This document shows positions 1-64,000 of a stretch of DNA of 64,000 nt, piece by piece. The notes below the pieces were generated by a model. That model saw only the letters and a list, made by a program, of their open reading frames with translations. It ran no database searches and was not told the DNA's origin. The first letter of the stretch is position 1; every line of letters starts with the position of its first letter. Source of the DNA: a bacterium (GTDB lineage Bacteria > Bacillota > Bacilli > Lactobacillales > Streptococcaceae); NCBI GenBank assembly GCA_905221545.1, contig CAJNDO010000003.1:62001-126000 (forward strand), written 5' to 3'. Both the position numbers and the translations under genes were made by a program.

Positions 1-1508
1 AAGCGTTTGGCTGCAAGGCGAACATAATAACGTTTCTGAATGGTTTCAATGGTTGGAGCGTAGGTTGACGGACGTCCAACCCCATTTTCCTCCAAGGTCT
101 TGATCAGTGTTGCTTCAGAATAGCGAGCAGGTGGTTGAGTAAAATGTTGCTCTGGTTTGCTATTGACCTGTTTGACCACATCTCCAACAGCCATGTCCGG
201 TAACATCTTATTCTTGTCAGAATCATTATAAATGGCAAGATAACCATCAAACTTAACCTGACTACCATTAGCAGCAAATTGAACCCCATTTTGAGACAAT
301 TTAACAGCCATGGTATCAAAGACGGCAGCTGTCATCTGGCTAGCCACAAAACGATTCCAGATAAGGGTATAAAGCTTAAGCTGATCCTTATCCAGATACT
401 TAGCGATGCTTTCAGGTGTATTAAAGACACTAGACGGGCGAATAGCCTCGTGGGCATCCTGAGCTCCTGAAGCGTTTTTGACTTTGCTACCATGCTTAGA
501 ATACTTGCTACCAAAACGGTCTGTAATAAAACTTGCAGCTTCATTTTGCGCTACTGGACTGATACGAGTCGAATCGGTACGCATATAGGTAATCAAACCT
601 TGGACACCAGAACCAATATTAATCCCTTCATAGAGCTGTTGGGCAACCATCATGGTCTTTCGAGTACGGAAATTGATTTTATTAGCCGCATCCATCTGCA
701 TAGATGAAGTGGTATAGGGTAATGGAGCATTGCGCTTGCGCTCTTTCTTATCCACCTGATCCACTGAAAAATCTTTACTAGTCAGACGAGACAAGACTTC
801 CTTAACCTCGTCATTGCTAGTCAGTTTCATCTTTTTGCCATCTACTCCATAGAAAGCAGCCTGGAATTGCTTGGTTCCCTTTTTAAAGACAGCATCAATT
901 GTCCAGTATTCTTCTGGCTGGAAGGCGTTGATTTCATTCTCACGGTCAATGATGAGTTTAAGGGCAATAGACTGTACGCGCCCTGCTGACAAGCCCTTCT
1001 TGACCTTCTTCCACAAAATAGGCGAAATCGAATAGCCTACCAAGCGGTCCAAGACACGACGAGCTTGTTGAGCATCGACCAAGTCCATATCAATCTTGCG
1101 TGGCTCTTTGAAAGCATTTTTAACTGCATCCTTGGTGATTTCATTGAAGACCACACGGTTAGCATCATTCTCATCCAAATTAAGGATATGAGCCAAATGC
1201 CAAGAAATCGCTTCTCCTTCTCGGTCCGGGTCACTCGCCAGAAAGACTTTATTAGCTTTTTTAGCTTCTTTTTTCAAGTCATTGATAAGAGGGCCTTTTC
1301 CTCGGATATTGATATATTGCGGTTCGTAATTATTTTCAATATCGACGGACATACTGGATTTCTTCAAATCACGGATATGCCCAACACTGGCTAAAACCTT
1401 GTAATTTCTGCCTAGATATTTTTCAATCGTTTTCGCCTTAGCAGGCGACTCCACGATGACTAGATTTTTTTTAACTGTTGATTTTTTCTTTTTTGTTGCC
1501 GTAGCCAC
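1..1508 (-). CDS. topA: DNA topoisomerase I, N-terminal part (gene cut by window start)
   Basis: Type IA topoisomerase that relaxes negatively supercoiled DNA. The reading frame is open to the window edge, so about 502 residues are seen and the C-terminal part is missing. The start is a GTG at 1508-1506 (protein begins [10 protein letters not shown]), preceded by an AAAGGTG ribosome site. A Toprim fold opens the protein ([18 protein letters not shown], later SDPDREGEA), and the catalytic tyrosine is in [12 protein letters not shown], near residue 308. No ATG fits the conserved N terminus, so GTG is preferred. It lies upstream of dprA on the same strand with a BOX repeat in between. Confidence 0.96.
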
Positions 1509-1627
1509 AGTATCACACCTTTTCAAAGTAATAAACTTTATAAAGTGTAAACCATTTTGCCATAACTGTCAAGACTTAGCTACTATATATAGAAGAAAAG
1601 TTTGTCTAGTAAGCGGACTTTCTTCTT

Positions 1628-1731
1628 ATACTCAATGAAAATCAAAGAGCAAACTAGGAAGCTAGCCGCAGGCTGTACTTGAGTACGGCAAGGTGAAGCT
1701 GACGTGGTTTGAAGAGATTTTCGAAGAGTAT
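1628..1731. repeat. BOX-type repeat (boxA+boxC, no boxB)
   Basis: About 104 bp beginning ATACTCAATGAAAATCAAAG and ending with TTTCGAAGAGTAT, with the internal core GGCAAGGTGAAGCTGACG, close to the classical BOXA primer site. A second copy lies at 7131-7234. The ends can pair to form a long hairpin, as in pneumococcal BOX elements. The right end reaches into the dprA stop codon, so the repeat forms the 3' flank of the dprA transcript. Confidence 0.9.
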
Positions 1732-2579
1732 TAAAATTCAAATTCTGCAAGAACATCCTGCCCGCTGGTGACCAATTTTGCTCCTTCTTGGATCAAATGA
1801 TGGCAACCGTCTGATAGTCCATCTAAAATGCTACCAGGAATAGCAAAGACATCGCGCCCTTCTTCCATTGCTCGCTCACAGGTAATAAGACTCCCCGAGC
1901 GCATCTTAGCCTCTGCTACAATCACACCACGACAAAGTCCAGCAATGATACGATTACGGGCAGGAAAATGAAATTTCAGAGGTTGTTCACCAGGTCCATA
2001 CTCACTGAGAACCAGATGGTCATTTCCGATGTAGTCTTGCAAGCGTTTATTGGCTTTAGGATAAAACACATCCAGCCCTGTTCCAATAACTGCAATGGTT
2101 TTGCCGCCATTCTGAAGAGCTGCCATATGAGCTGCTGTGTCAATTCCCTTAGCTAATCCACTGACAATAACCAGTTCATTTTCCAATCCTTGAATGACTT
2201 TTTCAACTGACTTAGCTCCCTGTTTGCTACAAGCACGACTGCCCACGACCGCTACCTTCGGGAATTTCAAGAGGTCAAGATTTCCCTTGTAAAATAAAAG
2301 TACAGGCGCGTCATATATTTCACTCAAATTCCAAGGATAACAGTCATCTAAAATAGAGAAAGATGGAAATTTTTGAAACTCCTTCTCCAGATGCACATCG
2401 TCTATCTGAAAATAACGTTCCATAAAAACAGCTGGATTTCGGCAACCTGATATATCTGCAATATCACCCAATAAAAGCTCCTGATCAACATTTTCACCGT
2501 ATTCTAGGACTGTCAAAATCTGTTGATTGGTCAAACCTGATTTTTTTAACTTATAGATTTCATAGTTTGTGATTTTCAT
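1731..2579 (-). CDS. dprA: DNA processing protein DprA
   Basis: Competence protein that binds incoming single-stranded DNA, loads RecA, and in pneumococcus shuts off the competence response through ComE (family knowledge). The 282-residue frame has an N-terminal helical region and then a Rossmann-like fold with VAVVGSRACSKQGAKSV, SGLAKGIDTAAH, GTGLDVFYPKAN and the ssDNA-binding FHFPARNRIIAGL. The start MKITNYEI at 2579 is chosen over an in-frame ATG nine codons upstream because a GGAG lies just ahead of it and the length then matches the family. A ComX cin-box lies upstream, supporting late competence expression. Confidence 0.96.
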   Translation of the reverse strand: MKITNYEIYKLKKSGLTNQQILTVLEYGENVDQELLLGDIADISGCRNPAVFMERYFQIDDVHLEKEFQKFPSFSILDDCYPWNLSEIYDAPVLLFYKGNLDLLKFPKVAVVGSRACSKQGAKSVEKVIQGLENELVIVSGLAKGIDTAAHMAALQNGGKTIAVIGTGLDVFYPKANKRLQDYIGNDHLVLSEYGPGEQPLKFHFPARNRIIAGLCRGVIVAEAKMRSGSLITCERAMEEGRDVFAIPGSILDGLSDGCHHLIQEGAKLVTSGQDVLAEFEF

Positions 2580-2611
2580 AAATAGCTCCATTTCTTTTCT
2601 ACTCATCTATT

Positions 2612-2619
2612 TATTCGTA
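2612..2619 (-). promoter_or_regulatory. ComX (SigX) cin-box of dprA
   Basis: Read on the minus strand the sequence is TTTTTTACGAATAAAT, containing the exact TACGAATA octamer recognised by the competence sigma factor in streptococci. It lies 32 bases upstream of the dprA ATG, the usual position for a late competence gene. Confidence 0.85.
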
Positions 2620-2623
2620 AAAA

Positions 2624-2658
2624 ATCAAAAAAACATCCGACTATTTCAGCCAGATGTT
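2624..2658 (-). terminator. Terminator of the tarIJ-licABC operon
   Basis: On the minus strand AACATCTG pairs with CGGATGTT and is followed by a run of T. It sits just after the licC stop and ahead of the dprA cin-box, separating the two transcription units. Confidence 0.8.
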
Positions 2659-2665
2659 GGAATTT

Positions 2666-3355
2666 TTAATTTTCGTTTTTAAGAATTTCTTCTAATTTAT
2701 GATAGTCTTGGACACTATCGATTTCATAGATGCTATTGCCTTCTAATTCTTCAACATAGACATCTAGCTCTTTGATATTATCCTTAACCATATTGTCCCA
2801 ATAGAGATCTACAAATTCACCACTTGCATAGGCCTTGTCGATAAAGCTGACAATCTTTTCTGCTGTTGGAGCATCCCAGAAAGATACACCACTAAGGATA
2901 CGACCAGCTTTGCTATCAACAATAATGTCTTGAACCTTATAGTCATCTCCATAGACCAAGAACCATTCGTTGGTACAATCTTCACGATAGACACTAAAAT
3001 AAGTCGAACGTGTCAAATCATTGCGGAACATATTTTTAAAGAGATAGTTATCTGCATCAATAACATAGCTGTTGGCCAATTCTTCTTTTACAAGATAGAG
3101 AGAGTAAAAGTTATTGTATTCAGCGTATTTATCATTGAAAACGAGGCGAACTCCATATTTTTCTTTCAAGTAATCGAATTGTTCTTTAAGATAACCAACG
3201 ATGATGATGATGTCATTAATTCCTTTTTCTTTGAGAAACTCAATTTGGTACTCAATCAAAGGTTTTTGATTAACCTGAACCAAGGCTTTAGGGGTATTTT
3301 CAGTCATAGGACGCAAGCGAGTTCCCAATCCCGCTGCTAAGATAATGGCTTTCAC
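2666..3355 (-). CDS. licC: CTP:phosphocholine cytidylyltransferase LicC
   Basis: Makes CDP-choline from phosphocholine and CTP, the activated donor for teichoic-acid decoration. The 229-residue protein has the nucleotidyltransferase signature at residues 7-25 (AAGLGTRLRPMTENTPKAL), an IIIVGYL strand, and the metal-binding VIDADNYL. Last gene of the operon tarI-tarJ-licA-licB-licC, 11 bases after licB. The aromatic-rich FSVYREDCTNEWFLVY segment is typical of LicC rather than of sugar nucleotidyltransferases. Confidence 0.95.
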   Translation of the reverse strand: MKAIILAAGLGTRLRPMTENTPKALVQVNQKPLIEYQIEFLKEKGINDIIIIVGYLKEQFDYLKEKYGVRLVFNDKYAEYNNFYSLYLVKEELANSYVIDADNYLFKNMFRNDLTRSTYFSVYREDCTNEWFLVYGDDYKVQDIIVDSKAGRILSGVSFWDAPTAEKIVSFIDKAYASGEFVDLYWDNMVKDNIKELDVYVEELEGNSIYEIDSVQDYHKLEEILKNEN

Positions 3356-3366
3356 ACGAATCTCCT

Positions 3367-4245
3367 TTATTCTTTAATAATAATATAAACTCCAGCAATG
3401 ACGACAAGTGACGTAATAATTGTCAGCATATCTAGTGGTGCACCCAAGAAAATAACTGCAAACAAGACAGTCCATACTACATAGCTCACATTCAAGCCTG
3501 TAGCCTTGGCTGGTTGCAAGCGATTGATAGCAATATAATAAGCCAAGTAAGAAATCATATCAAAGGCTGCAAAGACAATCATAAGACCTAGCAATTGTCC
3601 ATTGGCCACTTCAGCAAATGACTGATGAGAGAAGAGCACAATCACAAGATAGGACAAGAACGAAGTCACTTGACGGATTAAGAGGGCTTCGATTTCACTC
3701 AATTCACTTTCCATGGCAAAAGAGCTAAGAACACTCTCACTTCCCCATGCAATAGCACAAACCAAAGCACAGAGAATCCCAATATAGAAAGAATTAACCT
3801 GTTCAACCTTATAGGTCTGAGCAATTATCCCTCCAATAATCAAGACAATCCCAAACACAGTATTTTTCGAAATCTTGTGCTTCAAAAAGAAGAAAGCCAA
3901 TAAAACTGAAATCGCAGGGTAGATAGCCGATACAGATGAAGCTAAAGAACTTCCGATATACTTAACCGCATAAAGGTTGGCCTGCATACCGATAGGACCT
4001 GCTAGCAAGGCTCCGATGATCACACTAACATTGCGAATATTTAAGAAAATTGAGAGACGAACTTTTCCTTCTTTTACCAAAAGAAAAGCTAGTAAGATAA
4101 AGATACTCAAGAAATCATGAGCAGCAGCCACCACAAAGGGCGACAAATCTGTAAAAATCGAAAAGATATAAGCACTAATCGTTAGACCCAAACCCCAGAA
4201 AATACCTGAGAGTAGACCAAAAGAAACTCCATTTTTATTTTTCAT
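3367..4245 (-). CDS. licB: Choline permease LicB
   Basis: Choline importer of the drug/metabolite transporter superfamily, about ten predicted membrane helices in 292 residues (for example GLLSGIFWGLGLTISAYIF). The start MKNKNGVSFG at 4245 is preferred to an in-frame ATG at 4257 because GGAGG lies five bases upstream of the second ATG. It overlaps the 3' end of licA by 11 bases, suggesting translational coupling. Placement between choline kinase and cytidylyltransferase fixes the substrate as choline by context; the family alone would not. Confidence 0.93.
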   Translation of the reverse strand: MKNKNGVSFGLLSGIFWGLGLTISAYIFSIFTDLSPFVVAAAHDFLSIFILLAFLLVKEGKVRLSIFLNIRNVSVIIGALLAGPIGMQANLYAVKYIGSSLASSVSAIYPAISVLLAFFFLKHKISKNTVFGIVLIIGGIIAQTYKVEQVNSFYIGILCALVCAIAWGSESVLSSFAMESELSEIEALLIRQVTSFLSYLVIVLFSHQSFAEVANGQLLGLMIVFAAFDMISYLAYYIAINRLQPAKATGLNVSYVVWTVLFAVIFLGAPLDMLTIITSLVVIAGVYIIIKE

Positions 4246-5104
4246 CTGAACCTCCATAATATGACAAACCTTTAACAGCTCTTTGGTAACGACTCACACC
4301 ATAGTCACCAAAATCTGCACCTTGCTCTTCTTTGTAGACTGTCCATAGACTCCAAATAGCATCTTGTAAAATTTTATAAATGGCAATCTTTTCACGAGAG
4401 ACAGGTGTTTGCTCACTCTCATAGTGAGACAAGAAGTCTTCTTCCTCTTGACGAGTGAATTCAGACTCTAAAAAGAGAGCAGCCAAATCCCACATTGGAT
4501 CATTCATTGATGAATATTCCCAGTCAATCAGATAAAGTCGTCCTTGTGGTGACTCGATAAAGTTTTCAGGCACCAAATCGATATGACAAGATTTTCTGTC
4601 AACACCTAAGTCAGCCAGTCTTTTCTCTAGGGAGAAGACTTCTTCTCGAACAGCTTCATAGTTGGCATAAGGGATTTTTGCCTCAATCAAGGATTCATAT
4701 TTTTTGATTTCTTCAAAAGGAGCAAATTCTCCTCTTAATTCCTTACCAGAAGCATGAATGGTTTGTAAAATTGGAGCAATTTTGTCAAATTTGGTCTTGA
4801 TTGACGTTGAATCAAGCGTAATCGCAGATTCGATATACTCATTTACTTTGATACCAGCTTCAATATCAAAAAGATAATTTTTTACATCTAAGTCTAAATC
4901 CTTTAGTAGTTCAAGATTGTACTTTTCATCTTGACGATTGATTAGTTTTTCTGTCCCTTTACCAAAAAATTTAACAATGTATTGCTTATTTGTTGTTTTG
5001 ACCAAATAGTTTTGATTGGTCATTCCCCCCAGTTGTTCAACACTGAGGACTTCCTCTTCTTCACTAAGTAGGGATGAAATTTTTTCTTTAATGATTTTCT
5101 CCAC
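4235..5104 (-). CDS. licA: Choline kinase LicA
   Basis: Phosphorylates imported choline with ATP. The 289-residue protein has the APH/choline-kinase fold: an N-terminal nucleotide loop (LGGMTNQNYLVKT), the catalytic Brenner-type motif CHIDLVPENF, and the choline-kinase signature YLIDWEYSSMNDPMWDLA, where the Asp after the Ile binds metal. Third gene of the operon, 16 bases after tarJ and overlapping licB. Length and motifs are complete. Confidence 0.95.
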   Translation of the reverse strand: MEKIIKEKISSLLSEEEEVLSVEQLGGMTNQNYLVKTTNKQYIVKFFGKGTEKLINRQDEKYNLELLKDLDLDVKNYLFDIEAGIKVNEYIESAITLDSTSIKTKFDKIAPILQTIHASGKELRGEFAPFEEIKKYESLIEAKIPYANYEAVREEVFSLEKRLADLGVDRKSCHIDLVPENFIESPQGRLYLIDWEYSSMNDPMWDLAALFLESEFTRQEEEDFLSHYESEQTPVSREKIAIYKILQDAIWSLWTVYKEEQGADFGDYGVSRYQRAVKGLSYYGGSDEK

Positions 5105-5120
5105 AATTAACCTCCAGTTC

Positions 5121-6143
5121 TTATACTTCCCACTTAAACACGGTTTTAAAGGCTGTGTTTAAATCGGTTGCAAAGACACGGTGAATATCTTTAATTTCTC
5201 TTACAGGTTCTTCTAGATAAAGGATATTTTTAAGACGATTGGCAAATTTCTTGACTTCCATCATTTGAATCGCATTTTCAAAATCAATGCGACCAGAACG
5301 AGAGGAACCAACCAAGAGCAAGCCCTTTTCTAAGGCATCGCGAGTATTGAGATTGACTTTATACTCGCTAACTCCCATCATAAGAATCGTTCCCTGAGGA
5401 CGAATGTAGCGAATCAAGTCATTAATAGCTGGTCCAGTACCATCACCACCACAACACTCAAAAGCATGGTCAAAGGCCAAATCTTCAGGAATATTGTCAG
5501 TAATATAGCATTCTTTGGCAAATGAGAAAAGTTCCAATTTTTCCCAATGACGACCAATAACCACAATCTCTGCTTCTGGTAAAGTATAGTTGATAATATT
5601 AGCAACCACAAATGCTAAACTTCCATCTCCGATAACGGCGATTCGGTCTCTCTTGCTATGAGCAAGGGTCAATAGACGATTCATAGCATGCATGCCGACA
5701 CTGACGAACTCTGTAATGGCTGCAACCGTATCTTCAATAGCATCATAAGCTACCACACGATCTTTAGGGAGAGAAACAAACTCTCTCATAAAGCCATCAA
5801 AACCACTAGACAAGAAATGGGTCCCAGTCATGTAGTTTTCATAGAATTCTTCATTGCTCTGCATAGGAGGCTGATTGGGAATCATGACAACTTTTTGCCC
5901 AACCTCGTAGGTTCCTGTCGGGTCAGAAATAACGGTTCCACATGACTCGTGAATCATTGCCATTGGAAGCTTTTTATTCAAAATCTTTGGATCACGTTTT
6001 CCTTGGTAGTAACGCTGATCCGCATGACAAACCGCCATGTAGTTGGGACGGATAAGGATATGATTCTCTTGATCAATAGCCTCTTCCTGGTATTTGACAT
6101 TGATAAACTTAGGCTTAGTTAGTTGATAAATTTGATTAATCAT
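5121..6143 (-). CDS. tarJ: Ribulose-5-phosphate reductase (ribitol-5-phosphate dehydrogenase) TarJ
   Basis: Reduces ribulose 5-phosphate to ribitol 5-phosphate with NADPH, supplying TarI. The 340-residue medium-chain dehydrogenase shows metal-binding regions VCHADQRYYQG and MIHESCGTV and a nucleotide-binding fold (IAVIGDGSLAFVVANII). The start is the ATG at 6143 (MINQIYQLTK), four bases after the tarI stop; a TTG six codons upstream would overlap tarI and has no ribosome site. Sometimes annotated as a zinc-type alcohol dehydrogenase, but the context is decisive. Confidence 0.94.
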   Translation of the reverse strand: MINQIYQLTKPKFINVKYQEEAIDQENHILIRPNYMAVCHADQRYYQGKRDPKILNKKLPMAMIHESCGTVISDPTGTYEVGQKVVMIPNQPPMQSNEEFYENYMTGTHFLSSGFDGFMREFVSLPKDRVVAYDAIEDTVAAITEFVSVGMHAMNRLLTLAHSKRDRIAVIGDGSLAFVVANIINYTLPEAEIVVIGRHWEKLELFSFAKECYITDNIPEDLAFDHAFECCGGDGTGPAINDLIRYIRPQGTILMMGVSEYKVNLNTRDALEKGLLLVGSSRSGRIDFENAIQMMEVKKFANRLKNILYLEEPVREIKDIHRVFATDLNTAFKTVFKWEV

Positions 6144-6147
6144 TTTA

Positions 6148-6855
6148 CTAGTCTTTCTCAATCATACTTTTTGCAATCTTCAAATCTGTTACTGTTGTAA
6201 TCTTCAGATTTGAGTATTCACCCTTAGCCAAGGCCACATCTTTTCCTTTGATCACAAAGATTTTACATGCATCTGTTAAGATTTCTTTCTCTTCAGCAGA
6301 GAGAGAACCGTAAAGGTCCATGAAGTCCTTGCAACGGAATGTTTGAGGTGTTTGTCCTTGATAAAGGTGAGCACGATTTGGAATATCTGTAATGAATTGA
6401 CCATTGGTGCTTTCAACGATAGTATCAACCGCTTCTACCACTGTGTCCACTGCGTCATGATCTTGACAAAGTTTGATATTGTCTTGAATCATACGAAGTG
6501 TAATAAATGGACGAACAGAATCGTGGGTAACAACGATGTCCTCTGGAGTAAGCGGACGATAAGCATCAATGGCTTCAATGATTTTCTCAATACTCGTATT
6601 ACGGTCAGCACCACCCTTTGTAATGATGATACGGTCCTTATGAAGAGGCAGATATTTATCTACAAGATCCTCCGCATGAGAAACCCAGTCTCCATGAACA
6701 CCAACCACAATTTTTTCAATGCTTGGTTCCAAGACAAATTTTTCAATTGTATGAATCAAAATAGGTCGATCACCTAGTTCTAAAAATTGTTTTGGCAAGT
6801 TACTGATTCCCATGCGTGTGCCAGTTCCACCGGCAAGAATTCCTGCATAAATCAT
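6148..6855 (-). CDS. tarI: Ribitol-5-phosphate cytidylyltransferase TarI
   Basis: Joins ribitol 5-phosphate and CTP to give CDP-ribitol for teichoic acid. The 235-residue IspD-family enzyme has GILAGGTGTRMGISNLPKQF at the N terminus, the VTHDSVRPF motif and TPQTFRCKD near the C terminus. It is distinguished from IspD by the adjacent tarJ and lic genes. First gene of the operon; promoters lie in the 6856-7130 region, one matching a CiaR-dependent arrangement. Confidence 0.94.
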   Translation of the reverse strand: MIYAGILAGGTGTRMGISNLPKQFLELGDRPILIHTIEKFVLEPSIEKIVVGVHGDWVSHAEDLVDKYLPLHKDRIIITKGGADRNTSIEKIIEAIDAYRPLTPEDIVVTHDSVRPFITLRMIQDNIKLCQDHDAVDTVVEAVDTIVESTNGQFITDIPNRAHLYQGQTPQTFRCKDFMDLYGSLSAEEKEILTDACKIFVIKGKDVALAKGEYSNLKITTVTDLKIAKSMIEKD

Positions 6856-6896
6856 CTATTTTCTCCTTTGTCTTACTAAAAAAACTTATCCTCTCT

Positions 6897-6902
6897 ATTA
6901 TA
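6897..6902 (-). promoter_or_regulatory. Proximal promoter of tarIJ-licABC
   Basis: Minus-strand TATAAT preceded by TG and one base (TGGTATAAT), an extended -10. No good -35 hexamer is seen at 17 bases. It lies about 42 bases upstream of the tarI ATG. Confidence 0.7.
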
Positions 6903-7061
6903 CCACAATCTAGCCCTATCATGAAAGAAATACTAGATCTCCCTTTCTAGAATAGGAGGGGTAAGCAGTTCTATTATTCAAAGAAACTAGTCCATTTCTA
7001 GTAATAACCAGGAATTCTGTAGTCATCACTAATAAATGGCTGTGAAATTTTAGAGTTCTTC

Positions 7062-7094
7062 AGAATAATATACTTTCCTTAAAGAAAACTTAAA
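7062..7094 (-). promoter_or_regulatory. CiaR-type promoter of tarIJ-licABC
   Basis: On the minus strand the CiaR direct repeat TTTAAG-N5-TTTAAG is exact (7094-7078), followed after ten bases by TATTCT as a -10. This repeat-to-box spacing is that of known CiaR-activated pneumococcal promoters, and the lic operon is an established CiaR target. Transcription would run into tarI with a leader of roughly 200 bases. Confidence 0.82.
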
Positions 7095-7130
7095 ATTAAA
7101 CTTTGAAACTTCAAAGTGATTACTTGACTT

Positions 7131-7234
7131 ATCCTCAATGAAAATCAACAAGCAAACTAGGAAGCTAGCCGTAAGCTGTACTTAAGTACGGTAAGGCGAT
7201 GCTGACGTGGTTTGAAGAGATTTTCGAAGAGTAT
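7131..7234. repeat. BOX-type repeat between the divergent lic operons
   Basis: A second boxA+boxC copy, about 104 bp, beginning ATCCTCAATGAAAATCAA and ending TTTCGAAGAGTAT. It closely matches the copy at 1628-1731; differences include GTAAGCTG for GCAGGCTG. It lies between the CiaR-type promoter and the tacF promoter. Confidence 0.9.
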
Positions 7235-7269
7235 TACTGCCCTTCATTTCTTATTAGCTGACTTTATGA

Positions 7270-7275
7270 TATAAT
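7270..7275 (+). promoter_or_regulatory. Promoter -10 of tacF-licD1-licD2
   Basis: TATAAT preceded by TG and one base (TGATATAAT), an extended -10, 19 bases before the tacF ATG. A GAGG ribosome site at 7283-7286 falls at the expected RNA start, so the leader would be very short. Confidence 0.7.
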
Positions 7276-7294
7276 GAAAAACGAGGTAAATTGA

Positions 7295-8782
7295 ATGAAA
7301 AGTATAAAATTAAATGCTCTATCTTACATGGGAATTCGTGTCTTAAATATTATTTTTCCCATCTTAACTGGAACCTACGTCGCGCGTGTCTTGGATCGAA
7401 CTGACTATGGTTACTTCAACTCAGTCGACACAATTTTGTCATTTTTCTTACCCTTTGCAACTTATGGGGTCTATAACTACGGTTTACGGGCTATCAGTAA
7501 TGTCAAGGATAACAAAAAAGATCTGAATAGAACCTTCTCTAGTCTTTTTTATTTGTGCATAGCTTGTACGATTTTGACCACTGCTGTCTATATCCTAGCC
7601 TATCCTCTCTTCTTTACTGATAATCCAATCATCAAAAAAGTATACCTTGTTATGGGGATTCAACTCATTGCCCAGATTTTTTCAATCGAATGGGTCAATG
7701 AAGCTCTGGAAAATTACAGTTTTCTCTTTTACAAAACAGCCTTCATCCGTATCCTGATGTTGGTCTCTATTTTCCTTTTTGTCAAAAATGAGCACGATAT
7801 TGTTGTCTATACACTGGTGATGAGTTTATCGACACTGATTAACTACCTGATTAGTTATTTTTGGATTAAAAGGGACATCAAACTTGTTAAAATTCACCTA
7901 AGTGATTTTAAACCACTCTTTCTTCCTCTGACAGCCATGTTAGTCTTTGCCAATGCCAATATGCTCTTCACTTTTTTGGATCGTCTCTTCCTCGTTAAAA
8001 CAGGGATTGATGTCAACGTTAGTTACTATACTATGGCTCAACGAATTGTGACCGTTATAGCTGGTGTTGTAACTGGTGCAATTGGAGTGAGTGTCCCCCG
8101 TCTCAGTTACTATCTAGGGAAAGGAGATAAGGAAGCCTATATCGCCCTAGTTAATAGAGGCAGTCGAATCTTTAACTTCTTTATCATTCCTTTAAGTTTT
8201 GGGCTAATGGTTTTAGGACCAAATGCCATCCTCCTTTACGGTAGTGAAAAATATATCGGAGGCGGCATCTTGACCTCTCTCTTCGCTTTTCGGACGATTA
8301 TCCTAGCTTTAGATACCATTCTTGGTTCGCAAATTCTCTTTACAAATGGCTATGAAAAACGTATCACAGTCTATACGGTCTTCGCTGGATTACTTAATTT
8401 GGGCTTAAATAGTCTCCTCTTTTTCAACCATATCGTGGCTCCTGAATACTACCTACTAACAACTATGTTATCAGAGGCCTCTCTACTTGTTTTCTATATC
8501 ATTTTCATCCATAGAAAACAGCTTATTCACTTGGGACATATCTTCAGCTATACTGTTCGATACTCTCTCTTTTCACTTTCCTTTGTAGCAATTTATTTCC
8601 TGATTAATTTCTTGTATCCTGTGGATATGGTCATTAATTTGCCGTTTTTGATTAATACTGGTTTGATTGTCTTGCTATCAGCTATCTCTTATATTGGCCT
8701 ACTAGTCTTTACCAAAGATAGCATTTTCTATGAATTTTTAAACCATGTCTTAGCCATAAAAAATAAATTCAAAAGATCATAG
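7295..8782 (+). CDS. tacF: Teichoic-acid repeat-unit flippase TacF
   Basis: Polysaccharide-type MOP-superfamily transporter moving choline-bearing teichoic-acid precursors across the membrane. The 495-residue protein has about 14 hydrophobic helices, starting MKSIKLNALSYMGIRVLNII with the typical GTYVARVLDRTDYGYF near residues 28-43. Family knowledge: point changes in pneumococcal TacF allow choline-independent growth, tying it to checking of choline decoration. First gene of an operon with licD1 and licD2, diverging from tarIJ-licABC. Confidence 0.94.
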   Translation: MKSIKLNALSYMGIRVLNIIFPILTGTYVARVLDRTDYGYFNSVDTILSFFLPFATYGVYNYGLRAISNVKDNKKDLNRTFSSLFYLCIACTILTTAVYILAYPLFFTDNPIIKKVYLVMGIQLIAQIFSIEWVNEALENYSFLFYKTAFIRILMLVSIFLFVKNEHDIVVYTLVMSLSTLINYLISYFWIKRDIKLVKIHLSDFKPLFLPLTAMLVFANANMLFTFLDRLFLVKTGIDVNVSYYTMAQRIVTVIAGVVTGAIGVSVPRLSYYLGKGDKEAYIALVNRGSRIFNFFIIPLSFGLMVLGPNAILLYGSEKYIGGGILTSLFAFRTIILALDTILGSQILFTNGYEKRITVYTVFAGLLNLGLNSLLFFNHIVAPEYYLLTTMLSEASLLVFYIIFIHRKQLIHLGHIFSYTVRYSLFSLSFVAIYFLINFLYPVDMVINLPFLINTGLIVLLSAISYIGLLVFTKDSIFYEFLNHVLAIKNKFKRS

Positions 8783-8791
8783 GAGTTTAAA

Positions 8792-9595
8792 ATGAAACAA
8801 CTAACCATTGAAGATGCCAAACAAATTGAATTAGAAATTTTGGATTATATTGATACTCTCTGTAAAAAGCACAATATCAACTATATTATTAACTACGGGA
8901 CCCTGATTGGGGCAGTTCGACATGAGGGCTTTATCCCTTGGGACGACGATATTGATTTATCCATGCCTCGAGAAGACTATCAACGATTTATTAACATTTT
9001 TCAAAAGGAAAAAAGCAAATATAAGCTCTTATCCTTAGAGACAGATAAGAACTACTTTAACAACTTTATCAAAATAACCGACAGTACGACTAAAATAATC
9101 GATACTCGAAATACAAAAACCTATGAGTCTGGTGTCTTTATTGACATTTTCCCTATGGACCGATTTGATGATCCTAAGGTTATTGATATTTGTTATAAAC
9201 TGGAAAGTTTTAAACTTCTGTCTTTCAGCAAACACAAAAATATCGTCTATAAAGACAGCCTTTTAAAAGATTGGATACGAACAGCCTTTTGGTTGCTCCT
9301 TCGACCTGTTTCTCCTCGTTATTTTGCAAATAAAATCGAGAAAGAAATTCAAAAATATAGTCGAGAGAATGGTCAGTATATGGCCTTAATCCCTTCTAAA
9401 TTTAAGGAAAAGGAAGTCTTCCCAAGTGGTACCTTTGATAACACAATTGATTTACCCTTTGAAAATTTAAGTCTTCCTGCACCTGAAAAATTTGATACTA
9501 TTTTGACTCAATTTTATGGGGATTATATGACCTTGCCACCTGAAGAAAAACGCTTCTACAGTCATGAATTTCACGCTTACAAATTGGAGGATTAG
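8792..9595 (+). CDS. licD1: Phosphocholine transferase LicD1
   Basis: Transfers phosphocholine from CDP-choline to an N-acetylgalactosamine of the teichoic-acid repeat. The 267-residue LicD protein has the family signature NYGTLIGAVRHEGFIPWDDD at residues 31-50, with the acidic DDDID metal motif, and FIDIFPMDRFDD near residue 112. It starts nine bases after tacF with a GGAG upstream. Similar in sequence and layout to licD2 just downstream, so the pair look like an ancient tandem duplication. Confidence 0.94.
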   Translation: MKQLTIEDAKQIELEILDYIDTLCKKHNINYIINYGTLIGAVRHEGFIPWDDDIDLSMPREDYQRFINIFQKEKSKYKLLSLETDKNYFNNFIKITDSTTKIIDTRNTKTYESGVFIDIFPMDRFDDPKVIDICYKLESFKLLSFSKHKNIVYKDSLLKDWIRTAFWLLLRPVSPRYFANKIEKEIQKYSRENGQYMALIPSKFKEKEVFPSGTFDNTIDLPFENLSLPAPEKFDTILTQFYGDYMTLPPEEKRFYSHEFHAYKLED

Positions 9596-9596
9596 G

Positions 9597-10406
9597 ATGC
9601 AATATTTAGAAAAAGAAGAAATTAAAGAAATCCAACTAGCCCTGCTAGATTATATTGATGAGACTTGTAAGAAACATAATATTCCTTATTTTCTCAGTTA
9701 TGGAACCATGCTTGGAGCTATCCGCCACAAAGGTATGATTCCTTGGGATGATGATATTGATATTTCTCTCTATCGTGAAGATTATGAACGTTTATTGAAG
9801 ATTATTGAGGAAGAAAATCACTCTCGCTATAAGGTTCTTTCCTACGATACCTCTTCTTGGTACTTCCATAATTTTGCATCGATTTTGGACACTTCTACCG
9901 TTATCGAAGACCATGTTAAGTACAAGCGTCATGACACCAGTCTCTTTATCGATGTCTTCCCAATTGATCGCTTTACAGATTTGAGCATTGTCGACAAGAG
10001 CTATAAGTATGTGGCCCTTCGTCAACTGGCTTATATCAAAAAATCACGCGCGGTTCACGGTGACAGCAAGTTAAAAGATTTTCTAAGATTATGTAGCTGG
10101 TACGCTCTCCGATTTGTCAATCCTCGCTACTTTTACAAGAAAATTGATCAGTTAGTCAAAAATGCTGCAACTAGCACTCCTCAATATGAAGGAGGAATTG
10201 GAATTGGTAAGGAAGGAATGAAAGAAGTCTTCCCAGTTGATACCTTTAAAGAACTCATCTTAACTGAGTTTGAAGGCCGTATGTTGCCAGTTCCTAAAAA
10301 ATATGACCAATTTTTAACCCAGATGTATAGCGATTATATGACACCACCATCAAAAGAAATGCAAGAGTGGTATAGTCATAGCATTAAAGCTTATCGCAAA
10401 AACTGA
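9597..10406 (+). CDS. licD2: Phosphocholine transferase LicD2
   Basis: Second LicD transferase, adding phosphocholine to the other GalNAc of the repeat unit (family knowledge). The start MQYLEKEEIK at 9597 is one base after the licD1 stop, with GGAGG inside the end of licD1; an earlier in-frame ATG at 9564 would overlap licD1 and lacks a ribosome site. The 269 residues carry SYGTMLGAIRHKGMIPWDDD and FIDVFPIDRF in the same order as LicD1. Last gene of the operon, followed by a structured noncoding element. Confidence 0.94.
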   Translation: MQYLEKEEIKEIQLALLDYIDETCKKHNIPYFLSYGTMLGAIRHKGMIPWDDDIDISLYREDYERLLKIIEEENHSRYKVLSYDTSSWYFHNFASILDTSTVIEDHVKYKRHDTSLFIDVFPIDRFTDLSIVDKSYKYVALRQLAYIKKSRAVHGDSKLKDFLRLCSWYALRFVNPRYFYKKIDQLVKNAATSTPQYEGGIGIGKEGMKEVFPVDTFKELILTEFEGRMLPVPKKYDQFLTQMYSDYMTPPSKEMQEWYSHSIKAYRKN

Positions 10407-10429
10407 TTGAGGGAGATCATACAAACTAC

Positions 10430-10566
10430 AAAGAGGCTGGGAAAAAAGTCTTTAAAATCAAAAAATGCATAATATCAGGGGTCGAAACCTTGATACTATG
10501 CGTTTTATTTTGGGAAGATTTACTACATTTTCTACTGAAATTGAGTTTTTCCCCAACCTCTTTTTA
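10430..10566. repeat. Structured noncoding element with terminal inverted repeats
   Basis: About 137 bp bounded by AAAGAGGCTGGGAAAAA on the left and TTTTTCCCCAACCTCTTT on the right, which pair with few mismatches. Inside is a second hairpin: AAAATGCATAATATCA pairs with TGATACTATGCGTTTT. Such two-level palindromes resemble small dispersed streptococcal repeats (RUP or SPRITE type), but I cannot match it to a named family from memory. It lies where the licD2 transcript would end and may act as its terminator. Confidence 0.6.
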
Positions 10567-10657
10567 GTACTTCATTTCATAAACCAACCACTACTATTAT
10601 CACTTTTTCAATCTTCAAGCTAATACGAAAAACTAATTTGAACTAATTTGATCATGT

Positions 10658-11992
10658 TTAAAAAATATCGAAAAGAAGCTTGATATTAAGAATGGTTAAG
10701 ATAATTGCAACTGCATAACCTAGGATTGTATTCCACTTGGCATTGGTAAATTCTCCCATTAGTGACTTCTTAGATGTCAAATAAATTAAAGGAAAGATTG
10801 AGAACGGAAGAGCGATTGACAGAAAGACCTGTGAGTAAACCAATAACTGATCCAAGGTCTTTTCTTGATGTCCAAACAAGACGGCGACTATAATCACAGG
10901 TAGCAAGGCAAAAATACGTGTACCGATACGGATAATCCACTGAGGTAATTTCAGATGCAAGAAACCTTCCATGACAATCTGTCCTGTCAAGGTACCTGTA
11001 ATGGTCGAATTTTGACCACTTGCTAAGAGAGCCAGAGCAAATAAAGTTGACAGAGTTGAACTAGCTATCGCTCCTGCTATTGTCGAATCCTGTAAAGCAT
11101 TGTACATTTGGGAGAATGCCGAAATTTCAGATGCATGGCCAAAAAAGAGCGAAGCACCTAAAATGAGCAACAAGGAATTGACAATAAAGGCTAAGGACAA
11201 CTGAAGATTTGAATCCAAGGTCATAAAGCGCACTGCTTTTCGGACGTCCTTCTTATCTTTGTGGTTGATTTTCCTTGTTTGCGATAGGGATGAATGAAGA
11301 TAGAGATTATGGGGCATGACTGTCGCTCCTACAATCCCTAAAGCCAAGGTCAATTGACTCTCATGTCCCGGCAGGGGACTTTCAAATAAAGTCGAAGTCG
11401 GTAAATAACCACCAAAGATTCCCTGAATACTTGGATTGGATAAAGCCACCAGATAAGAAAAAATACCTAATATAGTTAAGATAAGAGTCGTAACAATAGC
11501 TTCAATCTTCTTGAACCCAAACTTCATCAACAAAAGTAAAAGAAATACATCTAAAACGGTTAGGAGGATAGCTACCATAATCGGTATTTTAAACAAAAGA
11601 TTTAAGGCAATCGCTGAACCTAAAACTTCAGCCAAATCTGTCGCCATTAAAGCCAATTCTAAAATCACCCACAGACTATAGCGGAGCCATTTGGGAGCAT
11701 GATGAGCTGTTGCTTGCGCTAAATCCATTCTAGTCACTATACCGAGCTTTCCAGCCATCTGTTGCAGCTGCATAGCAATGAGGGAAGAAATCAAAATAAC
11801 AAATAAGAGACTATACTTGTAAGAAGCGCCACCAACTACACTGGTAATCCAGTTCCCAGGATCCATATAACCAACTGCTACAAGAGCTCCAGGTCCTAAG
11901 AATGCTTTTAGATTCTGCCAAAAATGATTGTTATTGGGAGTTTCAATAGATTGATTGATCTCAGAAAGAGAGATTTTTTTGTAAGAAGACAT
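10658..11992 (-). CDS. mntH: Nramp-family divalent metal transporter (MntH-like)
   Basis: Proton-coupled uptake of Mn2+ or Fe2+ is the family role. The 444-residue protein has about 11 helices, the metal-binding DPGN motif in helix 1 (GYMDPGNWITSVVGG) and MPHN in helix 6 (GATVMPHNLYLHSS), both intact, so it should transport transition metals rather than Mg2+. Monocistronic, convergent with licD2 and upstream in transcription from nothing else. The ribosome site is weak and no clear MntR/PsaR operator could be seen. This gene between licD2 and carB is not part of the pneumococcal gene order as I remember it. Confidence 0.88.
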   Translation of the reverse strand: MSSYKKISLSEINQSIETPNNNHFWQNLKAFLGPGALVAVGYMDPGNWITSVVGGASYKYSLLFVILISSLIAMQLQQMAGKLGIVTRMDLAQATAHHAPKWLRYSLWVILELALMATDLAEVLGSAIALNLLFKIPIMVAILLTVLDVFLLLLLMKFGFKKIEAIVTTLILTILGIFSYLVALSNPSIQGIFGGYLPTSTLFESPLPGHESQLTLALGIVGATVMPHNLYLHSSLSQTRKINHKDKKDVRKAVRFMTLDSNLQLSLAFIVNSLLLILGASLFFGHASEISAFSQMYNALQDSTIAGAIASSTLSTLFALALLASGQNSTITGTLTGQIVMEGFLHLKLPQWIIRIGTRIFALLPVIIVAVLFGHQEKTLDQLLVYSQVFLSIALPFSIFPLIYLTSKKSLMGEFTNAKWNTILGYAVAIILTILNIKLLFDIF

Positions 11993-12155
11993 CGGAATTT
12001 TACACTTTCTAATCTGTCTTTACTTTTTTTAATGGATTTTTTGAAAATATAATGAAAAATAGTTTCCAATTTTCAATTCATCCTTATTATATCACATTTT
12101 AGAATGATTCTTAAGGAAAGCATGATAGTTGAAATAAGCAACATCAGTATTGTAA

Positions 12156-12183
12156 AAGCCAGCGATTTATGACGCTGGCTTTA
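12156..12183 (-). terminator. Terminator of the pyr-car operon
   Basis: AAAGCCAGCG and CGCTGGCTTT form a perfect stem with an 8-base loop. It is 24 bases beyond the carB stop on the minus strand and could also work for transcripts from the other side. Confidence 0.8.
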
Positions 12184-12206
12184 AAACTGTGAAAATTTTT
12201 TCTAAA

Positions 12207-15200
12207 CTAGATCGCTTCTGTGACAAAGCTACGGCTTTCAAGTACCTTAAGCATGGCATTAGCTGTATCTAGGGCTGTAAAGAGGGGTACACCATGTTCA
12301 ATGGCTGAACGGCGGATTTGCTCACCATCTTCGTCAGCAGTTCGTTTGGTTCCCACTGTGTTAATGATAGCTTGGATTCTTCCTTTGCGAACAAAGCTTG
12401 GGATATCCTGATCGTCATCACCAATCTTACCAACAGGTTGGGCTTGTAATCCATGACTAGCAAAGAAGGCTGCTGTCCCTTCTGTCGCAAGGATTCCATA
12501 ACCAATATTTTGGAAACGACGAGCCAAGTCCAAAGCTTCTTCTTTAGCATCATCAGCAATGGTAAAGACTACATTTCCAAAGGTTGGCAAGTGAAGGTAA
12601 GAAGCTTCAAAGGCCTTATAGAGAGCTTTTTCCAAAGTAGTATCAGAACCCATAACTTCACCTGTTGACTTCATTTCAGGACCAAGCAAGCTGTCTACCT
12701 TGGCTAGTTTCGTAAAGGAGAAAACAGGTGCCTTGATATGAACACGAGTGCTTTCAGGGTAAAGTCCATCTTGGTAACCAAGTTCTTCAAGATTTTGACC
12801 AAGAATGAGCTTAGTCGCTACTTGAGCCATAGGAATATTGGTTACCTTAGAAAGGAATGGAACTGTACGGCTGGCACGTGGATTGACTTCAATAACGTAG
12901 ACTTTTTCATCCTTGATGACAAACTGGATGTTCATCATTCCAAGGCAGTTAAGACCGATTGCTAGGCGTTTAGTATAGTCTGCGATTGTTTCTTGCACCT
13001 TTTGAGACAAGGTTTGTGGTGGATAAACGGCCATTGAGTCACCTGAGTGGACACCGGCACGTTCGATATGTTCCATGATGCCAGGAATAAGGACATTTTC
13101 TCCGTCTGAAATAGCATCAACTTCACACTCTTGCCCAACGATGTAAGAGTCAACAAGAACTGGGTGATCTGGGCTAGCCTTAACAGCAGTTCGCATGTAA
13201 GAACGAAGGTCTTCTTCGTTTTCGACGATTTCCATAGCACGTCCACCCAAGACATAAGATGGACGAACAAGGACTGGGAAACCAATCTTGCGAGCTGCAA
13301 GAACAGCTTCTTCTTCATTGGTAGCCGTTTGACCAGGTGGCTGTGGAATATCCAAGTCTTTCAGAGCTTGCTCAAAGAGGTCACGGTCTTCGGCACGATC
13401 TAAGTCAGCAACTTGTGTACCAAGGATGGTCACACCTGCTTTGGCTAATGGTTCAGCAAGGTTAATGGCTGTTTGACCACCAAACTGAACGATTACCCCT
13501 TTTGGTTGCTCTAAGTCGATAACATTCATAACGTCTTCGAATGTCAATGGTTCAAAGTAGAGCTTGTCAGACACAGAGAAGTCTGTTGAAACTGTCTCTG
13601 GGTTTGAATTCATGATAATAGCTTCATAACCAGCAGCCTGGATAGCCTTAACCGAGTGAACAGTTGCGTAGTCAAATTCAACCCCTTGACCGATACGGAT
13701 TGGACCTGAACCTAGAACTAGGACGGATTCCTTATCAGACTTGATAGATTCATTTTCCCATCCATAGGTTGAATAGAAGTATGGTGTTTCAGAGTCGAAC
13801 TCTGCCGCACAGGTATCAACCATCTTGTAAACTGGGACAATCTTATTTTCCAAACGAAGTTGGCGAACTTGGTCTGCTGTCGTTTTCCATAATTCCGCAA
13901 TCTTACGGTCTGAGAAACCATTGAGTTTGGCTGTTTTCAAAACTTCTAGATCTTGTGGATGGGCACCCAACTCCTGCTCGATTTCAAAGATATGCAAGAG
14001 TTTATCAAGGTAAAAGATATCAATTTTTGTAAGCTCAGCGATTTCCTCTGGTGTGTAACCACGGCGAATAGCTTCTGACACATAGAAGAGACGGTCATCT
14101 TGGGCTTTCACAACCTTTTCAATCAAGGCATCATCAGAAACTGCTGCAAGTTCCGGCATTTCATTGTGATGAACGCCAATTTCAAGTGAACGACAAGCTT
14201 TGAGAAGTGACTCCTCGATGTTACGACCAATCGCCATAACTTCTCCAGTTGCCTTCATTTGGGTACCAAGACGACGTTCACCCTTTTCAAACTTGTCAAA
14301 TGGGAAACGTGGAATCTTGGCAACGACGTAGTCAAGGGCTGGCTCAAACATGGCGTAGGTTGAACCTGTGACTGGGTTGATAACCTCATCCAAGGTCAAA
14401 CCAACGGCAATCTTAGCAGCTAACTTAGCAATCGGATAACCTGTCGCCTTAGAAGCAAGGGCTGAAGAACGCGATACACGTGGGTTTACTTCGATGACAT
14501 AGTACTTGAAGCTGTGTGGATCAAGAGCTAGCTGAACGTTACATCCACCTTCAATTTTGAGGGCACGAATGATGCTCAAGCTCGCATCACGTAGCATTTG
14601 GTTTTCATAGTCGGACATGGTTTGCGCAGGGGCAAATACAATAGAATCTCCTGTGTGAATCCCAACTGGGTCAAAGTTTTCCATGTTACAAACAACCAAA
14701 GCATTGTCAGCTGAGTCACGCATCACTTCGTACTCAATTTCCTTGAAACCTGCGATTGAACGTTCAATCAAACATTGGGTAACAGGTGACAATTTCAACC
14801 CATTTTCAGCAATTTCACGCAATTCTTCCTCATTGGCACACATACCACCACCAGTACCACCTAGGGTAAAGGCTGGACGGACAATGACTGGGTAACCAAT
14901 TGTCGCTGCAAAAGCAACTGCTTCTTCTACTGTGTTGACAATTTCAGACTCTGGAATTGGTTGGTTCAATTCTTCCATCAATTGTTTAAAGAGGTCACGA
15001 TCCTCAGCTTGGTCAATGGCAGATAATTTAGTTCCCAGAAGTTCGACACCGAGCTCATCAAGAATACCGTTTTTAGACAATTCCATGGCCATATTGAGCC
15101 CTGTTTGACCACCAAGCGTTGGCAGTAAGGCATCTGGACGTTCCTTACGAAGAATACGTGTCACAAACTCAAGTGTAATTGGTTCGATGTAAACTTTGTC

Positions 15201-15383
15201 CGCAATCTCCTTGTCCGTCATGATGGTTGCAGGGTTTGAGTTAACCAAGACAACCTCATAACCTTCCTCTTTCAACGACAAGCAAGCCTGGGTCCCCGCG
15301 TAGTCAAACTCAGCAGCCTGACCAATAATAATCGGACCAGAACCAATCACCATAATTTTTTGAATATCAGTACGTTTAGGCAT
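12207..15383 (-). CDS. carB: Carbamoyl-phosphate synthase, large subunit
   Basis: Makes carbamoyl phosphate from bicarbonate, ammonia (from CarA) and two ATP, feeding pyrimidine and arginine synthesis. The 1058-residue protein has the two homologous halves, [19 protein letters not shown] near the start and [19 protein letters not shown] near residue 560, each with an ATP-grasp module, then a C-terminal MGS-type allosteric domain. The start [11 protein letters not shown] is canonical, yet no Shine-Dalgarno sequence lies in the 40 bases before it. It is separated from carA by 312 bp of structured sequence with a PyrR-like loop. Confidence 0.97.
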
Positions 15384-15695
15384 TTATAAGATATTAAGGG
15401 CGTCAAGCGGACAAAGCTAAAATAGGAGTTATGACGAAGAACTGTCAGTTCTAGGAATAACTATCTTTTTAGCACAGTCCGTAGCCCGTATTCAGTTTAG
15501 CAAATACGGACCACCCTTCTCCTTTCTATTCGTCGCCTCACAGAGCGACATTAAATAAGATACAAAGGACGAATAGAAAGCGATTGAACTTTAGGAAACC
15601 AAGGAAGGATTGACAATCCAAGTTGGTTTCTCTAAATTCCGAGCTTTCCGTCCGTGTTCAGTTACATAAATTCTCCGACGAGCTTTTACTCGTTC
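15384..15695 (-). promoter_or_regulatory. Structured carA-carB intergenic leader with PyrR-like loop
   Basis: 312 bp inside the operon, transcribed on the minus strand, holding a series of stems. In transcript order: 15693-15678 (5-bp hairpin), 15630-15595 (8+6 bp), 15579-15568 with 15534-15523 (12 bp perfect), 15549-15532 (GTCG-loop-CGAC), 15509-15486 (7 bp), and 15461-15428 (outer GTTAT/ATAAC, inner AGAACTG/CAGTTCT). The loop CTCTGTGAGG at 15545-15536 closely matches the PyrR-binding loops of the pyrR and uraA leaders here (TCCCGTGAGG), each closed by a 4-bp stem. Inference: a PyrR-responsive element controlling carB separately. No clear U-run terminator follows it. Confidence 0.6.
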
Positions 15696-16775
15696 TTAGT
15701 TTGATTGTTTAAAAGCTTCCATCATCTCGATAAACTCGTCAAATAGGTAGCTTGCATCGTGTGGACCAGGGGCTGCGTCTGGGTGGTATTGAACAGAGAA
15801 AGCAGGTTGGTATCTGTGACGCACACCTTCCACTGACTTGTCATTGATTTCTTCGTGGGTGATAATCAAGTGTTCTGGCAAATCCTCACGGCTGACTGCA
15901 TAACCGTGGTTCTGGCTAGTAAAGTCTACACGGCCTGTAGCAATCTCACGTACAGCGTGGTTAAATCCACGGTGACCAAATTTCATCTTGTAAGTCTTAG
16001 CACCATTTGCCATGGCAAAGAGTTGGTGACCCATACAAATACCGAAGATTGGAATTTTTCCTTGCACACCACGAATCATGTCCAGTGCTTGGGGAACATC
16101 TTCTGGATTACCAGGACCATTTGACAACATAACTCCGTCAGGATTAAGGTGAAGAATTTCTTCCGCCGTTGTTGAATACGGAACAACCGTCACGTTACAA
16201 TTACGCTTAGAAAGTTCTCGTAGGATTGAGTGCTTGAGACCAAAATCCACTAGCACCACACTCAAACCAACTCCTGGAGCTGGATAGGAAGTTTTAGTAG
16301 AAACCTGCTTGATATTATCTGTCGGCAAGACTGTTGCTTGAAGCTGGTCCGTCACATGGTCCATACTGTCCCCAACATGGGTCAAGGTTGCACGCATGGT
16401 ACCATGCTTACGGATAATCTTGGTAAGAGCACGGGTATCAATCCCTGAAATACCCGGAATTTTCTTGGCTTTCAAAAATTCATCCAAGGTCATTTGGTTT
16501 CGCCAGTTGCTTGCTCTACGTGCTTCTTCGAAAACAACGACTCCCTTACAAGTTGGAATAATGGATTCGTAGTCATCACGGTTAATGCCATAATTTCCCA
16601 CCAAAGGATAGGTAAAGGTCAAGATTTGTCCATTATAAGACTGGTCTGTAATGGATTCTTGGTAGCCGGTCATCCCTGTATTAAAGACGATTTCGCCTGT
16701 TACATCAATATCTGCTCCGAAGGCCTTGCCTTCAAAAACTGTGCCATCTTCTAATACTAGAAGTCTTTTTGTCAT
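15696..16775 (-). CDS. carA: Carbamoyl-phosphate synthase, small subunit (glutaminase)
   Basis: Hydrolyses glutamine and channels ammonia to CarB. The 359-residue protein has an N-terminal CPSase small-chain domain ([26 protein letters not shown]) and a C-terminal class I amidotransferase domain with the nucleophilic cysteine in [13 protein letters not shown] and the His/Glu pair region [13 protein letters not shown]. Third gene of pyrR-pyrB-carA-carB, 49 bases after pyrB. Confidence 0.97.
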
Positions 16776-16824
16776 ATTCTCACCTCTCGTGGACGCTCAC
16801 TGGCGTCTTTTAACGTCTTGTGTT

Positions 16825-17748
16825 TTAGTTGGCGTTTCTACTCGCCAGTACGGATTCTAAGATTGCCATTCTGACAAAGACACCATTGGTCATTTGTTGG
16901 ACAATCCGTGATTTTGGTGCTTCAACCAAGTGATCTGCGATTTCTACATCACGATTGACTGGAGCTGGGTGCATAAGAATTGCTGTTTCTTTCAAGCGAT
17001 CATAACGTTCTTGAGTCAAGCCATGTTGCGCATGATAGTCTTCTTTTGAAAAGACAGCTCCACTATCATGACGTTCATGTTGCACACGGAGAAACATCAT
17101 GACATCCACCTGATCAATGATTTCATCAATGGTTACAAACTGTCCATAGTCTGCAAACTCTTGACTTCTCCATTCCTCAGGTCCTGCAAAGAACAGTTCA
17201 GCTCCCAAGCGTTTCAAAATCTGCATATTGGATTTGGCAACGCGTGAGTGGTCCAAGTCACCTGCAATAGCAACCTTGAGACCCTCAAAGTGACCAAATT
17301 CCTCATAAATAGTCATCAAATCAAGCAAGCTCTGGCTAGGATGTTGACCCGAACCATCTCCACCATTGATAATGGAAGTCGTAATCGTCGGACTCGCAAT
17401 CAATTCTCTGTAGTAGTCAACCTCTGGGTGGCGAATAACACAGACATCCACTCCTAAGGCAGACAGAGTCAGGATGGTATCATAAAGTGTCTCACCCTTA
17501 TTGACCGAGCTGGTCTTCACATCAAAGTCAAGTCGTTCAAGCCCCAGTTTAATCTCTGCCACTTCAAAGGACTTATGCGTCCGTGTAGAATCCTCAAAGA
17601 AAAGATTGGAAACAATCGGATGGTCTTCATAAGGAAGCTGGGCTCCGTTTTTAAACTCTATTCCACGCTTGATCAATTTCATAACTTGATCAACAGTGAG
17701 GTCTTCCATGGACACCACATGGTTCAATGCTTGTTGATTTTCTGACAT
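16825..17748 (-). CDS. pyrB: Aspartate carbamoyltransferase, catalytic chain
   Basis: Joins carbamoyl phosphate and aspartate, the committed step of pyrimidine synthesis. The 307-residue protein has the carbamoyl-phosphate motif [13 protein letters not shown] and the [13 protein letters not shown] and [11 protein letters not shown] motifs of ATCase. No regulatory chain (pyrI) is present, as expected for the unregulated bacilli type. Lies 18 bases after pyrR. Confidence 0.97.
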
Positions 17749-17766
17749 GGCTACTCCTTTAGCTTT

Positions 17767-18425
<659 letters not shown>

Positions 18426-18497
18426 AGGAATATTTAGTTATCAATTACTATAGCACAAAGCAAGCCTAAAATCAAGCAAAAACTTTTGATACCCATC

Positions 18498-19127
18498 TTA
18501 TAAATTGCTAAAATCATATAATTGTGGGTACTGGTCACACTCTGGATTTTTAGGATGGCAAATGGCTCTTCCAAAATAAATCATGGCCTGATGGGCTGCC
18601 AACCACCGCTCCGGTGGCAAGATATCCATGACCCGCTTTTCCACCTCAAGCGGTGTTGCTGATTTTTTGACGATATCGTGGTGTTTGCAAATACGCTCCA
18701 CATGTGTATCGACTGCAAAGGCTGGGATCCCAAAGCCCACACTCATGACAACATTGGCTGTCTTGCGACCAACACCTGCTAGACTTTCCAATTCTTCACG
18801 TGTCTGAGGGACTTGACCATCAAAATCGTCTAGTAGTTGTTGAGCACATTTTTTAAGGAATTTAGCTTTATTCCGATACAGTCCCAAGCGAGAAATGTGT
18901 GAAGCAATCTCACTCTCAGTCGCTACAGACATGGCTTGAGGCGTTGGGAAGGCAGCAAAGAGACCTGGTGTGGCCTTATTTACCGCTGCATCCGTCGTCT
19001 GGGCTGACAACATGACCGCAACCAGGAGTTCAAAATGATTGGTAAAATCAAGACTGGGCTTGGCATCTGGGAAGAGGGCAATGATTTCTTCAAGCACCTT
19101 TCGTGCGCGTTTTTTTGACAAGACCAT
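18498..19127 (-). CDS. nth: Endonuclease III (DNA glycosylase/AP lyase), cluster-poor form
   Basis: Base-excision repair enzyme removing oxidised pyrimidines. The 209-residue protein has the helix-hairpin-helix LAGVGRKTANVV with the catalytic Lys and the catalytic Asp in FAVDTHVERI. The C-terminal [4Fe-4S] motif C-x6-C-x2-C-x5-C is incomplete: CHPKNPEC supplies the first two cysteines, but the positions of the third and fourth are Tyr and Phe. It probably folds without the cluster. The start overlaps the stop of the upstream DUF177 gene by one base (TAATG), so the two are coupled. Confidence 0.92.
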   Translation of the reverse strand: MVLSKKRARKVLEEIIALFPDAKPSLDFTNHFELLVAVMLSAQTTDAAVNKATPGLFAAFPTPQAMSVATESEIASHISRLGLYRNKAKFLKKCAQQLLDDFDGQVPQTREELESLAGVGRKTANVVMSVGFGIPAFAVDTHVERICKHHDIVKKSATPLEVEKRVMDILPPERWLAAHQAMIYFGRAICHPKNPECDQYPQLYDFSNL

Positions 19128-19669
19128 TATTCGTCTCCATCAAATAGTCCTTGTAAGCCAGCAAAAGGACTGTTTTCTTCTTTCTTAACTGCTTGTTGAG
19201 CTTGGTATTCTTCCTCAGTCATGATTTGCCAGTCATTTCCAGAAACAAATCCTTGACCAGCCTCTTCTTCAGCTGTCAAGACCTTAATAGGAATGTTGAG
19301 CAAGATATTATCTGATACACTCTCAGCAAGGTCAAGTTCTCCATTTTCGATAGGCAAGACCAAATCATCATCTAGAACCTCTTGATCTAACTGGTTGGTT
19401 GCGCCTTCCATGAAAACTTCTGTGACTGGATAAGATTCAGCTAATTCAACTGGCTCCATACTGCGACTTGAAGCAAGAACAATGGTGTAAGATAACTGAT
19501 AATCTAAGAAATACATACGATCTTCGTATTGTACTTTCCCAACTGCAAGGATATCTTTCACATCTAAAATTTCTTGATTACGTGCACGCAAGTCTGCGAC
19601 TAGGTCTAAACTTTGTTCAAAGTGCAAGCCTTCAGATTGCTTGCGGATCTCTTGAATATTTAATTTCAT
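19127..19669 (-). CDS. DUF177/YceD-family protein
   Basis: 180-residue acidic protein, beginning MKLNIQEIRKQSEGLHFEQS and ending FAGLQGLFDGDE. The DUF177 pattern of a short N-terminal beta region followed by an acidic C-terminal half is visible. Family members are linked to 23S rRNA or ribosome biogenesis in plants and bacteria, often beside rpmF, but here the partner is nth, with a one-base overlap. Molecular function is not shown by the sequence. A GGAGG lies just ahead of the ATG. Confidence 0.75.
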   Translation of the reverse strand: MKLNIQEIRKQSEGLHFEQSLDLVADLRARNQEILDVKDILAVGKVQYEDRMYFLDYQLSYTIVLASSRSMEPVELAESYPVTEVFMEGATNQLDQEVLDDDLVLPIENGELDLAESVSDNILLNIPIKVLTAEEEAGQGFVSGNDWQIMTEEEYQAQQAVKKEENSPFAGLQGLFDGDE

Positions 19670-19699
19670 ACTTCCTCCATAAAGATTTACTCTCTTGAT

Positions 19700-20041
19700 T
19701 ATACCATGAAAAGGCTACAAATCAGCCCACCAAACTTTGTAATTAAAATTGAATTTTTTAATATGTTTATTACTATATTTTTTGGTACTATACTAAAGGA
19801 GGATGCTCACATAGAAGACAAATTTTGAGAGTTTATAGCTTGAAATTCCCAGTTTTCTGTTGACAAAATTTCCTTAAAGGTATAGGATAAGGGTACTAAT
19901 ACTCGGAGGTAAGGGAGACATGAACAACTAAGTCTATCAAATAAAGAAACTTTATTTAGTAGATCTTGTTTTTGTCTCTTTTTGTGTGCTCTTTTATGCT
20001 CTTTTTCTGGCATGTTAATAGAGTTTTTTTGACATAGAATT
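19700..20041. other. Intergenic stretch with no confident gene
   Basis: About 340 bp between the DUF177 gene and the terminator-like hairpin ahead of the ABC-F gene. On the plus strand two ribosome-site-like sequences precede extremely short frames: AAAGGAGG then ATG CTC ACA TAG near 19803, and CGGAGGTAAGGGAGAC then ATG AAC AAC TAA near 19920. An AT-rich TATACT-like box precedes the first. A 68-codon minus-strand frame (19807-20013) has no family match I know. It may be a decayed gene. Confidence 0.4.
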
Positions 20042-20045
20042 TGGG

Positions 20046-20074
20046 CTCTACTAGGTAAAGTAGAGCTTTTTGTT
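20046..20074 (+). terminator. Terminator-like hairpin ahead of the ABC-F gene
   Basis: GCTCTACT pairs with AGTAGAGC and is followed by TTTTTGTT on the plus strand. It ends about 33 bases before the ABC-F start codon, so it is either the end of an upstream short transcript or an attenuator in the leader of the ABC-F gene, a common arrangement for that class. Confidence 0.65.
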
Positions 20075-20107
20075 ATGCACTATCGACATTCTAGAAAGGG
20101 CAATCAT

Positions 20108-21634
20108 ATGATAAAAATTAATCACCTGACCATCACTCAAAACAAAGATTTACGGGACCTTGTATCAGACTTAAACATGATTATCCAAGACGGGGAAAAG
20201 GTAGCTATTATTGGTGAAGAAGGAAATGGCAAATCAACCTTGCTTAAAACTTTAATGGAGGAAGATTTACCTGATTTCACTATAAAAGGAGAGATCCAGT
20301 CTTACCATCAGTCTCTGGCCTACATTCCTCAAAAACTCCCTGAGGAGCTGAAAAAGAAAACTCTACACGACTACTTCTTTTTAGATACTATTGATTTAGA
20401 CTACAGTGTCCTCTATCGTTTAGCTGAGGAGTTGCATTTTGATAGCGACCGTTTTGCTAGCGACCAAGAAATTGGCAGTCTATCCGGAGGTGAATCTTTG
20501 AAAATTCAGCTCATCCATGAGTTAGCTAAACCCTTTGAGATTCTATTTTTAGATGAACCTTCAAATGACCTAGACCTTGAGACGGTTGATTGGCTAAAAG
20601 GTCAGATTAAAAAGATTAGACAAACTGTTATTTTCATTTCCCATGATGAAGACTTTCTTTCTGAAACGGCTGATACTATTGTCCACTTGCGACTGGTCAA
20701 GCACCGTAAAGAAGCGGAAACACTAGTCGAGCATTTGGACTATGATCGCTACAGTGAGCAAAGAAAGGTTCATTTTGCCAGACAAAGCCAGCAAGCAGCC
20801 AACGACAAAAGAACCTATGACAAAACCATGGAAAAACATCGCCGAGTCAAGCAAAATGTAGAAACTGCCCTTCGGGCTACCAAAGACAGTACTGCAGGTC
20901 GCCTATTGGCTAAAAAGATGAAAACTGTCCTCTCACAAGAAAAACGCTACGAAAGGGCAGCTCAATCCATGACCCAAAAGCCACTTGAAGAGGAACAAAT
21001 CCAACTTTTCTTTTCAGACATCCAACCATTACCAGCTTCTAAAACATTAATCCAACTGGAAAAGGAAAATTTGTCCATTGGCCAGCGCATTTTAGCTCAG
21101 GAGTTACAACTAACGGTCCGTGGCCAAGATAAAATCGGTATCATCGGGCCAAATGGTGTTGGGAAATCAACTCTGTTAGCCAAGTTGCAGCAACTACTAA
21201 GCGCCAAAAGAGAAATTTCACTTGGTTATATGCCACAAGATTACCATGAAAAACTGCAATTGGAGATGTCCCCAGTAGCCTATCTCAGCAAAACTGGGGA
21301 AAAAGAAGAACTACAGAAAATCCAATCCCACCTAGCCAGTCTCAATTTCAGCTATCCAGAGATGAAGCATCAAATTCGCTCCTTATCAGGCGGGCAACAG
21401 GGCAAACTCCTTCTTTTGGATTTAGTGCTGCGCAAACCAAACTTTCTCCTTCTGGATGAACCCACACGAAACTTTTCTCCAACTTCTCAACCCCAAATCA
21501 GAAAACTTTTTGCCACTTATCCAGGCGGTCTCGTCACTGTTTCGCATGACAGACGTTTCTTAAAAGAGGTCTGTACGACCATCTATCGTTTAACAAAACA
21601 CGGTTTAGAGGTCGTTGATCTACAAGATATATAA
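20108..21634 (+). CDS. ABC-F family ATPase
   Basis: 508-residue protein with two ATP-binding cassettes and no membrane helices, the layout of ABC-F ribosome-associated factors. First cassette: Walker A GEEGNGKST, signature LSGGE, Walker B LFLDEPSND. A charged helical linker follows (about 225-300). Second cassette: GPNGVGKST, LSGGQQGK, LLLDEPTRN. The second D-loop reads NFSPTSQP instead of the usual NLD, a departure from active ABC-F proteins. The start at 20108 is preceded by GAAAGGG; an ATG 11 codons upstream falls beside the leader hairpin. Whether it protects against antibiotics or tunes translation cannot be told. Confidence 0.88.
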   Translation: MIKINHLTITQNKDLRDLVSDLNMIIQDGEKVAIIGEEGNGKSTLLKTLMEEDLPDFTIKGEIQSYHQSLAYIPQKLPEELKKKTLHDYFFLDTIDLDYSVLYRLAEELHFDSDRFASDQEIGSLSGGESLKIQLIHELAKPFEILFLDEPSNDLDLETVDWLKGQIKKIRQTVIFISHDEDFLSETADTIVHLRLVKHRKEAETLVEHLDYDRYSEQRKVHFARQSQQAANDKRTYDKTMEKHRRVKQNVETALRATKDSTAGRLLAKKMKTVLSQEKRYERAAQSMTQKPLEEEQIQLFFSDIQPLPASKTLIQLEKENLSIGQRILAQELQLTVRGQDKIGIIGPNGVGKSTLLAKLQQLLSAKREISLGYMPQDYHEKLQLEMSPVAYLSKTGEKEELQKIQSHLASLNFSYPEMKHQIRSLSGGQQGKLLLLDLVLRKPNFLLLDEPTRNFSPTSQPQIRKLFATYPGGLVTVSHDRRFLKEVCTTIYRLTKHGLEVVDLQDI

Positions 21635-21650
21635 ATCTTGAACATAGCAA

Positions 21651-21680
21651 AAATCCAGAGACGACCTCTGGATTCTTTTT
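21651..21680. terminator. Bidirectional terminator between ABC-F gene and htpX
   Basis: AATCCAGAG pairs with CTCTGGATT around a 5-base loop, with T-runs on both strands (TTTTT on plus, ATTTTTGC on minus). It serves the two convergent genes and overlaps the last bases of htpX. Confidence 0.85.
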
Positions 21681-22578
21681 ACATATGTTTCAAACGTTCA
21701 ATCCGTTCTGAGATAGGCGGATGGGTATAAAAGAGTTTTTGGAACCCTCCACCTTTCTTGGGATCATTGATATAAAGTGCGCTGCTGGCAGCATCAACGT
21801 GGTGATGCATCGGCTCGCTATTGTCCAGCTTACGTAGAGCATTAATCATCCCTTGAGGATTGCGCGTCAACTCGACACTGGAAGCATCAGCTAGGAATTC
21901 CCTCTGACGAGAAATAGCTAGTTGCACCAAGGTTGCAGCAAGAGGGGCCAGTACAATGGCTAGTAGAGAAACCACTAGCATAATGATTTCTAAGCCATTT
22001 CCATCTCGGTCATCGTCACTTCGTCTGCGACCTGCGCCACCCCACCACATCATACGACCTGCCATACTAGAAAGCATAGTGATAGCACTAGCAAGGGCAA
22101 CAGCAATAGTCGAAATACGGATATCGTAATTACGAATATGACTAACTTCATGCCCCATAACAGCTTCTAGTTCTTCACGATTCATGATAGCAAGGAGACC
22201 TGACGTCGCAGCAACTGCCGCATTTTGAGGATTAGAACCTGTCGCAAAGGCATTTAAAGAAGAATCCTCAATGATGAAAACACGTGGCATGGGAATCTGA
22301 GCCACCATAGCCATATCTTCCACTACATGGTAAAGGCCTGGTGCCATTTGCTCATCAACTTCACGTGCCCCATTCATAGACATAACAATCTCAGTCGATT
22401 GAAAAATCATGGACAAGGCATAGATAAAGCCGATAATCAGTGCAATAACCAAACTGCCAAGCCCAGACCTCATAAAGAGGTAACCAACCGCATAGCCAAC
22501 CAGAGCTAAGAGTAGGAAAAATACCAGCAACAAAATCCAGGTTTTTCGTTTATTGCTTGCAATTTGATCAAACAACAT
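21679..22578 (-). CDS. htpX: HtpX-type membrane zinc metalloprotease
   Basis: M48-family protease thought to degrade misfolded membrane proteins. The 299-residue protein has two N-terminal membrane helices, the zinc motif HEVSH (in [13 protein letters not shown]), a third zinc ligand in REFLADASS, and two more helices near residues 185-225. The ATG at 22578 ([12 protein letters not shown]) is chosen over a GTG three codons upstream because AGGTGA lies at the right distance. It follows lemA with a single-base gap, the usual lemA-htpX operon. Confidence 0.95.
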
Positions 22579-22579
22579 C

Positions 22580-23140
22580 TTAGTCACCTAAACCGCTAAA
22601 ATCAACTTTAGGAACTGCCTTTTCCTCTTCTGGTGTTTGAAGGAAATCCGCTGCTTTAAATCCAAACATTCCAGCGATAATATTGCTTGGGAAGGTTTCT
22701 AATTTTACATTGTAGTTGCTGACAACACTGTTGTAGAGTTGACGAGAGTATGAAATTTTATTTTCTGTATTGGTCAATTCCTCTTGCAATTTAACAAAGT
22801 TGGCACTAGCTTTCAAATCTGGATAGCTTTCTGCAACTGCAAAAATACCTGAAACTTGACGAGTGAGGGCATCACTAGCTTTCATAGCTTCTGCTGGTGA
22901 AGTCGCTGCTGCCACTTGGTTACGCAGTTCTGCCACCTTTTCAAGGGTAGAACCTTCATATTTTGCATAACCTTTTACAGTTTCAATCAAGTTTGGCAAG
23001 AGGTCATTTCGACGTTTCAACTGAACATCAATTTGGCTCCAGGCCTCCTTTGTTTGCATACGATTTTTAACCAAACCGTTATAGCTAACAATCACAAAAA
23101 TAACAATCAGAGCTAAAACTCCTAGAATAATCCAAGTCAT
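22580..23140 (-). CDS. lemA: LemA family protein
   Basis: 186-residue membrane-anchored protein with one N-terminal helix ([17 protein letters not shown]) and a helical outside or cytoplasmic domain containing [20 protein letters not shown] and the ending [11 protein letters not shown]. Conserved partner of HtpX; exact role unknown. Begins the lemA-htpX operon, transcribed away from rsmG. Confidence 0.93.
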
Positions 23141-23233
23141 GATATAAGTCCTTTCTGCTTTTAGATTAGTACCAGTATATCAAATTTTTAATGATTGTGG
23201 TAAAATAAGATGATACTAAAGAAGGAAATAACT

Positions 23234-23947
23234 ATGAAACCAGAAACATTTTACAACTTGCTTGCCGAGCAAAATCTTCCGCTTTCGGACCAGCAAAAAA
23301 AACAATTTGAACGTTATTTTGAACTCTTGGTCGAGTGGAATGAGAAGATTAATTTGACAGCTATTACAGATAAGGAAGAAGTTTATCTCAAACATTTTTA
23401 TGATTCGATTGCACCTATTCTGCAAGGCTTGATTCCCAATGAAACTATCAAACTGCTTGATATCGGAGCTGGGGCAGGATTTCCAAGTCTACCAATGAAA
23501 ATTCTCTATCCTCAGTTAGATGTGACCATCATTGATTCACTTAACAAACGCATTAACTTTCTCCAATTGTTGTCTCAAGAACTGGATTTGGACGGTGTTC
23601 ATTTCTACCATGGACGTGCAGAAGACTTTGCCCAAGACAAGAACTTCCGTGCTCAATATGATTTTGTAACAGCTCGTGCGGTTGCCCGTATGCAGGTCTT
23701 GTCTGAATTGACCATCCCTTACCTTAAAGTTGGGGGCAAACTATTGGCACTCAAGGCCAGTAATGCGCCTGAGGAATTGTTAGAAGCTAAGAATGCCCTC
23801 AATCTCCTTTTTAGTAAGGTCGAAGACAATCTCAGCTACGCCCTACCAAATGGAGATCCGCGTTACATCACGGTGGTAGAAAAGAAAAAAGAAACACCAA
23901 ATAAATATCCACGTAAAGCTGGCATGCCAAATAAACGCCCGCTTTAA
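23234..23947 (+). CDS. rsmG: 16S rRNA (guanine-N7) methyltransferase RsmG
   Basis: Methylates G527 of 16S rRNA using S-adenosylmethionine; loss gives low-level streptomycin resistance in many bacteria. The 237-residue protein has the SAM-binding motif [17 protein letters not shown] near residues 73-89 and the ending [14 protein letters not shown]. The start [10 protein letters not shown] at 23234, preceded by GAAGGAA, gives the usual family length; the frame extends eight codons upstream. Confidence 0.96.
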
Positions 23948-23966
23948 TCTTTTTAGTAAAAAAATA

Positions 23967-24129
23967 TTTACAAAGTTTGTAATTTTTGCTATACTATCAC
24001 AAGCAAAGGTTTTTAATGTCATCCCGTGAGGTGACGAAGACGCAGAAATATTTGAAACTCTTTAAAATCTAAATTTTAAAGAAGTTTTACTCTGAGGGCC
24101 TATTGCTGTAAAATAATGGGCTCTTTTTT
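23967..24129 (+). promoter_or_regulatory. Promoter and PyrR attenuator of uraA
   Basis: A strong promoter TTTACA-N17-TATACT occupies 23967-23995. The PyrR-binding loop GTCA-TCCCGTGAGG-TGAC follows at 24018-24035. At 24094-24129 GAGGGCCTATT pairs with ATAATGGGCTC and runs into TTTTTT, an intrinsic terminator. The uracil permease is thus turned off by PyrR when pyrimidines are plentiful. Confidence 0.9.
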
Positions 24130-24151
24130 GATGCCCAAAAGTGAGGTTTAT

Positions 24152-25435
24152 ATGAAACAAGAATCAACTGTTGATTTGTTACTAGACGTTGACCAACGTC
24201 CTTCAGCTGGAAAAGGAATTCTCCTTAGTTTCCAACACGTTTTCGCCATGTTTGGTGCGACCATCTTGGTACCATTGATTTTGGGAATGCCTGTATCTGT
24301 TGCCCTTTTTGCTTCAGGTGTTGGAACACTCATCTACATGATCGCAACTGGTTTTAGAGTTCCAGTTTATCTAGGTTCTTCATTTGCCTTTATCACAGCT
24401 ATGTCACTGGCTATGAAAGAAATGGGTGGGGATGTATCCGCTGCTCAAACAGGGGTTATCTTGACTGGTTTGGTCTACGTCCTTGTTGCTGCTGGTGTTC
24501 GTTTTGCAGGTACAAAATGGATTGATAAACTCTTACCACCAATCATTATTGGTCCTATGATTATCGTTATCGGTCTTGGACTTGCAGGCTCAGCAGTTAC
24601 TAACGCTGGACTTGTAGCGGACGGAAATTGGAAAAATGCTCTTGTAGCGGTTGTTACTTTCCTAATTGCTGCCTTTATCAATACAAAAGGAAAAGGCTTC
24701 CTACGAATCATTCCTTTCCTCTTTGCCATTATCGGTGGTTACCTCTTCGCTCTGGCTCTTGGACTAGTTGACTTTACACCAGTTCTTAAAGCTGACTGGT
24801 TCGAAATTCCTGGTTTCTACTTGCCATTTAGCACAGGTGGTGCCTTTAAAGAGTACAATCTTTACTTTGGTCCAGAAACGATTGCCATCTTGCCAATCGC
24901 TATCGTAACAATTTCTGAACATATCGGTGACCATACTGTCTTGGGTCAAATCTGTGGCCGTCAATTCTTGAAAGAACCAGGTCTTCACCGTACTCTTCTT
25001 GGTGACGGTATCGCAACTTCTGTTTCTGCCTTCCTTGGTGGACCAGCTAATACAACTTATGGAGAAAATACAGGGGTTATCGGTATGACTCGTATCGCTT
25101 CTGTCTCTGTTATCCGTAACGCTGCCTTCATCGCAATTGCCCTTAGCTTCCTTGGTAAATTCACTGCCTTGATTTCAACTATTCCAAACGCTGTACTTGG
25201 TGGTATGTCAATCCTTCTCTATGGAGTTATCGCCAGCAACGGTTTGAAGGTCTTGATTAAAGAACGTGTTGATTTCGCTCAAATGCGTAATCTCATCATC
25301 GCTAGTGCTATGTTGGTACTTGGACTTGGTGGAGCTATCCTCAAACTTGGCCCAGTTACCCTTTCAGGTACTGCCCTTTCAGCCATGACAGGAATCATCT
25401 TGAACTTGATTTTACCATACGAAAATAAAGACTAA
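24152..25435 (+). CDS. uraA: Uracil permease (NCS2 family)
   Basis: Proton-coupled uracil uptake. The 427-residue protein has about 12-14 helices and the NCS2 features SFQHVFAMFGATILVPL near the N terminus, SSFAFITAMS, and ENTGVIGMTRIASVSVIRNAA. The start at 24152 (MKQESTVDLL) has GTGAGG ahead; the frame extends 12 codons upstream into the attenuator, which cannot be translated sensibly. Also called pyrP. Monocistronic. Confidence 0.95.
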   Translation: MKQESTVDLLLDVDQRPSAGKGILLSFQHVFAMFGATILVPLILGMPVSVALFASGVGTLIYMIATGFRVPVYLGSSFAFITAMSLAMKEMGGDVSAAQTGVILTGLVYVLVAAGVRFAGTKWIDKLLPPIIIGPMIIVIGLGLAGSAVTNAGLVADGNWKNALVAVVTFLIAAFINTKGKGFLRIIPFLFAIIGGYLFALALGLVDFTPVLKADWFEIPGFYLPFSTGGAFKEYNLYFGPETIAILPIAIVTISEHIGDHTVLGQICGRQFLKEPGLHRTLLGDGIATSVSAFLGGPANTTYGENTGVIGMTRIASVSVIRNAAFIAIALSFLGKFTALISTIPNAVLGGMSILLYGVIASNGLKVLIKERVDFAQMRNLIIASAMLVLGLGGAILKLGPVTLSGTALSAMTGIILNLILPYENKD

Positions 25436-25452
25436 TAGTCTAAATACACCTA

Positions 25453-25482
25453 ATCCACTCAGACGCCTGAGTGGATTTTTTA
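25453..25482 (+). terminator. Terminator of uraA
   Basis: ATCCACTCAG pairs with CTGAGTGGAT around a 4-base loop and is followed by TTTTT. Confidence 0.85.
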
Positions 25483-25504
25483 ATGTTAAAATAAAAAATT
25501 CTTT

Positions 25505-25537
25505 CTAAAAAAGGAAAGCCCTGCGGCCTTCCTTTGT
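25505..25537 (-). terminator. Terminator of ylxM-ffh
   Basis: On the minus strand AAAGGAAGGCC pairs with GGGCTTTCCTTT (one mismatch) and is followed by TTTTAG. It lies at the ffh stop codon. Confidence 0.8.
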
Positions 25538-25538
25538 C

Positions 25539-27110
25539 TTACTTACGTTTCTTCTTCGCTTTTTTCATTTTATTCGCCATGCGTTTCATGGACTGTTTCA
25601 TGGCAAATTCACCGATTTTACCTTTTAGTCCACCACCAAACATCTGGCTCATATCTGGCATTCCTGCTCCTCCGAGAGCTGACAAGTCAGGCATACCACC
25701 TTGTCCCATCATTCCTTCAAGGGCAGACATATCCATTCCTCCCATATTTGGCATATTTTTAGGAAGGTTGTTTGGATTGATTCCCATCTGCTTCATCATC
25801 TTGTTCATATCACCAGACATAACACCCTGCATGAGCTGTTTAGCTTGGTTAAAGTCTTTGATGAATTTATTGACTTCGACAAAGGTATTTCCAGAACCTG
25901 CAGCGATACGACGACGACGGCTTGGATTTAACAAATCTGGATTTTCACGCTCTTCAGGTGTCATCGAAGACACAATGGCACGTTTACGCGCGATCTGACG
26001 CTCATCCACCTTCATGTTTTGAAGGGCTGGATTGTTGGCCATACCTGGAATCATCTTGAGCAAGTCTTCCATTGGCCCCATGTTTTGCACCTGATCCAAC
26101 TGATCGATGAAATCATTGAAATCAAAGGTGTTTTCACGCATCTTCTCAGCCATTTCAAGGGCTTTTTGCTCATCGTATTCCTGAGAAGCTTTCTCAATCA
26201 GAGTGAGCATATCCCCCATGCCAAGGATACGGCTAGACATACGGTCTGGGTGGAAGGTTTCGATGTCCGTAATCTTTTCACCTGTACCAGTGAACTTGAT
26301 TGGTTTTCCAGTAATGTGACGAACAGACAGAGCCGCACCACCACGAGTATCCCCATCAATCTTAGTAAGGATCACCCCAGTGACTTCTAACTGAGCATTG
26401 AACTCACGCGCAACATTGGCCGCTTCCTGACCAATCATGGCATCAACGACAAGCAGGATTTCATTTGGCTGAGCCAAGGCTTTCACGTCACGAAGCTCAT
26501 TCATCAAAAGCTCATCAATTTGCAATCGACCTGCCGTATCAATCAAGACATAGTCGTTGTGATTGGCTTGGGCTTGTTCCAAACCTTGACGTACAATCTC
26601 CACAGCTGGAACTTCTGTTCCTAGAGCAAAAACTGGTACATCAATCTGTTGTCCCAAGGTTTTAAGCTGGTCAATGGCAGCAGGACGATAAATATCCGCT
26701 GCAATCATTAAAGGACGAGCATTTTCTTCTTTCTTGAGTTTGTTGGCGAGTTTACCAGCAAAGGTTGTTTTACCAGCCCCCTGCAAACCAACCATCATGA
26801 TGATTGTAGGAATCTTAGGAGACTTGATAATCTCAGCCGTATCAGAACCTAAAACAGCTGTCAGTTCCTCATCAACGATCTTGATAATCTGTTGCGCTGG
26901 ATTAAGGGTATCAATGACCTCGTGTCCGACTGCACGCTCACGAACTTTCTTGATAAAGTCCTTTACAACAGGCAAGGCAACGTCGGCCTCAAGCAAGGCC
27001 AAGCGAATCTCTTTGGTTGCCTCTTGAACATCAGCTTCAGAGATTTTTCCTTTTTTACGTAGATTTTTAAAGACGTTCTGTAAACGTTCTGTTAAACTTT
27101 CAAATGCCAT
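25539..27110 (-). CDS. ffh: Signal recognition particle protein Ffh (SRP54)
   Basis: GTPase that binds signal sequences and the 4.5S RNA and docks with FtsY for membrane targeting. The 523-residue protein has the N domain, the G domain (GLQGAGKTTFAGKLA, DTAGRLQ, TKIDGDTRGGAAL) and the methionine-rich M domain with SRRRRIAAGSG for RNA binding. The tail has Gly/Met-rich repeats (GGMDMSALEGMMGQGG) and a basic end. Second gene after ylxM, 11 bases apart. Confidence 0.97.
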   Translation of the reverse strand: MAFESLTERLQNVFKNLRKKGKISEADVQEATKEIRLALLEADVALPVVKDFIKKVRERAVGHEVIDTLNPAQQIIKIVDEELTAVLGSDTAEIIKSPKIPTIIMMVGLQGAGKTTFAGKLANKLKKEENARPLMIAADIYRPAAIDQLKTLGQQIDVPVFALGTEVPAVEIVRQGLEQAQANHNDYVLIDTAGRLQIDELLMNELRDVKALAQPNEILLVVDAMIGQEAANVAREFNAQLEVTGVILTKIDGDTRGGAALSVRHITGKPIKFTGTGEKITDIETFHPDRMSSRILGMGDMLTLIEKASQEYDEQKALEMAEKMRENTFDFNDFIDQLDQVQNMGPMEDLLKMIPGMANNPALQNMKVDERQIARKRAIVSSMTPEERENPDLLNPSRRRRIAAGSGNTFVEVNKFIKDFNQAKQLMQGVMSGDMNKMMKQMGINPNNLPKNMPNMGGMDMSALEGMMGQGGMPDLSALGGAGMPDMSQMFGGGLKGKIGEFAMKQSMKRMANKMKKAKKKRK

Positions 27111-27121
27111 GTTTCTTCCTC

Positions 27122-27454
27122 TTATTCTCTATTATCAATGCTTGTTAAAATTTCTATCTGCTCCTGCAGAAAGTCATCCTTGGGATAGCGCTCCAAAATC
27201 TGGTCAAAAATTTGACTGCGAACAATGTAGTCCGAGTACATGTGCAATTTCATCTCATAATCTTCCAGAATCTTTTCTGTCCGTTTGATATTGTCATAGA
27301 CAGCCTGACGACTGACACCAAACTCCTCGGCAATCTCAGCAAGGCTGTAATCATCAGCGTAGTAGAGCTCTATATAATTCATTTGCTTATCTGTCAACAG
27401 CGCTGCATAAAATTCAAAGAGCGCATTCATACGATTGGTTTTTTCGATTTCCAT
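27122..27454 (-). CDS. ylxM: YlxM/p13-family HTH protein
   Basis: 110-residue helix-turn-helix protein resembling sigma-70 region 4 ([22 protein letters not shown] at residues 31-52). It is encoded just before ffh in most Firmicutes; work in streptococci found that YlxM stimulates the Ffh GTPase and binds SRP components. The 11-base spacing here supports cotranscription. Confidence 0.93.
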
Positions 27455-27544
27455 AACTTTTATTATACCAAAAAATAGCCTAATCTACCATACTAGAAAG
27501 CCAATCCGAGAAGATAGCAAGCTAAATTTGAAAAAGACAAGAGA

Positions 27545-27922
27545 CTAGCCCCAAGTAATTTCCAGTTGATAGCTGGCAAAGGGATGTCCCTCTTGATTTT
27601 GTAGTTGATAATCTAAATAGATCTTTTGTCCATCCACTTGATAACGATTCGTTTGGATAATAAACTCCTGCATACCCATAGGTGTGGGGATATAGGCTAA
27701 ACTATCACTATCCTTTAGAAAGCGCATAATTGTCTTGGGATTGGAAAAACGAGTCATCACCAGTTCTTGAGCATGAAATTTAATCACTACTTTTTCCTTT
27801 TCTTCATTGTAGAAAAGCAAATAGCGATAATCTCCCTTTTCATGCACTTCCACGTCATAAAGCTGGTCAATCACTTCCAACTGCTCATCAAACTGAATCC
27901 TATTTCGCATCCGAATCTTCAC
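27545..27922 (-). CDS. DUF1934 (YwiB-like) beta-barrel protein
   Basis: 125-residue protein, beginning MKIRMRNRIQFDEQLEVIDQ and ending YQLEITWG, with alternating beta-strand pattern typical of the calycin-like DUF1934 family. Conserved in streptococci; function unknown. Single gene, divergent from the HD-domain gene. Confidence 0.78.
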   Translation of the reverse strand: MKIRMRNRIQFDEQLEVIDQLYDVEVHEKGDYRYLLFYNEEKEKVVIKFHAQELVMTRFSNPKTIMRFLKDSDSLAYIPTPMGMQEFIIQTNRYQVDGQKIYLDYQLQNQEGHPFASYQLEITWG

Positions 27923-27981
27923 ATCAAGCCCTCTTTCTTCTCTCTTGTCCTACTATTTTACCAAAAACTCTAGCTTTTTGC

Positions 27982-27987
27982 TATAAT
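27982..27987 (+). promoter_or_regulatory. Extended -10 of the HD-domain gene, possibly leaderless
   Basis: TGCTATAAT lies so close to the ATG at 27994 that transcription would start at or next to the start codon, and no ribosome site can be seen between them. Confidence 0.6.
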
Positions 27988-27993
27988 GGTCAT

Positions 27994-29298
27994 ATGAACG
28001 AAAAAGTATTCCGTGACCCAGTTCACAACTACATCCATGTCAATAATCAAATCATCTATGACTTGATTAATACAAAAGAATTTCAACGTTTGCGTCGTAT
28101 TAAGCAACTGGGAACTTCCAGTTATACCTTCCACGGTGGAGAACATAGTCGCTTCTCTCACTGTCTAGGAGTCTATGAAATTGCACGACGTATCACGGAG
28201 ATTTTTGAAGAAAAATATCCTGAAGAATGGAACCCTGCTGAGTCTCTCTTGACCATGACCTCTGCGCTCCTTCATGACCTCGGGCATGGTGCCTACTCCC
28301 ATACTTTTGAACATCTCTTTGATACAGACCATGAAGCTATTACTCAAGAGATTATCCAAAGTCCTGGGACGGAAATTCACCAAGTCCTGCTACAAGTAGC
28401 GCCAGATTTTCCAGGAAAGGTGGCCAGTGTCATTGACCACACCTATTCTAACAAGCAGGTCGTGCAGCTCATTTCCAGTCAGATTGATGCAGACCGCATG
28501 GACTATCTCTTGCGCGACTCCTACTTTACAGGAGCATCTTATGGGGAATTTGACCTGACTCGCATTCTCCGAGTCATTCGTCCTATCGAAAATGGGATTG
28601 CCTTTCAGCGCAATGGCATGCATGCTATCGAGGACTATGTCCTCAGTCGTTACCAGATGTATATGCAGGTTTATTTCCACCCCGCAACACGCGCCATGGA
28701 AGTTCTCCTACAGAATCTCCTCAAGCGTGCTAAGGAACTCTACCCTGAGGACAAAGACTTCTTTGCACGAACTTCTCCACACCTCCTACCTTTCTTCGAA
28801 AAAAATGTGACCTTGTCTGACTATCTGGATCTGGATGATGGTGTGATGAATACTTACTTCCAGCTTTGGATGACCAGTCCTGACAAGATTCTTGCAGATT
28901 TATCGCAACGCTTTGTCAACCGCAAGGTCTTTAAATCCATTACCTTTTCACAAGAGGACCAAGACCAACTCGCTAGCATGAGAAAATTGGTTGAGGACAT
29001 CGGCTTTGATCCCGACTACTACACAGCCATCCATAAGAACTTTGACCTTCCTTATGATATCTATCGTCCCGAATCTGAAAATCCACGGACACAGATTGAG
29101 ATTTTACAAAAAAATGGAGAACTAGCTGAACTCTCTAGCCTTTCTCCTATCGTCAAATCCCTTGCTGGCAGTCGACACGGAGATAATCGCTTTTATTTTC
29201 CAAAAGAAATGTTGGACCAAAACAGCATCTTCGCAAGCATTACCCAGCAATTTTTACACTTGATTGAGAACGATCATTTTACCCCAAATAAAAACTAG
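27994..29298 (+). CDS. HD-domain phosphohydrolase (dNTPase-like)
   Basis: 434-residue metal-dependent phosphohydrolase related to dGTP triphosphohydrolases and YwfO-type dNTPases. Visible motifs: KVFRDPVHNYIHV at the start, QRLRRIKQLG, the first metal His in EHSRFSHCLG, the HD pair in LLHDLGHGAYSHTFEH, and DADRMDYLLRDSYFTG. Substrate is likely a nucleoside triphosphate by family. No Met further down is a credible alternative start. Followed after 12 bases by a Cof-type phosphatase gene. Confidence 0.9.
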   Translation: MNEKVFRDPVHNYIHVNNQIIYDLINTKEFQRLRRIKQLGTSSYTFHGGEHSRFSHCLGVYEIARRITEIFEEKYPEEWNPAESLLTMTSALLHDLGHGAYSHTFEHLFDTDHEAITQEIIQSPGTEIHQVLLQVAPDFPGKVASVIDHTYSNKQVVQLISSQIDADRMDYLLRDSYFTGASYGEFDLTRILRVIRPIENGIAFQRNGMHAIEDYVLSRYQMYMQVYFHPATRAMEVLLQNLLKRAKELYPEDKDFFARTSPHLLPFFEKNVTLSDYLDLDDGVMNTYFQLWMTSPDKILADLSQRFVNRKVFKSITFSQEDQDQLASMRKLVEDIGFDPDYYTAIHKNFDLPYDIYRPESENPRTQIEILQKNGELAELSSLSPIVKSLAGSRHGDNRFYFPKEMLDQNSIFASITQQFLHLIENDHFTPNKN

Positions 29299-29310
29299 AA
29301 GAGGAATTTT

Positions 29311-30117
29311 ATGAGTATTAAACTAATCGCCGTCGATATTGACGGAACCCTAGTCAACAGCCAAAAGGAAATCACTCCTGAAGTCTTTTCTGCCATTCAA
29401 GATGCCAAAAAAGCTGGTGTCAAAGTCGTGATTGCAACTGGCCGCCCTATCGCAGGTGTTGCCAAACTTCTGGACGACTTGCAGTTGAGAGACGAGGGTG
29501 ACTATGTGGTGACCTTCAACGGTGCCCTTGTCCAAGAAACTGCTACTGGCCATGAGATTATCAGCGAATCCTTAACCTATGAAGATTATCTAGATATGGA
29601 ATTCCTCAGTCGCAAGCTCGGTGTCCACATGCATGCCATTACCAAGGACGGTATCTACACTGCCAATCGTAATATCGGAAAATACACAGTTCACGAATCA
29701 ACCCTCGTCAGCATGCCTATCTTCTACCGCACACCTGAAGAAATGGCTGGCAAGGAAATTGTCAAATGTATGTTCATCGATGAACCAGATATTCTCGATG
29801 CTGCTATTGAAAAAATTCCTGCCGAATTTTACGAACGCTACTCCATCAACAAATCCGCTCCTTTCTACCTTGAACTCCTTAAAAAGAATGTAGATAAGGG
29901 TTCAGCTATTACTCACTTAGCTGAAAAACTAGGATTGACCAAAGATGAAACTATGGCTATTGGTGACGAAGAAAATGACCGTGCCATGCTTGAAGTCGTT
30001 GGCAACCCAGTTGTCATGGAAAATGGAAATCCAGAAATCAAAAAAATCGCCAAATACATCACCAAAACAAATGATGAATCCGGCGTAGCCCATGCCATCC
30101 GCACATGGGTACTGTAA
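29311..30117 (+). CDS. Cof-type HAD-superfamily phosphatase
   Basis: 268-residue haloacid-dehalogenase hydrolase with motif I VDIDGTLVNS, motif II ATGRP, and motif III/IV region AIGDEENDRAMLEVVGNPV, plus a type IIB cap in the middle. Probably dephosphorylates sugar phosphates or related small molecules; substrate unknown. In an operon with the HD-domain gene. Confidence 0.92.
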   Translation: MSIKLIAVDIDGTLVNSQKEITPEVFSAIQDAKKAGVKVVIATGRPIAGVAKLLDDLQLRDEGDYVVTFNGALVQETATGHEIISESLTYEDYLDMEFLSRKLGVHMHAITKDGIYTANRNIGKYTVHESTLVSMPIFYRTPEEMAGKEIVKCMFIDEPDILDAAIEKIPAEFYERYSINKSAPFYLELLKKNVDKGSAITHLAEKLGLTKDETMAIGDEENDRAMLEVVGNPVVMENGNPEIKKIAKYITKTNDESGVAHAIRTWVL

Positions 30118-30131
30118 AAGAGAAATAGACG

Positions 30132-30157
30132 AAAACCGCTCAGCTGAGCGGTTTTTG
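30132..30157. terminator. Terminator of the HD-Cof operon
   Basis: AAAACCGCTCAG and CTGAGCGGTTTT form a near-continuous palindrome with a T-run on plus and an A-run on the other side, so it can act in both directions (also for the tRNA on the minus strand). Confidence 0.85.
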
Positions 30158-30169
30158 ATATCTAATTAC

Positions 30170-30241
30170 TGCCCCCTGCTGGAATCGAACCAGCAACTAC
30201 TCCTTAGGAGGGAGTTGTTATATCCATTGAACTAAGGGAGC
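30170..30241 (-). tRNA. tRNA-Arg, anticodon CCU
   Basis: Minus strand folds as a cloverleaf: acceptor GCTCCCT with AGGGGGC, anticodon stem ACTCC/GGAGT with loop CTCCTAA (anticodon CCT), and T arm GCTGGTTCGATTCCAGC. 72 bases, discriminator A, no encoded CCA. It reads the AGG codon. Confidence 0.93.
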
Positions 30242-30246
30242 TAGAT

Positions 30247-30276
30247 AAAAACTCTGCTGAAAAAGCAGAGTTTTTT
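30247..30276 (-). terminator. Terminator of rplS
   Basis: AAAAACTCTGCT pairs with AGCAGAGTTTTT, giving a T-run on the minus strand just after rplS. It separates rplS from the tRNA-Arg gene. Confidence 0.85.
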
Positions 30277-30283
30277 AGTCGAA

Positions 30284-30631
30284 TTAACGACGGATTTCTT
30301 TGATACGAGCTGCTTTACCTTGAAGAGCACGCAAGTAGTACAATTTCGCACGACGTACTTTACCGTAACGAACAACTTCGATTTTTTCAACACGTGGAGT
30401 GTGGATTGGGAAGATACGCTCAACACCTACACCGTTAGAGATTTTACGAACTGTGTAGTTTTCTGAGATACCAGCACCTTTACGTGCGATAACAACACCT
30501 TCAAAAATCTGGATACGTTCACGGTTACCTTCGACAACTTTCGCGTGTACACGAACAGTGTCACCAGGACGGAATGATGGGATATCTGTACGAAGTTGAC
30601 CTTCAGTCAAGCTTTGGATTAATGGATTCAT
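30284..30631 (-). CDS. rplS: 50S ribosomal protein L19
   Basis: 115-residue ribosomal protein at the 30S-50S interface, with [49 protein letters not shown] and [19 protein letters not shown] all intact. Monocistronic with its own terminator and a leader hairpin upstream, consistent with autoregulation. Confidence 0.98.
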
Positions 30632-30649
30632 TTTATTCTCCTATCTTTG

Positions 30650-30725
30650 TCAATCTTGAGGAACCTTCCTCAGCGGATAAACTGTATTTTTGTGCGTCCA
30701 TTACACACAAGATACAGTTTACCAA
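30650..30725 (-). promoter_or_regulatory. Probable L19 leader RNA
   Basis: In the rplS 5' leader, TAAACTGTAT (30721-30712) pairs with ATACAGTTTA (30687-30678), and GAGGAACCTTCCTC at 30658-30671 is a second small palindrome. Position and shape fit the L19 leader class known in Firmicutes; I have not checked it against the covariance model. Confidence 0.6.
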
Positions 30726-30749
30726 ATTTCCACCAAAAAGTAAAGAAAT

Positions 30750-31079
30750 TTATAGCAGAATTCCTAAAAAAATCGCAATCAAACCACCTAGGTAGGTCAA
30801 AGCTAAATAAGAATAAAATACCTTCTTATCGCTTAACAACCTTTGGAGTTCGTCATTCAAGGTCGAAAAGGTCGTCAAACCTCCACAAAATCCAGTTGCC
30901 AAAATAGCATAGACTTCCTTAGACTCCACATGATTGTAGAATAAGCCAATCAAAAAACAACCTAAAAGATTGGCTATAAGCGTCCCGAGGGGCAATTTAG
31001 AAGCTTGATTATAGCGGGAAAAGAAATACCGTACTAAAGCTCCAAAACCACAAGTAATTGCAAGATAAATGATTACCAT
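30750..31079 (-). CDS. crcB: Fluoride channel subunit CrcB (second paralogue)
   Basis: 109-residue, four-helix Fluc/CrcB fluoride exporter. Shows the family segments GFGALVRYFFSRYN, GTLIANLLGCFLIG and the core GFCGGLTTFSTLNDE with the phenylalanine-box region. The start overlaps the preceding crcB by seven bases. Pairs of unequal CrcB proteins in Firmicutes generally form a heterodimeric channel. Confidence 0.93.
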   Translation of the reverse strand: MVIIYLAITCGFGALVRYFFSRYNQASKLPLGTLIANLLGCFLIGLFYNHVESKEVYAILATGFCGGLTTFSTLNDELQRLLSDKKVFYSYLALTYLGGLIAIFLGILL

Positions 31080-31447
31080 TTTTTCCTCCCTAGACAGTAA
31101 GCCAAAAGCAAACCTCCACCGATGCTCAAAAGCAAATACAGGACTAAACTAAGATAACGCCCTGTATCAAGCAGTTTCACAGCATCAAGCATTAGACTAG
31201 AAAAGGTTGTCAAACCTCCACAAAAACCTGTTCCCAGTGCTAAAACCAAGCCCTTACTAGTCCCCTTATAGACCAGATATCCCTTGACAATATAAATCAA
31301 GCAGAAAATTCCCAGATAATTAACAAAGAGAGTGCCCCAAGGAAAGTCTGGGCTGGCTGGTAACCAAGTGGAAACTAGATAGCGGACAAGTCCGCCCACC
31401 ATGGCAGCTAGAAAAATTCCTAGCGGATAAAATTGTTCTTTTTTCAT
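31073..31447 (-). CDS. crcB: Fluoride channel subunit CrcB (first paralogue)
   Basis: 124-residue CrcB protein with GGLVRYLVSTWLP, GTLFVNYLGIFCLIY and GTGFCGGLTTFSSLMLDA. It overlaps the chorismate mutase stop by four bases (ATGA) and its partner by seven, so all three are translated from one mRNA. No fluoride riboswitch could be seen upstream of the operon. Confidence 0.93.
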   Translation of the reverse strand: MKKEQFYPLGIFLAAMVGGLVRYLVSTWLPASPDFPWGTLFVNYLGIFCLIYIVKGYLVYKGTSKGLVLALGTGFCGGLTTFSSLMLDAVKLLDTGRYLSLVLYLLLSIGGGLLLAYCLGRKKW

Positions 31448-31710
31448 TTGATATTCTTATCCTGATAATCACGCGAACGTTTGAGTATGTCAGAAAAAGT
31501 CGCAACAATAGTCTCCTGATAGCGCCTATCCTCTACACGACTTCTAACCTTTTCAAAAATAACCTCTTCTCTCTTAGTATCTAAAATCGGTTTACCTGAA
31601 GCTTTCTTATAGGCAACTACACCCTCAACCAAATGCATTCGTTCTTCTAACAGTTTGACAATTTGGTCATCGATTTGATCAATTTCTTGGCGAATAATAT
31701 CTAAATCCAT
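31444..31710 (-). CDS. Chorismate mutase, AroQ class
   Basis: 88-residue all-helical enzyme converting chorismate to prephenate for Phe/Tyr synthesis. N-terminal RQEIDQIDDQIVKLLEERM and the following YKKASGKPILDTKREE carry the Arg, Lys and Glu positions of the AroQ active site. First gene of an operon with two crcB genes, unrelated in function but overlapping. Confidence 0.92.
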   Translation of the reverse strand: MDLDIIRQEIDQIDDQIVKLLEERMHLVEGVVAYKKASGKPILDTKREEVIFEKVRSRVEDRRYQETIVATFSDILKRSRDYQDKNIK

Positions 31711-31787
31711 ACAGTCTCCTCCTTTATTTGAATTATTTTATCAAAAAGCCACCAAATAGGCTAGTAAAATCCCAACTCTCGATAAGA

Positions 31788-31822
31788 AAAATGCACTGAT
31801 TGATTACATCAGCGCACTTTTA
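31788..31822 (-). terminator. Terminator of the flavodoxin gene
   Basis: On the minus strand GTGCGCTGAT pairs with ATCAGTGCAT and is followed by TTTTTC. It lies just after the flavodoxin stop. Confidence 0.75.
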
Positions 31823-31825
31823 TAC

Positions 31826-32269
31826 TTATCCTACTTTTGCAGCTAATTCTTCTGCGAATTGTTCCAAGCGTTCAATATCTTCTTCCTCGGCAGAAAGATC
31901 AACTTTAACACACTCTGAACCTTTTTCTGCCCCTGTTGACACAAAGACACGGTCAAAGTCATCGACAGCCTTACAGAATTCATCGTAGAAGGTATCACCT
32001 GAACCAACCACTCCGTAGATTTTACCATTCAAATTGAGATCTGCTAGGTCTTCGTAGAAGTCCATCATCTCATCTGGCAATTCTCCATCACCATAAGTAT
32101 AGGTCGCAACAATAGCGATGTCTGCCTCCAAGAAGTCTGAAGCGTCAACAGTTGTACATTCATCAACATCGACATCCAAGCCCAAGTCACGTAATTTGTC
32201 TGCTACAATATCTGCAATTTCTTCGGTATTACCGGTCATACTGGCAAATACAATTTTTGCTAATGCCAT
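31826..32269 (-). CDS. Flavodoxin
   Basis: 147-residue FMN-binding electron carrier. The phosphate loop is FASMTGNTEEIADIVADKL at residues 9-27, with ATYTYGDGELPDEM and GSGDTFYDEFCKAVDDF forming the isoalloxazine loops. Strongly acidic, as is usual. An extended -10 (TGATATAAT, 32302-32297) lies upstream on the minus strand, divergent from the pde2 promoter. Confidence 0.94.
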   Translation of the reverse strand: MALAKIVFASMTGNTEEIADIVADKLRDLGLDVDVDECTTVDASDFLEADIAIVATYTYGDGELPDEMMDFYEDLADLNLNGKIYGVVGSGDTFYDEFCKAVDDFDRVFVSTGAEKGSECVKVDLSAEEEDIERLEQFAEELAAKVG

Positions 32270-32340
32270 ATCGTCCTCCTCAATTTATCTTTCTCCATTA
32301 TATCACATCTTTTTCATTTTAAAAATAAAAATTCTTGTGC

Positions 32341-32346
32341 TACAAT
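32341..32346 (+). promoter_or_regulatory. Extended -10 of pde2
   Basis: TGCTACAAT on the plus strand, 26 bases before the pde2 ATG, back to back with the flavodoxin promoter. Confidence 0.6.
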
Positions 32347-32372
32347 GAAATGAGAAAGAATTGAGGTTATTT

Positions 32373-33308
32373 ATGGACATTTGCCATCAAATTTTAGAAA
32401 AAATCAAAGAATACGACACGATTATCATTCACCGTCATATGAAACCAGACCCTGATGCCTTGGGAAGTCAGGTGGGATTGAAAGCCTTGCTAGAACATCA
32501 TTTCCCAGAAAAAAACATTAAAGCTGTTGGTTTTGATGAACCAACCCTTACTTGGATGGCTGAAATGGATTCTGTTGAAGATAGTGCCTACCAAGGCGCC
32601 CTTGTCATCGTCTGTGATACGGCGAATACTGCTCGTATTGATGATAAGCGCTATAGTCAAGGTGATTTTCTCATTAAGATTGACCACCATCCAAATGATG
32701 ATGTATATGGTGACCTATCTTGGGTGGATACTAGTTCAAGTAGCGCTAGTGAGATGATTACCCTATTTGCTGAAACAACCCAACTGGCCCTGTCAGATAG
32801 AGCTGCTGAATTGCTCTTTGCAGGAATCGTTGGTGATACAGGTCGATTCCTCTACCCTTCTACCACTGCACGCACCCTCCGCCTGGCTGCCTCTCTGAGA
32901 GAACAGAACTTTGACTTTGCGGCTCTCACTCGCAAAATGGATACTATGAGCTACAAAATTGCTAAACTTCAAGGCTACATCTACGACCATCTGGAAGTGG
33001 ATGAAAATGGTGCAGCGCGCGTTATCCTGAGTCAAGAAATCTTGAAACAATTCAATGTGACCGATGCTGAAACTGCAGCCATTGTGGGTGCACCTGGACG
33101 TATTGACAGTGTGAGTCTCTGGGGAATTTTTGTAGAACAGGCTGATGGCCACTACCGCGTTCGCTTACGCAGTAAAATTCATCCTATCAATGAAATTGCC
33201 AAAGAACATGACGGCGGAGGCCATCCTCTAGCAAGTGGTGCCAATTCCTATAGCCTAGAAGAAAACGAAATCATCTACCAAAAATTAAAAAACTTGCTTA
33301 AAAACTGA
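32373..33308 (+). CDS. pde2: DHH-family phosphodiesterase Pde2 (pApA/nanoRNA hydrolase)
   Basis: 311-residue DHH-DHHA1 protein that in pneumococcus cleaves pApA, the product of c-di-AMP breakdown. Motifs: HRHMKPDPDALGSQVGL (DxD metal site), VCDTANTARI, the DHH triad in KIDHHPNDD, GDTGRF, and DHHA1 glycine motif HDGGGHPLASG. The start is the ATG at 32373 with GAGG seven bases upstream; the frame opens at a TTG four codons earlier, inside the ribosome site. Confidence 0.92.
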   Translation: MDICHQILEKIKEYDTIIIHRHMKPDPDALGSQVGLKALLEHHFPEKNIKAVGFDEPTLTWMAEMDSVEDSAYQGALVIVCDTANTARIDDKRYSQGDFLIKIDHHPNDDVYGDLSWVDTSSSSASEMITLFAETTQLALSDRAAELLFAGIVGDTGRFLYPSTTARTLRLAASLREQNFDFAALTRKMDTMSYKIAKLQGYIYDHLEVDENGAARVILSQEILKQFNVTDAETAAIVGAPGRIDSVSLWGIFVEQADGHYRVRLRSKIHPINEIAKEHDGGGHPLASGANSYSLEENEIIYQKLKNLLKN

Positions 33309-33403
33309 TAAAATACTTGCCAAACTTTTCAGAATCTGATAGACTAGTATGGTAACAATCTATGGCTCGCAAAGAGACCATGGCAGAAAGGAAATATTGC
33401 AAA

Positions 33404-33646
33404 ATGAAAAAAGATATCCATCCAGAATATCGCCCAGTTGTCTTCATGGACACAACTACTGGTTACCAATTCCTTAGCGGTTCAACAAAACGCTCTAACG
33501 AAACAGTTGAGTTCGAAGGCGAAACTTACCCATTGATCCGTGTGGAAATTTCATCAGACTCACACCCATTCTATACTGGACGTCAAAAGTTCACTCAAGC
33601 AGATGGACGCGTGGATCGTTTCAACAAAAAATACGGTCTCAAATAA
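33404..33646 (+). CDS. rpmE2: 50S ribosomal protein L31 type B
   Basis: 80-residue ribosomal protein starting [20 protein letters not shown]. It lacks the CxxC zinc cysteines, so it is the zinc-independent type used when zinc is scarce, or as the only L31 in streptococci. An upstream in-frame ATG adds 14 codons but the AGAAAGGA ribosome site suits the later start. Confidence 0.96.
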
Positions 33647-33650
33647 TGAT

Positions 33651-33679
33651 AAAAAGAACAGTTTCGACTGTTCTTTTTT
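33651..33679 (+). terminator. Terminator of rpmE2
   Basis: AAAAAGAACAGT pairs with ACTGTTCTTTTT around a TTCG-like loop, followed by T. Confidence 0.88.
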
Positions 33680-33718
33680 GTTTCTTGAAATTAACTGCTA
33701 TTTTCATGTTCCAGCCTC

Positions 33719-33775
33719 AAAAAAACTTTGCACTCTCGATAGACACACAATAGTTTCTATAGTATAGAGTTTTTT
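33719..33775. repeat. Palindromic repeat, left of the toxin-antitoxin pair
   Basis: 57 bp running AAAAAAACTTTGCACTCT ... TATAGAGTTTTTT. Its ends pair imperfectly. A related copy (about four of five bases the same) lies in the same orientation at 34537-34592, right after the toxin gene. Confidence 0.75.
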
Positions 33776-33776
33776 C

Positions 33777-33816
33777 TTGCCTAAAAAATATAAAAGATAT
33801 ATACTAGCTATATATC
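33777..33816 (+). promoter_or_regulatory. Promoter and operator of the toxin-antitoxin operon
   Basis: TTGCCT-N17-TATACT forms the promoter (33777-33805). An inverted repeat with 8-bp arms, GATATATA and TATATATC around CTAGC (33796-33816), covers the -10, where a RelB-type antitoxin would be expected to bind and repress its own operon. Confidence 0.78.
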
Positions 33817-33836
33817 ATATAGATTGGAGATATACC

Positions 33837-34121
33837 ATGACGACATCACTTACTAAGCAATACAATTTTAAAATCAATGAGTCATCAATGGAACAAGCTA
33901 GAGCTATCATCAAGGAAAAAGGAATGACTATGACGGATGCTATTAGTCTTTTTATCGAGCAGATTGTTCTCGAACAGGATTTGCCAATAAAAACTGCAGA
34001 AGATTTACACCGTGAGCGATTGATTCAGGAACTACAAACCCAATCTGAACGCGCCTTAAGAGAATACGAATCCGGACAAGGAACCTCCCTAGACGATATG
34101 AGGCTACGATATGGCTTATAA
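33837..34121 (+). CDS. relB: RelB/DinJ-type antitoxin
   Basis: 94-residue antitoxin. The N-terminal part (QYNFKINESSMEQARAIIKEKGMT) fits the ribbon-helix-helix of RelB/DinJ proteins with MTDAISLFIEQIV as the following helix; the C-terminal half is charged and would wrap the toxin. The ATG at 33837 has GGAG ten bases ahead; an earlier start would cover the operator. Overlaps the toxin gene by 11 bases. Confidence 0.88.
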   Translation: MTTSLTKQYNFKINESSMEQARAIIKEKGMTMTDAISLFIEQIVLEQDLPIKTAEDLHRERLIQELQTQSERALREYESGQGTSLDDMRLRYGL

Positions 34122-34470
34122 AGTAATTCTATCTACTGAAGTGAGTCAGGCAATTGACAGTATTCATGATTACATTACTACTGTTCTTTTATCACCCCAG
34201 TCTGCTAAAAATACTGTGGCCAAAATTTTAGATGGGTTAAAAAGTTTAGAAACCTTTCCTGAAGCTGGCTTTGATGCAGATGAAAAAATCGGACTTAAAA
34301 TCAATAGTAAGTACCCCACACGAGGAAAAATTATCGGTCAATATATCTTGCTTTACTTTATCGATCATACTCAAAGAACTGTTTTTCTTTCCCACTTATT
34401 CCACACAAAAAGCGACTATGTTACCTTGCTACAAAGCAAAAATAACAAAAACTCAAAATCATCATTTTAA
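34111..34470 (+). CDS. relE: RelE/ParE-family toxin
   Basis: 119-residue protein with the RelE/ParE pattern: an N-terminal pair of helices (STEVSQAIDSIHDYI, SAKNTVAKILDGLKSL), then beta strands including YILLYFIDHTQRTVFLSHLFH. Members either cut mRNA on ribosomes or poison gyrase; the sequence does not decide which. The C-terminal tail (KNNKNSKSSF) is longer than usual. Coupled to relB by overlap. Confidence 0.85.
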   Translation: MAYKVILSTEVSQAIDSIHDYITTVLLSPQSAKNTVAKILDGLKSLETFPEAGFDADEKIGLKINSKYPTRGKIIGQYILLYFIDHTQRTVFLSHLFHTKSDYVTLLQSKNNKNSKSSF

Positions 34471-34536
34471 TGTCCACTGCTCTCTTAATAGCCTTGTGAT
34501 TATAAAGAATACAGTCTTCATTTTAACTAGAAAATC

Positions 34537-34592
34537 AAAAAACTTTGCACTCTAGATAGCCACACGATGGTTTCCAGAGTACAAAGTTTTTT
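34537..34592. repeat. Palindromic repeat, right of the toxin-antitoxin pair
   Basis: 56 bp in which AAAAAACTTTG pairs with CAAAGTTTTTT and CTCT with AGAG, a good bidirectional terminator as well as a repeat. Same orientation as the copy at 33719-33775. Confidence 0.78.
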
Positions 34593-34644
34593 AATTTGAC
34601 AAGATTTAGTCTTCCTTATCTTGATTTTCAGTTCCTTACCAATA

Positions 34645-34681
34645 AAAAACTAAGCCTAGGACAATCTCCAAAGCTTAGTTT
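34645..34681 (-). terminator. Terminator of the amidase gene
   Basis: On the minus strand ACTAAGC pairs with GCTTAGT across a 17-base loop, followed by TTTTTT. It is just beyond the amidase stop. Confidence 0.7.
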
Positions 34682-34692
34682 GATGTAGTTTC

Positions 34693-36084
34693 TTAATTTC
34701 CAGCGTAATATTTTTGAATTCCTTTAATAATACCTTCAACTAACTTATCTTGGTATTGTTCACTACGGATTCGTTGGTTTTCTTCTGAATTATCCATATA
34801 ACCCAACTCTAATAACACAGCAGGTTTCGCAGTTTCACGAAGAACAGCGAAGGTGGCTTGCAAAAGCCCAGCATCTCTAGCTCCTGTCTCGGCCAAGAGA
34901 GATGAATGAAGATCTGCGGCCAAACGATTACTTTCACTCATACGGTCTGGATTATTGTGCCAGTACTGGTTAATCTTGCTCGGGTAACCAGCCTCTTCCT
35001 TATAAGAATAAGTCTGTATTCCCAGATTCAGCGTTGTGTCATTCCCAGTAGCGTTAAAATGAATACTAATAAAGAAGTCTGCATTCGTCTTATTTACCAT
35101 ACGAGAACGCTCTGTCACAAAGTCAACATCCACATCACTATCTCGAGATGTAAGAACTGTATAGCCCAGTTCCTCTAAACGTTTCCGTAATTTACGAGAG
35201 ACCTGTAAGTTCAAATCTTTTTCAGCTATTCCATAATAGTAAGCACCCGAATCACGTCCACCATGCCCAGGATCTAGGAAGATAGTTTTACTATAGTGCC
35301 CCTTTTCAAATCCTTTTGGAAGTTCTTGAACCCATTTACCATTATCTTTGAAAAAATGGCTGCTTCCATTAATAGTATAAGTTCCAGTTACATAAACGCC
35401 ATCTTCTTTAAGATAATACCAAGCTTTGTAATCCTGATCATAAATCCATTCTTTGTGAGCCATGTAGCCACCAGATTTTAGATAGTAAGAGCCAATCCAT
35501 TGCTGTTCAGCATAGTGTCCACCTGACTTGAGATAGAACCAGCTAGAGTAGTTAGGATCGTACACCCATTCTTTATCTGCCATAGCCCCACTGGATTTTA
35601 GGTAATAATTTCCCTTCCAAGCATTAGCTATCATGACACCATTTTGATCAAATGCATACCATTTACCATTGATTTGACTCCATTGGTTGGACAGATATTT
35701 TCCTGAGCCATTGGCGTAGTACCACTTGTTAGCCATCTGATACCAGCTATTTTCAAGTAAGTAACCATTCTTATCAAATAGGTAGCCCTCATAAAGAGTA
35801 TCTGTAAATTTGACACCCGTTTGACTATAATAAGTCCACTTCCCGTCTTCTTTTACCCAACCAGTTTGTAGCTTAGACTCAGTAGGAAGAGTTGGCTTTG
35901 TCTCCTGCTCACTCGAACTAGGGCTCGGGCTCGTTGGCTGGGCTTGAGAAGCGTTTGCAGAGCCAGTAGTTGAACTACCGATAGAGTTATTCGTAGAATG
36001 ACTAGCATCATTAGCTAGAACTGTTTGGCTAGTGAATCCAAGAAGAGCCAGAGCAAGAATCGTAAATTTCTTATATGATTTCAT
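34693..36084 (-). CDS. Choline-binding N-acetylmuramoyl-L-alanine amidase (Amidase_3)
   Basis: Secreted cell-wall hydrolase cutting the bond between muramic acid and the stem peptide. In 463 residues: signal peptide 1-24 (cut after VLA), a Ser/Thr/Pro-rich linker 25-72, about eight choline-binding repeats at 73-255 (for example TGWVKEDGKWTYY), and a C-terminal zinc amidase at 265-463. Zinc ligands are His274 (DPGHGG), Glu288 (IAEKDLN) and His342 (FISIHFNA); the catalytic Glu is Glu426 (LLELGYMDN). The order binding-then-catalytic and the Amidase_3 fold differ from LytA. Preceded by a long leader shared with an orphan copy at 38064-38160. Confidence 0.92.
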   Translation of the reverse strand: MKSYKKFTILALALLGFTSQTVLANDASHSTNNSIGSSTTGSANASQAQPTSPSPSSSEQETKPTLPTESKLQTGWVKEDGKWTYYSQTGVKFTDTLYEGYLFDKNGYLLENSWYQMANKWYYANGSGKYLSNQWSQINGKWYAFDQNGVMIANAWKGNYYLKSSGAMADKEWVYDPNYSSWFYLKSGGHYAEQQWIGSYYLKSGGYMAHKEWIYDQDYKAWYYLKEDGVYVTGTYTINGSSHFFKDNGKWVQELPKGFEKGHYSKTIFLDPGHGGRDSGAYYYGIAEKDLNLQVSRKLRKRLEELGYTVLTSRDSDVDVDFVTERSRMVNKTNADFFISIHFNATGNDTTLNLGIQTYSYKEEAGYPSKINQYWHNNPDRMSESNRLAADLHSSLLAETGARDAGLLQATFAVLRETAKPAVLLELGYMDNSEENQRIRSEQYQDKLVEGIIKGIQKYYAGN

Positions 36085-36090
36085 TTATAA

Positions 36091-36147
36091 CCTTTCTAGG
36101 GGAATGGAATCCCTGTGTTATTGAGTTCTTTAACTTCCTTGATGAAA
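36091..36147 (-). repeat. Leader repeat, copy 1 (amidase 5' leader)
   Basis: 57 bp that match 38064-38120 at 51 positions. On the minus strand it ends CCATTCCCCTAGAAAGG, supplying the AGAAAGG ribosome site of the amidase gene. Confidence 0.85.
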
Positions 36148-36250
36148 GAAGATTTGTTCTGCATCCTACAAACTATAATTTATAGGATGTTATGGGTTGT
36201 TTAGCTGATTTAAAGATGTGAAACCTAAAAAGTTTTGCTAAGTTGGAACA

Positions 36251-36319
36251 TTAAAAATTCAATTTCTGAACACCTAATCTCGCTTCAGATAGTTGTCGAA
36301 CAAATCTAATAGATTTCAT
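36251..36319 (-). other. Possible 22-codon leader peptide upstream of the amidase
   Basis: A small frame beginning MKSIRFVRQLSEARLG and ending in KLNF, with AAGGG eight bases before its ATG. It lies within the long 5' leader of the amidase gene, right after the predicted promoter. I do not recognise the peptide. It could be a translated leader or the remnant of a lost gene. Confidence 0.4.
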
Positions 36320-36336
36320 CGAAAGCATCCCTTTAT

Positions 36337-36342
36337 ATTATA
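36337..36342 (-). promoter_or_regulatory. Promoter -10 of the amidase gene
   Basis: TATAAT on the minus strand inside TTAGTGTATAATA, a sequence found again at 38151-38156 ahead of the orphan leader. No clear -35. It implies a leader of nearly 250 bases. Confidence 0.6.
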
Positions 36343-36417
36343 CACTAAATTTAGAAGAAATCTTCTCAAACATCTGAATTTAAAATAAATCTAGTTCCTA
36401 TTAGTACCGAATTTTAG

Positions 36418-36446
36418 TTTACTCTGCCCAGTAGAGATGTTATAAT
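36418..36446 (+). promoter_or_regulatory. Promoter of the CAP-domain gene
   Basis: TTTACT-N17-TATAAT with TG one base before the -10, followed by AGGAGGA as ribosome site just ahead of the ATG at 36467. Confidence 0.8.
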
Positions 36447-36466
36447 AAAAAATAGGAGGACACAAA

Positions 36467-37699
36467 ATGAACAATAAAGCTAAAAAGTTCACACTTGCAA
36501 CGATTTCAGCTCTGTCACTTCTTGCGGCTGGAACTATTACATCACAATCAGTCTCGGCTAATGATAGATTGGTCTCCACTCAAGAAGTCAATGGTCAATC
36601 CTACCATATCTTAAACTCTGAGGTCACTAGTACTTCTGCTGGTACTACTCTAGTTGGGATTGAAGGGACTTTCTTAACGCCAGATAAACAAGCTATTTTA
36701 GACCGTATAAATGCTATCAGAAAAGAGGCAGCAGATGAAGGTCTAGTTACTAGCTATGTTCCCATCAAATGGTCAACTACATTAGAGAAAACAGCCTTTT
36801 CTCGTGCAGCAGAAGCTTCTGTAACTATGAATCATAAACGTTTATCTAATAAAGATATTTGGAGTGCCTGGCCTTCAGGAAATTTTTCACTAGCCGAAAA
36901 CTTAGCTTGGAACTATGACGGATTTATGACGGCTATTGATCAATGGTATGAGGAAAAAGCAGATTACGTCAAATCTCTTAGTGGAGCAAGTGTCTCTGGT
37001 AAAACTGGACACTATAAATCCTTAATTAATCCAAAACTGACCTATATGGGGCTTGCAGCCTTTGATAATCCTGTCACTCAAAATGGATGGATTACCATTG
37101 CACAAAGTTTCGGAACAGCATCTGGTGGCTCTGAAGAATTAGCCGGTGGTTATGGAAAAGCTATTCAATACACAGAAGCCGACTCTTCTCAGCTTCAAAC
37201 ATTTGCGACTAAGGCGAATCTTTTTGACAAAGACTTGAAGGCTATCGGAACTCATAAAAACATAAATGAAGCTACAAGAGACGAAGGAGATAATTCCCAT
37301 GATTTCTTTAACCAAATGCAAGAAGTCGGTAAAAATATAGGTTTTTGGCGTCAATCTGGCTCTCGCTGGTGGTATAAACATGCTGACGGTTCATATACAA
37401 CCAACAGTTGGGAACAAATCAATGGTGTTTGGTATCGTTTTGATAACTCTGGTTGGATGCAAACAGGCTGGTTGAAAGATGGTAGTTCTTGGTACTATCT
37501 TGATAGTTCTGGTGCAATGAAGACTGGCTGGCTAAAAGATAGCGGTAACTGGTACTACCTTCAAGACTCAGGCGCTATGAAAACTGGTTGGATGAAAGTA
37601 TCTGGTAAATGGTATTATGCATACAGCTCAGGCGCGCTCGCGATTAATACAACTACTCCTGATGGCTATCGTGTCAATGCCAACGGTGAGTGGATATAA
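36467..37699 (+). CDS. Choline-binding CAP-domain surface protein
   Basis: 410-residue secreted protein: signal peptide 1-31 (cut after SVSA), a CAP/SCP-type domain about 76-235 (ILDRINAIRKEAADEG, SLAENLAWNYDGFMTAIDQW, HYKSLINPKLTYMGLAAF), a linker, then C-terminal choline-binding repeats about 297-400 (SRWWYKHADGSY, WYRFDNSGWMQTGWLKDG and relatives). The CAP fold has the conserved His (MNHKRLS) and Glu (LAENLAW) of the CRISP cleft, but enzyme activity in bacterial CAP proteins is mostly unproven. Divergent from the amidase, forming a pair of choline-dependent wall proteins. Confidence 0.9.
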   Translation: MNNKAKKFTLATISALSLLAAGTITSQSVSANDRLVSTQEVNGQSYHILNSEVTSTSAGTTLVGIEGTFLTPDKQAILDRINAIRKEAADEGLVTSYVPIKWSTTLEKTAFSRAAEASVTMNHKRLSNKDIWSAWPSGNFSLAENLAWNYDGFMTAIDQWYEEKADYVKSLSGASVSGKTGHYKSLINPKLTYMGLAAFDNPVTQNGWITIAQSFGTASGGSEELAGGYGKAIQYTEADSSQLQTFATKANLFDKDLKAIGTHKNINEATRDEGDNSHDFFNQMQEVGKNIGFWRQSGSRWWYKHADGSYTTNSWEQINGVWYRFDNSGWMQTGWLKDGSSWYYLDSSGAMKTGWLKDSGNWYYLQDSGAMKTGWMKVSGKWYYAYSSGALAINTTTPDGYRVNANGEWI

Positions 37700-37716
37700 T
37701 GAACTAAAACAAAAAT

Positions 37717-37766
37717 AAACAAAGGACAATCATTATTTAATTTTAAAGATGATATCCTTTGTTTTT
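37717..37766 (+). terminator. Terminator of the CAP-domain gene
   Basis: ACAAAGGA and ATCA pair with TGAT and TCCTTTGT, with T6 beyond. Eighteen bases after the stop codon. Confidence 0.75.
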
Positions 37767-37891
37767 TATATACTTTTATTGTCTGCTGCTAAGCACAATT
37801 CTTAGATTCACCCAGAAAAAAATTAGACTTTTAACCTCAAAATTGATAAAACAGGAAAGAAAATAATTGTAAAAGGAAACTGAAAATCACT

Positions 37892-37936
37892 ATGATAAAC
37901 ATGCAAAATATGATGCGTCAAGCACAAGAACTGTGA
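37892..37936 (+). pseudogene. Truncated duplicate of the ybaB 5' end
   Basis: Encodes [14 protein letters not shown] then TGA, against [14 protein letters not shown] at the start of intact ybaB (46533). Similarity continues about 20 bases upstream (AAAGGAA ... GAAAATCACT versus AAAGGAA ... GAAATCTT) and stops at the TGA. A fragment left by duplication or recombination that now flanks the adhesin gene. Confidence 0.85.
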
Positions 37937-38063
37937 CTAGGAGCACGTAAACTTATACTTGAATAAGCGACTCGTTTGTGAAAGGAAAGAATAGTCAAAG
38001 GATAGGCAGACTCAAATTTGGAGAAATAATCAATCAACTAACTTTTATTTTTTCAAACTTTTT

Positions 38064-38156
38064 CCTTTCTAGGGGAATGGACTCCCTGCTTTATTGAGTT
38101 ATTTGACTCCCTTGATGAAAATAGATTTTCATTGCAGATTTACTTTCTGTATTATA
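38064..38156 (-). repeat. Leader repeat, copy 2 (orphan promoter plus leader)
   Basis: 57 bp (38064-38120) matching the amidase leader at 51 positions, with the same TTAGTGTATAATA promoter box 31 bases beyond it (38150-38162). The ribosome site AGAAAGG is kept but no start codon or frame follows on the minus strand. The middle of the leader, including the 22-codon frame, is missing. Confidence 0.8.
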
Positions 38157-38177
38157 CACTAATATTAAATTTATTTT

Positions 38178-38375
38178 GGAGTGATAGAAAAGCTTCTCAT
38201 CAGCCAGTCTACTTGTTCTGGTATTAGAGCTTTGACATCCTTTTCTGTACTTGGTCAAATCCGTTTACCTTTCTCAAAACGTTTATAAAGTTGATTATCC
38301 CAGTAAAGAGCTTTAAAATAGTCTTTACGTACACCACAAACGAGATTGTGTAACCTATACAGGAACAATAGATTG
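38178..38375 (-). pseudogene. IS66-family TnpB (Orf2) remnant
   Basis: One minus-strand frame reads VCGVRKDYFKALYWD, then LYKRFEKGKRI, a TGA, and PSTEKDVKALIPEQVDWLMR. This is the IS66 Orf2 core (RKDRxKxLYWDxxGFxLxxKRxExGxxxWP): several residues between WD and KR are gone and the conserved Trp before Pro is a stop. No start, transposase or inverted repeats are seen, so it is a dead fragment. Confidence 0.72.
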
Positions 38376-38489
38376 CGGCATTAAAATATACTCCAATAAT
38401 TTTACTTTCACTATAGTATACAGTGAGTTCCCTAGTCTGGAGATTTCGTTATTGGACGGTTACAAATCAGCCGTACACTTCCTGAAATG

Positions 38490-38530
38490 CAAAAATCTCC
38501 TAGCAGGCTTTCCTGCTAGGAGATTTTCTT
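38490..38530 (-). terminator. Terminator of the adhesin gene
   Basis: A 16-bp perfect stem, AAAATCTCCTAGCAGG with CCTGCTAGGAGATTTT, loop of 4, T-run on both strands. Confidence 0.9.
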
Positions 38531-38598
38531 ATGAGAGGTACTTGCTTAAGCTTTGAAAATCGGATTTATCATCTGATAAGCATCAAACAATCTACCAA

Positions 38599-41500
38599 TT
38601 AAGCTTCTTCGTCTTCTTTACGACGACGGCCTGCAAGACCAAGACCAAGTAATGCACTTGCGGCAGCTGCTACCATAGCTACAGTAGAATCTGCTGTACC
38701 TGTATTTGGCAATTCTTTAGCTGCTTTACGCGCATTTGCTGCTGCTTCTTGGCTAGCATTTGCTGCTGCTTGAGTTGTAGCTGGAGCTACAGCTGGTATT
38801 TGAGCAGCTTGGTCGTTAGCTGGTGTTGCATGATCAGTTGCTGGAGCAACTTTCGCCATGAAGTCTTCGATACGTTTCACCATTGCATCCACTTCTGCTT
38901 GAGTTGCGTCTGCATTAGCAAATACTTTCTTAGCATCTGCTAATAAGTCATTCGCTTCTTTTGCAGTTTCTGCATCAAGCTTAGCTGATTCTTTAATGAT
39001 CAATTCATCTAATTGATGGATAGCGCCTTCTAACTTAGCTTTATTCACTTTTGCATCAGTGTTAGTAGCTCCGTTATTGCCAGAAGTTCCATCATTCCCA
39101 CCATTATATGAAGGTAGCACATCTTTATTTTTTTGTGGAGTAACTTCAACTGGAACATTTACAGTTGTTTCTTTTCCACCTGGTAGTCTTAATGTTACCT
39201 TAGCAAACTTTCTACCTAGTGTAGTTGTATCAGGTAAGTCAATATTCATCACTGTAACTGTTTCTGGTAAGTTCAGTTTTGAAATAATATCAGCTTGACT
39301 AATTGCTTTTCCAAGTTCAACTGTTACTACTCCAGTAACAGATGCTTGTAAAGCAGCTTTAATATCTAATGCTGGTCTATCAAATACTAACGCATCTTGG
39401 TCAATTTGATACAAGAATGGTCTTAGAGCTTTTTCGATTGCTTCAATACTTGTTGCTTTATCAATTGCATCCTTCGCTGCTTTTGCTTCTTCACGTGCCA
39501 ATGCTTTCGCCTTAGCTTTTTCTTCAGGAGTTAAATCTGTTCTTGCATCAATTTCTTTTTCTTTATCGGCTAATCTTTCTTCAATAGATTTCTTAGCCTC
39601 TTCTTTTGCACCTAATGGGTTTACTTTTGCAATTTTATCTAACCCATTGTCTAAAACTTTTTTGATGTCATCTGAAGTTGTTGCTTTATCAATTGCATTT
39701 TTCGCTGCTTCTGCTTCTTCTCTTGCCGCTTTTTTAGCTGCTTCTTTTTCTTCTGGCAATAAGTCTGTTCTTGCATCGATTGCTTTTTCTTTTGCTGCTA
39801 AGGCTTCATCTATTGCTTTCTTAGCTGCTTCTTTACCGCCGATTGGATTTATTTTTTTGATATCATCTTTACCAGTTTCAGTTTTTGCTGACGCATCATT
39901 ATGAGTTTTAGCATTTTCGATTGCTTCGATTGCTTTCTTAGCTGCTTCTGCAACTTTTGCTTTTGCCTCTGCTTTCTCATCATCAGTCAAATCAGTTCTT
40001 GCATCAATTGCTTTTTCTTTCGCTGCTTTTGCTGCTTCGATTTCCGCTTTCTCTGCTTCTTTTTCTATTGCTAATTTTCCTGATTCTTTAGCTGTTGCAA
40101 CCTCTTCTGTTGTTGTTGCTTTGTCAATTGCATCAATTGCTTTCTTAGCTTCTTCTGCAATTTTCGCTTTAGCTTCTGCTTTTTGAGCATCTGTTAAATC
40201 TGGATTTGAATCAATTGCTTTTTCTTTCGCTGCTTTTGTTGCTTCGATTTCTGCTTTTGCTTTATCTTTTCCTACTGGATTTACTTCTGATACAGCTTTT
40301 GTTCCTTCAGTTTGCTTCGTATCTACTGTGGCTTGATCTGTTGCTTCATTAATTGCATTCACTGCATCAATTGCTGCTTTCGCAACTTCTGCTTTTGCTT
40401 TAGCTTTTTCTTTTTCTGATAATTTATCATCACGATCAATTTCAGCAAGTTTATCTTCTGTTGCTTTTTGAATCGCATCTAATGCTTTTTCTTTGCCAAC
40501 TGGAGTTACAGCTTCTACTACTTTTGTTCCTTGAGTTTGTTTTGCATCTACTGCGGCTTGATCTGTTGCTGCATTAATTGCTTTCTTAGCTTCATCTGCT
40601 GCTTTCTTAGCTGCTTCTTTTGCTGATTTTTTCTCAGCATCTGAAAGTTTATCGTTAGCATCAATTTCTTTTTCTTTTGCTGCTAATGCTTTATCGATTG
40701 CTGCTAATGCTTTTTCTTTCCCTACTGGATTCACTGTTGCTACTGCTGTTGTTCCAGCATTTTTTGCATTATCTACTGCTGTTTGATCTGCTGCTGCAAT
40801 GATTGCGTTCACTGCATCAATAGCGGCTTTAGCAACTTCTGCCTTAGCTTTGTCTTTTTCTTTATCTGATAATTTTTCATTCTTATCAATTTCTGCAAGT
40901 TTATCTTCTGTTGCTTTTTGAATTGCATCTAATGCTTTTTCTTTTCCTACCGGATTCACTGCTGATACTGCTGTAGTTCCTGTTGTCTTCGCTCCATCTA
41001 CTGCTGCTTGATCTGTTGCTGCATCAATTGCTTTCTTAGCTGTATCCGCCACTTTCTGTACTTCTTCTTTAGCGGCTTGTTTTTCATCGTTAGAAAGTTT
41101 ATCGTTGGCATCGATTACTTTTTCTTTTGCCGCTTTTGCTGCTTCGATTGCTACTTTGGCTGCTTCTTTTTCGATTGCAAATTTACCTACATTTTTTGCT
41201 GCTGTAACATCATCTTCTGTTGTAGCCTTGTCAATCGCTGCAATTGCTTTATTCGCTTCTTCTGCGACTTTTGCTTTGGCTACTTCTTTTTGTTCAGGAG
41301 TTAAATCATTATTAGCTACAATAGCATCTGCTGCATTTTTAGCTGCATCTTCAACTTCTTTCTTAGCTGCTGATTTATCGATATCTTTGAGAAGTTTTGC
41401 TGCATCTGCTAGTTTAGATTTCAACTTATTGATCTTAGCTTGAACTTTATAAGCTTCTAACTCACCAGCATTATCTCCTTTATCTACTAAATCTTTAGCT

Positions 41501-44500
41501 GCTTTTTTCGCTGCTTCTAACTCATCGCTTAGTTTTGTAACTTCATCATTATAAGCTTTGATACTATCTTTAGTTTTACCAGTTGTATCTGCTAATTTAA
41601 GATTTTCTTCAGCATTTGCTAAATCATCTTTTTGATCTTGAGTTATTTTGTCTACTAACGCTGCTTTTGCTGCTTCTAATGCTGCTTTCTTAACTTTAAT
41701 TTCAGCTAATGCATTTGCTACTGCTGTTGCTGTTACGTTTTCGTCGTTGATTACTGTTTCGGCTGCTGTTACTGCTGCTTCGGCTGCTGTTTGCGCTTCG
41801 TTATACGCATCTACTGTAGCTTTTGTTTTGCCTTCTGTTGATACTACTTCTTTTGCTTTTGTATCTAAGTCTGCTTTCGCTGTTGACAACTCTGTTGTAT
41901 CTGCTTTAGCGACTAATTTCGCTTTAGCTGCTTCTAGTTTAGCTTTTAATGCTTCAATTTTTGATTGTACTAGGGCTGCTTCTGCTTGCGTTTTGTTTTC
42001 TGGATCCGCTAAGATTGCGGCTGCTTCTCTCTTAGCTTCTTCGATGTCTGCAGTAAGTTTTCCAGTTTCTGCTTTATAAGCATCTGCTGTTTCTTTTGTT
42101 TTGCCTGCTAAGTCCGCATCACCTAATACTGCTAAGTCTGCATCTGCTTGTCCTAACGCTGTTTTTTGTTCTGGCGTTACTTTAGCTACTAACGCTGCTT
42201 TGGCTGCTTCTAAGGCTGCTTTCTTAGCGTTTACGTTCGCTAGGGCTTCGGCTACTGCTTTGGCTGTTACGTTTTCGTCGTTAATTACTGCTTCGGCTGC
42301 TGTTACTGCTGCTTCGGCTGCTTTTTTCGCTTCGTTATACGCATCTACTGTAGCTTTTGTTTTGCCTTCTGTTGGAACGACTTCTTTTGCTTTTGTATCT
42401 AACTCTGCTTTCACTGTTGCCAACTCTGTTGTATCTGCTTTAGCGACTAATTTTGCTTTTGCTGCTTCTAGTTTAGCTTTTAATGCTTCAATTTTTGATT
42501 GTACTAGAGCTGCTTCTGCTTGCGTTTTGTTTTCTGGATCCGCTAAGATTGCGGCTGCTTCTCTCTTAGCCGCTTCGATGTCTGCAGTAAGTTTTCCAGC
42601 TTCTGCTTTATAAGCATCTGCTGTTGCTTTTGTTTTGTCTGCTAAGTCCGCATCACCTAATACTGCTAAGTCTGTTTCTGCATTTCCTAACGCTGTTTTT
42701 TGTTCTGGCGTTACTTTGTCTACTAACGCTGCTTTTGCTGCTTCTAATGCTGCTTTCTTAGCGTTTACGTTCGCTAATGCTTCTGCTACGGCTGTTGCTG
42801 TAACGTTTTCGTCGTTAATTACTGCTTCTGCATCCGTTACTGCTTTTGCTGCTGCTGCTTTTGCTTCGTTATAGGCATCTGCTGTCGCTTTTGTCTTGCC
42901 TTCTGTTGATACTACTTCTTTTGCTTTTGTATCTAAGTCTGCTTTCGCTGTTACCAACTCTGTTGTATCTGCTTTAGCGACTAATTTTGCTTTGGCTGCT
43001 TCTAGTTTAGCTTTTAAGGCTTCAATTTTCGCTTGTACTAGGGCTGCTTCTGCTTGCGTTTTGTTTTCTGGATCCGCTAAGATTGCGGCTGCTTCTCTCT
43101 TAGCTTCTTCGATGTCTGCAGTAAGTTTTCCAGTTTCTGCTTTATAAGCATCTGCTGTTGCTTTTGTTTTGCCTGCTAAGTCCGCATCACCTAATACTGC
43201 TAAGTCTGCATCTGCTTGTCCTAACGCTGTTTTTTGTTCTGGCGTTACTTTGTCTACTAACGCTGCTTTTGCTGCTTCTAATGCTGCTTTCTTAACTTTA
43301 ATTTCAGCTAATGCATTTGCTACGTCTTCAGTTGTTGAATTTATATCACTAATCACTGCTTCGGCTGCTGTTACTGCTGCTTCGGCTGCTGCTTTAGCTG
43401 CATTATACTTATCTGCTGTTGCTTGTGTTTTCCCTGCAGTAACATTTGTTTCTTGAGTTAATGTTTTTAAGTCATTCTTAGCTTTTTCTAATTCAGTTGT
43501 ATTTCCTTTTTCTTTCAATAAGGCTGCTGCTTTATCTAATTCAGCTTTGATTTTATCAACTTCAATTTGAGCATCAGTAGCTTCTACTTTACCAGCATTT
43601 TCTGCTTTATCTAATACGGCTTTAGCCTGAGCTTTTGCAGCTGTTAATGCTGCTTCCAATTCTTTATATTTAGCATTGTACTGTGTAATACTATTCGGCG
43701 TCTTGTTTGTCTTATCTGCTTCTGTTAGTGCATTCGAATCATTTTGTAGTTTTGTTTTTTGAGCTTCTGTTGCAGCAACTACTAATTCAGCTCTTGCTGC
43801 TTTTAACTCTGCTAATTTTTCATTTAATTTACTTACAGCGGCTGCCACTACATCTGGATCTGGATTTTCTTGATTTAATATAGTTTGTGCCTCTGATTGA
43901 GCACTGATTGCTTCAGTTTTTGCAGAATCATAAGGTGTTATAGAATTTGGTGTCTTACCGATTCTTGGGTCTGGATCTTCATTTATTAATCCTAATAAAT
44001 TATTATTTGAAGTATTTAATTTTGTTTTATCAGTTCGTAACGCTTGTTGATCCGCCAACACAGCTGTTACGATATCTTTATAATCTTGAGTTTTCTTTAA
44101 ATCTCCAGCCAATAAATTCTTAACATTTTCTAATTGTGCTTTATAGGCATTGATAGTTGCTTCAGTTTTTCCTTTAGTATCTCTTTCTTCTGTTTCTTTT
44201 AACTTATCGTAAACTCTTTGTAAGAGTGTTTTAGCAATTCTATTCGTATCCTGTGTAATAGTAAATCCAAGACCTGATACAGGTAGTGCATATTGTGCCC
44301 ATGTAGTTTGATATCCCATTCCTAATCTTGAATTATCAGAAGCACTAATTCGTACAGTATACTCTATAGCACCTTTAGGTAAATCAATATTTTTACTAGT
44401 AAAACTACCTGTTTTGTTCACTTGACGATTTTTGTATCCCGCTAGCTGTTGGTTAAGAGTATCGGTTGTCGGGTTTGTTGAGGTTTTGACTTCAAATTTA

Positions 44501-45975
44501 ACACTATCATTTGCATCAACTGGTACTATTTGCTTAGTTGCATCATTTTTAGAATCAGTAGGAAGAAAACTTTCATTATATATAGATTGCGTATGCCCAT
44601 CTTCAAATTTTGCAATTACCTCAACTTTATATCCAGCTTTGACACCGTCAATATCTCCTGTAAATCCTGTTTTAAAAGAAATATTTACCCCTGTTCCTGT
44701 TGATGAAGAATAAGCTTTATAAGTTTTTTCTATTCCATTAAAGCCTTTTATCCCTCTAGATATTTTAGGACCTTCACCTACTCCTCCATTTGCATCTACG
44801 TCTTTAAATGGTTGTCCATCAAAGGTGTCTTCACTTTTTGTTGCATATGTTCTAACTTTAGAAAGAAATAAAGCATATTCATTAGAACGATCAAACGCAT
44901 TTTCCTCGACGTGAACTACATATCTTCTTGCAGCATCTACACCGGATCTAGTAACATTCACTGTCTCAATAGGGTATACTCCCGCTTCAGTTTTTCGTGC
45001 AATAGCAAATTTCCCTTTTTTTCCATCTGCAGTTATTGCTGACCAACCACCAAATTCATCGATTTCTTTTATTTCACCAGCCTGTACATTTTTAAGGCGT
45101 CCTACTTCATCAATAGACGCTAATTTAGTTTCATTGCTTACAGAAGAGTCCAATTTCTTTAAATTATCAGCTAATTCAGCAACACTCGCACTATCTCCTG
45201 GCAATGTATACGTTTGGTTCGCAGATGGATCTGTATCCGTAGTAGACGAATCCGTACGGAATGGATTACTTCTATCCAATGCTCTTCCATGACGTTCATC
45301 TCTAGAACCTGAGTTGGCAATCGAGTTAGATTCTGATGCTTTTTCAGTATTAGTTGCTTTTTTACCTACAGTAGCTTTCCCATTTGTCGTATCTACTTCT
45401 GGTGCTTCTTTTTTCTCTGCTGGTTTTGTTTTCAGTTGAGTTGTTGCTGTAACTAATTTGCTGTGTGCTTGTGTTAATTCACTTTCTGTTGTCGCATTAC
45501 TTAAAACTGATCTTGCTTCTTCTAAAGCTGCTTTTAATTTGTTCACGCTATCTTCTGTTTTAGAAGCATATTTCCCGTTAGTAAATTTCCCATCAATTTC
45601 TTCTATTAGTTTTGATAAAGCTAACTTTCTTTCATTTGAATCTGAAATAGTTGAAACAACCGGCACTGACTCTTGAGTTTCTTTTGAGCTTCCTACCACA
45701 TCTCCTTCTGGTTTATTCTCAACATTTGCAGCAGAAACTGAAGTATTAGCTTCTGTAGTAGACACTCCAGTAGTAGATGAGTTGCTCGGTATAAGAGGAT
45801 CAGGAGTTTGTTTATTCTCATTCACACTCACTACATCTTGACTTTGTTCAGCTGCTTGTACATCTTCAACTGAACTAACTGCAAAAAAGACTGACCCTAA
45901 TAAGACAGATGCAGCACCAATTGAAAATTTGCGAATAGAGAAACGCTGGCGCTCATTAAATTTAAATTGTTTCAT
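38599..45975 (-). CDS. Giant YSIRK/LPXTG surface adhesin with FIVAR-like and DUF1542 repeats
   Basis: 2458-residue cell-wall-anchored protein. Order: YSIRK-type signal at 10-31 (FSIRKFSIGAASVLLGSVFF), Ser/Thr-rich region, FIVAR-like module about 112-165, a non-repetitive putative adhesion domain about 235-590, several FIVAR-like modules to about 830, a tandem array of 178-residue units about 830-1445, nine DUF1542-like repeats of 70-76 residues about 1535-2195, a Rib-like beta domain about 2200-2290, another helical module, then LPNTG, membrane helix and RRRKEDEEA. Sortase A should anchor it. Family relatives bind host matrix; the ligand here is unknown. Repeats suggest size variation between strains. 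Promoter at 46124-46153. Confidence 0.92.
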   Translation of the reverse strand: MKQFKFNERQRFSIRKFSIGAASVLLGSVFFAVSSVEDVQAAEQSQDVVSVNENKQTPDPLIPSNSSTTGVSTTEANTSVSAANVENKPEGDVVGSSKETQESVPVVSTISDSNERKLALSKLIEEIDGKFTNGKYASKTEDSVNKLKAALEEARSVLSNATTESELTQAHSKLVTATTQLKTKPAEKKEAPEVDTTNGKATVGKKATNTEKASESNSIANSGSRDERHGRALDRSNPFRTDSSTTDTDPSANQTYTLPGDSASVAELADNLKKLDSSVSNETKLASIDEVGRLKNVQAGEIKEIDEFGGWSAITADGKKGKFAIARKTEAGVYPIETVNVTRSGVDAARRYVVHVEENAFDRSNEYALFLSKVRTYATKSEDTFDGQPFKDVDANGGVGEGPKISRGIKGFNGIEKTYKAYSSSTGTGVNISFKTGFTGDIDGVKAGYKVEVIAKFEDGHTQSIYNESFLPTDSKNDATKQIVPVDANDSVKFEVKTSTNPTTDTLNQQLAGYKNRQVNKTGSFTSKNIDLPKGAIEYTVRISASDNSRLGMGYQTTWAQYALPVSGLGFTITQDTNRIAKTLLQRVYDKLKETEERDTKGKTEATINAYKAQLENVKNLLAGDLKKTQDYKDIVTAVLADQQALRTDKTKLNTSNNNLLGLINEDPDPRIGKTPNSITPYDSAKTEAISAQSEAQTILNQENPDPDVVAAAVSKLNEKLAELKAARAELVVAATEAQKTKLQNDSNALTEADKTNKTPNSITQYNAKYKELEAALTAAKAQAKAVLDKAENAGKVEATDAQIEVDKIKAELDKAAALLKEKGNTTELEKAKNDLKTLTQETNVTAGKTQATADKYNAAKAAAEAAVTAAEAVISDINSTTEDVANALAEIKVKKAALEAAKAALVDKVTPEQKTALGQADADLAVLGDADLAGKTKATADAYKAETGKLTADIEEAKREAAAILADPENKTQAEAALVQAKIEALKAKLEAAKAKLVAKADTTELVTAKADLDTKAKEVVSTEGKTKATADAYNEAKAAAAKAVTDAEAVINDENVTATAVAEALANVNAKKAALEAAKAALVDKVTPEQKTALGNAETDLAVLGDADLADKTKATADAYKAEAGKLTADIEAAKREAAAILADPENKTQAEAALVQSKIEALKAKLEAAKAKLVAKADTTELATVKAELDTKAKEVVPTEGKTKATVDAYNEAKKAAEAAVTAAEAVINDENVTAKAVAEALANVNAKKAALEAAKAALVAKVTPEQKTALGQADADLAVLGDADLAGKTKETADAYKAETGKLTADIEEAKREAAAILADPENKTQAEAALVQSKIEALKAKLEAAKAKLVAKADTTELSTAKADLDTKAKEVVSTEGKTKATVDAYNEAQTAAEAAVTAAETVINDENVTATAVANALAEIKVKKAALEAAKAALVDKITQDQKDDLANAEENLKLADTTGKTKDSIKAYNDEVTKLSDELEAAKKAAKDLVDKGDNAGELEAYKVQAKINKLKSKLADAAKLLKDIDKSAAKKEVEDAAKNAADAIVANNDLTPEQKEVAKAKVAEEANKAIAAIDKATTEDDVTAAKNVGKFAIEKEAAKVAIEAAKAAKEKVIDANDKLSNDEKQAAKEEVQKVADTAKKAIDAATDQAAVDGAKTTGTTAVSAVNPVGKEKALDAIQKATEDKLAEIDKNEKLSDKEKDKAKAEVAKAAIDAVNAIIAAADQTAVDNAKNAGTTAVATVNPVGKEKALAAIDKALAAKEKEIDANDKLSDAEKKSAKEAAKKAADEAKKAINAATDQAAVDAKQTQGTKVVEAVTPVGKEKALDAIQKATEDKLAEIDRDDKLSEKEKAKAKAEVAKAAIDAVNAINEATDQATVDTKQTEGTKAVSEVNPVGKDKAKAEIEATKAAKEKAIDSNPDLTDAQKAEAKAKIAEEAKKAIDAIDKATTTEEVATAKESGKLAIEKEAEKAEIEAAKAAKEKAIDARTDLTDDEKAEAKAKVAEAAKKAIEAIENAKTHNDASAKTETGKDDIKKINPIGGKEAAKKAIDEALAAKEKAIDARTDLLPEEKEAAKKAAREEAEAAKNAIDKATTSDDIKKVLDNGLDKIAKVNPLGAKEEAKKSIEERLADKEKEIDARTDLTPEEKAKAKALAREEAKAAKDAIDKATSIEAIEKALRPFLYQIDQDALVFDRPALDIKAALQASVTGVVTVELGKAISQADIISKLNLPETVTVMNIDLPDTTTLGRKFAKVTLRLPGGKETTVNVPVEVTPQKNKDVLPSYNGGNDGTSGNNGATNTDAKVNKAKLEGAIHQLDELIIKESAKLDAETAKEANDLLADAKKVFANADATQAEVDAMVKRIEDFMAKVAPATDHATPANDQAAQIPAVAPATTQAAANASQEAAANARKAAKELPNTGTADSTVAMVAAAASALLGLGLAGRRRKEDEEA
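41640..43460 (-). repeat. Tandem 534-bp repeats within the adhesin gene
   Basis: The landmark ACCTAATACT on the plus strand recurs at 42121, 42655 and 43189, exactly 534 bp apart, and surrounding sequence is nearly the same. This is 178 codons, keeping frame, with three close copies and degenerate edges. Each unit has two helical FIVAR-like halves (KVTPEQKTALG and KADTTEL types). Confidence 0.9.
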
Positions 45976-46123
45976 TTGTTACCTTTCTTTCTATCCTGTT
46001 CTAAATAGCTCAAGACCATATAGTGAATCTACACTTGTTTACTTCTTTAAAAAAACAGGAAAATGAACCTCCTATTATCTTTCAAGGAATAAGAAGTCTC
46101 ATATTTTTATAGTTTTTCAGTCT
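45976..46123 (-). other. Adhesin 5' leader
   Basis: About 140 bases between the predicted adhesin promoter and its ATG, ending with AGAAAGGTAAC before ATG. No strong hairpin stands out. Confidence 0.5.
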
Positions 46124-46153
46124 ATTATATCAAATTTATTATATTTTTTGCAA
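46124..46153 (-). promoter_or_regulatory. Promoter of the adhesin gene
   Basis: Minus-strand TTGCAA-N18-TATAAT with TG one base before the -10 (TTTGATATAAT). Confidence 0.7.
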
Positions 46154-46532
46154 ACTACTTTCCTCCTACAAATAAACAAATTATATATATATATATGCAC
46201 AAACCTTGTAATATAAGGTTTATAGCTCTTTTTTGAAAATTTAACATATTTTCGGATATTTTTTAGAATTTTTACATTTTGATGACAATTGGTATATACT
46301 CCATTTAATCAATCTCTCTTAAACCTATTTTCTATCTTTTCTTAGTGATAAACTTTATCTGACTTTCATATATGAGATAAATGAAAGACTATATTGCAAA
46401 AAAATGGTACAATGTAGAATGTACTTGGAACTATTAAACTACACAGTAAAGTCGTTGCAAGACACAATCTACTCACTATTAAAAAAACATAAGGGAATTA
46501 ACCCTTGATATGAAAGGAATTTTAGAAATCTT
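46154..46532. other. Intergenic region between adhesin and ybaB promoters
   Basis: AT-rich, with an (AT)n run at 46182-46196, a small palindrome near 46361-46385 (CTTTCAT ... ATGAAAG) and an extended -10 for ybaB, TGGTACAAT, at 46408-46413. No gene seen. The ybaB leader would be about 115 bases. Confidence 0.55.
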
Positions 46533-46832
46533 ATGATGAACATGCAAAACATGATGCGTCAAGCACAGAAACTTCAAAAACAAATGGAACAAAGCCAAGC
46601 TGAACTTGCTGCTATGCAATTTGTTGGCAAATCTGCTCAAGACCTTGTTCAGGCGACCTTAACTGGTGACAAAAAAGTTGTCAGCATTGACTTCAATCCA
46701 GCTGTCGTTGATCCAGAAGACCTTGAAACTCTTTCTGATATGACCGTTCAAGCCATCAACTCTGCTCTTGAACAAATCGATGAAACGACCAAGAAAAAAC
46801 TAGGCGCTTTCGCTGGGAAATTGCCATTCTAA
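46533..46832 (+). CDS. ybaB: YbaB/EbfC-family nucleoid-associated protein
   Basis: 99-residue dimeric DNA-binding protein, starting [20 protein letters not shown] and holding [18 protein letters not shown]. Family members bind DNA as tweezers-shaped dimers and are often beside recR-dnaX; here the gene stands alone. Full family length. The AAAGGAA ribosome site is 15 bases before the first ATG, so one of the later Met codons (third or seventh codon) could also be used. Its first 14 codons are duplicated at 37892. Confidence 0.94.
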
Positions 46833-46875
46833 GCATAAAAAAACAAGCATTCAAGAGAATACTTGCCTATCGTGG

Positions 46876-46900
46876 GAGGAACAACCGTTCCTCTTTTTTG
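46876..46900 (+). terminator. Terminator of ybaB
   Basis: GAGGAAC pairs with GTTCCTC around AACC, followed by TTTTTTG. Confidence 0.85.
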
Positions 46901-46903
46901 TTA

Positions 46904-48667
46904 CTAAAAATTAAAGAATTCCATGGCCTGTTTAAACAGTAAATCCGTATACTCTGGGTCTTCTTGGGCAATGGTAACCTGCTCTTGAATCATTTCCAAG
47001 TCATCTGTTATCATGCCATCCGCTCCTAGCTGAACAGATTTATCAAAGGACTCTGAACTATTGATGGTCCACACGTACAATTTCTGATCCGTATTCCAAA
47101 GCTTATTGACAAAATTTTCATCTAAAGTTGAATACTCCATGGTGTAGCCTGTGGCTTTCGTTCTTGGAAAGATACTATTGTAAGGCAGGATGAAATAGAC
47201 TGGAATTTGTGAATCGTAGGCCAACACCTGATCAATCACATGGTAGTCTAAGGACTGCATTTGGTGGCCATTCCGTTTAATAACATCTCCATATTTGTCC
47301 ATAAAGCGTTTCATCATATCTGGGCTATCTTTTCGACTAGTTTTAATCTCAATAAGAAGTTTCTGATGCAATTCATTGGCTTTGTTAAGATAATCATCAA
47401 AACTAGACACCTTGCTATGATAACCATTTTCTGAAATATCGAGTTTGGTTAATTCATCTAAGGTTAAATCTTGGGGATTGGCATTGACTCCTGTCAAATT
47501 CTTGATATTGGCATCATGCATCATGACAAACTGGCCATCTTTTGTTTCCTGAACATCCGTCTCAACAAAGTCTGGTTCTAGTTGAGCTGTCCTTTCTAGT
47601 GATTGGACTGTATTTTGGACACCATTTTTATCTGAAACACCGCGATGAGAGATAATCAAGGGTCTATGTGCTACTGGAGCTTCTAAATAAACATATCCCT
47701 CAAGAGCAAAAAAGATGCCGGCACAGCCCATCACTCCCCATCTCATCCAGTGGTCTTTCTTTCTCCTTGGTGTGATTTCTAGTTCTTCCCCTGTCAAAAA
47801 GGAAACAAACTTAATAAGAAAATAGGTCAAGGACATATAGTGGAAATTCTTAATCAAGACAAAGTTGATAATTCCCATTATAAGAGATTCCTTATGGGTC
47901 AATCCATCCATCAGTGCCTGACTTGCTAAGATTGGGATCAAGAGAAGAATGAAAAATAGATACGTTTTGACGATAATCCAGAGCAAGTTCCAAATATAAA
48001 ACCAGGAGTGCTTTCTTGTCTTCTCTAGACTGTATCTGACTGCTTCTTTGACTGTTTTCTTCTCAAACAAAAGCTGGGGTAGGGCAAACATCAAACGTAT
48101 TGAAATGTAAAAGAGCAGCAAGGCTAGAACAGTGATTACCAAACCGACCAACCAATACTTATCTTCTACATAGGCTACTATAAATTCCGGAATGACGATT
48201 TTATTGAGGTAATAAATCTTTAAAATCTTTCGAATTAATGGAAAAAGCATCATGACATAAAAGAAAATAAAGGCCATTTTGGAAATCGTCACTTGCTTCA
48301 TAAACAAGAAACTTTGACGAAAGACCTTGCGACTGTACTCCAGCAAAGTTCTCTTTTCATGATAGAGGAGGTGCCGGGCTCCGATAAAGAGAAGTCCTAT
48401 CTGGTAATAGGCGATCAGTAAATTAACGATTACCAGAACAAATAAAGCAAGACTAACAAAGGGAGAACCCTTTATAATGGCAAAAAAATTGTTGTAGGAA
48501 AGAAAGAGATAACCTGTCTGACGGAGCAACAGTCCAGCAATCCAAGAATTAAGTGGCAACCAGACAAACTCAATCATCATAAATATCAAGAAAAAGAGAA
48601 AGAGAATTTTATCTAGATTAAAGTAGATTTTCCTAAAACCTAGATTTTTAGGTTTTTCAGGTTTCAT
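46904..48667 (-). CDS. Membrane glycerophosphodiester phosphodiesterase (GDPD)
   Basis: 587-residue protein with about eight N-terminal helices (1-330) and a C-terminal GDPD domain. Catalytic features: ISHRGVSDKNGVQNT, ETDVQETKDGQFVMMHDANI (two metal-binding acidic residues and the second His), and LLIEIKTSRKD. It should cleave glycerophosphodiesters to glycerol 3-phosphate and an alcohol, possibly acting on lipid or teichoic-acid products at the membrane. Nine bases after the exonuclease gene. Confidence 0.9.
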   Translation of the reverse strand: MKPEKPKNLGFRKIYFNLDKILFLFFLIFMMIEFVWLPLNSWIAGLLLRQTGYLFLSYNNFFAIIKGSPFVSLALFVLVIVNLLIAYYQIGLLFIGARHLLYHEKRTLLEYSRKVFRQSFLFMKQVTISKMAFIFFYVMMLFPLIRKILKIYYLNKIVIPEFIVAYVEDKYWLVGLVITVLALLLFYISIRLMFALPQLLFEKKTVKEAVRYSLEKTRKHSWFYIWNLLWIIVKTYLFFILLLIPILASQALMDGLTHKESLIMGIINFVLIKNFHYMSLTYFLIKFVSFLTGEELEITPRRKKDHWMRWGVMGCAGIFFALEGYVYLEAPVAHRPLIISHRGVSDKNGVQNTVQSLERTAQLEPDFVETDVQETKDGQFVMMHDANIKNLTGVNANPQDLTLDELTKLDISENGYHSKVSSFDDYLNKANELHQKLLIEIKTSRKDSPDMMKRFMDKYGDVIKRNGHQMQSLDYHVIDQVLAYDSQIPVYFILPYNSIFPRTKATGYTMEYSTLDENFVNKLWNTDQKLYVWTINSSESFDKSVQLGADGMITDDLEMIQEQVTIAQEDPEYTDLLFKQAMEFFNF

Positions 48668-48675
48668 AGGTACTC

Positions 48676-49266
48676 CTAGTCAAATAATTGAGATAAGTCC
48701 AACCCACCAAAAGGATTGTTTGATAGGCTACTTTCTGTCTCTAACAATTCTCTAGCTTGATCCGACTCTAGAAAGGACTCGTAAACACGCGCCGTCATCC
48801 GAGCATCCTCCAAGCTATTATGAGACTGACCTTGAAATCCAAGAAACGAGGCAACAGTTTGCAACTTAAGATTGGCAATACCATGTAAATCTGAACTCCG
48901 ACGTTCAAAGGCTTCATCATACAAATCCACCTTGTACTGCTGGCTGTAGTCTAAACCATGGTCCGCTAGAATAGGCAAATCACTTTTAGCAGCATTGTAC
49001 CCTACCATCGGTAAAGAACCCACAAACTCTTGGAAATCTTTTATGACTTTCTCCACTGGAGGAGCATCTTTTAAGGTCTCAGCTGTAATCCCAGTCAAAC
49101 CATTGATAAAACTTTTTAGAGGCACACTGGTATGAACATAGGAATCATAGGCATCGATTTCCTGACCATCTCTAAAACGCACTGCCGATACTTGAATCAA
49201 GTGTGTTTGCCCTTCATGCTGATTAAATTCTAAATCGAAAGCAATGTAATCTTCTAATCGTTCCAT
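48676..49266 (-). CDS. DnaQ-like 3'-5' exonuclease (DEDDh)
   Basis: 196-residue exonuclease with ExoI AFDLEFNQHEG, ExoII VGYNAAKSDLPIL and ExoIII HNSLEDARMTARVY, which supply the acidic residues and His. Related to the PolIII epsilon domain but free-standing, so it may act in repair or RNA/DNA turnover. Its operon partner is the GDPD gene; no functional link is known to me. Confidence 0.88.
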   Translation of the reverse strand: MERLEDYIAFDLEFNQHEGQTHLIQVSAVRFRDGQEIDAYDSYVHTSVPLKSFINGLTGITAETLKDAPPVEKVIKDFQEFVGSLPMVGYNAAKSDLPILADHGLDYSQQYKVDLYDEAFERRSSDLHGIANLKLQTVASFLGFQGQSHNSLEDARMTARVYESFLESDQARELLETESSLSNNPFGGLDLSQLFD

Positions 49267-49364
49267 TTTCTACCTATCCTCTACTGTTATTTAACTTGAT
49301 CAACTATACTATTTAGAAACAAAAGAAGCCATCAGGTTAGCATTTAACCTAAACAGCTCCTTGA

Positions 49365-49856
49365 TTATCCTCCAAATAAACGAGCAAAAAAGCCTTTCTT
49401 AGTGGATTGGACTTCTTCTTTTGCTTGGTCCAGCTCTAGCTTAAGATTTTCTTGATCCTTCATGGCTTGAAGGGTCAATTGTTGCTGCTGATCCAGTTGT
49501 TTGTCTTTCTCAGCAATCTGACGGTCTTTGATACGCATCTGCTCATCTTTTTCTGATAACTGACGATCCTTGGCTTTTAATTGTTCATAAAGACGAAGAA
49601 TTTCTGCATTCTTCTCATCAACCAGAATCTCCATCAGTTCACGTTGTTTGACATCTTCACTGACAGGCTCATCTTCAAAAATCGTTTTTTTATAGATTTC
49701 TTCTAGCTTAATCAAGCCACTTCTGGTAACGACTGTTACCCCTTTGTCATTTTTATCTGTGTCTTCTTCTGGTAATTCTTTGACACGGTTATTGATTGCT
49801 TGGCGAGATAATCCTAAGACCTCTGCAATCTCACTGACGGTCATTTCAATACTCAT
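49365..49856 (-). CDS. rocS: Chromosome-segregation regulator RocS (DUF536)
   Basis: 163-residue protein with an N-terminal helix-turn-helix (SEIAEVLGLSRQAINNRVKE, 7-26), a long coiled coil with a repeated KDRQxxEKDxQ pattern (about 88-130), and a C-terminal amphipathic membrane-binding end KKGFFARLFGG. This is the architecture of pneumococcal RocS, which links DNA and membrane to coordinate chromosome segregation with the capsule tyrosine kinase system. Monocistronic, upstream of the exonuclease gene. Confidence 0.85.
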   Translation of the reverse strand: MSIEMTVSEIAEVLGLSRQAINNRVKELPEEDTDKNDKGVTVVTRSGLIKLEEIYKKTIFEDEPVSEDVKQRELMEILVDEKNAEILRLYEQLKAKDRQLSEKDEQMRIKDRQIAEKDKQLDQQQQLTLQAMKDQENLKLELDQAKEEVQSTKKGFFARLFGG

Positions 49857-49932
49857 AATATCCTCTGAAACGTTTTCTAGCTTTTCTTTACTTAAATCTT
49901 ATCATAAGCTAGATAAACTGTCAAATTTCCGC

Positions 49933-50625
49933 TTAATCTAAGGCCTTCAAAAAGGCTAGTAAGACTTGGGCAGAGCGACGTCCAGCTTCGATAATAAACT
50001 CATCAAAAGAGATGTTTGCTTCATGGTTAGCATTGTCACTCATAGCTCGGATAACTAAGACTGGAAGATTAAGGGCATGCGCTGCCTGAGCAATAGCTGC
50101 CCCCTCCATCTCAACGGCTAAAACTTCTGGGAAATGGGACTTAATCGCTTCTATCTTGTCATTTCCTGCAACAAAACTATCTCCTGTAGCAATCAAACCA
50201 AGATGCCAGTTCTGGTCCAATTGAGATAAACTCTTTTGGATTTTGGCTACAAAGGTTTTGTCTGATTCGAAATAAAGTGGTTGTTGCGCCATTTGCCCAT
50301 AAGCATAACCAAAAGCTGTGACATCCACATCATGATAAGCTAATTTGTCAGCAATCACGACATCCCCAACAGCAATACCTTCTGCGACGGCCCCAGCAGA
50401 TCCTGTATTAATAAGAGCATCCACTTGGAAATGATCAGCCAAAATGGCCACACTCATAGCAGACATGACCTTACCTATTCCACTTTCTACAAGAACAACT
50501 TCATGAGAGGCAATGCTTCCTGTGTGATAGGTATTCCCCAAAACAACTTGCTCTTGGGCATTGTCTAAATGCTGGACCAGATAAGCCAGTTCTTCTGGCA
50601 TAGCCGCAATAATTCCTATTTTCAT
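49933..50625 (-). CDS. mtnN: 5'-methylthioadenosine/S-adenosylhomocysteine nucleosidase
   Basis: 230-residue nucleosidase (Pfs) that clears MTA and SAH and makes the precursor for LuxS-derived AI-2. Motifs: IAAMPEEL with the base-contacting Glu, VESGIGKVMSAM, NTGSAGA, VEMEGAAIAQAAH and the catalytic Asp in RAMSDNANHE. Last gene of glmU-nudix-macP-mtnN, 13 bases after macP. Confidence 0.96.
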   Translation of the reverse strand: MKIGIIAAMPEELAYLVQHLDNAQEQVVLGNTYHTGSIASHEVVLVESGIGKVMSAMSVAILADHFQVDALINTGSAGAVAEGIAVGDVVIADKLAYHDVDVTAFGYAYGQMAQQPLYFESDKTFVAKIQKSLSQLDQNWHLGLIATGDSFVAGNDKIEAIKSHFPEVLAVEMEGAAIAQAAHALNLPVLVIRAMSDNANHEANISFDEFIIEAGRRSAQVLLAFLKALD

Positions 50626-50638
50626 TTCAATTCCTTTT

Positions 50639-50953
50639 CTATCGCCAATATTTTACAGCTAACACTAACAAAATCAAGAGAAAGATGACTACGAATAAGA
50701 TTTTATTTAACTTGGAATTGAAGACATTTCTCTTAGTATTTTCAATGCGACGGCTTTTATGAATAGACGGTTCGACCTGAATCTTCAAGGTCTCCTGGCT
50801 AAAACCATGTTCCTTAGGATTGGCATAACCAAAACGGGAAGATGAGGTTGGTAAAATCTTAGTCTCCTCATCGTCTAGCAAAGGGGGACCTGAAATTTTT
50901 TCGCCTCTATTAGCTCTTTCAATCATTTCATCCGTTAATAAAGGTTTACCCAT
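50639..50953 (-). CDS. macP: MacP, membrane activator of PBP2a
   Basis: 104-residue protein with a charged cytoplasmic part and one C-terminal helix ([16 protein letters not shown]). Pneumococcal MacP is needed for PBP2a activity and is phosphorylated by StkP on a threonine near residue 32; here DDEETKIL puts Thr at 31. The start [10 protein letters not shown] at 50953, with GGAGG ahead, is chosen over an in-frame start 11 codons upstream inside the nudix gene. Confidence 0.88.
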
Positions 50954-50964
50954 ACTGACCTCCT

Positions 50965-51510
50965 CTATTTTTTGTGCAATTCCCAATATTGTACAGCCAT
51001 AATTGTCTTGGCATCACAGATATGACCTGATTGGATCAATTCCTTGGCTTCGTCTAGGCTCACTTCAAGGACTTCCAAGGTTTCATCCTCATCCTGCGGA
51101 CGTGGATTTTCCACCTTTGTCAAATTGCTTGCTAGGTATAGTTTTAGTTTTTCATTACAAAAGCCAATGGCTGAGTAAAAATCATACAAGAGTTCTAATT
51201 TCCCTGTATAGGCCGTTTCTTCCTCTAATTCACGCAGAGCTGCTGCGACAGGGTCTGTATTTTCTCCTAGTTCCAACTTTCCGGCTGGAATTTCGTAAGA
51301 GACTGCCTCGATGGCTTTGCGATACTGCTTGACCAAGATAAGTTTTTGCTCATCTGTTACAGCCAAAACACAGACAGCTCCATTGTGGAAAATCAAATCA
51401 CGTTGGGCAATTCCCTTGCCTTCCGGTAATTCAACCTGATCTTGAACCAGTTTAAAAATTGGTCCTTGATAGATTTCTTTTCGGCTAAGCGTTTTTTCTT
51501 CAAATTCCAT
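50965..51510 (-). CDS. Nudix hydrolase, ADP-ribose pyrophosphatase type
   Basis: 181-residue Nudix enzyme, probably hydrolysing ADP-ribose to AMP and ribose 5-phosphate. The Nudix box is [25 protein letters not shown]: the REx2EE core is intact, but the span from the first Glu to RE is two residues longer than the strict consensus. N-terminal [13 protein letters not shown] and the YDAK-like [10 protein letters not shown] near the end are typical of YqkG-like ADPRases. Between glmU and macP. Confidence 0.9.
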
Positions 51511-51519
51511 GACAGGCTC

Positions 51520-52914
<1,395 letters not shown>

Positions 52915-53016
52915 CTAGAAATTCCCTTTTATTATACCATATTTCAAATCATTCCGCGCCCTTGAATGAAAAAATGCTCTAAAGTCCTTTCTTAACCCAT
53001 TTTTTGAGTATTTTTT

Positions 53017-53045
53017 TTGATTTTTTTTCATTTTTAAGGTAAAAT
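53017..53045 (+). promoter_or_regulatory. Promoter of the GH25 gene, possibly leaderless
   Basis: TTGATT-N17-TAAAAT, with the ATG at 53054 only eight bases past the -10. No ribosome site fits between. Confidence 0.55.
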
Positions 53046-53053
53046 TATGAGAT

Positions 53054-53854
53054 ATGAGAAAGAAAATTAATCCACTTATTTTATTTGGTTTTTTTGGGAT
53101 TATGATTTTCATTTTAATCCTGAATCGCCCTCGTTTTGAGGACCATCCTGTAAAAACAAAGTCAAATATCGCGCAAGTAGAATCACAAGCGCTACATAAT
53201 ATAGATAAACCGGTAATTGATGTTTCTGGTTGGCAACGTCCTGAGGAAATTAATTACGATACTCTGTCACAAAACATTTCTGGAGTTATCGTTCGTGTCC
53301 ATAGCGGAGCTCAGTCTACGAAAGAAAACGATGCTTCCTATGTTAATGGGGTTGATAAGGCTTTTAAAACCCATATCACTGAGTTTCAAAAACGAAATGT
53401 CCCAGTTGGTGTCTATGCCTTTGTAGCTGGAAAAAGTGTCCAAGAAATGGAAAAGGCCGCTGAAGTTTTTTATAACGCTTCATCGCCATACAGCCCTAGC
53501 TACTATTGGCTAGATGTGGAAGATAAAACCATGTCCAATATGAACGAAGGTGTTGAAGCCTTTCGGGCAAAACTAGAATCACTAGGTGCTAAAAACATAG
53601 GTATCTACGTTGGGGTCTACTTCATGGAAGAACACAGTATTGATACAGACAAGTTTACGTCTGTTTGGATTCCTTCCTATGGCTCTGACTCAGGATTTTA
53701 CGAGGCAACTCCAAAAACTGATTTAGATTACGACATCCACCAGTACACTTCTAAGGGAAAAATTGCTGGTTTTGACCACGATTTGGATATCAACGTTATC
53801 TCTTCCTTAAAAAACAAAGAAGAAACCTTTAGAAAACTCTTTTTAAAACCTTAA
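53054..53854 (+). CDS. Membrane-anchored GH25 lysozyme-like protein
   Basis: 266-residue protein with one N-terminal helix (INPLILFGFFGIMIFILIL) and a GH25 muramidase domain about 54-250. Key residues: first Asp in PVIDVSGWQRP, the DxE catalytic pair in YYWLDVEDKT, and the terminal Asp in GFDHDLDINV. Would cut the glycan strand next to the membrane; it has no choline-binding repeats, unlike LytC. Monocistronic, with a terminator after it. Confidence 0.88.
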   Translation: MRKKINPLILFGFFGIMIFILILNRPRFEDHPVKTKSNIAQVESQALHNIDKPVIDVSGWQRPEEINYDTLSQNISGVIVRVHSGAQSTKENDASYVNGVDKAFKTHITEFQKRNVPVGVYAFVAGKSVQEMEKAAEVFYNASSPYSPSYYWLDVEDKTMSNMNEGVEAFRAKLESLGAKNIGIYVGVYFMEEHSIDTDKFTSVWIPSYGSDSGFYEATPKTDLDYDIHQYTSKGKIAGFDHDLDINVISSLKNKEETFRKLFLKP

Positions 53855-53862
53855 AAGCATTT

Positions 53863-53886
53863 GTTTATCATTTGCTTTTTCTTTTT
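53863..53886 (+). terminator. Terminator of the GH25 gene
   Basis: AAAAGCA pairs with TGCTTTT around a short AT-rich loop, then TCTTTTTG. Confidence 0.7.
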
Positions 53887-53900
53887 GTGTTTGATTATGA

Positions 53901-53906
53901 TACAAT
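53901..53906 (+). promoter_or_regulatory. Extended -10 of the DUF368 operon
   Basis: TGATACAAT, about 42 bases before the DUF368 ATG, which has TGGAGGAAA as ribosome site. Confidence 0.6.
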
Positions 53907-53948
53907 ATAATAAGGATTTTTTGAAATAGAAATAGTTGGAGGAAACAT

Positions 53949-54791
53949 ATGCTCTCATGGTTAGCACGCCTTATTAAAGGGATTGTGATTGCTCTTGGAT
54001 TTATCTTACCGGGAATTTCCGGAGGGGTTCTAGCAGCAATCTTAGGAATTTATGAACGGATGATTGGCTTTCTGGCCCATCCATTTAAAGACTTTAAAGA
54101 AAATGTTTTATACTTTATTCCAGTTGCCATCGGTATGCTTCTGGGAATCGGCTTATTTTCTTACCCGATTGAATACCTTCTTGAAAATTATCAGGTCTTT
54201 GTCTTATGGAGCTTTGCAGGTGCCATCATTGGTACTGTTCCTAGCCTCCTCAAAGAATCAACTCGAGAATCTGACCGAGACAAGATTGATTTGGCTTGGT
54301 TCTGGGCAACCTTTATCATTTCTGGACTAGGTCTCTATGCCTTAAATTTCATCGTTGGAACCTTAAGTGCAAGCTTTCTTAATTTCGTCCTAGCAGGGGC
54401 ACTATTAGCTCTTGGTGTATTGGTTCCTGGTCTCAGTCCATCAAATCTACTTTTGATTTTGGGTCTCTATGCTCCTATGCTGACAGGTTTTAAAACCTTT
54501 GACCTCTTGGGAACCTTCTTCCCGATTGGAATCGGAGCAGGCGCAACTCTCATCATTTTTTCAAAATTGATGGATTATGCCTTAAACAACTACCACTCAC
54601 GGGTCTATCATTTCATCATCGGAATCGTCCTATCAAGTACTCTTTTAATCTTGATTCCAAATGCAGGAAACGCTGAAAGCATCCAATACACAGGCCTTTC
54701 TCTTGTTGGTTATGTCATCATCGCCTTCTTCTTTGCCTTGGGAATCTGGCTTGGTATTTGGATGAGCCAATTGGAGGATAAGTATAAATAA
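53949..54791 (+). CDS. popT: DUF368 membrane protein (PopT-type undecaprenyl-phosphate transporter)
   Basis: 280-residue protein with about eight helices and two copies of the family signature: GFILPGISGGVLAAILGIYE near the start and GVLVPGLSPSNLLLILGLYA near residue 160. DUF368 proteins were recently shown to recycle undecaprenyl phosphate across the membrane. That role would serve peptidoglycan and the teichoic acids made by the genes at 2.7-10.4 kb. Coupled to the next gene by a one-base overlap. Confidence 0.85.
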   Translation: MLSWLARLIKGIVIALGFILPGISGGVLAAILGIYERMIGFLAHPFKDFKENVLYFIPVAIGMLLGIGLFSYPIEYLLENYQVFVLWSFAGAIIGTVPSLLKESTRESDRDKIDLAWFWATFIISGLGLYALNFIVGTLSASFLNFVLAGALLALGVLVPGLSPSNLLLILGLYAPMLTGFKTFDLLGTFFPIGIGAGATLIIFSKLMDYALNNYHSRVYHFIIGIVLSSTLLILIPNAGNAESIQYTGLSLVGYVIIAFFFALGIWLGIWMSQLEDKYK

Positions 54792-55273
54792 TGGCAAAAA
54801 AAGTAAAAATCAAAAAAACATTGGTGGAACAAATTCTGTCTAAAGCAGGTATCCCACATCAGGGAATTCAAATCAATGCGCTTGAAGGAGAACTTCCGCA
54901 AGGTTATGAACGAGATCAGATTTTCAAAACCTTGGCTCTTTTGGGAGACAAGACAGGACCGATTATCGGAATTGTACCTATCACTCAACACCTATCTGAA
55001 AAGAAATTAGCTAAAATTTCTGGCAATAAAAAAGTGAGCATGATTCCACAAAATGACTTGGAAAAAACAACAGGTTATATTCATGGAGCCAATAATCCTG
55101 TCGGTATTCGTCAGAAACACAATTATCCCATTTTTATCGATAAGATTGCTCTAGATTTGGATCAAATGATTGTCTCTGCTGGCGAAGTTGGTCACAGCAT
55201 TATCGTCGCACCACAAGACTTGGCTAGCTTTGTAAAGGCTGACTTTGCAGATATTTTGGAGGACAGCAAGTAA
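54791..55273 (+). CDS. YbaK/EbsC-family aminoacyl-tRNA deacylase
   Basis: 160-residue protein that removes wrongly attached Cys from tRNA-Pro (family role). Shows the YbaK pattern QIFKTLALLGD, the lysine-containing VPITQHLSEKKLAK and TGYIHGANNPVGIRQK with SAGEVGHSI near the end. Overlaps both neighbours by one base (TAATG), so the three genes are translationally linked. Confidence 0.9.
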   Translation: MAKKVKIKKTLVEQILSKAGIPHQGIQINALEGELPQGYERDQIFKTLALLGDKTGPIIGIVPITQHLSEKKLAKISGNKKVSMIPQNDLEKTTGYIHGANNPVGIRQKHNYPIFIDKIALDLDQMIVSAGEVGHSIIVAPQDLASFVKADFADILEDSK

Positions 55274-55890
55274 TGAAACTCTACTTTGTCCGCCACGGCC
55301 GCACCGTCTGGAACCAAGAAGGACGCTTTCAAGGTGCTAGTGGAGATTCTCCCCTTCTTCCTGAATCCATTGATACCCTCAAAAAACTCGGTCAGTATCT
55401 CAAGGATATTCCTTTTGATCAGATTTATTCAAGTGATTTACCTCGGGCAGTCAAATCTGCTGAGATTATCCAAAGCCAACTCCAGACTCCCTGTCCTTTA
55501 GAATGCGTTCCTAACCTCCGTGAATGGCAGCTGGGAAAATTAGAAGGCTTAAAAATCGCAACCTTGGAAGCTATTTACCCGCAACAAATCAAAGCTTTCC
55601 GTACGAATCTTGCCAAGTTTGACACTCAAATGTTCGGAGCCGAATCCCTCTATAGCACAACCCAACGGACCATCCAATTTATCAAATCACTTAAAGATAG
55701 TCCGGCTGAGCGTATTCTAATTGTCGGTCACGGCGCCAATCTTACCGCCAGTCTTCGTACTCTACTAGGCTATAAAGAACCTCTTCTTCGTAAAGATGGC
55801 GGTCTAGCAAATGCCAGCCTGACCATTCTTGAAACCCATGATTTTGAAACATTTACTCTCGATACTTGGAATGATACTTCCTATCAATAA
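55273..55890 (+). CDS. Histidine phosphatase superfamily protein
   Basis: 205-residue phosphatase with the catalytic RHGRTVWNQEGRFQG (His nucleophile), the second motif SSDLPRAVKSAEII, and GHGANLTASLRTLL (second His). Annotated in relatives as phosphoglycerate mutase-like, but small size and sequence suit a broad-range phosphatase. Last gene of the DUF368 operon. Confidence 0.88.
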   Translation: MKLYFVRHGRTVWNQEGRFQGASGDSPLLPESIDTLKKLGQYLKDIPFDQIYSSDLPRAVKSAEIIQSQLQTPCPLECVPNLREWQLGKLEGLKIATLEAIYPQQIKAFRTNLAKFDTQMFGAESLYSTTQRTIQFIKSLKDSPAERILIVGHGANLTASLRTLLGYKEPLLRKDGGLANASLTILETHDFETFTLDTWNDTSYQ

Positions 55891-55891
55891 C

Positions 55892-55922
55892 AGAACTTGA
55901 TTTTATCGTCAAGTTCTTTTTA
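55892..55922 (+). terminator. Terminator of the DUF368-ybaK-phosphatase operon
   Basis: AGAACTTGA pairs with TCAAGTTCT, followed by TTTTTAG. Confidence 0.88.
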
Positions 55923-56018
55923 GTTTTTAAAGATTATCCGTGAATTTCTTGGTTATTTATGATAAAATGGGAGTATCGCAAAAAATGACTCATCGTATTC
56001 AATTTTGAGTAAAACTAG

Positions 56019-57518
<1,500 letters not shown>

Positions 57519-57524
57519 GCACTT

Positions 57525-57552
57525 ATCCTCTGGCTCTTGTCAGGGGATTTTT
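57525..57552 (+). terminator. Terminator of lysS
   Basis: ATCCTCTG pairs with CAGGGGAT (one G-T), followed by TTTTTC. Confidence 0.8.
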
Positions 57553-57558
57553 CGATGC

Positions 57559-57588
57559 AAAAAGAGACTGAGGAAAACTCAATCTCTA
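57559..57588 (-). terminator. Terminator of the amino-acid ABC operon
   Basis: On the minus strand AGAGATTGAG pairs with CTCAGTCTCT, followed by TTTTTGC. The 5' arm contains the stop codon of the binding-protein gene. Confidence 0.8.
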
Positions 57589-58418
57589 CTTTTCACTTCT
57601 TTGGTTGCTACATCTTCTCCAAACCATTTTTGGCTGATTTCTTGGAACTTCCCTTCTTGGTATAGTTGAATAAAGGCTTGGTTTAAAGCTTGTAGTAATC
57701 TCTTGTCTGCTGGTCTAACTCCGACCGCAAAGGATTCACTTTCAAATCCTGCTGAAAAGACATTGTAGTCACTTAATATACCTTCAGACTGGAGGTAATA
57801 ATTAGCATAAACCCGGTCAATCAACAAAGCATCAATCCGGTCATTTTTCAAATCAATCAAGGCCTCATTGAAACTCTGGTACTGATTAGCCTTCTGGTCT
57901 TTGACACGATTTTTCAGTAAATCTGGCTGGGCTTCAAAGTCTAAATAACCAGAGGAACCGGCTTGGGCTCCCAAGGTCTTATCCTTCATATCCTCTACAG
58001 AATGAATCTGCTGGCTTTTCTTAGCAACCAGAACCTGCTGATTTTCCATATATGGAATACTAAATGCAACCTTCTCTCGGCGTTCATCAGTGGCAGAATA
58101 GCCATTCCAGATGGCATCTATAGTTCCATTTTGCAGTTCCGTCTCCTTCATATCCCAATCGATTGGCTGGAATTGCACTTTGAATCCTAATTTATCTGAG
58201 ACAGCTTGTGCCAAATCAATATCAAAGCCTGTATATTGTCCATTCTTTTCTTCAAATCCCATGGGTACAAAGGTATTATCAAAACCAATAGTAATGGTTC
58301 CCTGCTCTTGATACTTATCCCAGTTATCTTGCTTGGGATCACTAGCCTTCTGAGTACAGCCAGTTAAAAAGAGGGTCAGGAGCGAAACCAGCACTAAAGC
58401 AATTTTCTTATTAGTCAT
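57579..58418 (-). CDS. Polar amino-acid ABC transporter, substrate-binding lipoprotein
   Basis: 279-residue lipoprotein: signal with lipobox LTGC (FLTGCTQKAS near residues 18-27), then a type II periplasmic-binding fold of the polar amino-acid family (TIGFDNTFVPMGFEEKNGQYTGFDIDLAQAV, YSATDERREKVAFSIPY). Binding residues suggest an amino acid, but not which one. The ATG at 58418 has AGGAGG ahead; a GTG two codons before lies in that site. Last gene of permease-ATPase-binding protein. Confidence 0.93.
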   Translation of the reverse strand: MTNKKIALVLVSLLTLFLTGCTQKASDPKQDNWDKYQEQGTITIGFDNTFVPMGFEEKNGQYTGFDIDLAQAVSDKLGFKVQFQPIDWDMKETELQNGTIDAIWNGYSATDERREKVAFSIPYMENQQVLVAKKSQQIHSVEDMKDKTLGAQAGSSGYLDFEAQPDLLKNRVKDQKANQYQSFNEALIDLKNDRIDALLIDRVYANYYLQSEGILSDYNVFSAGFESESFAVGVRPADKRLLQALNQAFIQLYQEGKFQEISQKWFGEDVATKEVKSRD

Positions 58419-58427
58419 TGGCACCTC

Positions 58428-59057
58428 CTACTTGGGTTCAACCTTGAGAATCTGATCTGCGATATTTTCAGCAAACTGCAAATCGTGGGTAACCACAATC
58501 TGCGTCATGCCAAGTTCCCTATTTTGCAAGATTAGTTTTTCCACTTCCAAGCGTAATTCTGGATCCAGGGCAGAAGTTGGTTCATCGTAACCTATGATTT
58601 CTGGGTCAATCATCATAGCACGCGCCAAGGCTACCCGCTGCTTTTGCCCACCTGATAATGAGAATGGATAGGCGTCTGCGTGCCCTGCAAGTCCTAACTG
58701 TTCCAAAAGCCCTCGCGCCTTCTTCTCTGCCTCTTCCTGCTTCATTCCCATGGTTTTCACAGGCGATAAGGTCAAATTATCTAGAACTGACAAATGAGGG
58801 AAAAGTTGAAAATCTTGGAATACAAATCCCAGTAGATTGCGCTTCTCCAGTTCATCCAATTCTAAAGGTTCTCCATTATAAAAGATTTGACCTGAATCAA
58901 TGGTTTCAAGACCCGCAAGCATGCGTAAGAGAGTCGTCTTACCACCACCCGAAGGCCCAACGATAGCCAGGATTTGCTTTTCAGGAATTTTTAGACTGAA
59001 ATTGGACAAAATTTGCTTTTCACCAAATCCCTTATTGATATTTCGTAATTCTAACAT
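58428..59057 (-). CDS. Polar amino-acid ABC transporter, ATPase
   Basis: 209-residue ATPase of the GlnQ type: Walker A VGPSGGGKTTLLRM, signature LSGGQKQRVALARAM, Walker B IIGYDEPTSALDP, H-loop VVTHD. Shorter than the usual 240 residues at the C-terminal end. Nine bases after the permease gene. Confidence 0.95.
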   Translation of the reverse strand: MLELRNINKGFGEKQILSNFSLKIPEKQILAIVGPSGGGKTTLLRMLAGLETIDSGQIFYNGEPLELDELEKRNLLGFVFQDFQLFPHLSVLDNLTLSPVKTMGMKQEEAEKKARGLLEQLGLAGHADAYPFSLSGGQKQRVALARAMMIDPEIIGYDEPTSALDPELRLEVEKLILQNRELGMTQIVVTHDLQFAENIADQILKVEPK

Positions 59058-59066
59058 GGCAGCCTC

Positions 59067-59708
59067 CTATCTATAGTAACTGTACTTCTTCTCAACTTTT
59101 TTGGAAATGATTGTCACAATCCCAATCAAAATCAAGTAAATGGCTCCTGCCAAGAACATGGGAACAAGGCTGGCATCACGGTTGGCAGCTGTTCGACTAG
59201 CCAAGATAAGGTCTGAAATTCCTAGCGCATAGACCAAGGAAGTATCCTTGACCAAACTCATAACCTCATTAAAGACACTAGGAAGAACAATCTTGGTCAC
59301 CTGGGGCAAAATAATATAGCGCACTGTGTCAAAGGGACTAAACTTCAAGACCTTGGCAGCCTCATATTGGCCTTTGGGTATGGTATCAATCCCCCCACGG
59401 AAGATTTCAGCAAAGTAAGCCGCATAATTCAAAACAAAGGCAATGATGGCCGCAGGAAGACGATCCAAACGAATCCCAATGCTTGGGAGCACATAATAGA
59501 TAAAGATCAATTGCAAGAGCAAGGGTGTCCCCCGCATGATCCAGATATAAATATTAATCAGATGATGGAGGAGCTTCCAATGGACTTGCAAGGCAAAGGC
59601 AATCAAAACGCCCAAGGGAATAGAAAAAATCAAGACCAGTGCAAAAACCTGCAAAGTCATGCTTGCACCGCTCAATAAACTCGGTAATATCTCAAACAAA
59701 TAAGACAT
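59067..59708 (-). CDS. Polar amino-acid ABC transporter, permease
   Basis: 213-residue permease of the HisM/GlnP class with five helices and the EAA loop YEAAKVLKFSPFDTVRYIILPQ. The start MSYLFEILPS at 59708 is chosen because AGGAGG lies just ahead; the frame extends 19 codons upstream across a promoter-like AT-rich stretch. First gene of the operon. Confidence 0.94.
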   Translation of the reverse strand: MSYLFEILPSLLSGASMTLQVFALVLIFSIPLGVLIAFALQVHWKLLHHLINIYIWIMRGTPLLLQLIFIYYVLPSIGIRLDRLPAAIIAFVLNYAAYFAEIFRGGIDTIPKGQYEAAKVLKFSPFDTVRYIILPQVTKIVLPSVFNEVMSLVKDTSLVYALGISDLILASRTAANRDASLVPMFLAGAIYLILIGIVTIISKKVEKKYSYYR

Positions 59709-59821
59709 ACTGCACCTCCTAAAAATAATTGTTCCCATTATAGCATAAATAAACAAATTAACCAACTGTTTTTGTAAAAAAATTCTATAAATAAAAAGAG
59801 TTTTGCTATGAAAACAAAACT

Positions 59822-60502
59822 CTATCCTTCTAATGAAACAATCTTAACCTGATTTATATAAAAATTCTCGTCACATTGCCATAAAACCTCAGCCATATTT
59901 TTGTAAGAAATGGACTTATCGTGATCAGCTCTAATTGTGAGATTATAGCCACTTTCATTCCTGTCCATATCAATATTTAGATTATAAAATCCCTTCTGTT
60001 CAATGAGAATATTCAAGGTATCAATTGAAGGTTTATTGGTCACAAATCCAGTCATTCTGATATGGTAATGGGTATCGCTCTTCAAAAATATGGAGCTACT
60101 TTTCTGAACAGAAACGACAATTAGACTACAAAATAAGCCTAGAAAAGCAAAGCCTGCACCAATTGCCATTCCAATCCCTGCAGTTGCCCAAATACCAGCT
60201 GCTGTGGTGATACCGCTAATTTTTTTGTCCCTCATGAAGATAATACCACCACCAATGAAACTAATTCCACTGACAATTTGAGCCGCAACCCTAGAAGTAT
60301 CATAATTAGGCGTATCCAAAAAAGCTTCCTTTGATAAAATCATCATTAAAGTTGCAGTTAAGGCAACCAAGATATGAGTCTTTCTCCCAGCCTGCTTGTG
60401 CTTGGACTTCCTTTCATAGCCAATGATAAAACCAGAAAAACAAGACAATAAAATAAGAATGATATGCCGGACTTCAATCGGTAGAGCTATCGTATCAAGC
60501 AT
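59822..60502 (-). CDS. MgtC/SapB-family membrane protein
   Basis: 226-residue protein: about five N-terminal helices containing the family core GYERKSKHKQAGRKTHILVAL, SRVAAQIVSGISFIGGGIIF and ITTAAGIWATAGIGMAIG, then a cytoplasmic ACT-like domain from about 145. Relatives help survival at low Mg2+ or in hosts; the role in streptococci is not settled. Single gene. Confidence 0.9.
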   Translation of the reverse strand: MLDTIALPIEVRHIILILLSCFSGFIIGYERKSKHKQAGRKTHILVALTATLMMILSKEAFLDTPNYDTSRVAAQIVSGISFIGGGIIFMRDKKISGITTAAGIWATAGIGMAIGAGFAFLGLFCSLIVVSVQKSSSIFLKSDTHYHIRMTGFVTNKPSIDTLNILIEQKGFYNLNIDMDRNESGYNLTIRADHDKSISYKNMAEVLWQCDENFYINQVKIVSLEG

Positions 60503-60597
60503 TATTTCTCTCCTCTATCACTCATAATTTTATATTATAGTCCTAGTTATAACTTTTTTCAAGAGAATACATTTGTTTAAAATATTGCTTTTTAAAA

Positions 60598-60638
60598 CAA
60601 AAAACGGCAGTTATCCTCTGGTAATAACTTGCAGTTTT
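60598..60638 (-). terminator. Terminator of the AI-2E/TPR operon
   Basis: On the minus strand AAAACTGC and AGTTAT pair with ATAACT and GC(C)GTTTT, followed by T.  It lies just after the TPR gene, whose stop is at 60656. Confidence 0.6.
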
Positions 60639-60655
60639 CTGTAATGTATGAATTC

Positions 60656-61885
60656 TTACAATCTCTCAAATAGTTCTTGCATTTGAACGTCATCTGGAAC
60701 CAGTTTTAAGTATGCTTGTGCTTTGACTTTTGCTTCCTCAAAGTAGCCCAATTCACGCAAGAGGTAGATATAGTGTTCCAGAAATTCTGGATTGTCCTTC
60801 AAATCACCTGCCAACTCTTGGTAATGCTCATAGGCAGTATCTAAATCGTCCAATTCTTGATAAGAACGAGCAATCATCCACTTGGTTAAAAGATTTTCTG
60901 GCTCCTCGCTCTGCAAGTCTAGAATATCCTCATAACGCTCCTGCTCTAGATAAATAGTTGCTAAACGAAGCAAGATTTCTTCTGTATCCTCAGCATTTTC
61001 TTTTGCAGTAAGAAGATAATTTTCTGCCCCACTAGCATCATGCAATTCATAAGAGAATTGTGAAGCGGCTAGCAAGAGGCGAGTTTCAAAGGGATTTTTC
61101 TCCAAGCCTTGCTTAGCGATACGCAGGGCTTCTTGAACTTGATGCTCCTTATGTAAGGCCTGACTATAACCATACTCATAGCCTTCAAAGTCAGGAGAAA
61201 TAGTATCAAGCTGCTTAAAGTAGAGGACAGCTTTTTGGTATTCTTCTTGATCAAAGTAAAGACTGGCCAACTCAAAAGCTGTTAGGTCATCATATTCTAA
61301 CTCCAGAGCTTTTTCTAAAAATTCTGTGGCCGTTTCAAATTTCCCTAACTGGGCATAGGCAAAGCCAATTCGTTGATAGGTAGAAATGCCTGTTTGCTCA
61401 TAAATAGTACGATTATCTAACTGGGCATAGCCTTGAATAGCCTCTTGGTAATTTTCCAACTCACTATCCAACTCTGCCAATCCTAATATCAAGAGAGGAT
61501 CCTCTGAATAACTCAAAGCCTCCAATAATTTCTCACGCGCCACATCTGTCAAACCTTCCAGCTGGTAGAGGTCTGCTTTAAGAGCCAAAGCCGAAACATA
61601 CCAGTCACTGTCAGGTTGGATTTCCTCTAGATGAGCAAAGGCTTCTTCGATGTGACCATCCTCGCTAGCAATTGCTGCTAGATTTAGATTAACCTCTGGA
61701 AAATCCTCTACGATTTTCAGGTAAATTTCCTTGGCCTGAGGATAGAAACCAATTCCTTCTAGATAAGTGGCTAATTCATAAAGAAGGTCACTTGGATCAC
61801 TTTCTAAAGCTTTGACGAAATAGTGCTCAGCCTTGGTTAAATCTTGTTCCTCCAAAGCCTGTAACATCTGTTGACTATTGTTCAC
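60656..61885 (-). CDS. Tetratricopeptide-repeat protein
   Basis: 409-residue soluble protein made of about ten TPR-like helical pairs (for example FEGYEYGYSQALHKEHQVQEAL, YQRIGFAYAQLGKFETATEFLEKALELEYDDL). Acidic, no signal peptide or membrane helix. TPR proteins scaffold complexes; the partner is unknown. It overlaps the upstream permease-like gene by 11 bases. Confidence 0.9.
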   Translation of the reverse strand: MNNSQQMLQALEEQDLTKAEHYFVKALESDPSDLLYELATYLEGIGFYPQAKEIYLKIVEDFPEVNLNLAAIASEDGHIEEAFAHLEEIQPDSDWYVSALALKADLYQLEGLTDVAREKLLEALSYSEDPLLILGLAELDSELENYQEAIQGYAQLDNRTIYEQTGISTYQRIGFAYAQLGKFETATEFLEKALELEYDDLTAFELASLYFDQEEYQKAVLYFKQLDTISPDFEGYEYGYSQALHKEHQVQEALRIAKQGLEKNPFETRLLLAASQFSYELHDASGAENYLLTAKENAEDTEEILLRLATIYLEQERYEDILDLQSEEPENLLTKWMIARSYQELDDLDTAYEHYQELAGDLKDNPEFLEHYIYLLRELGYFEEAKVKAQAYLKLVPDDVQMQELFERL

Positions 61886-63041
61886 TCTTGACTTCCTCTC
61901 CTTCTAGTTCATATAGGCCACTGACTACCTTATACCATTCAAAAATGGCTGAAATGACAACTTTAGCAGAGGCATAAACTGGAATACCGAGTAAAACTCC
62001 CCAGATACCAAACATGGAGCCTGAAGTTAACAAGACAAAGAGAACATTAATAGGATGGATGTTTAATTGACTTCCCAAAATCAATGGAGACACAAAACGG
62101 CCTTCAATAGTTTGTTCTACGATAAAGACAATCACCACTTTTAAAAGCATGACTGGCCCTGCAATCAAGCCCAATACTAAGGCAGGGAGCATGGCTAGGA
62201 AGCTACCCAGATAAGGAACCAGATTTAAAATACCAGCAGTAACACCCAGCGTAACCGCATAGCGTAGACCGATAATCTTGAAAAAGATGATAAACATTAC
62301 TGCTACAATAATAGCTACTGTCACTTGCCCTCGAACATAGTTGGACAACTGTTGATTCACATCTGATAAAACTTGTCCAACAGGTTCTTTCAATTTTGTT
62401 GGCATGAATTGGGTCAAATAGTGACGCAGTCCTTTCCCATCACGTAAGAGATAAAAGAGCATGAAAGGAACGATAATCAAGGCAACAATCACTTGAGAAG
62501 CTCCGCTAATAAAGGCGCTTACCCAGTTGACTGCCTGAGAAGAAACTTTACTTGCCCAAACTGTAGCCTGACTTGAAAAGTTTGTCAAAACTTGTTCTAA
62601 CTGAGGTCTGAAATCATCTGGTAAACGCTTGGTGACCAAATCATCAATAACTCTATCAGCATCTTCAAGGTAGACTGGAACATTCCTTGCAAAAGTTAAA
62701 ACCTGACGTTGTAGATTTGGAATGGCTACTGCCAAGCCCCAAATGATAAAGAGAGCGATGATGATAAAGACAATACTAATCGCTATAACACGATTGATTT
62801 TATGTTTCTCCATCCAATCAACAATAGGATTCAATAAATAGTATAGCAAACCAGACAGAATGACTGGTAACATCACAACTGCCAAAAAGTCCAAAACAGG
62901 TGAAAATAGAAAACTAATCTTACTTAAAATAAAAAGATTGAGTCCCAATAATAAGGTGACCAAAAATACCGTAATGGCCTTGTTATCCAAAAACCACTTG
63001 AAAAACCAAGATAGGCTAAAATGTTTCTCTTTTTGCTCCAT
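61875..63041 (-). CDS. AI-2E family (YtvI/TqsA-like) membrane transporter
   Basis: 388-residue protein with about eight helices, the central PerM-type region and conserved tail VPYLGSFLAMLPALVLGLIAGP, QTIEGRFVSPLILGSQLNIHPINVLFVLL and GIWGVLLGIPVYASAKV. Family members carry varied substrates; calling it an AI-2 exporter would go beyond the sequence. First of a two-gene operon with the TPR gene. Confidence 0.92.
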   Translation of the reverse strand: MEQKEKHFSLSWFFKWFLDNKAITVFLVTLLLGLNLFILSKISFLFSPVLDFLAVVMLPVILSGLLYYLLNPIVDWMEKHKINRVIAISIVFIIIALFIIWGLAVAIPNLQRQVLTFARNVPVYLEDADRVIDDLVTKRLPDDFRPQLEQVLTNFSSQATVWASKVSSQAVNWVSAFISGASQVIVALIIVPFMLFYLLRDGKGLRHYLTQFMPTKLKEPVGQVLSDVNQQLSNYVRGQVTVAIIVAVMFIIFFKIIGLRYAVTLGVTAGILNLVPYLGSFLAMLPALVLGLIAGPVMLLKVVIVFIVEQTIEGRFVSPLILGSQLNIHPINVLFVLLTSGSMFGIWGVLLGIPVYASAKVVISAIFEWYKVVSGLYELEGEEVKSEQ

Positions 63042-63127
63042 AAATACTTCCTTTCTATTGTTCTCTCATTATACCATTTTTAAATCAAAATAACTCTTTT
63101 TTAAAGTGCTTACATGGAGACCGCGAC

Positions 63128-63155
63128 ATAAAAAATCTCCTCAAAAGAGGAGATT
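63128..63155 (-). terminator. Terminator of the oligopeptide-binding protein gene
   Basis: AATCTCCTC pairs with GAGGAGATT around AAAA, with TTTTTT on the minus strand. Just after the stop codon. Confidence 0.88.
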
Positions 63156-63158
63156 CGA

Positions 63159-64000
63159 TTAGTCTTGAATATGACGGTCTAAGTTCTTCTGATAATCAGC
63201 ATTGGATTTGGCTTTTTCATCAGCAAATTTCTTGCGGAACTCATCCATTTCTTTAGTAGTGACTATCTTATCTTGAATTTTCAGATACTTGTAGCTATTT
63301 TCACTGGTCTTATCACCTACCCAGCCACCTGCACCACTGCCAGGAACATTTTTCGTCACTAGCATTTGAGCACCATCAGAGTATACTGGAATAACAAGTG
63401 AACTATCTGACAACCAAGCTTGAGCCTTAGCATATTTAGAATAACGTTTTTGAAGGTCCGTTTTCTCACTGTTTGCATCATCAATCAATTCTTTGTATTT
63501 ATCCAATCCAACTATTTTAATAACTGGATTATCTGTTCCTGGTGCTACACCAAGAGCACTTAGGAGACTTGGACCTGAAGTTGGATCAAATACATCTAGA
63601 TAAGTCGATGGATCAGCAAAGTCTGGACTCCAACCACTGACTGCATTAATATCCCAGTCGGTATTGGCATTGGAAGTAGCTAGAACAGTCATACCGCCCA
63701 ATTCGTCATTAGAAACTTGTTGAATATCAACAACTACATTGTCAGAGCCTAATGCTTCCTCAATAGATTGTTTATAAGACTGAACCTGACGAATAAAATC
63801 TGGATTTGATGAAGAAATTGGCAAATCTAAATGAATTGGGAACTGTACTCCATCAGCTTGAAGGGTTTTCTTAGCAACTTCAAACTTAGCTTTAGCCTTG
63901 TCTACATTATGAAGTGAATCTTGGGCATCATCAAGACTGACATCTTTCCAGACATTATCCAATTTATCCAATTCTGTCTTAGTAACTTGACCAAATGTTT
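63159..64000 (-). CDS. Oligopeptide-binding protein (AmiA/AliA/AliB type), C-terminal part
   Basis: Cut by the window end; 280 codons are seen without a start. Type 5 solute-binding protein: VQFPIHLDLPISSSNPDF, VSGWSPDFADPSTYLDVF and YSDGAQMLVTKNVPGSGAGG are typical of the streptococcal Ami/Ali peptide-binding lipoproteins. The ending (YQKNLDRHIQD) is intact. Which of the paralogues it is cannot be settled from this part. It would supply peptides to the Ami permease, encoded elsewhere. Confidence 0.92.
   Translation of the reverse strand, partial: TFGQVTKTELDKLDNVWKDVSLDDAQDSLHNVDKAKAKFEVAKKTLQADGVQFPIHLDLPISSSNPDFIRQVQSYKQSIEEALGSDNVVVDIQQVSNDELGGMTVLATSNANTDWDINAVSGWSPDFADPSTYLDVFDPTSGPSLLSALGVAPGTDNPVIKIVGLDKYKELIDDANSEKTDLQKRYSKYAKAQAWLSDSSLVIPVYSDGAQMLVTKNVPGSGAGGWVGDKTSENSYKYLKIQDKIVTTKEMDEFRKKFADEKAKSNADYQKNLDRHIQD

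Follow-up and report, generated by a model that had tools for sequence, protein, structure and literature searches.

The closest described systems to the locus analysed here are the pyr attenuator (RF00515), PyrR repression in Mycobacterium smegmatis, where PyrR acts on translation, and carB of Lactococcus, which has a PyrR leader site of its own; in Bacillus, the PyrR consensus is ARUCCNGNGAGGYU. Lactococcus carB is transcribed as an operon of its own, alongside further pyr operons (PMC10986495). The uracil-responsive operon of TIGR4 is named SP_1278-1276, with carB not included (PMC6296669), and RegPrecise, as cited, assigns carB (SP_1275) to the PyrR regulon with the entry '1 of 1', a one-gene PyrR unit, which implies an earlier computed PyrR assignment of carB (PMC12323649). 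A later paper counts SP_1275 within the pyr operon (PMC10942264), and for D39V the operon is written pyrRB-carAB, with four annotated PyrR sites, none of them at carB, and a luciferase fusion, pyrRB-carA-luc, that is transcriptional (PMC6212727). Since carB is counted in the pyr operon by these last two accounts, separate control of carB is not established.

Short structured repeats are also known from streptococci. BOX, RUP and SPRITE are described as hardly occurring beyond S. pneumoniae and S. mitis, with kin of BOX in S. suis (PMC3049150). RNA structure between a Shine-Dalgarno (SD) motif and its AUG is described for phage T4 genes 38 and 25, with spacers of 22-27 nt (PMC3014915). A Streptococcus RNA candidate, ScRE, is tabulated as possibly cis-regulatory with no Rfam number (PMC2864571).

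Here we analysed a 64,000-nucleotide stretch of a Streptococcaceae genome (the window), in which carA and carB are each preceded by a PyrR-type hairpin. The carB hairpin resembles the RF00515 attenuator in its CNGNGA hexaloop, upper stem, UUUAA-type internal loop, lower stem and downstream pyr genes; unlike the attenuator, it has no terminator, abuts the SD motif, varies at its closing pairs and draws no model match at E 10. By analogy with M. smegmatis, a PyrR hairpin at the ribosome-binding site would block translation, but the phylum is another, and the hairpins stand within an operon that has a leader attenuator, at two consecutive genes. As in Lactococcus, carB would have its own, here putative, pyrimidine control, exerted there on a separate transcription unit and here at an intercistronic site.

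The carB hairpin is followed by a second element, a dispersed repeat that is short and structured like BOX, RUP and SPRITE; it is set apart from them, going by their descriptions, in that it occurs in 279/284 Streptococcus genomes, has weaker kin elsewhere in Lactobacillales and often lies between SD and AUG. This position recalls T4 genes 38 and 25 (31/99 repeat copies in four genomes), whereas the repeat spacers are about 100-160 nt, belong to a repeat family at many genes and are known here from sequence alone. ScRE may be an existing description of this repeat. A literature search found no published PyrR hairpin at carA or carB and no description of the repeat in the portions of text covered.

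PyrR-type hairpins at carB and carA

The 312-nt carA-carB gap reads, 5' to 3' on the minus strand from 15695 to 15384, as repeat copy 1, PyrR-type hairpin, SD motif and repeat copy 2, followed by the carB ATG at 15383 (Table 1), an ATG that aligned at residue 1 in 80/80 loci. Folded as a whole, the gap reaches -99.9 kcal/mol against a shuffle mean of -72.6 (z -5.26) and is more stable than 100/100 shuffles.

Table 1. Features of the window (positions in the window; SD, Shine-Dalgarno)
Feature	Position	Strand	Description and basis
carB, carbamoyl phosphate synthase large subunit	12207..15383	-	start codon 15383-15381; ORF; NCBIfam PRK05294, 1627 bits
Repeat copy 2 (core), between carB SD and AUG	15387..15495	-	cmsearch 119.2 bits, E 5e-28; copy in the model's training set
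5' extension of copy 2	15496..15518	-	fold
carB SD, AAAGGAG	15519..15525	-	directly 3' of the PyrR-type hairpin; sequence, same position in relatives
carB PyrR-type hairpin	15526..15558	-	upper stem 15550-15544/15537-15531, hexaloop 15543-15538; sequence, descriptor, covariation
carB hairpin, other parts	internal loop 15553-15551; lower stem 15558-15554/15530-15526	-	
13-bp complementarity	15522..15580	-	15580-15568 with 15534-15522; 5' arm within repeat copy 1; sequence, fold
Repeat copy 1, diverged	15556..15661	-	directly upstream of the PyrR-type hairpin, 3-nt overlap with its lower stem; cmsearch 53.2 bits, E 6e-11
carA, carbamoyl phosphate synthase small subunit	15696..16775	-	ORF; NCBIfam PRK12838, 502 bits
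carA SD, GAGAGG	16783..16788	-	adjoins the carA hairpin, shares G16788; sequence
carA PyrR-type hairpin	16788..16815	-	CGU-UAAAA-GACGC-CAGUGA-GCGUC-C-ACG; loop from 16802; descriptor
pyrR, the regulator gene itself	17767..18288	-	NCBIfam PRK05205.1-4, 302 bits
pyrR leader, classical PyrR attenuator (RF00515)	18300..18432	-	61.6 bits
uraA leader, PyrR-type element (RF02437, SpF44)	24016..24110	+	Rfam match

The initial annotation had placed a probable third PyrR-responsive RNA in this gap, inside the operon, drawn as a 4-bp stem with a 10-nt loop at 15549-15532. The loop sequence and its coordinates are correct, but GUCG-CUCUGUGAGG-CGAC is better drawn as a GUCGCU/GGCGAC stem of 6 bp (7 with U15550.G15531) closing the hexaloop CUGUGA; beneath the internal loop UAA, of the UUUAA type, a lower stem UAUU/AAUA ends at the carB SD. 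The loop thus has the CNGNGA form, as does CAGUGA at carA, and the same plan fits two leaders, that of pyrR (loop from 18414) and that of uraA (loop from 24024), the latter a PyrR site in the D39V annotation (PMC6212727). A descriptor comprising a CNGNGA loop, an upper stem of at least 5 bp, a lower stem of at least 3 bp and TTAA, run on both strands of the 64-kb window, matches four places (the uraA leader, the pyrR leader and the carB and carA hairpins), against a mean of 0.12 and a maximum of 1 in 60 dinucleotide shuffles, which makes chance improbable; omitting TTAA and demanding a lower stem of at least 4 bp leaves three places (carA excluded), against a mean of 0.62 and a maximum of 4. 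The carB site is therefore a real PyrR-type RNA inside the operon, but at least the fourth such hairpin in the window, and the description of the gap had been incomplete, missing the carA hairpin and the two repeat copies that fill most of what remains.

Other measures are less distinctive. Folding energy does not set the carB hairpin and its flanks apart (z -1.43; 20/200 shuffles fold as well), and the PyrR covariance model, which had been proposed as a check, gave no support: over 15200-15900, RF00515 yields no hit at E values up to 10. The sole PyrR-related Rfam model matching the gap is RF02437, that of the uraA leader, at 21 bits (E 0.35; cut-off 70). Two closing pairs of the carB hairpin (CUC.../GGC) deviate from the Bacillus consensus; pyrR leaders vary at the closing pairs too, with UCUAUC/GAUAGA in locus L033 and CUGUU/AACAG in L040. 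Elsewhere in the window, an Rfam match to the SpF43 sRNA lies at 19895-19993 (+; 117 bits).

The carA hairpin has a 3-bp lower stem and ends 12 nt before the ATG. One regular expression found this form in 53/111 upstream regions, in 18 distinct forms, with 29 of the 58 misses outside Streptococcus; in these relatives the hairpin is followed by the SD and, 10-14 nt past its end, by an ATG.

A switch had also been proposed, in which a perfect 12-bp stem and the loop stem would exclude one another. The complementarity is present and is in fact 13 bp, but folding predictions for the whole gap assign it a probability of about 0.005, while the PyrR stem reaches about 0.99; these values reverse, and the helix is predicted to win, when the sequence upstream of 15600 is removed. 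Among hairpins followed by AAAGGAG, an upstream helix of at least 12 bp onto the 3' arm occurs in 8/65. Little conserved and disfavoured in the whole-gap fold, the helix was rejected as a conserved switch.

Conservation and covariation of the hairpin

With carA as query, 80 loci were retained; these are counts of loci, not of independent genomes, some of which appear under two locus identifiers. In streptococci the carA-carB gap ranges from 23 to 826 nt. Counting a hairpin where a stem of at least 5 bp is preceded by TTAA, 63/74 locus entries with gaps longer than 40 nt (one from Floricoccus) carry the hairpin, 34 of them twice and 29 once, and 11 have none; besides the window, 56 of the 66 distinct gap sequences of this length contain at least one and 10 do not. 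The hairpin is absent in 5/5 loci of S. anginosus, S. sanguinis and S. gordonii, whose gaps are 23-27 nt.

Covariation was assessed in two ways. In a flank-anchored test, TTTAA(T/A) and (A/G)AATAGAAAG were fixed and neither loop nor pairing was demanded; CNGNGA nevertheless stands at the centre of 27 of the 28 distinct 18-mers (the remaining one has CAUAGA), and the six stem pairs are formed in 96.4% of cases, compared with 68.2% (maximum 78.6% in 1000) when the 3' halves are re-dealt. In 44 distinct hairpins, selected by loop letters and at least 5/7 pairs, covariation is 0.518 versus 0.212 in shuffles and double-change cells number 80 versus 23, with 0/500 shuffles reaching either value; a shift by a single column makes the signal collapse. 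Two coarser measures are unremarkable in this set (pairs with double change, 44/500; pair types, 175/500), and the lower stem beneath UUUAA, of the UAUU/AAUA type, is 98.9% paired. The covariation among relatives that the initial annotation had suggested looking for is thus found in both sets, and sequence comparison across streptococci indicates a stem that covaries within a constant loop and constant flanks.

A pattern of the whole element (loop letters and flanks, no pairing demanded) occurs in 153/284 Streptococcus genomes, with up to 5 copies per genome, and its reverse in none; all 30 loci returned from the matches in these 153 genomes lie at carA or carB.

In the carA-carB gaps, SD-proximal hairpin stems behave as swapping alleles between identical flanks (GUCG in 25 and GGCA in 22 of 64 counted), and genome G111 has a hybrid, broken stem. 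Tandem hairpins, or the stretch preceding one, are separated by modules made up of a closing stem, ACUAG, a hairpin and CGUCGG (L001, L003, L004, L026, L027, L029, L041, L098), and gap lengths shift stepwise between close strains. In S. anginosus (L031:8880-9060), two PyrR-type hairpins lie downstream of carB; by eye, the first is followed by a terminator-like hairpin, and the second adjoins the SD of an MFS-transporter-like frame, so that attenuator and SD-hairpin seem to be paired on one gene.

A dispersed structured repeat between SD and start codon

At carB, 135 nt separate SD and AUG owing to a copy of a dispersed, folded RNA repeat that occupies the spacer, and this repeat is a less expected find than the PyrR-type site. 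The SD-to-AUG region folds with z -4.70. In the predicted fold, the 5' extension of copy 2 can enclose the repeat by pairing AAGGGUG (15518-15512) with CGCCCUU (15402-15396), and would supply the 5' arm of a hairpin CCGUAUU/AAUACGG. The motif GGGUGGUCCG in this extension was considered as T-box-like, a reading rejected because the motif is not conserved in relatives. At carA and carB, 61 distinct SD-ATG spacers were found, 95-202 nt long, of which 33 belong to one subtype, 27 to a second and one to neither, and three loci (L028, L031, L032) have only GGAGAAAA(T/A)(A/C) or similar in this position.

A first model, R1, was built from 21 of 28 representatives, seven being left out as near-duplicates or poorly alignable; covariation in its alignment is 0.464 versus 0.171, with pair types not above shuffles, and its search yielded the 279 matching Streptococcus genomes, many with at least 13 scored places. 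The second, R2, draws on 92 matches in 62 loci (67 distinct), in an alignment fitted to the structure, and shows double changes at 21/21 core pairs, with covariation of 0.704 versus 0.177; its search gave 17-30 copies per genome in six genomes. A structure-fitted alignment of 98 distinct copies from four genomes is 96.7% paired, with 546 double-change cells, covariation of 0.708 versus 0.195 and compensatory change at 20/21 core pairs. Slid controls of the R2 and 98-copy alignments drop to 0.05-0.14. No Rfam family reaches its cut-off over the repeat in the window, and none overlaps it at E 0.1 in 15 loci.

In an order-level search 82/295 genomes match, those outside the 284 Streptococcus genomes weakly (best 2.7e-9); at class level 16/250 match at E 1e-5, 15 of the 16 within the genus. 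Copies akin to the repeat, bearing TTGAGCTGCG...CCGCATCTT and frequently arranged head to tail, occur outside the genus at loci L209-L238 (G285, G306, G402). By eye, a conserved AGAU could form a pseudoknot with an AUCU of the repeat, at positions that hardly vary. Also by eye, the repeat tip in the 826-nt gap of L083 contains roughly six direct repeats and a stretch resembling BOX, and therefore tolerates several hundred inserted bases.

Placement was surveyed for 99 copies in genomes G070, G146, G083 and G098. Where an SD motif begins 5-38 nt before the core and a start codon follows the core after 0-5 nt, the arrangement was counted as SD-repeat-start; on this definition 31 copies lie from SD to start (32 less L310, a TTG frame inside a tandem that was dropped as spurious), 6 upstream of an SD, 21 antisense, 12 in tandem and 28 elsewhere, with 1 spurious. 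The start codon of a long frame occurs within 20 nt on the 3' side of 42/99 copies, against 1/99 in the control (5' side, other strand). The antisense copies lie 0-4 nt past the stop codon of the convergent gene, and the 3' end of the repeat is therefore found at gene borders of either kind.

By best NCBIfam match, the downstream genes are prfA, alaS, parC, cshA, dnaJ, prmA, thrS, deoD, sufB, proS, mutM (fpg), purN, uvrA, an acetyltransferase-type E2 and a methyltransferase, one having no match; most of these matches fall under the curated whole-protein cut-offs because the frames are partial. Some species have the repeat in the SD-AUG gap of parC and prmA, and in others this gap is empty; copies occupy the same spot in many species. 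Inspection by eye found the parC gap filled in 21/30 loci, empty in 7 (L334 perhaps with a remnant) and not located in 2, and the prmA gap filled in 19/30 and empty in 11; a regular expression gave 20 and 11 filled loci, missing repeats that end in GTATTTTA or are cut by the 60-nt view. Two shortened parC copies (L321, L323) retain two hairpins, again by eye.

These data bear on whether the repeat serves expression at all. It could be a parasitic insertion, tolerated between SD and AUG with no role in expression, as its multicopy and tandem occurrence, the antisense copies just past stop codons and the 6 copies upstream of an SD would suggest. The path from SD to AUG through the RNAfold minimum-free-energy structure is also no shorter than in shuffled sequences (median 17.5 in 32 cases versus 15.6), so that bridging of the spacer is not shown by these folds. 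Set against a purely parasitic origin are the 21 core pairs, retained with compensatory change in R2 and nearly all in the four-genome set, the recurrence of parC and prmA copies at one spot in many species and the two hairpins kept by the shortened copies. On balance we lean slightly against mere parasitism. That the repeat is instead built for the SD-AUG gap, folding so that ribosomes start across 100-160 nt and giving its genes regulable initiation regions, is a possibility we advance tentatively and with some doubt; joined to the PyrR hairpin at carA and carB, it would form a composite translational switch.

Probable translational control and its alternatives

No terminator-like site was found on the minus strand at 15300-15800, which bears out the earlier statement that a classic terminator is lacking. 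In L028 and L032, which lack the repeat, the hairpin runs directly into GGAG, 5-6 nt before the ATG, and in these loci, in L045 and at carA no more than about 20 nt separate it from the start codon. Because the hairpin meets SD and ATG in this way, and the carA ATG follows so closely, there is no room for a terminator in these places; the ribosome site or the stability of the RNA would therefore be the target of the hairpin, and hardly termination. As neither the carA nor the carB hairpin has a terminator, a block by UMP-PyrR on the translation of both genes is the likeliest mode. The location is that of a translational operator: the carB SD (15525-15519) follows directly on the hairpin end at 15526, and at carA the two share G16788. 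The fold predicted for the window's own sequence leaves the carB SD largely base-paired before any PyrR binds (probability of being unpaired, about 0.05).

We thus regard it as rather likely that the carA and carB hairpins are a pair of putative PyrR operators acting at translation, besides attenuation at the pyrR leader; of the two levels that the initial annotation had left open, translation or RNA stability, the former is probable from the abutting SD and the lack of a terminator. PyrR binding, repression and initiation across the repeat are steps that we infer from this arrangement. When UMP is plentiful, PyrR-UMP, with PyrR encoded in the same operon, would bind the hairpin that ends at the SD and exclude ribosomes from carA and carB, while the leader attenuator would restrict transcription of the entire operon. 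When UMP is low, PyrR would release the hairpin and the SD would open; at carB, ribosomes would then start across the folded repeat between SD and AUG. A translational site fits the TIGR4 operon call without carB and the one-gene carB unit of RegPrecise.

The same elements could be read otherwise. PyrR might act on the stability or processing of the RNA, if its binding or the folded gap led to cleavage of carB mRNA from the operon and a different rate of decay; the very stable gap structures (z -5.26) and the one published operon call that ends at carA (PMC6296669) would agree with this. The constant contact of hairpin and SD is better explained by translation, and we consider such processing unlikely. 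Intercistronic attenuators exist in B. subtilis, and PyrR at the carA-carB hairpin could likewise halt RNA polymerase before carB, just as the pyrR leader of S. pneumoniae works by attenuation (PMC6296669); with no minus-strand terminator-like site in the gap, and about 20 nt or less from hairpin to start codon in L028, L032, L045 and at carA, this is more improbable still. The least probable reading, which we rate as very improbable, is that the CNGNGA hairpins are the site of another protein or a repeat in their own right. Their rigid flanks, the stem alleles swapped between close strains and the presence of up to five copies in a genome would suit it, but all 30 of the 30 loci examined are at carA or carB, and the hairpins have the same loop, internal loop and lower stem as the leaders of pyrR and uraA.

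If the carA and carB hairpins are translational operators, PyrR, the textbook attenuation protein, would also work on translation in Firmicutes, gene by gene within an operon. Carbamoyl phosphate synthase, which through its product also supplies arginine synthesis, would then have both its subunits settable apart from pyrB. The occurrence of the repeat at parC, prmA, dnaJ, deoD, thrS, alaS, prfA, carA and carB, in turn, makes the reach of the ribosome from SD to start codon, in both distance and structure, open to test.
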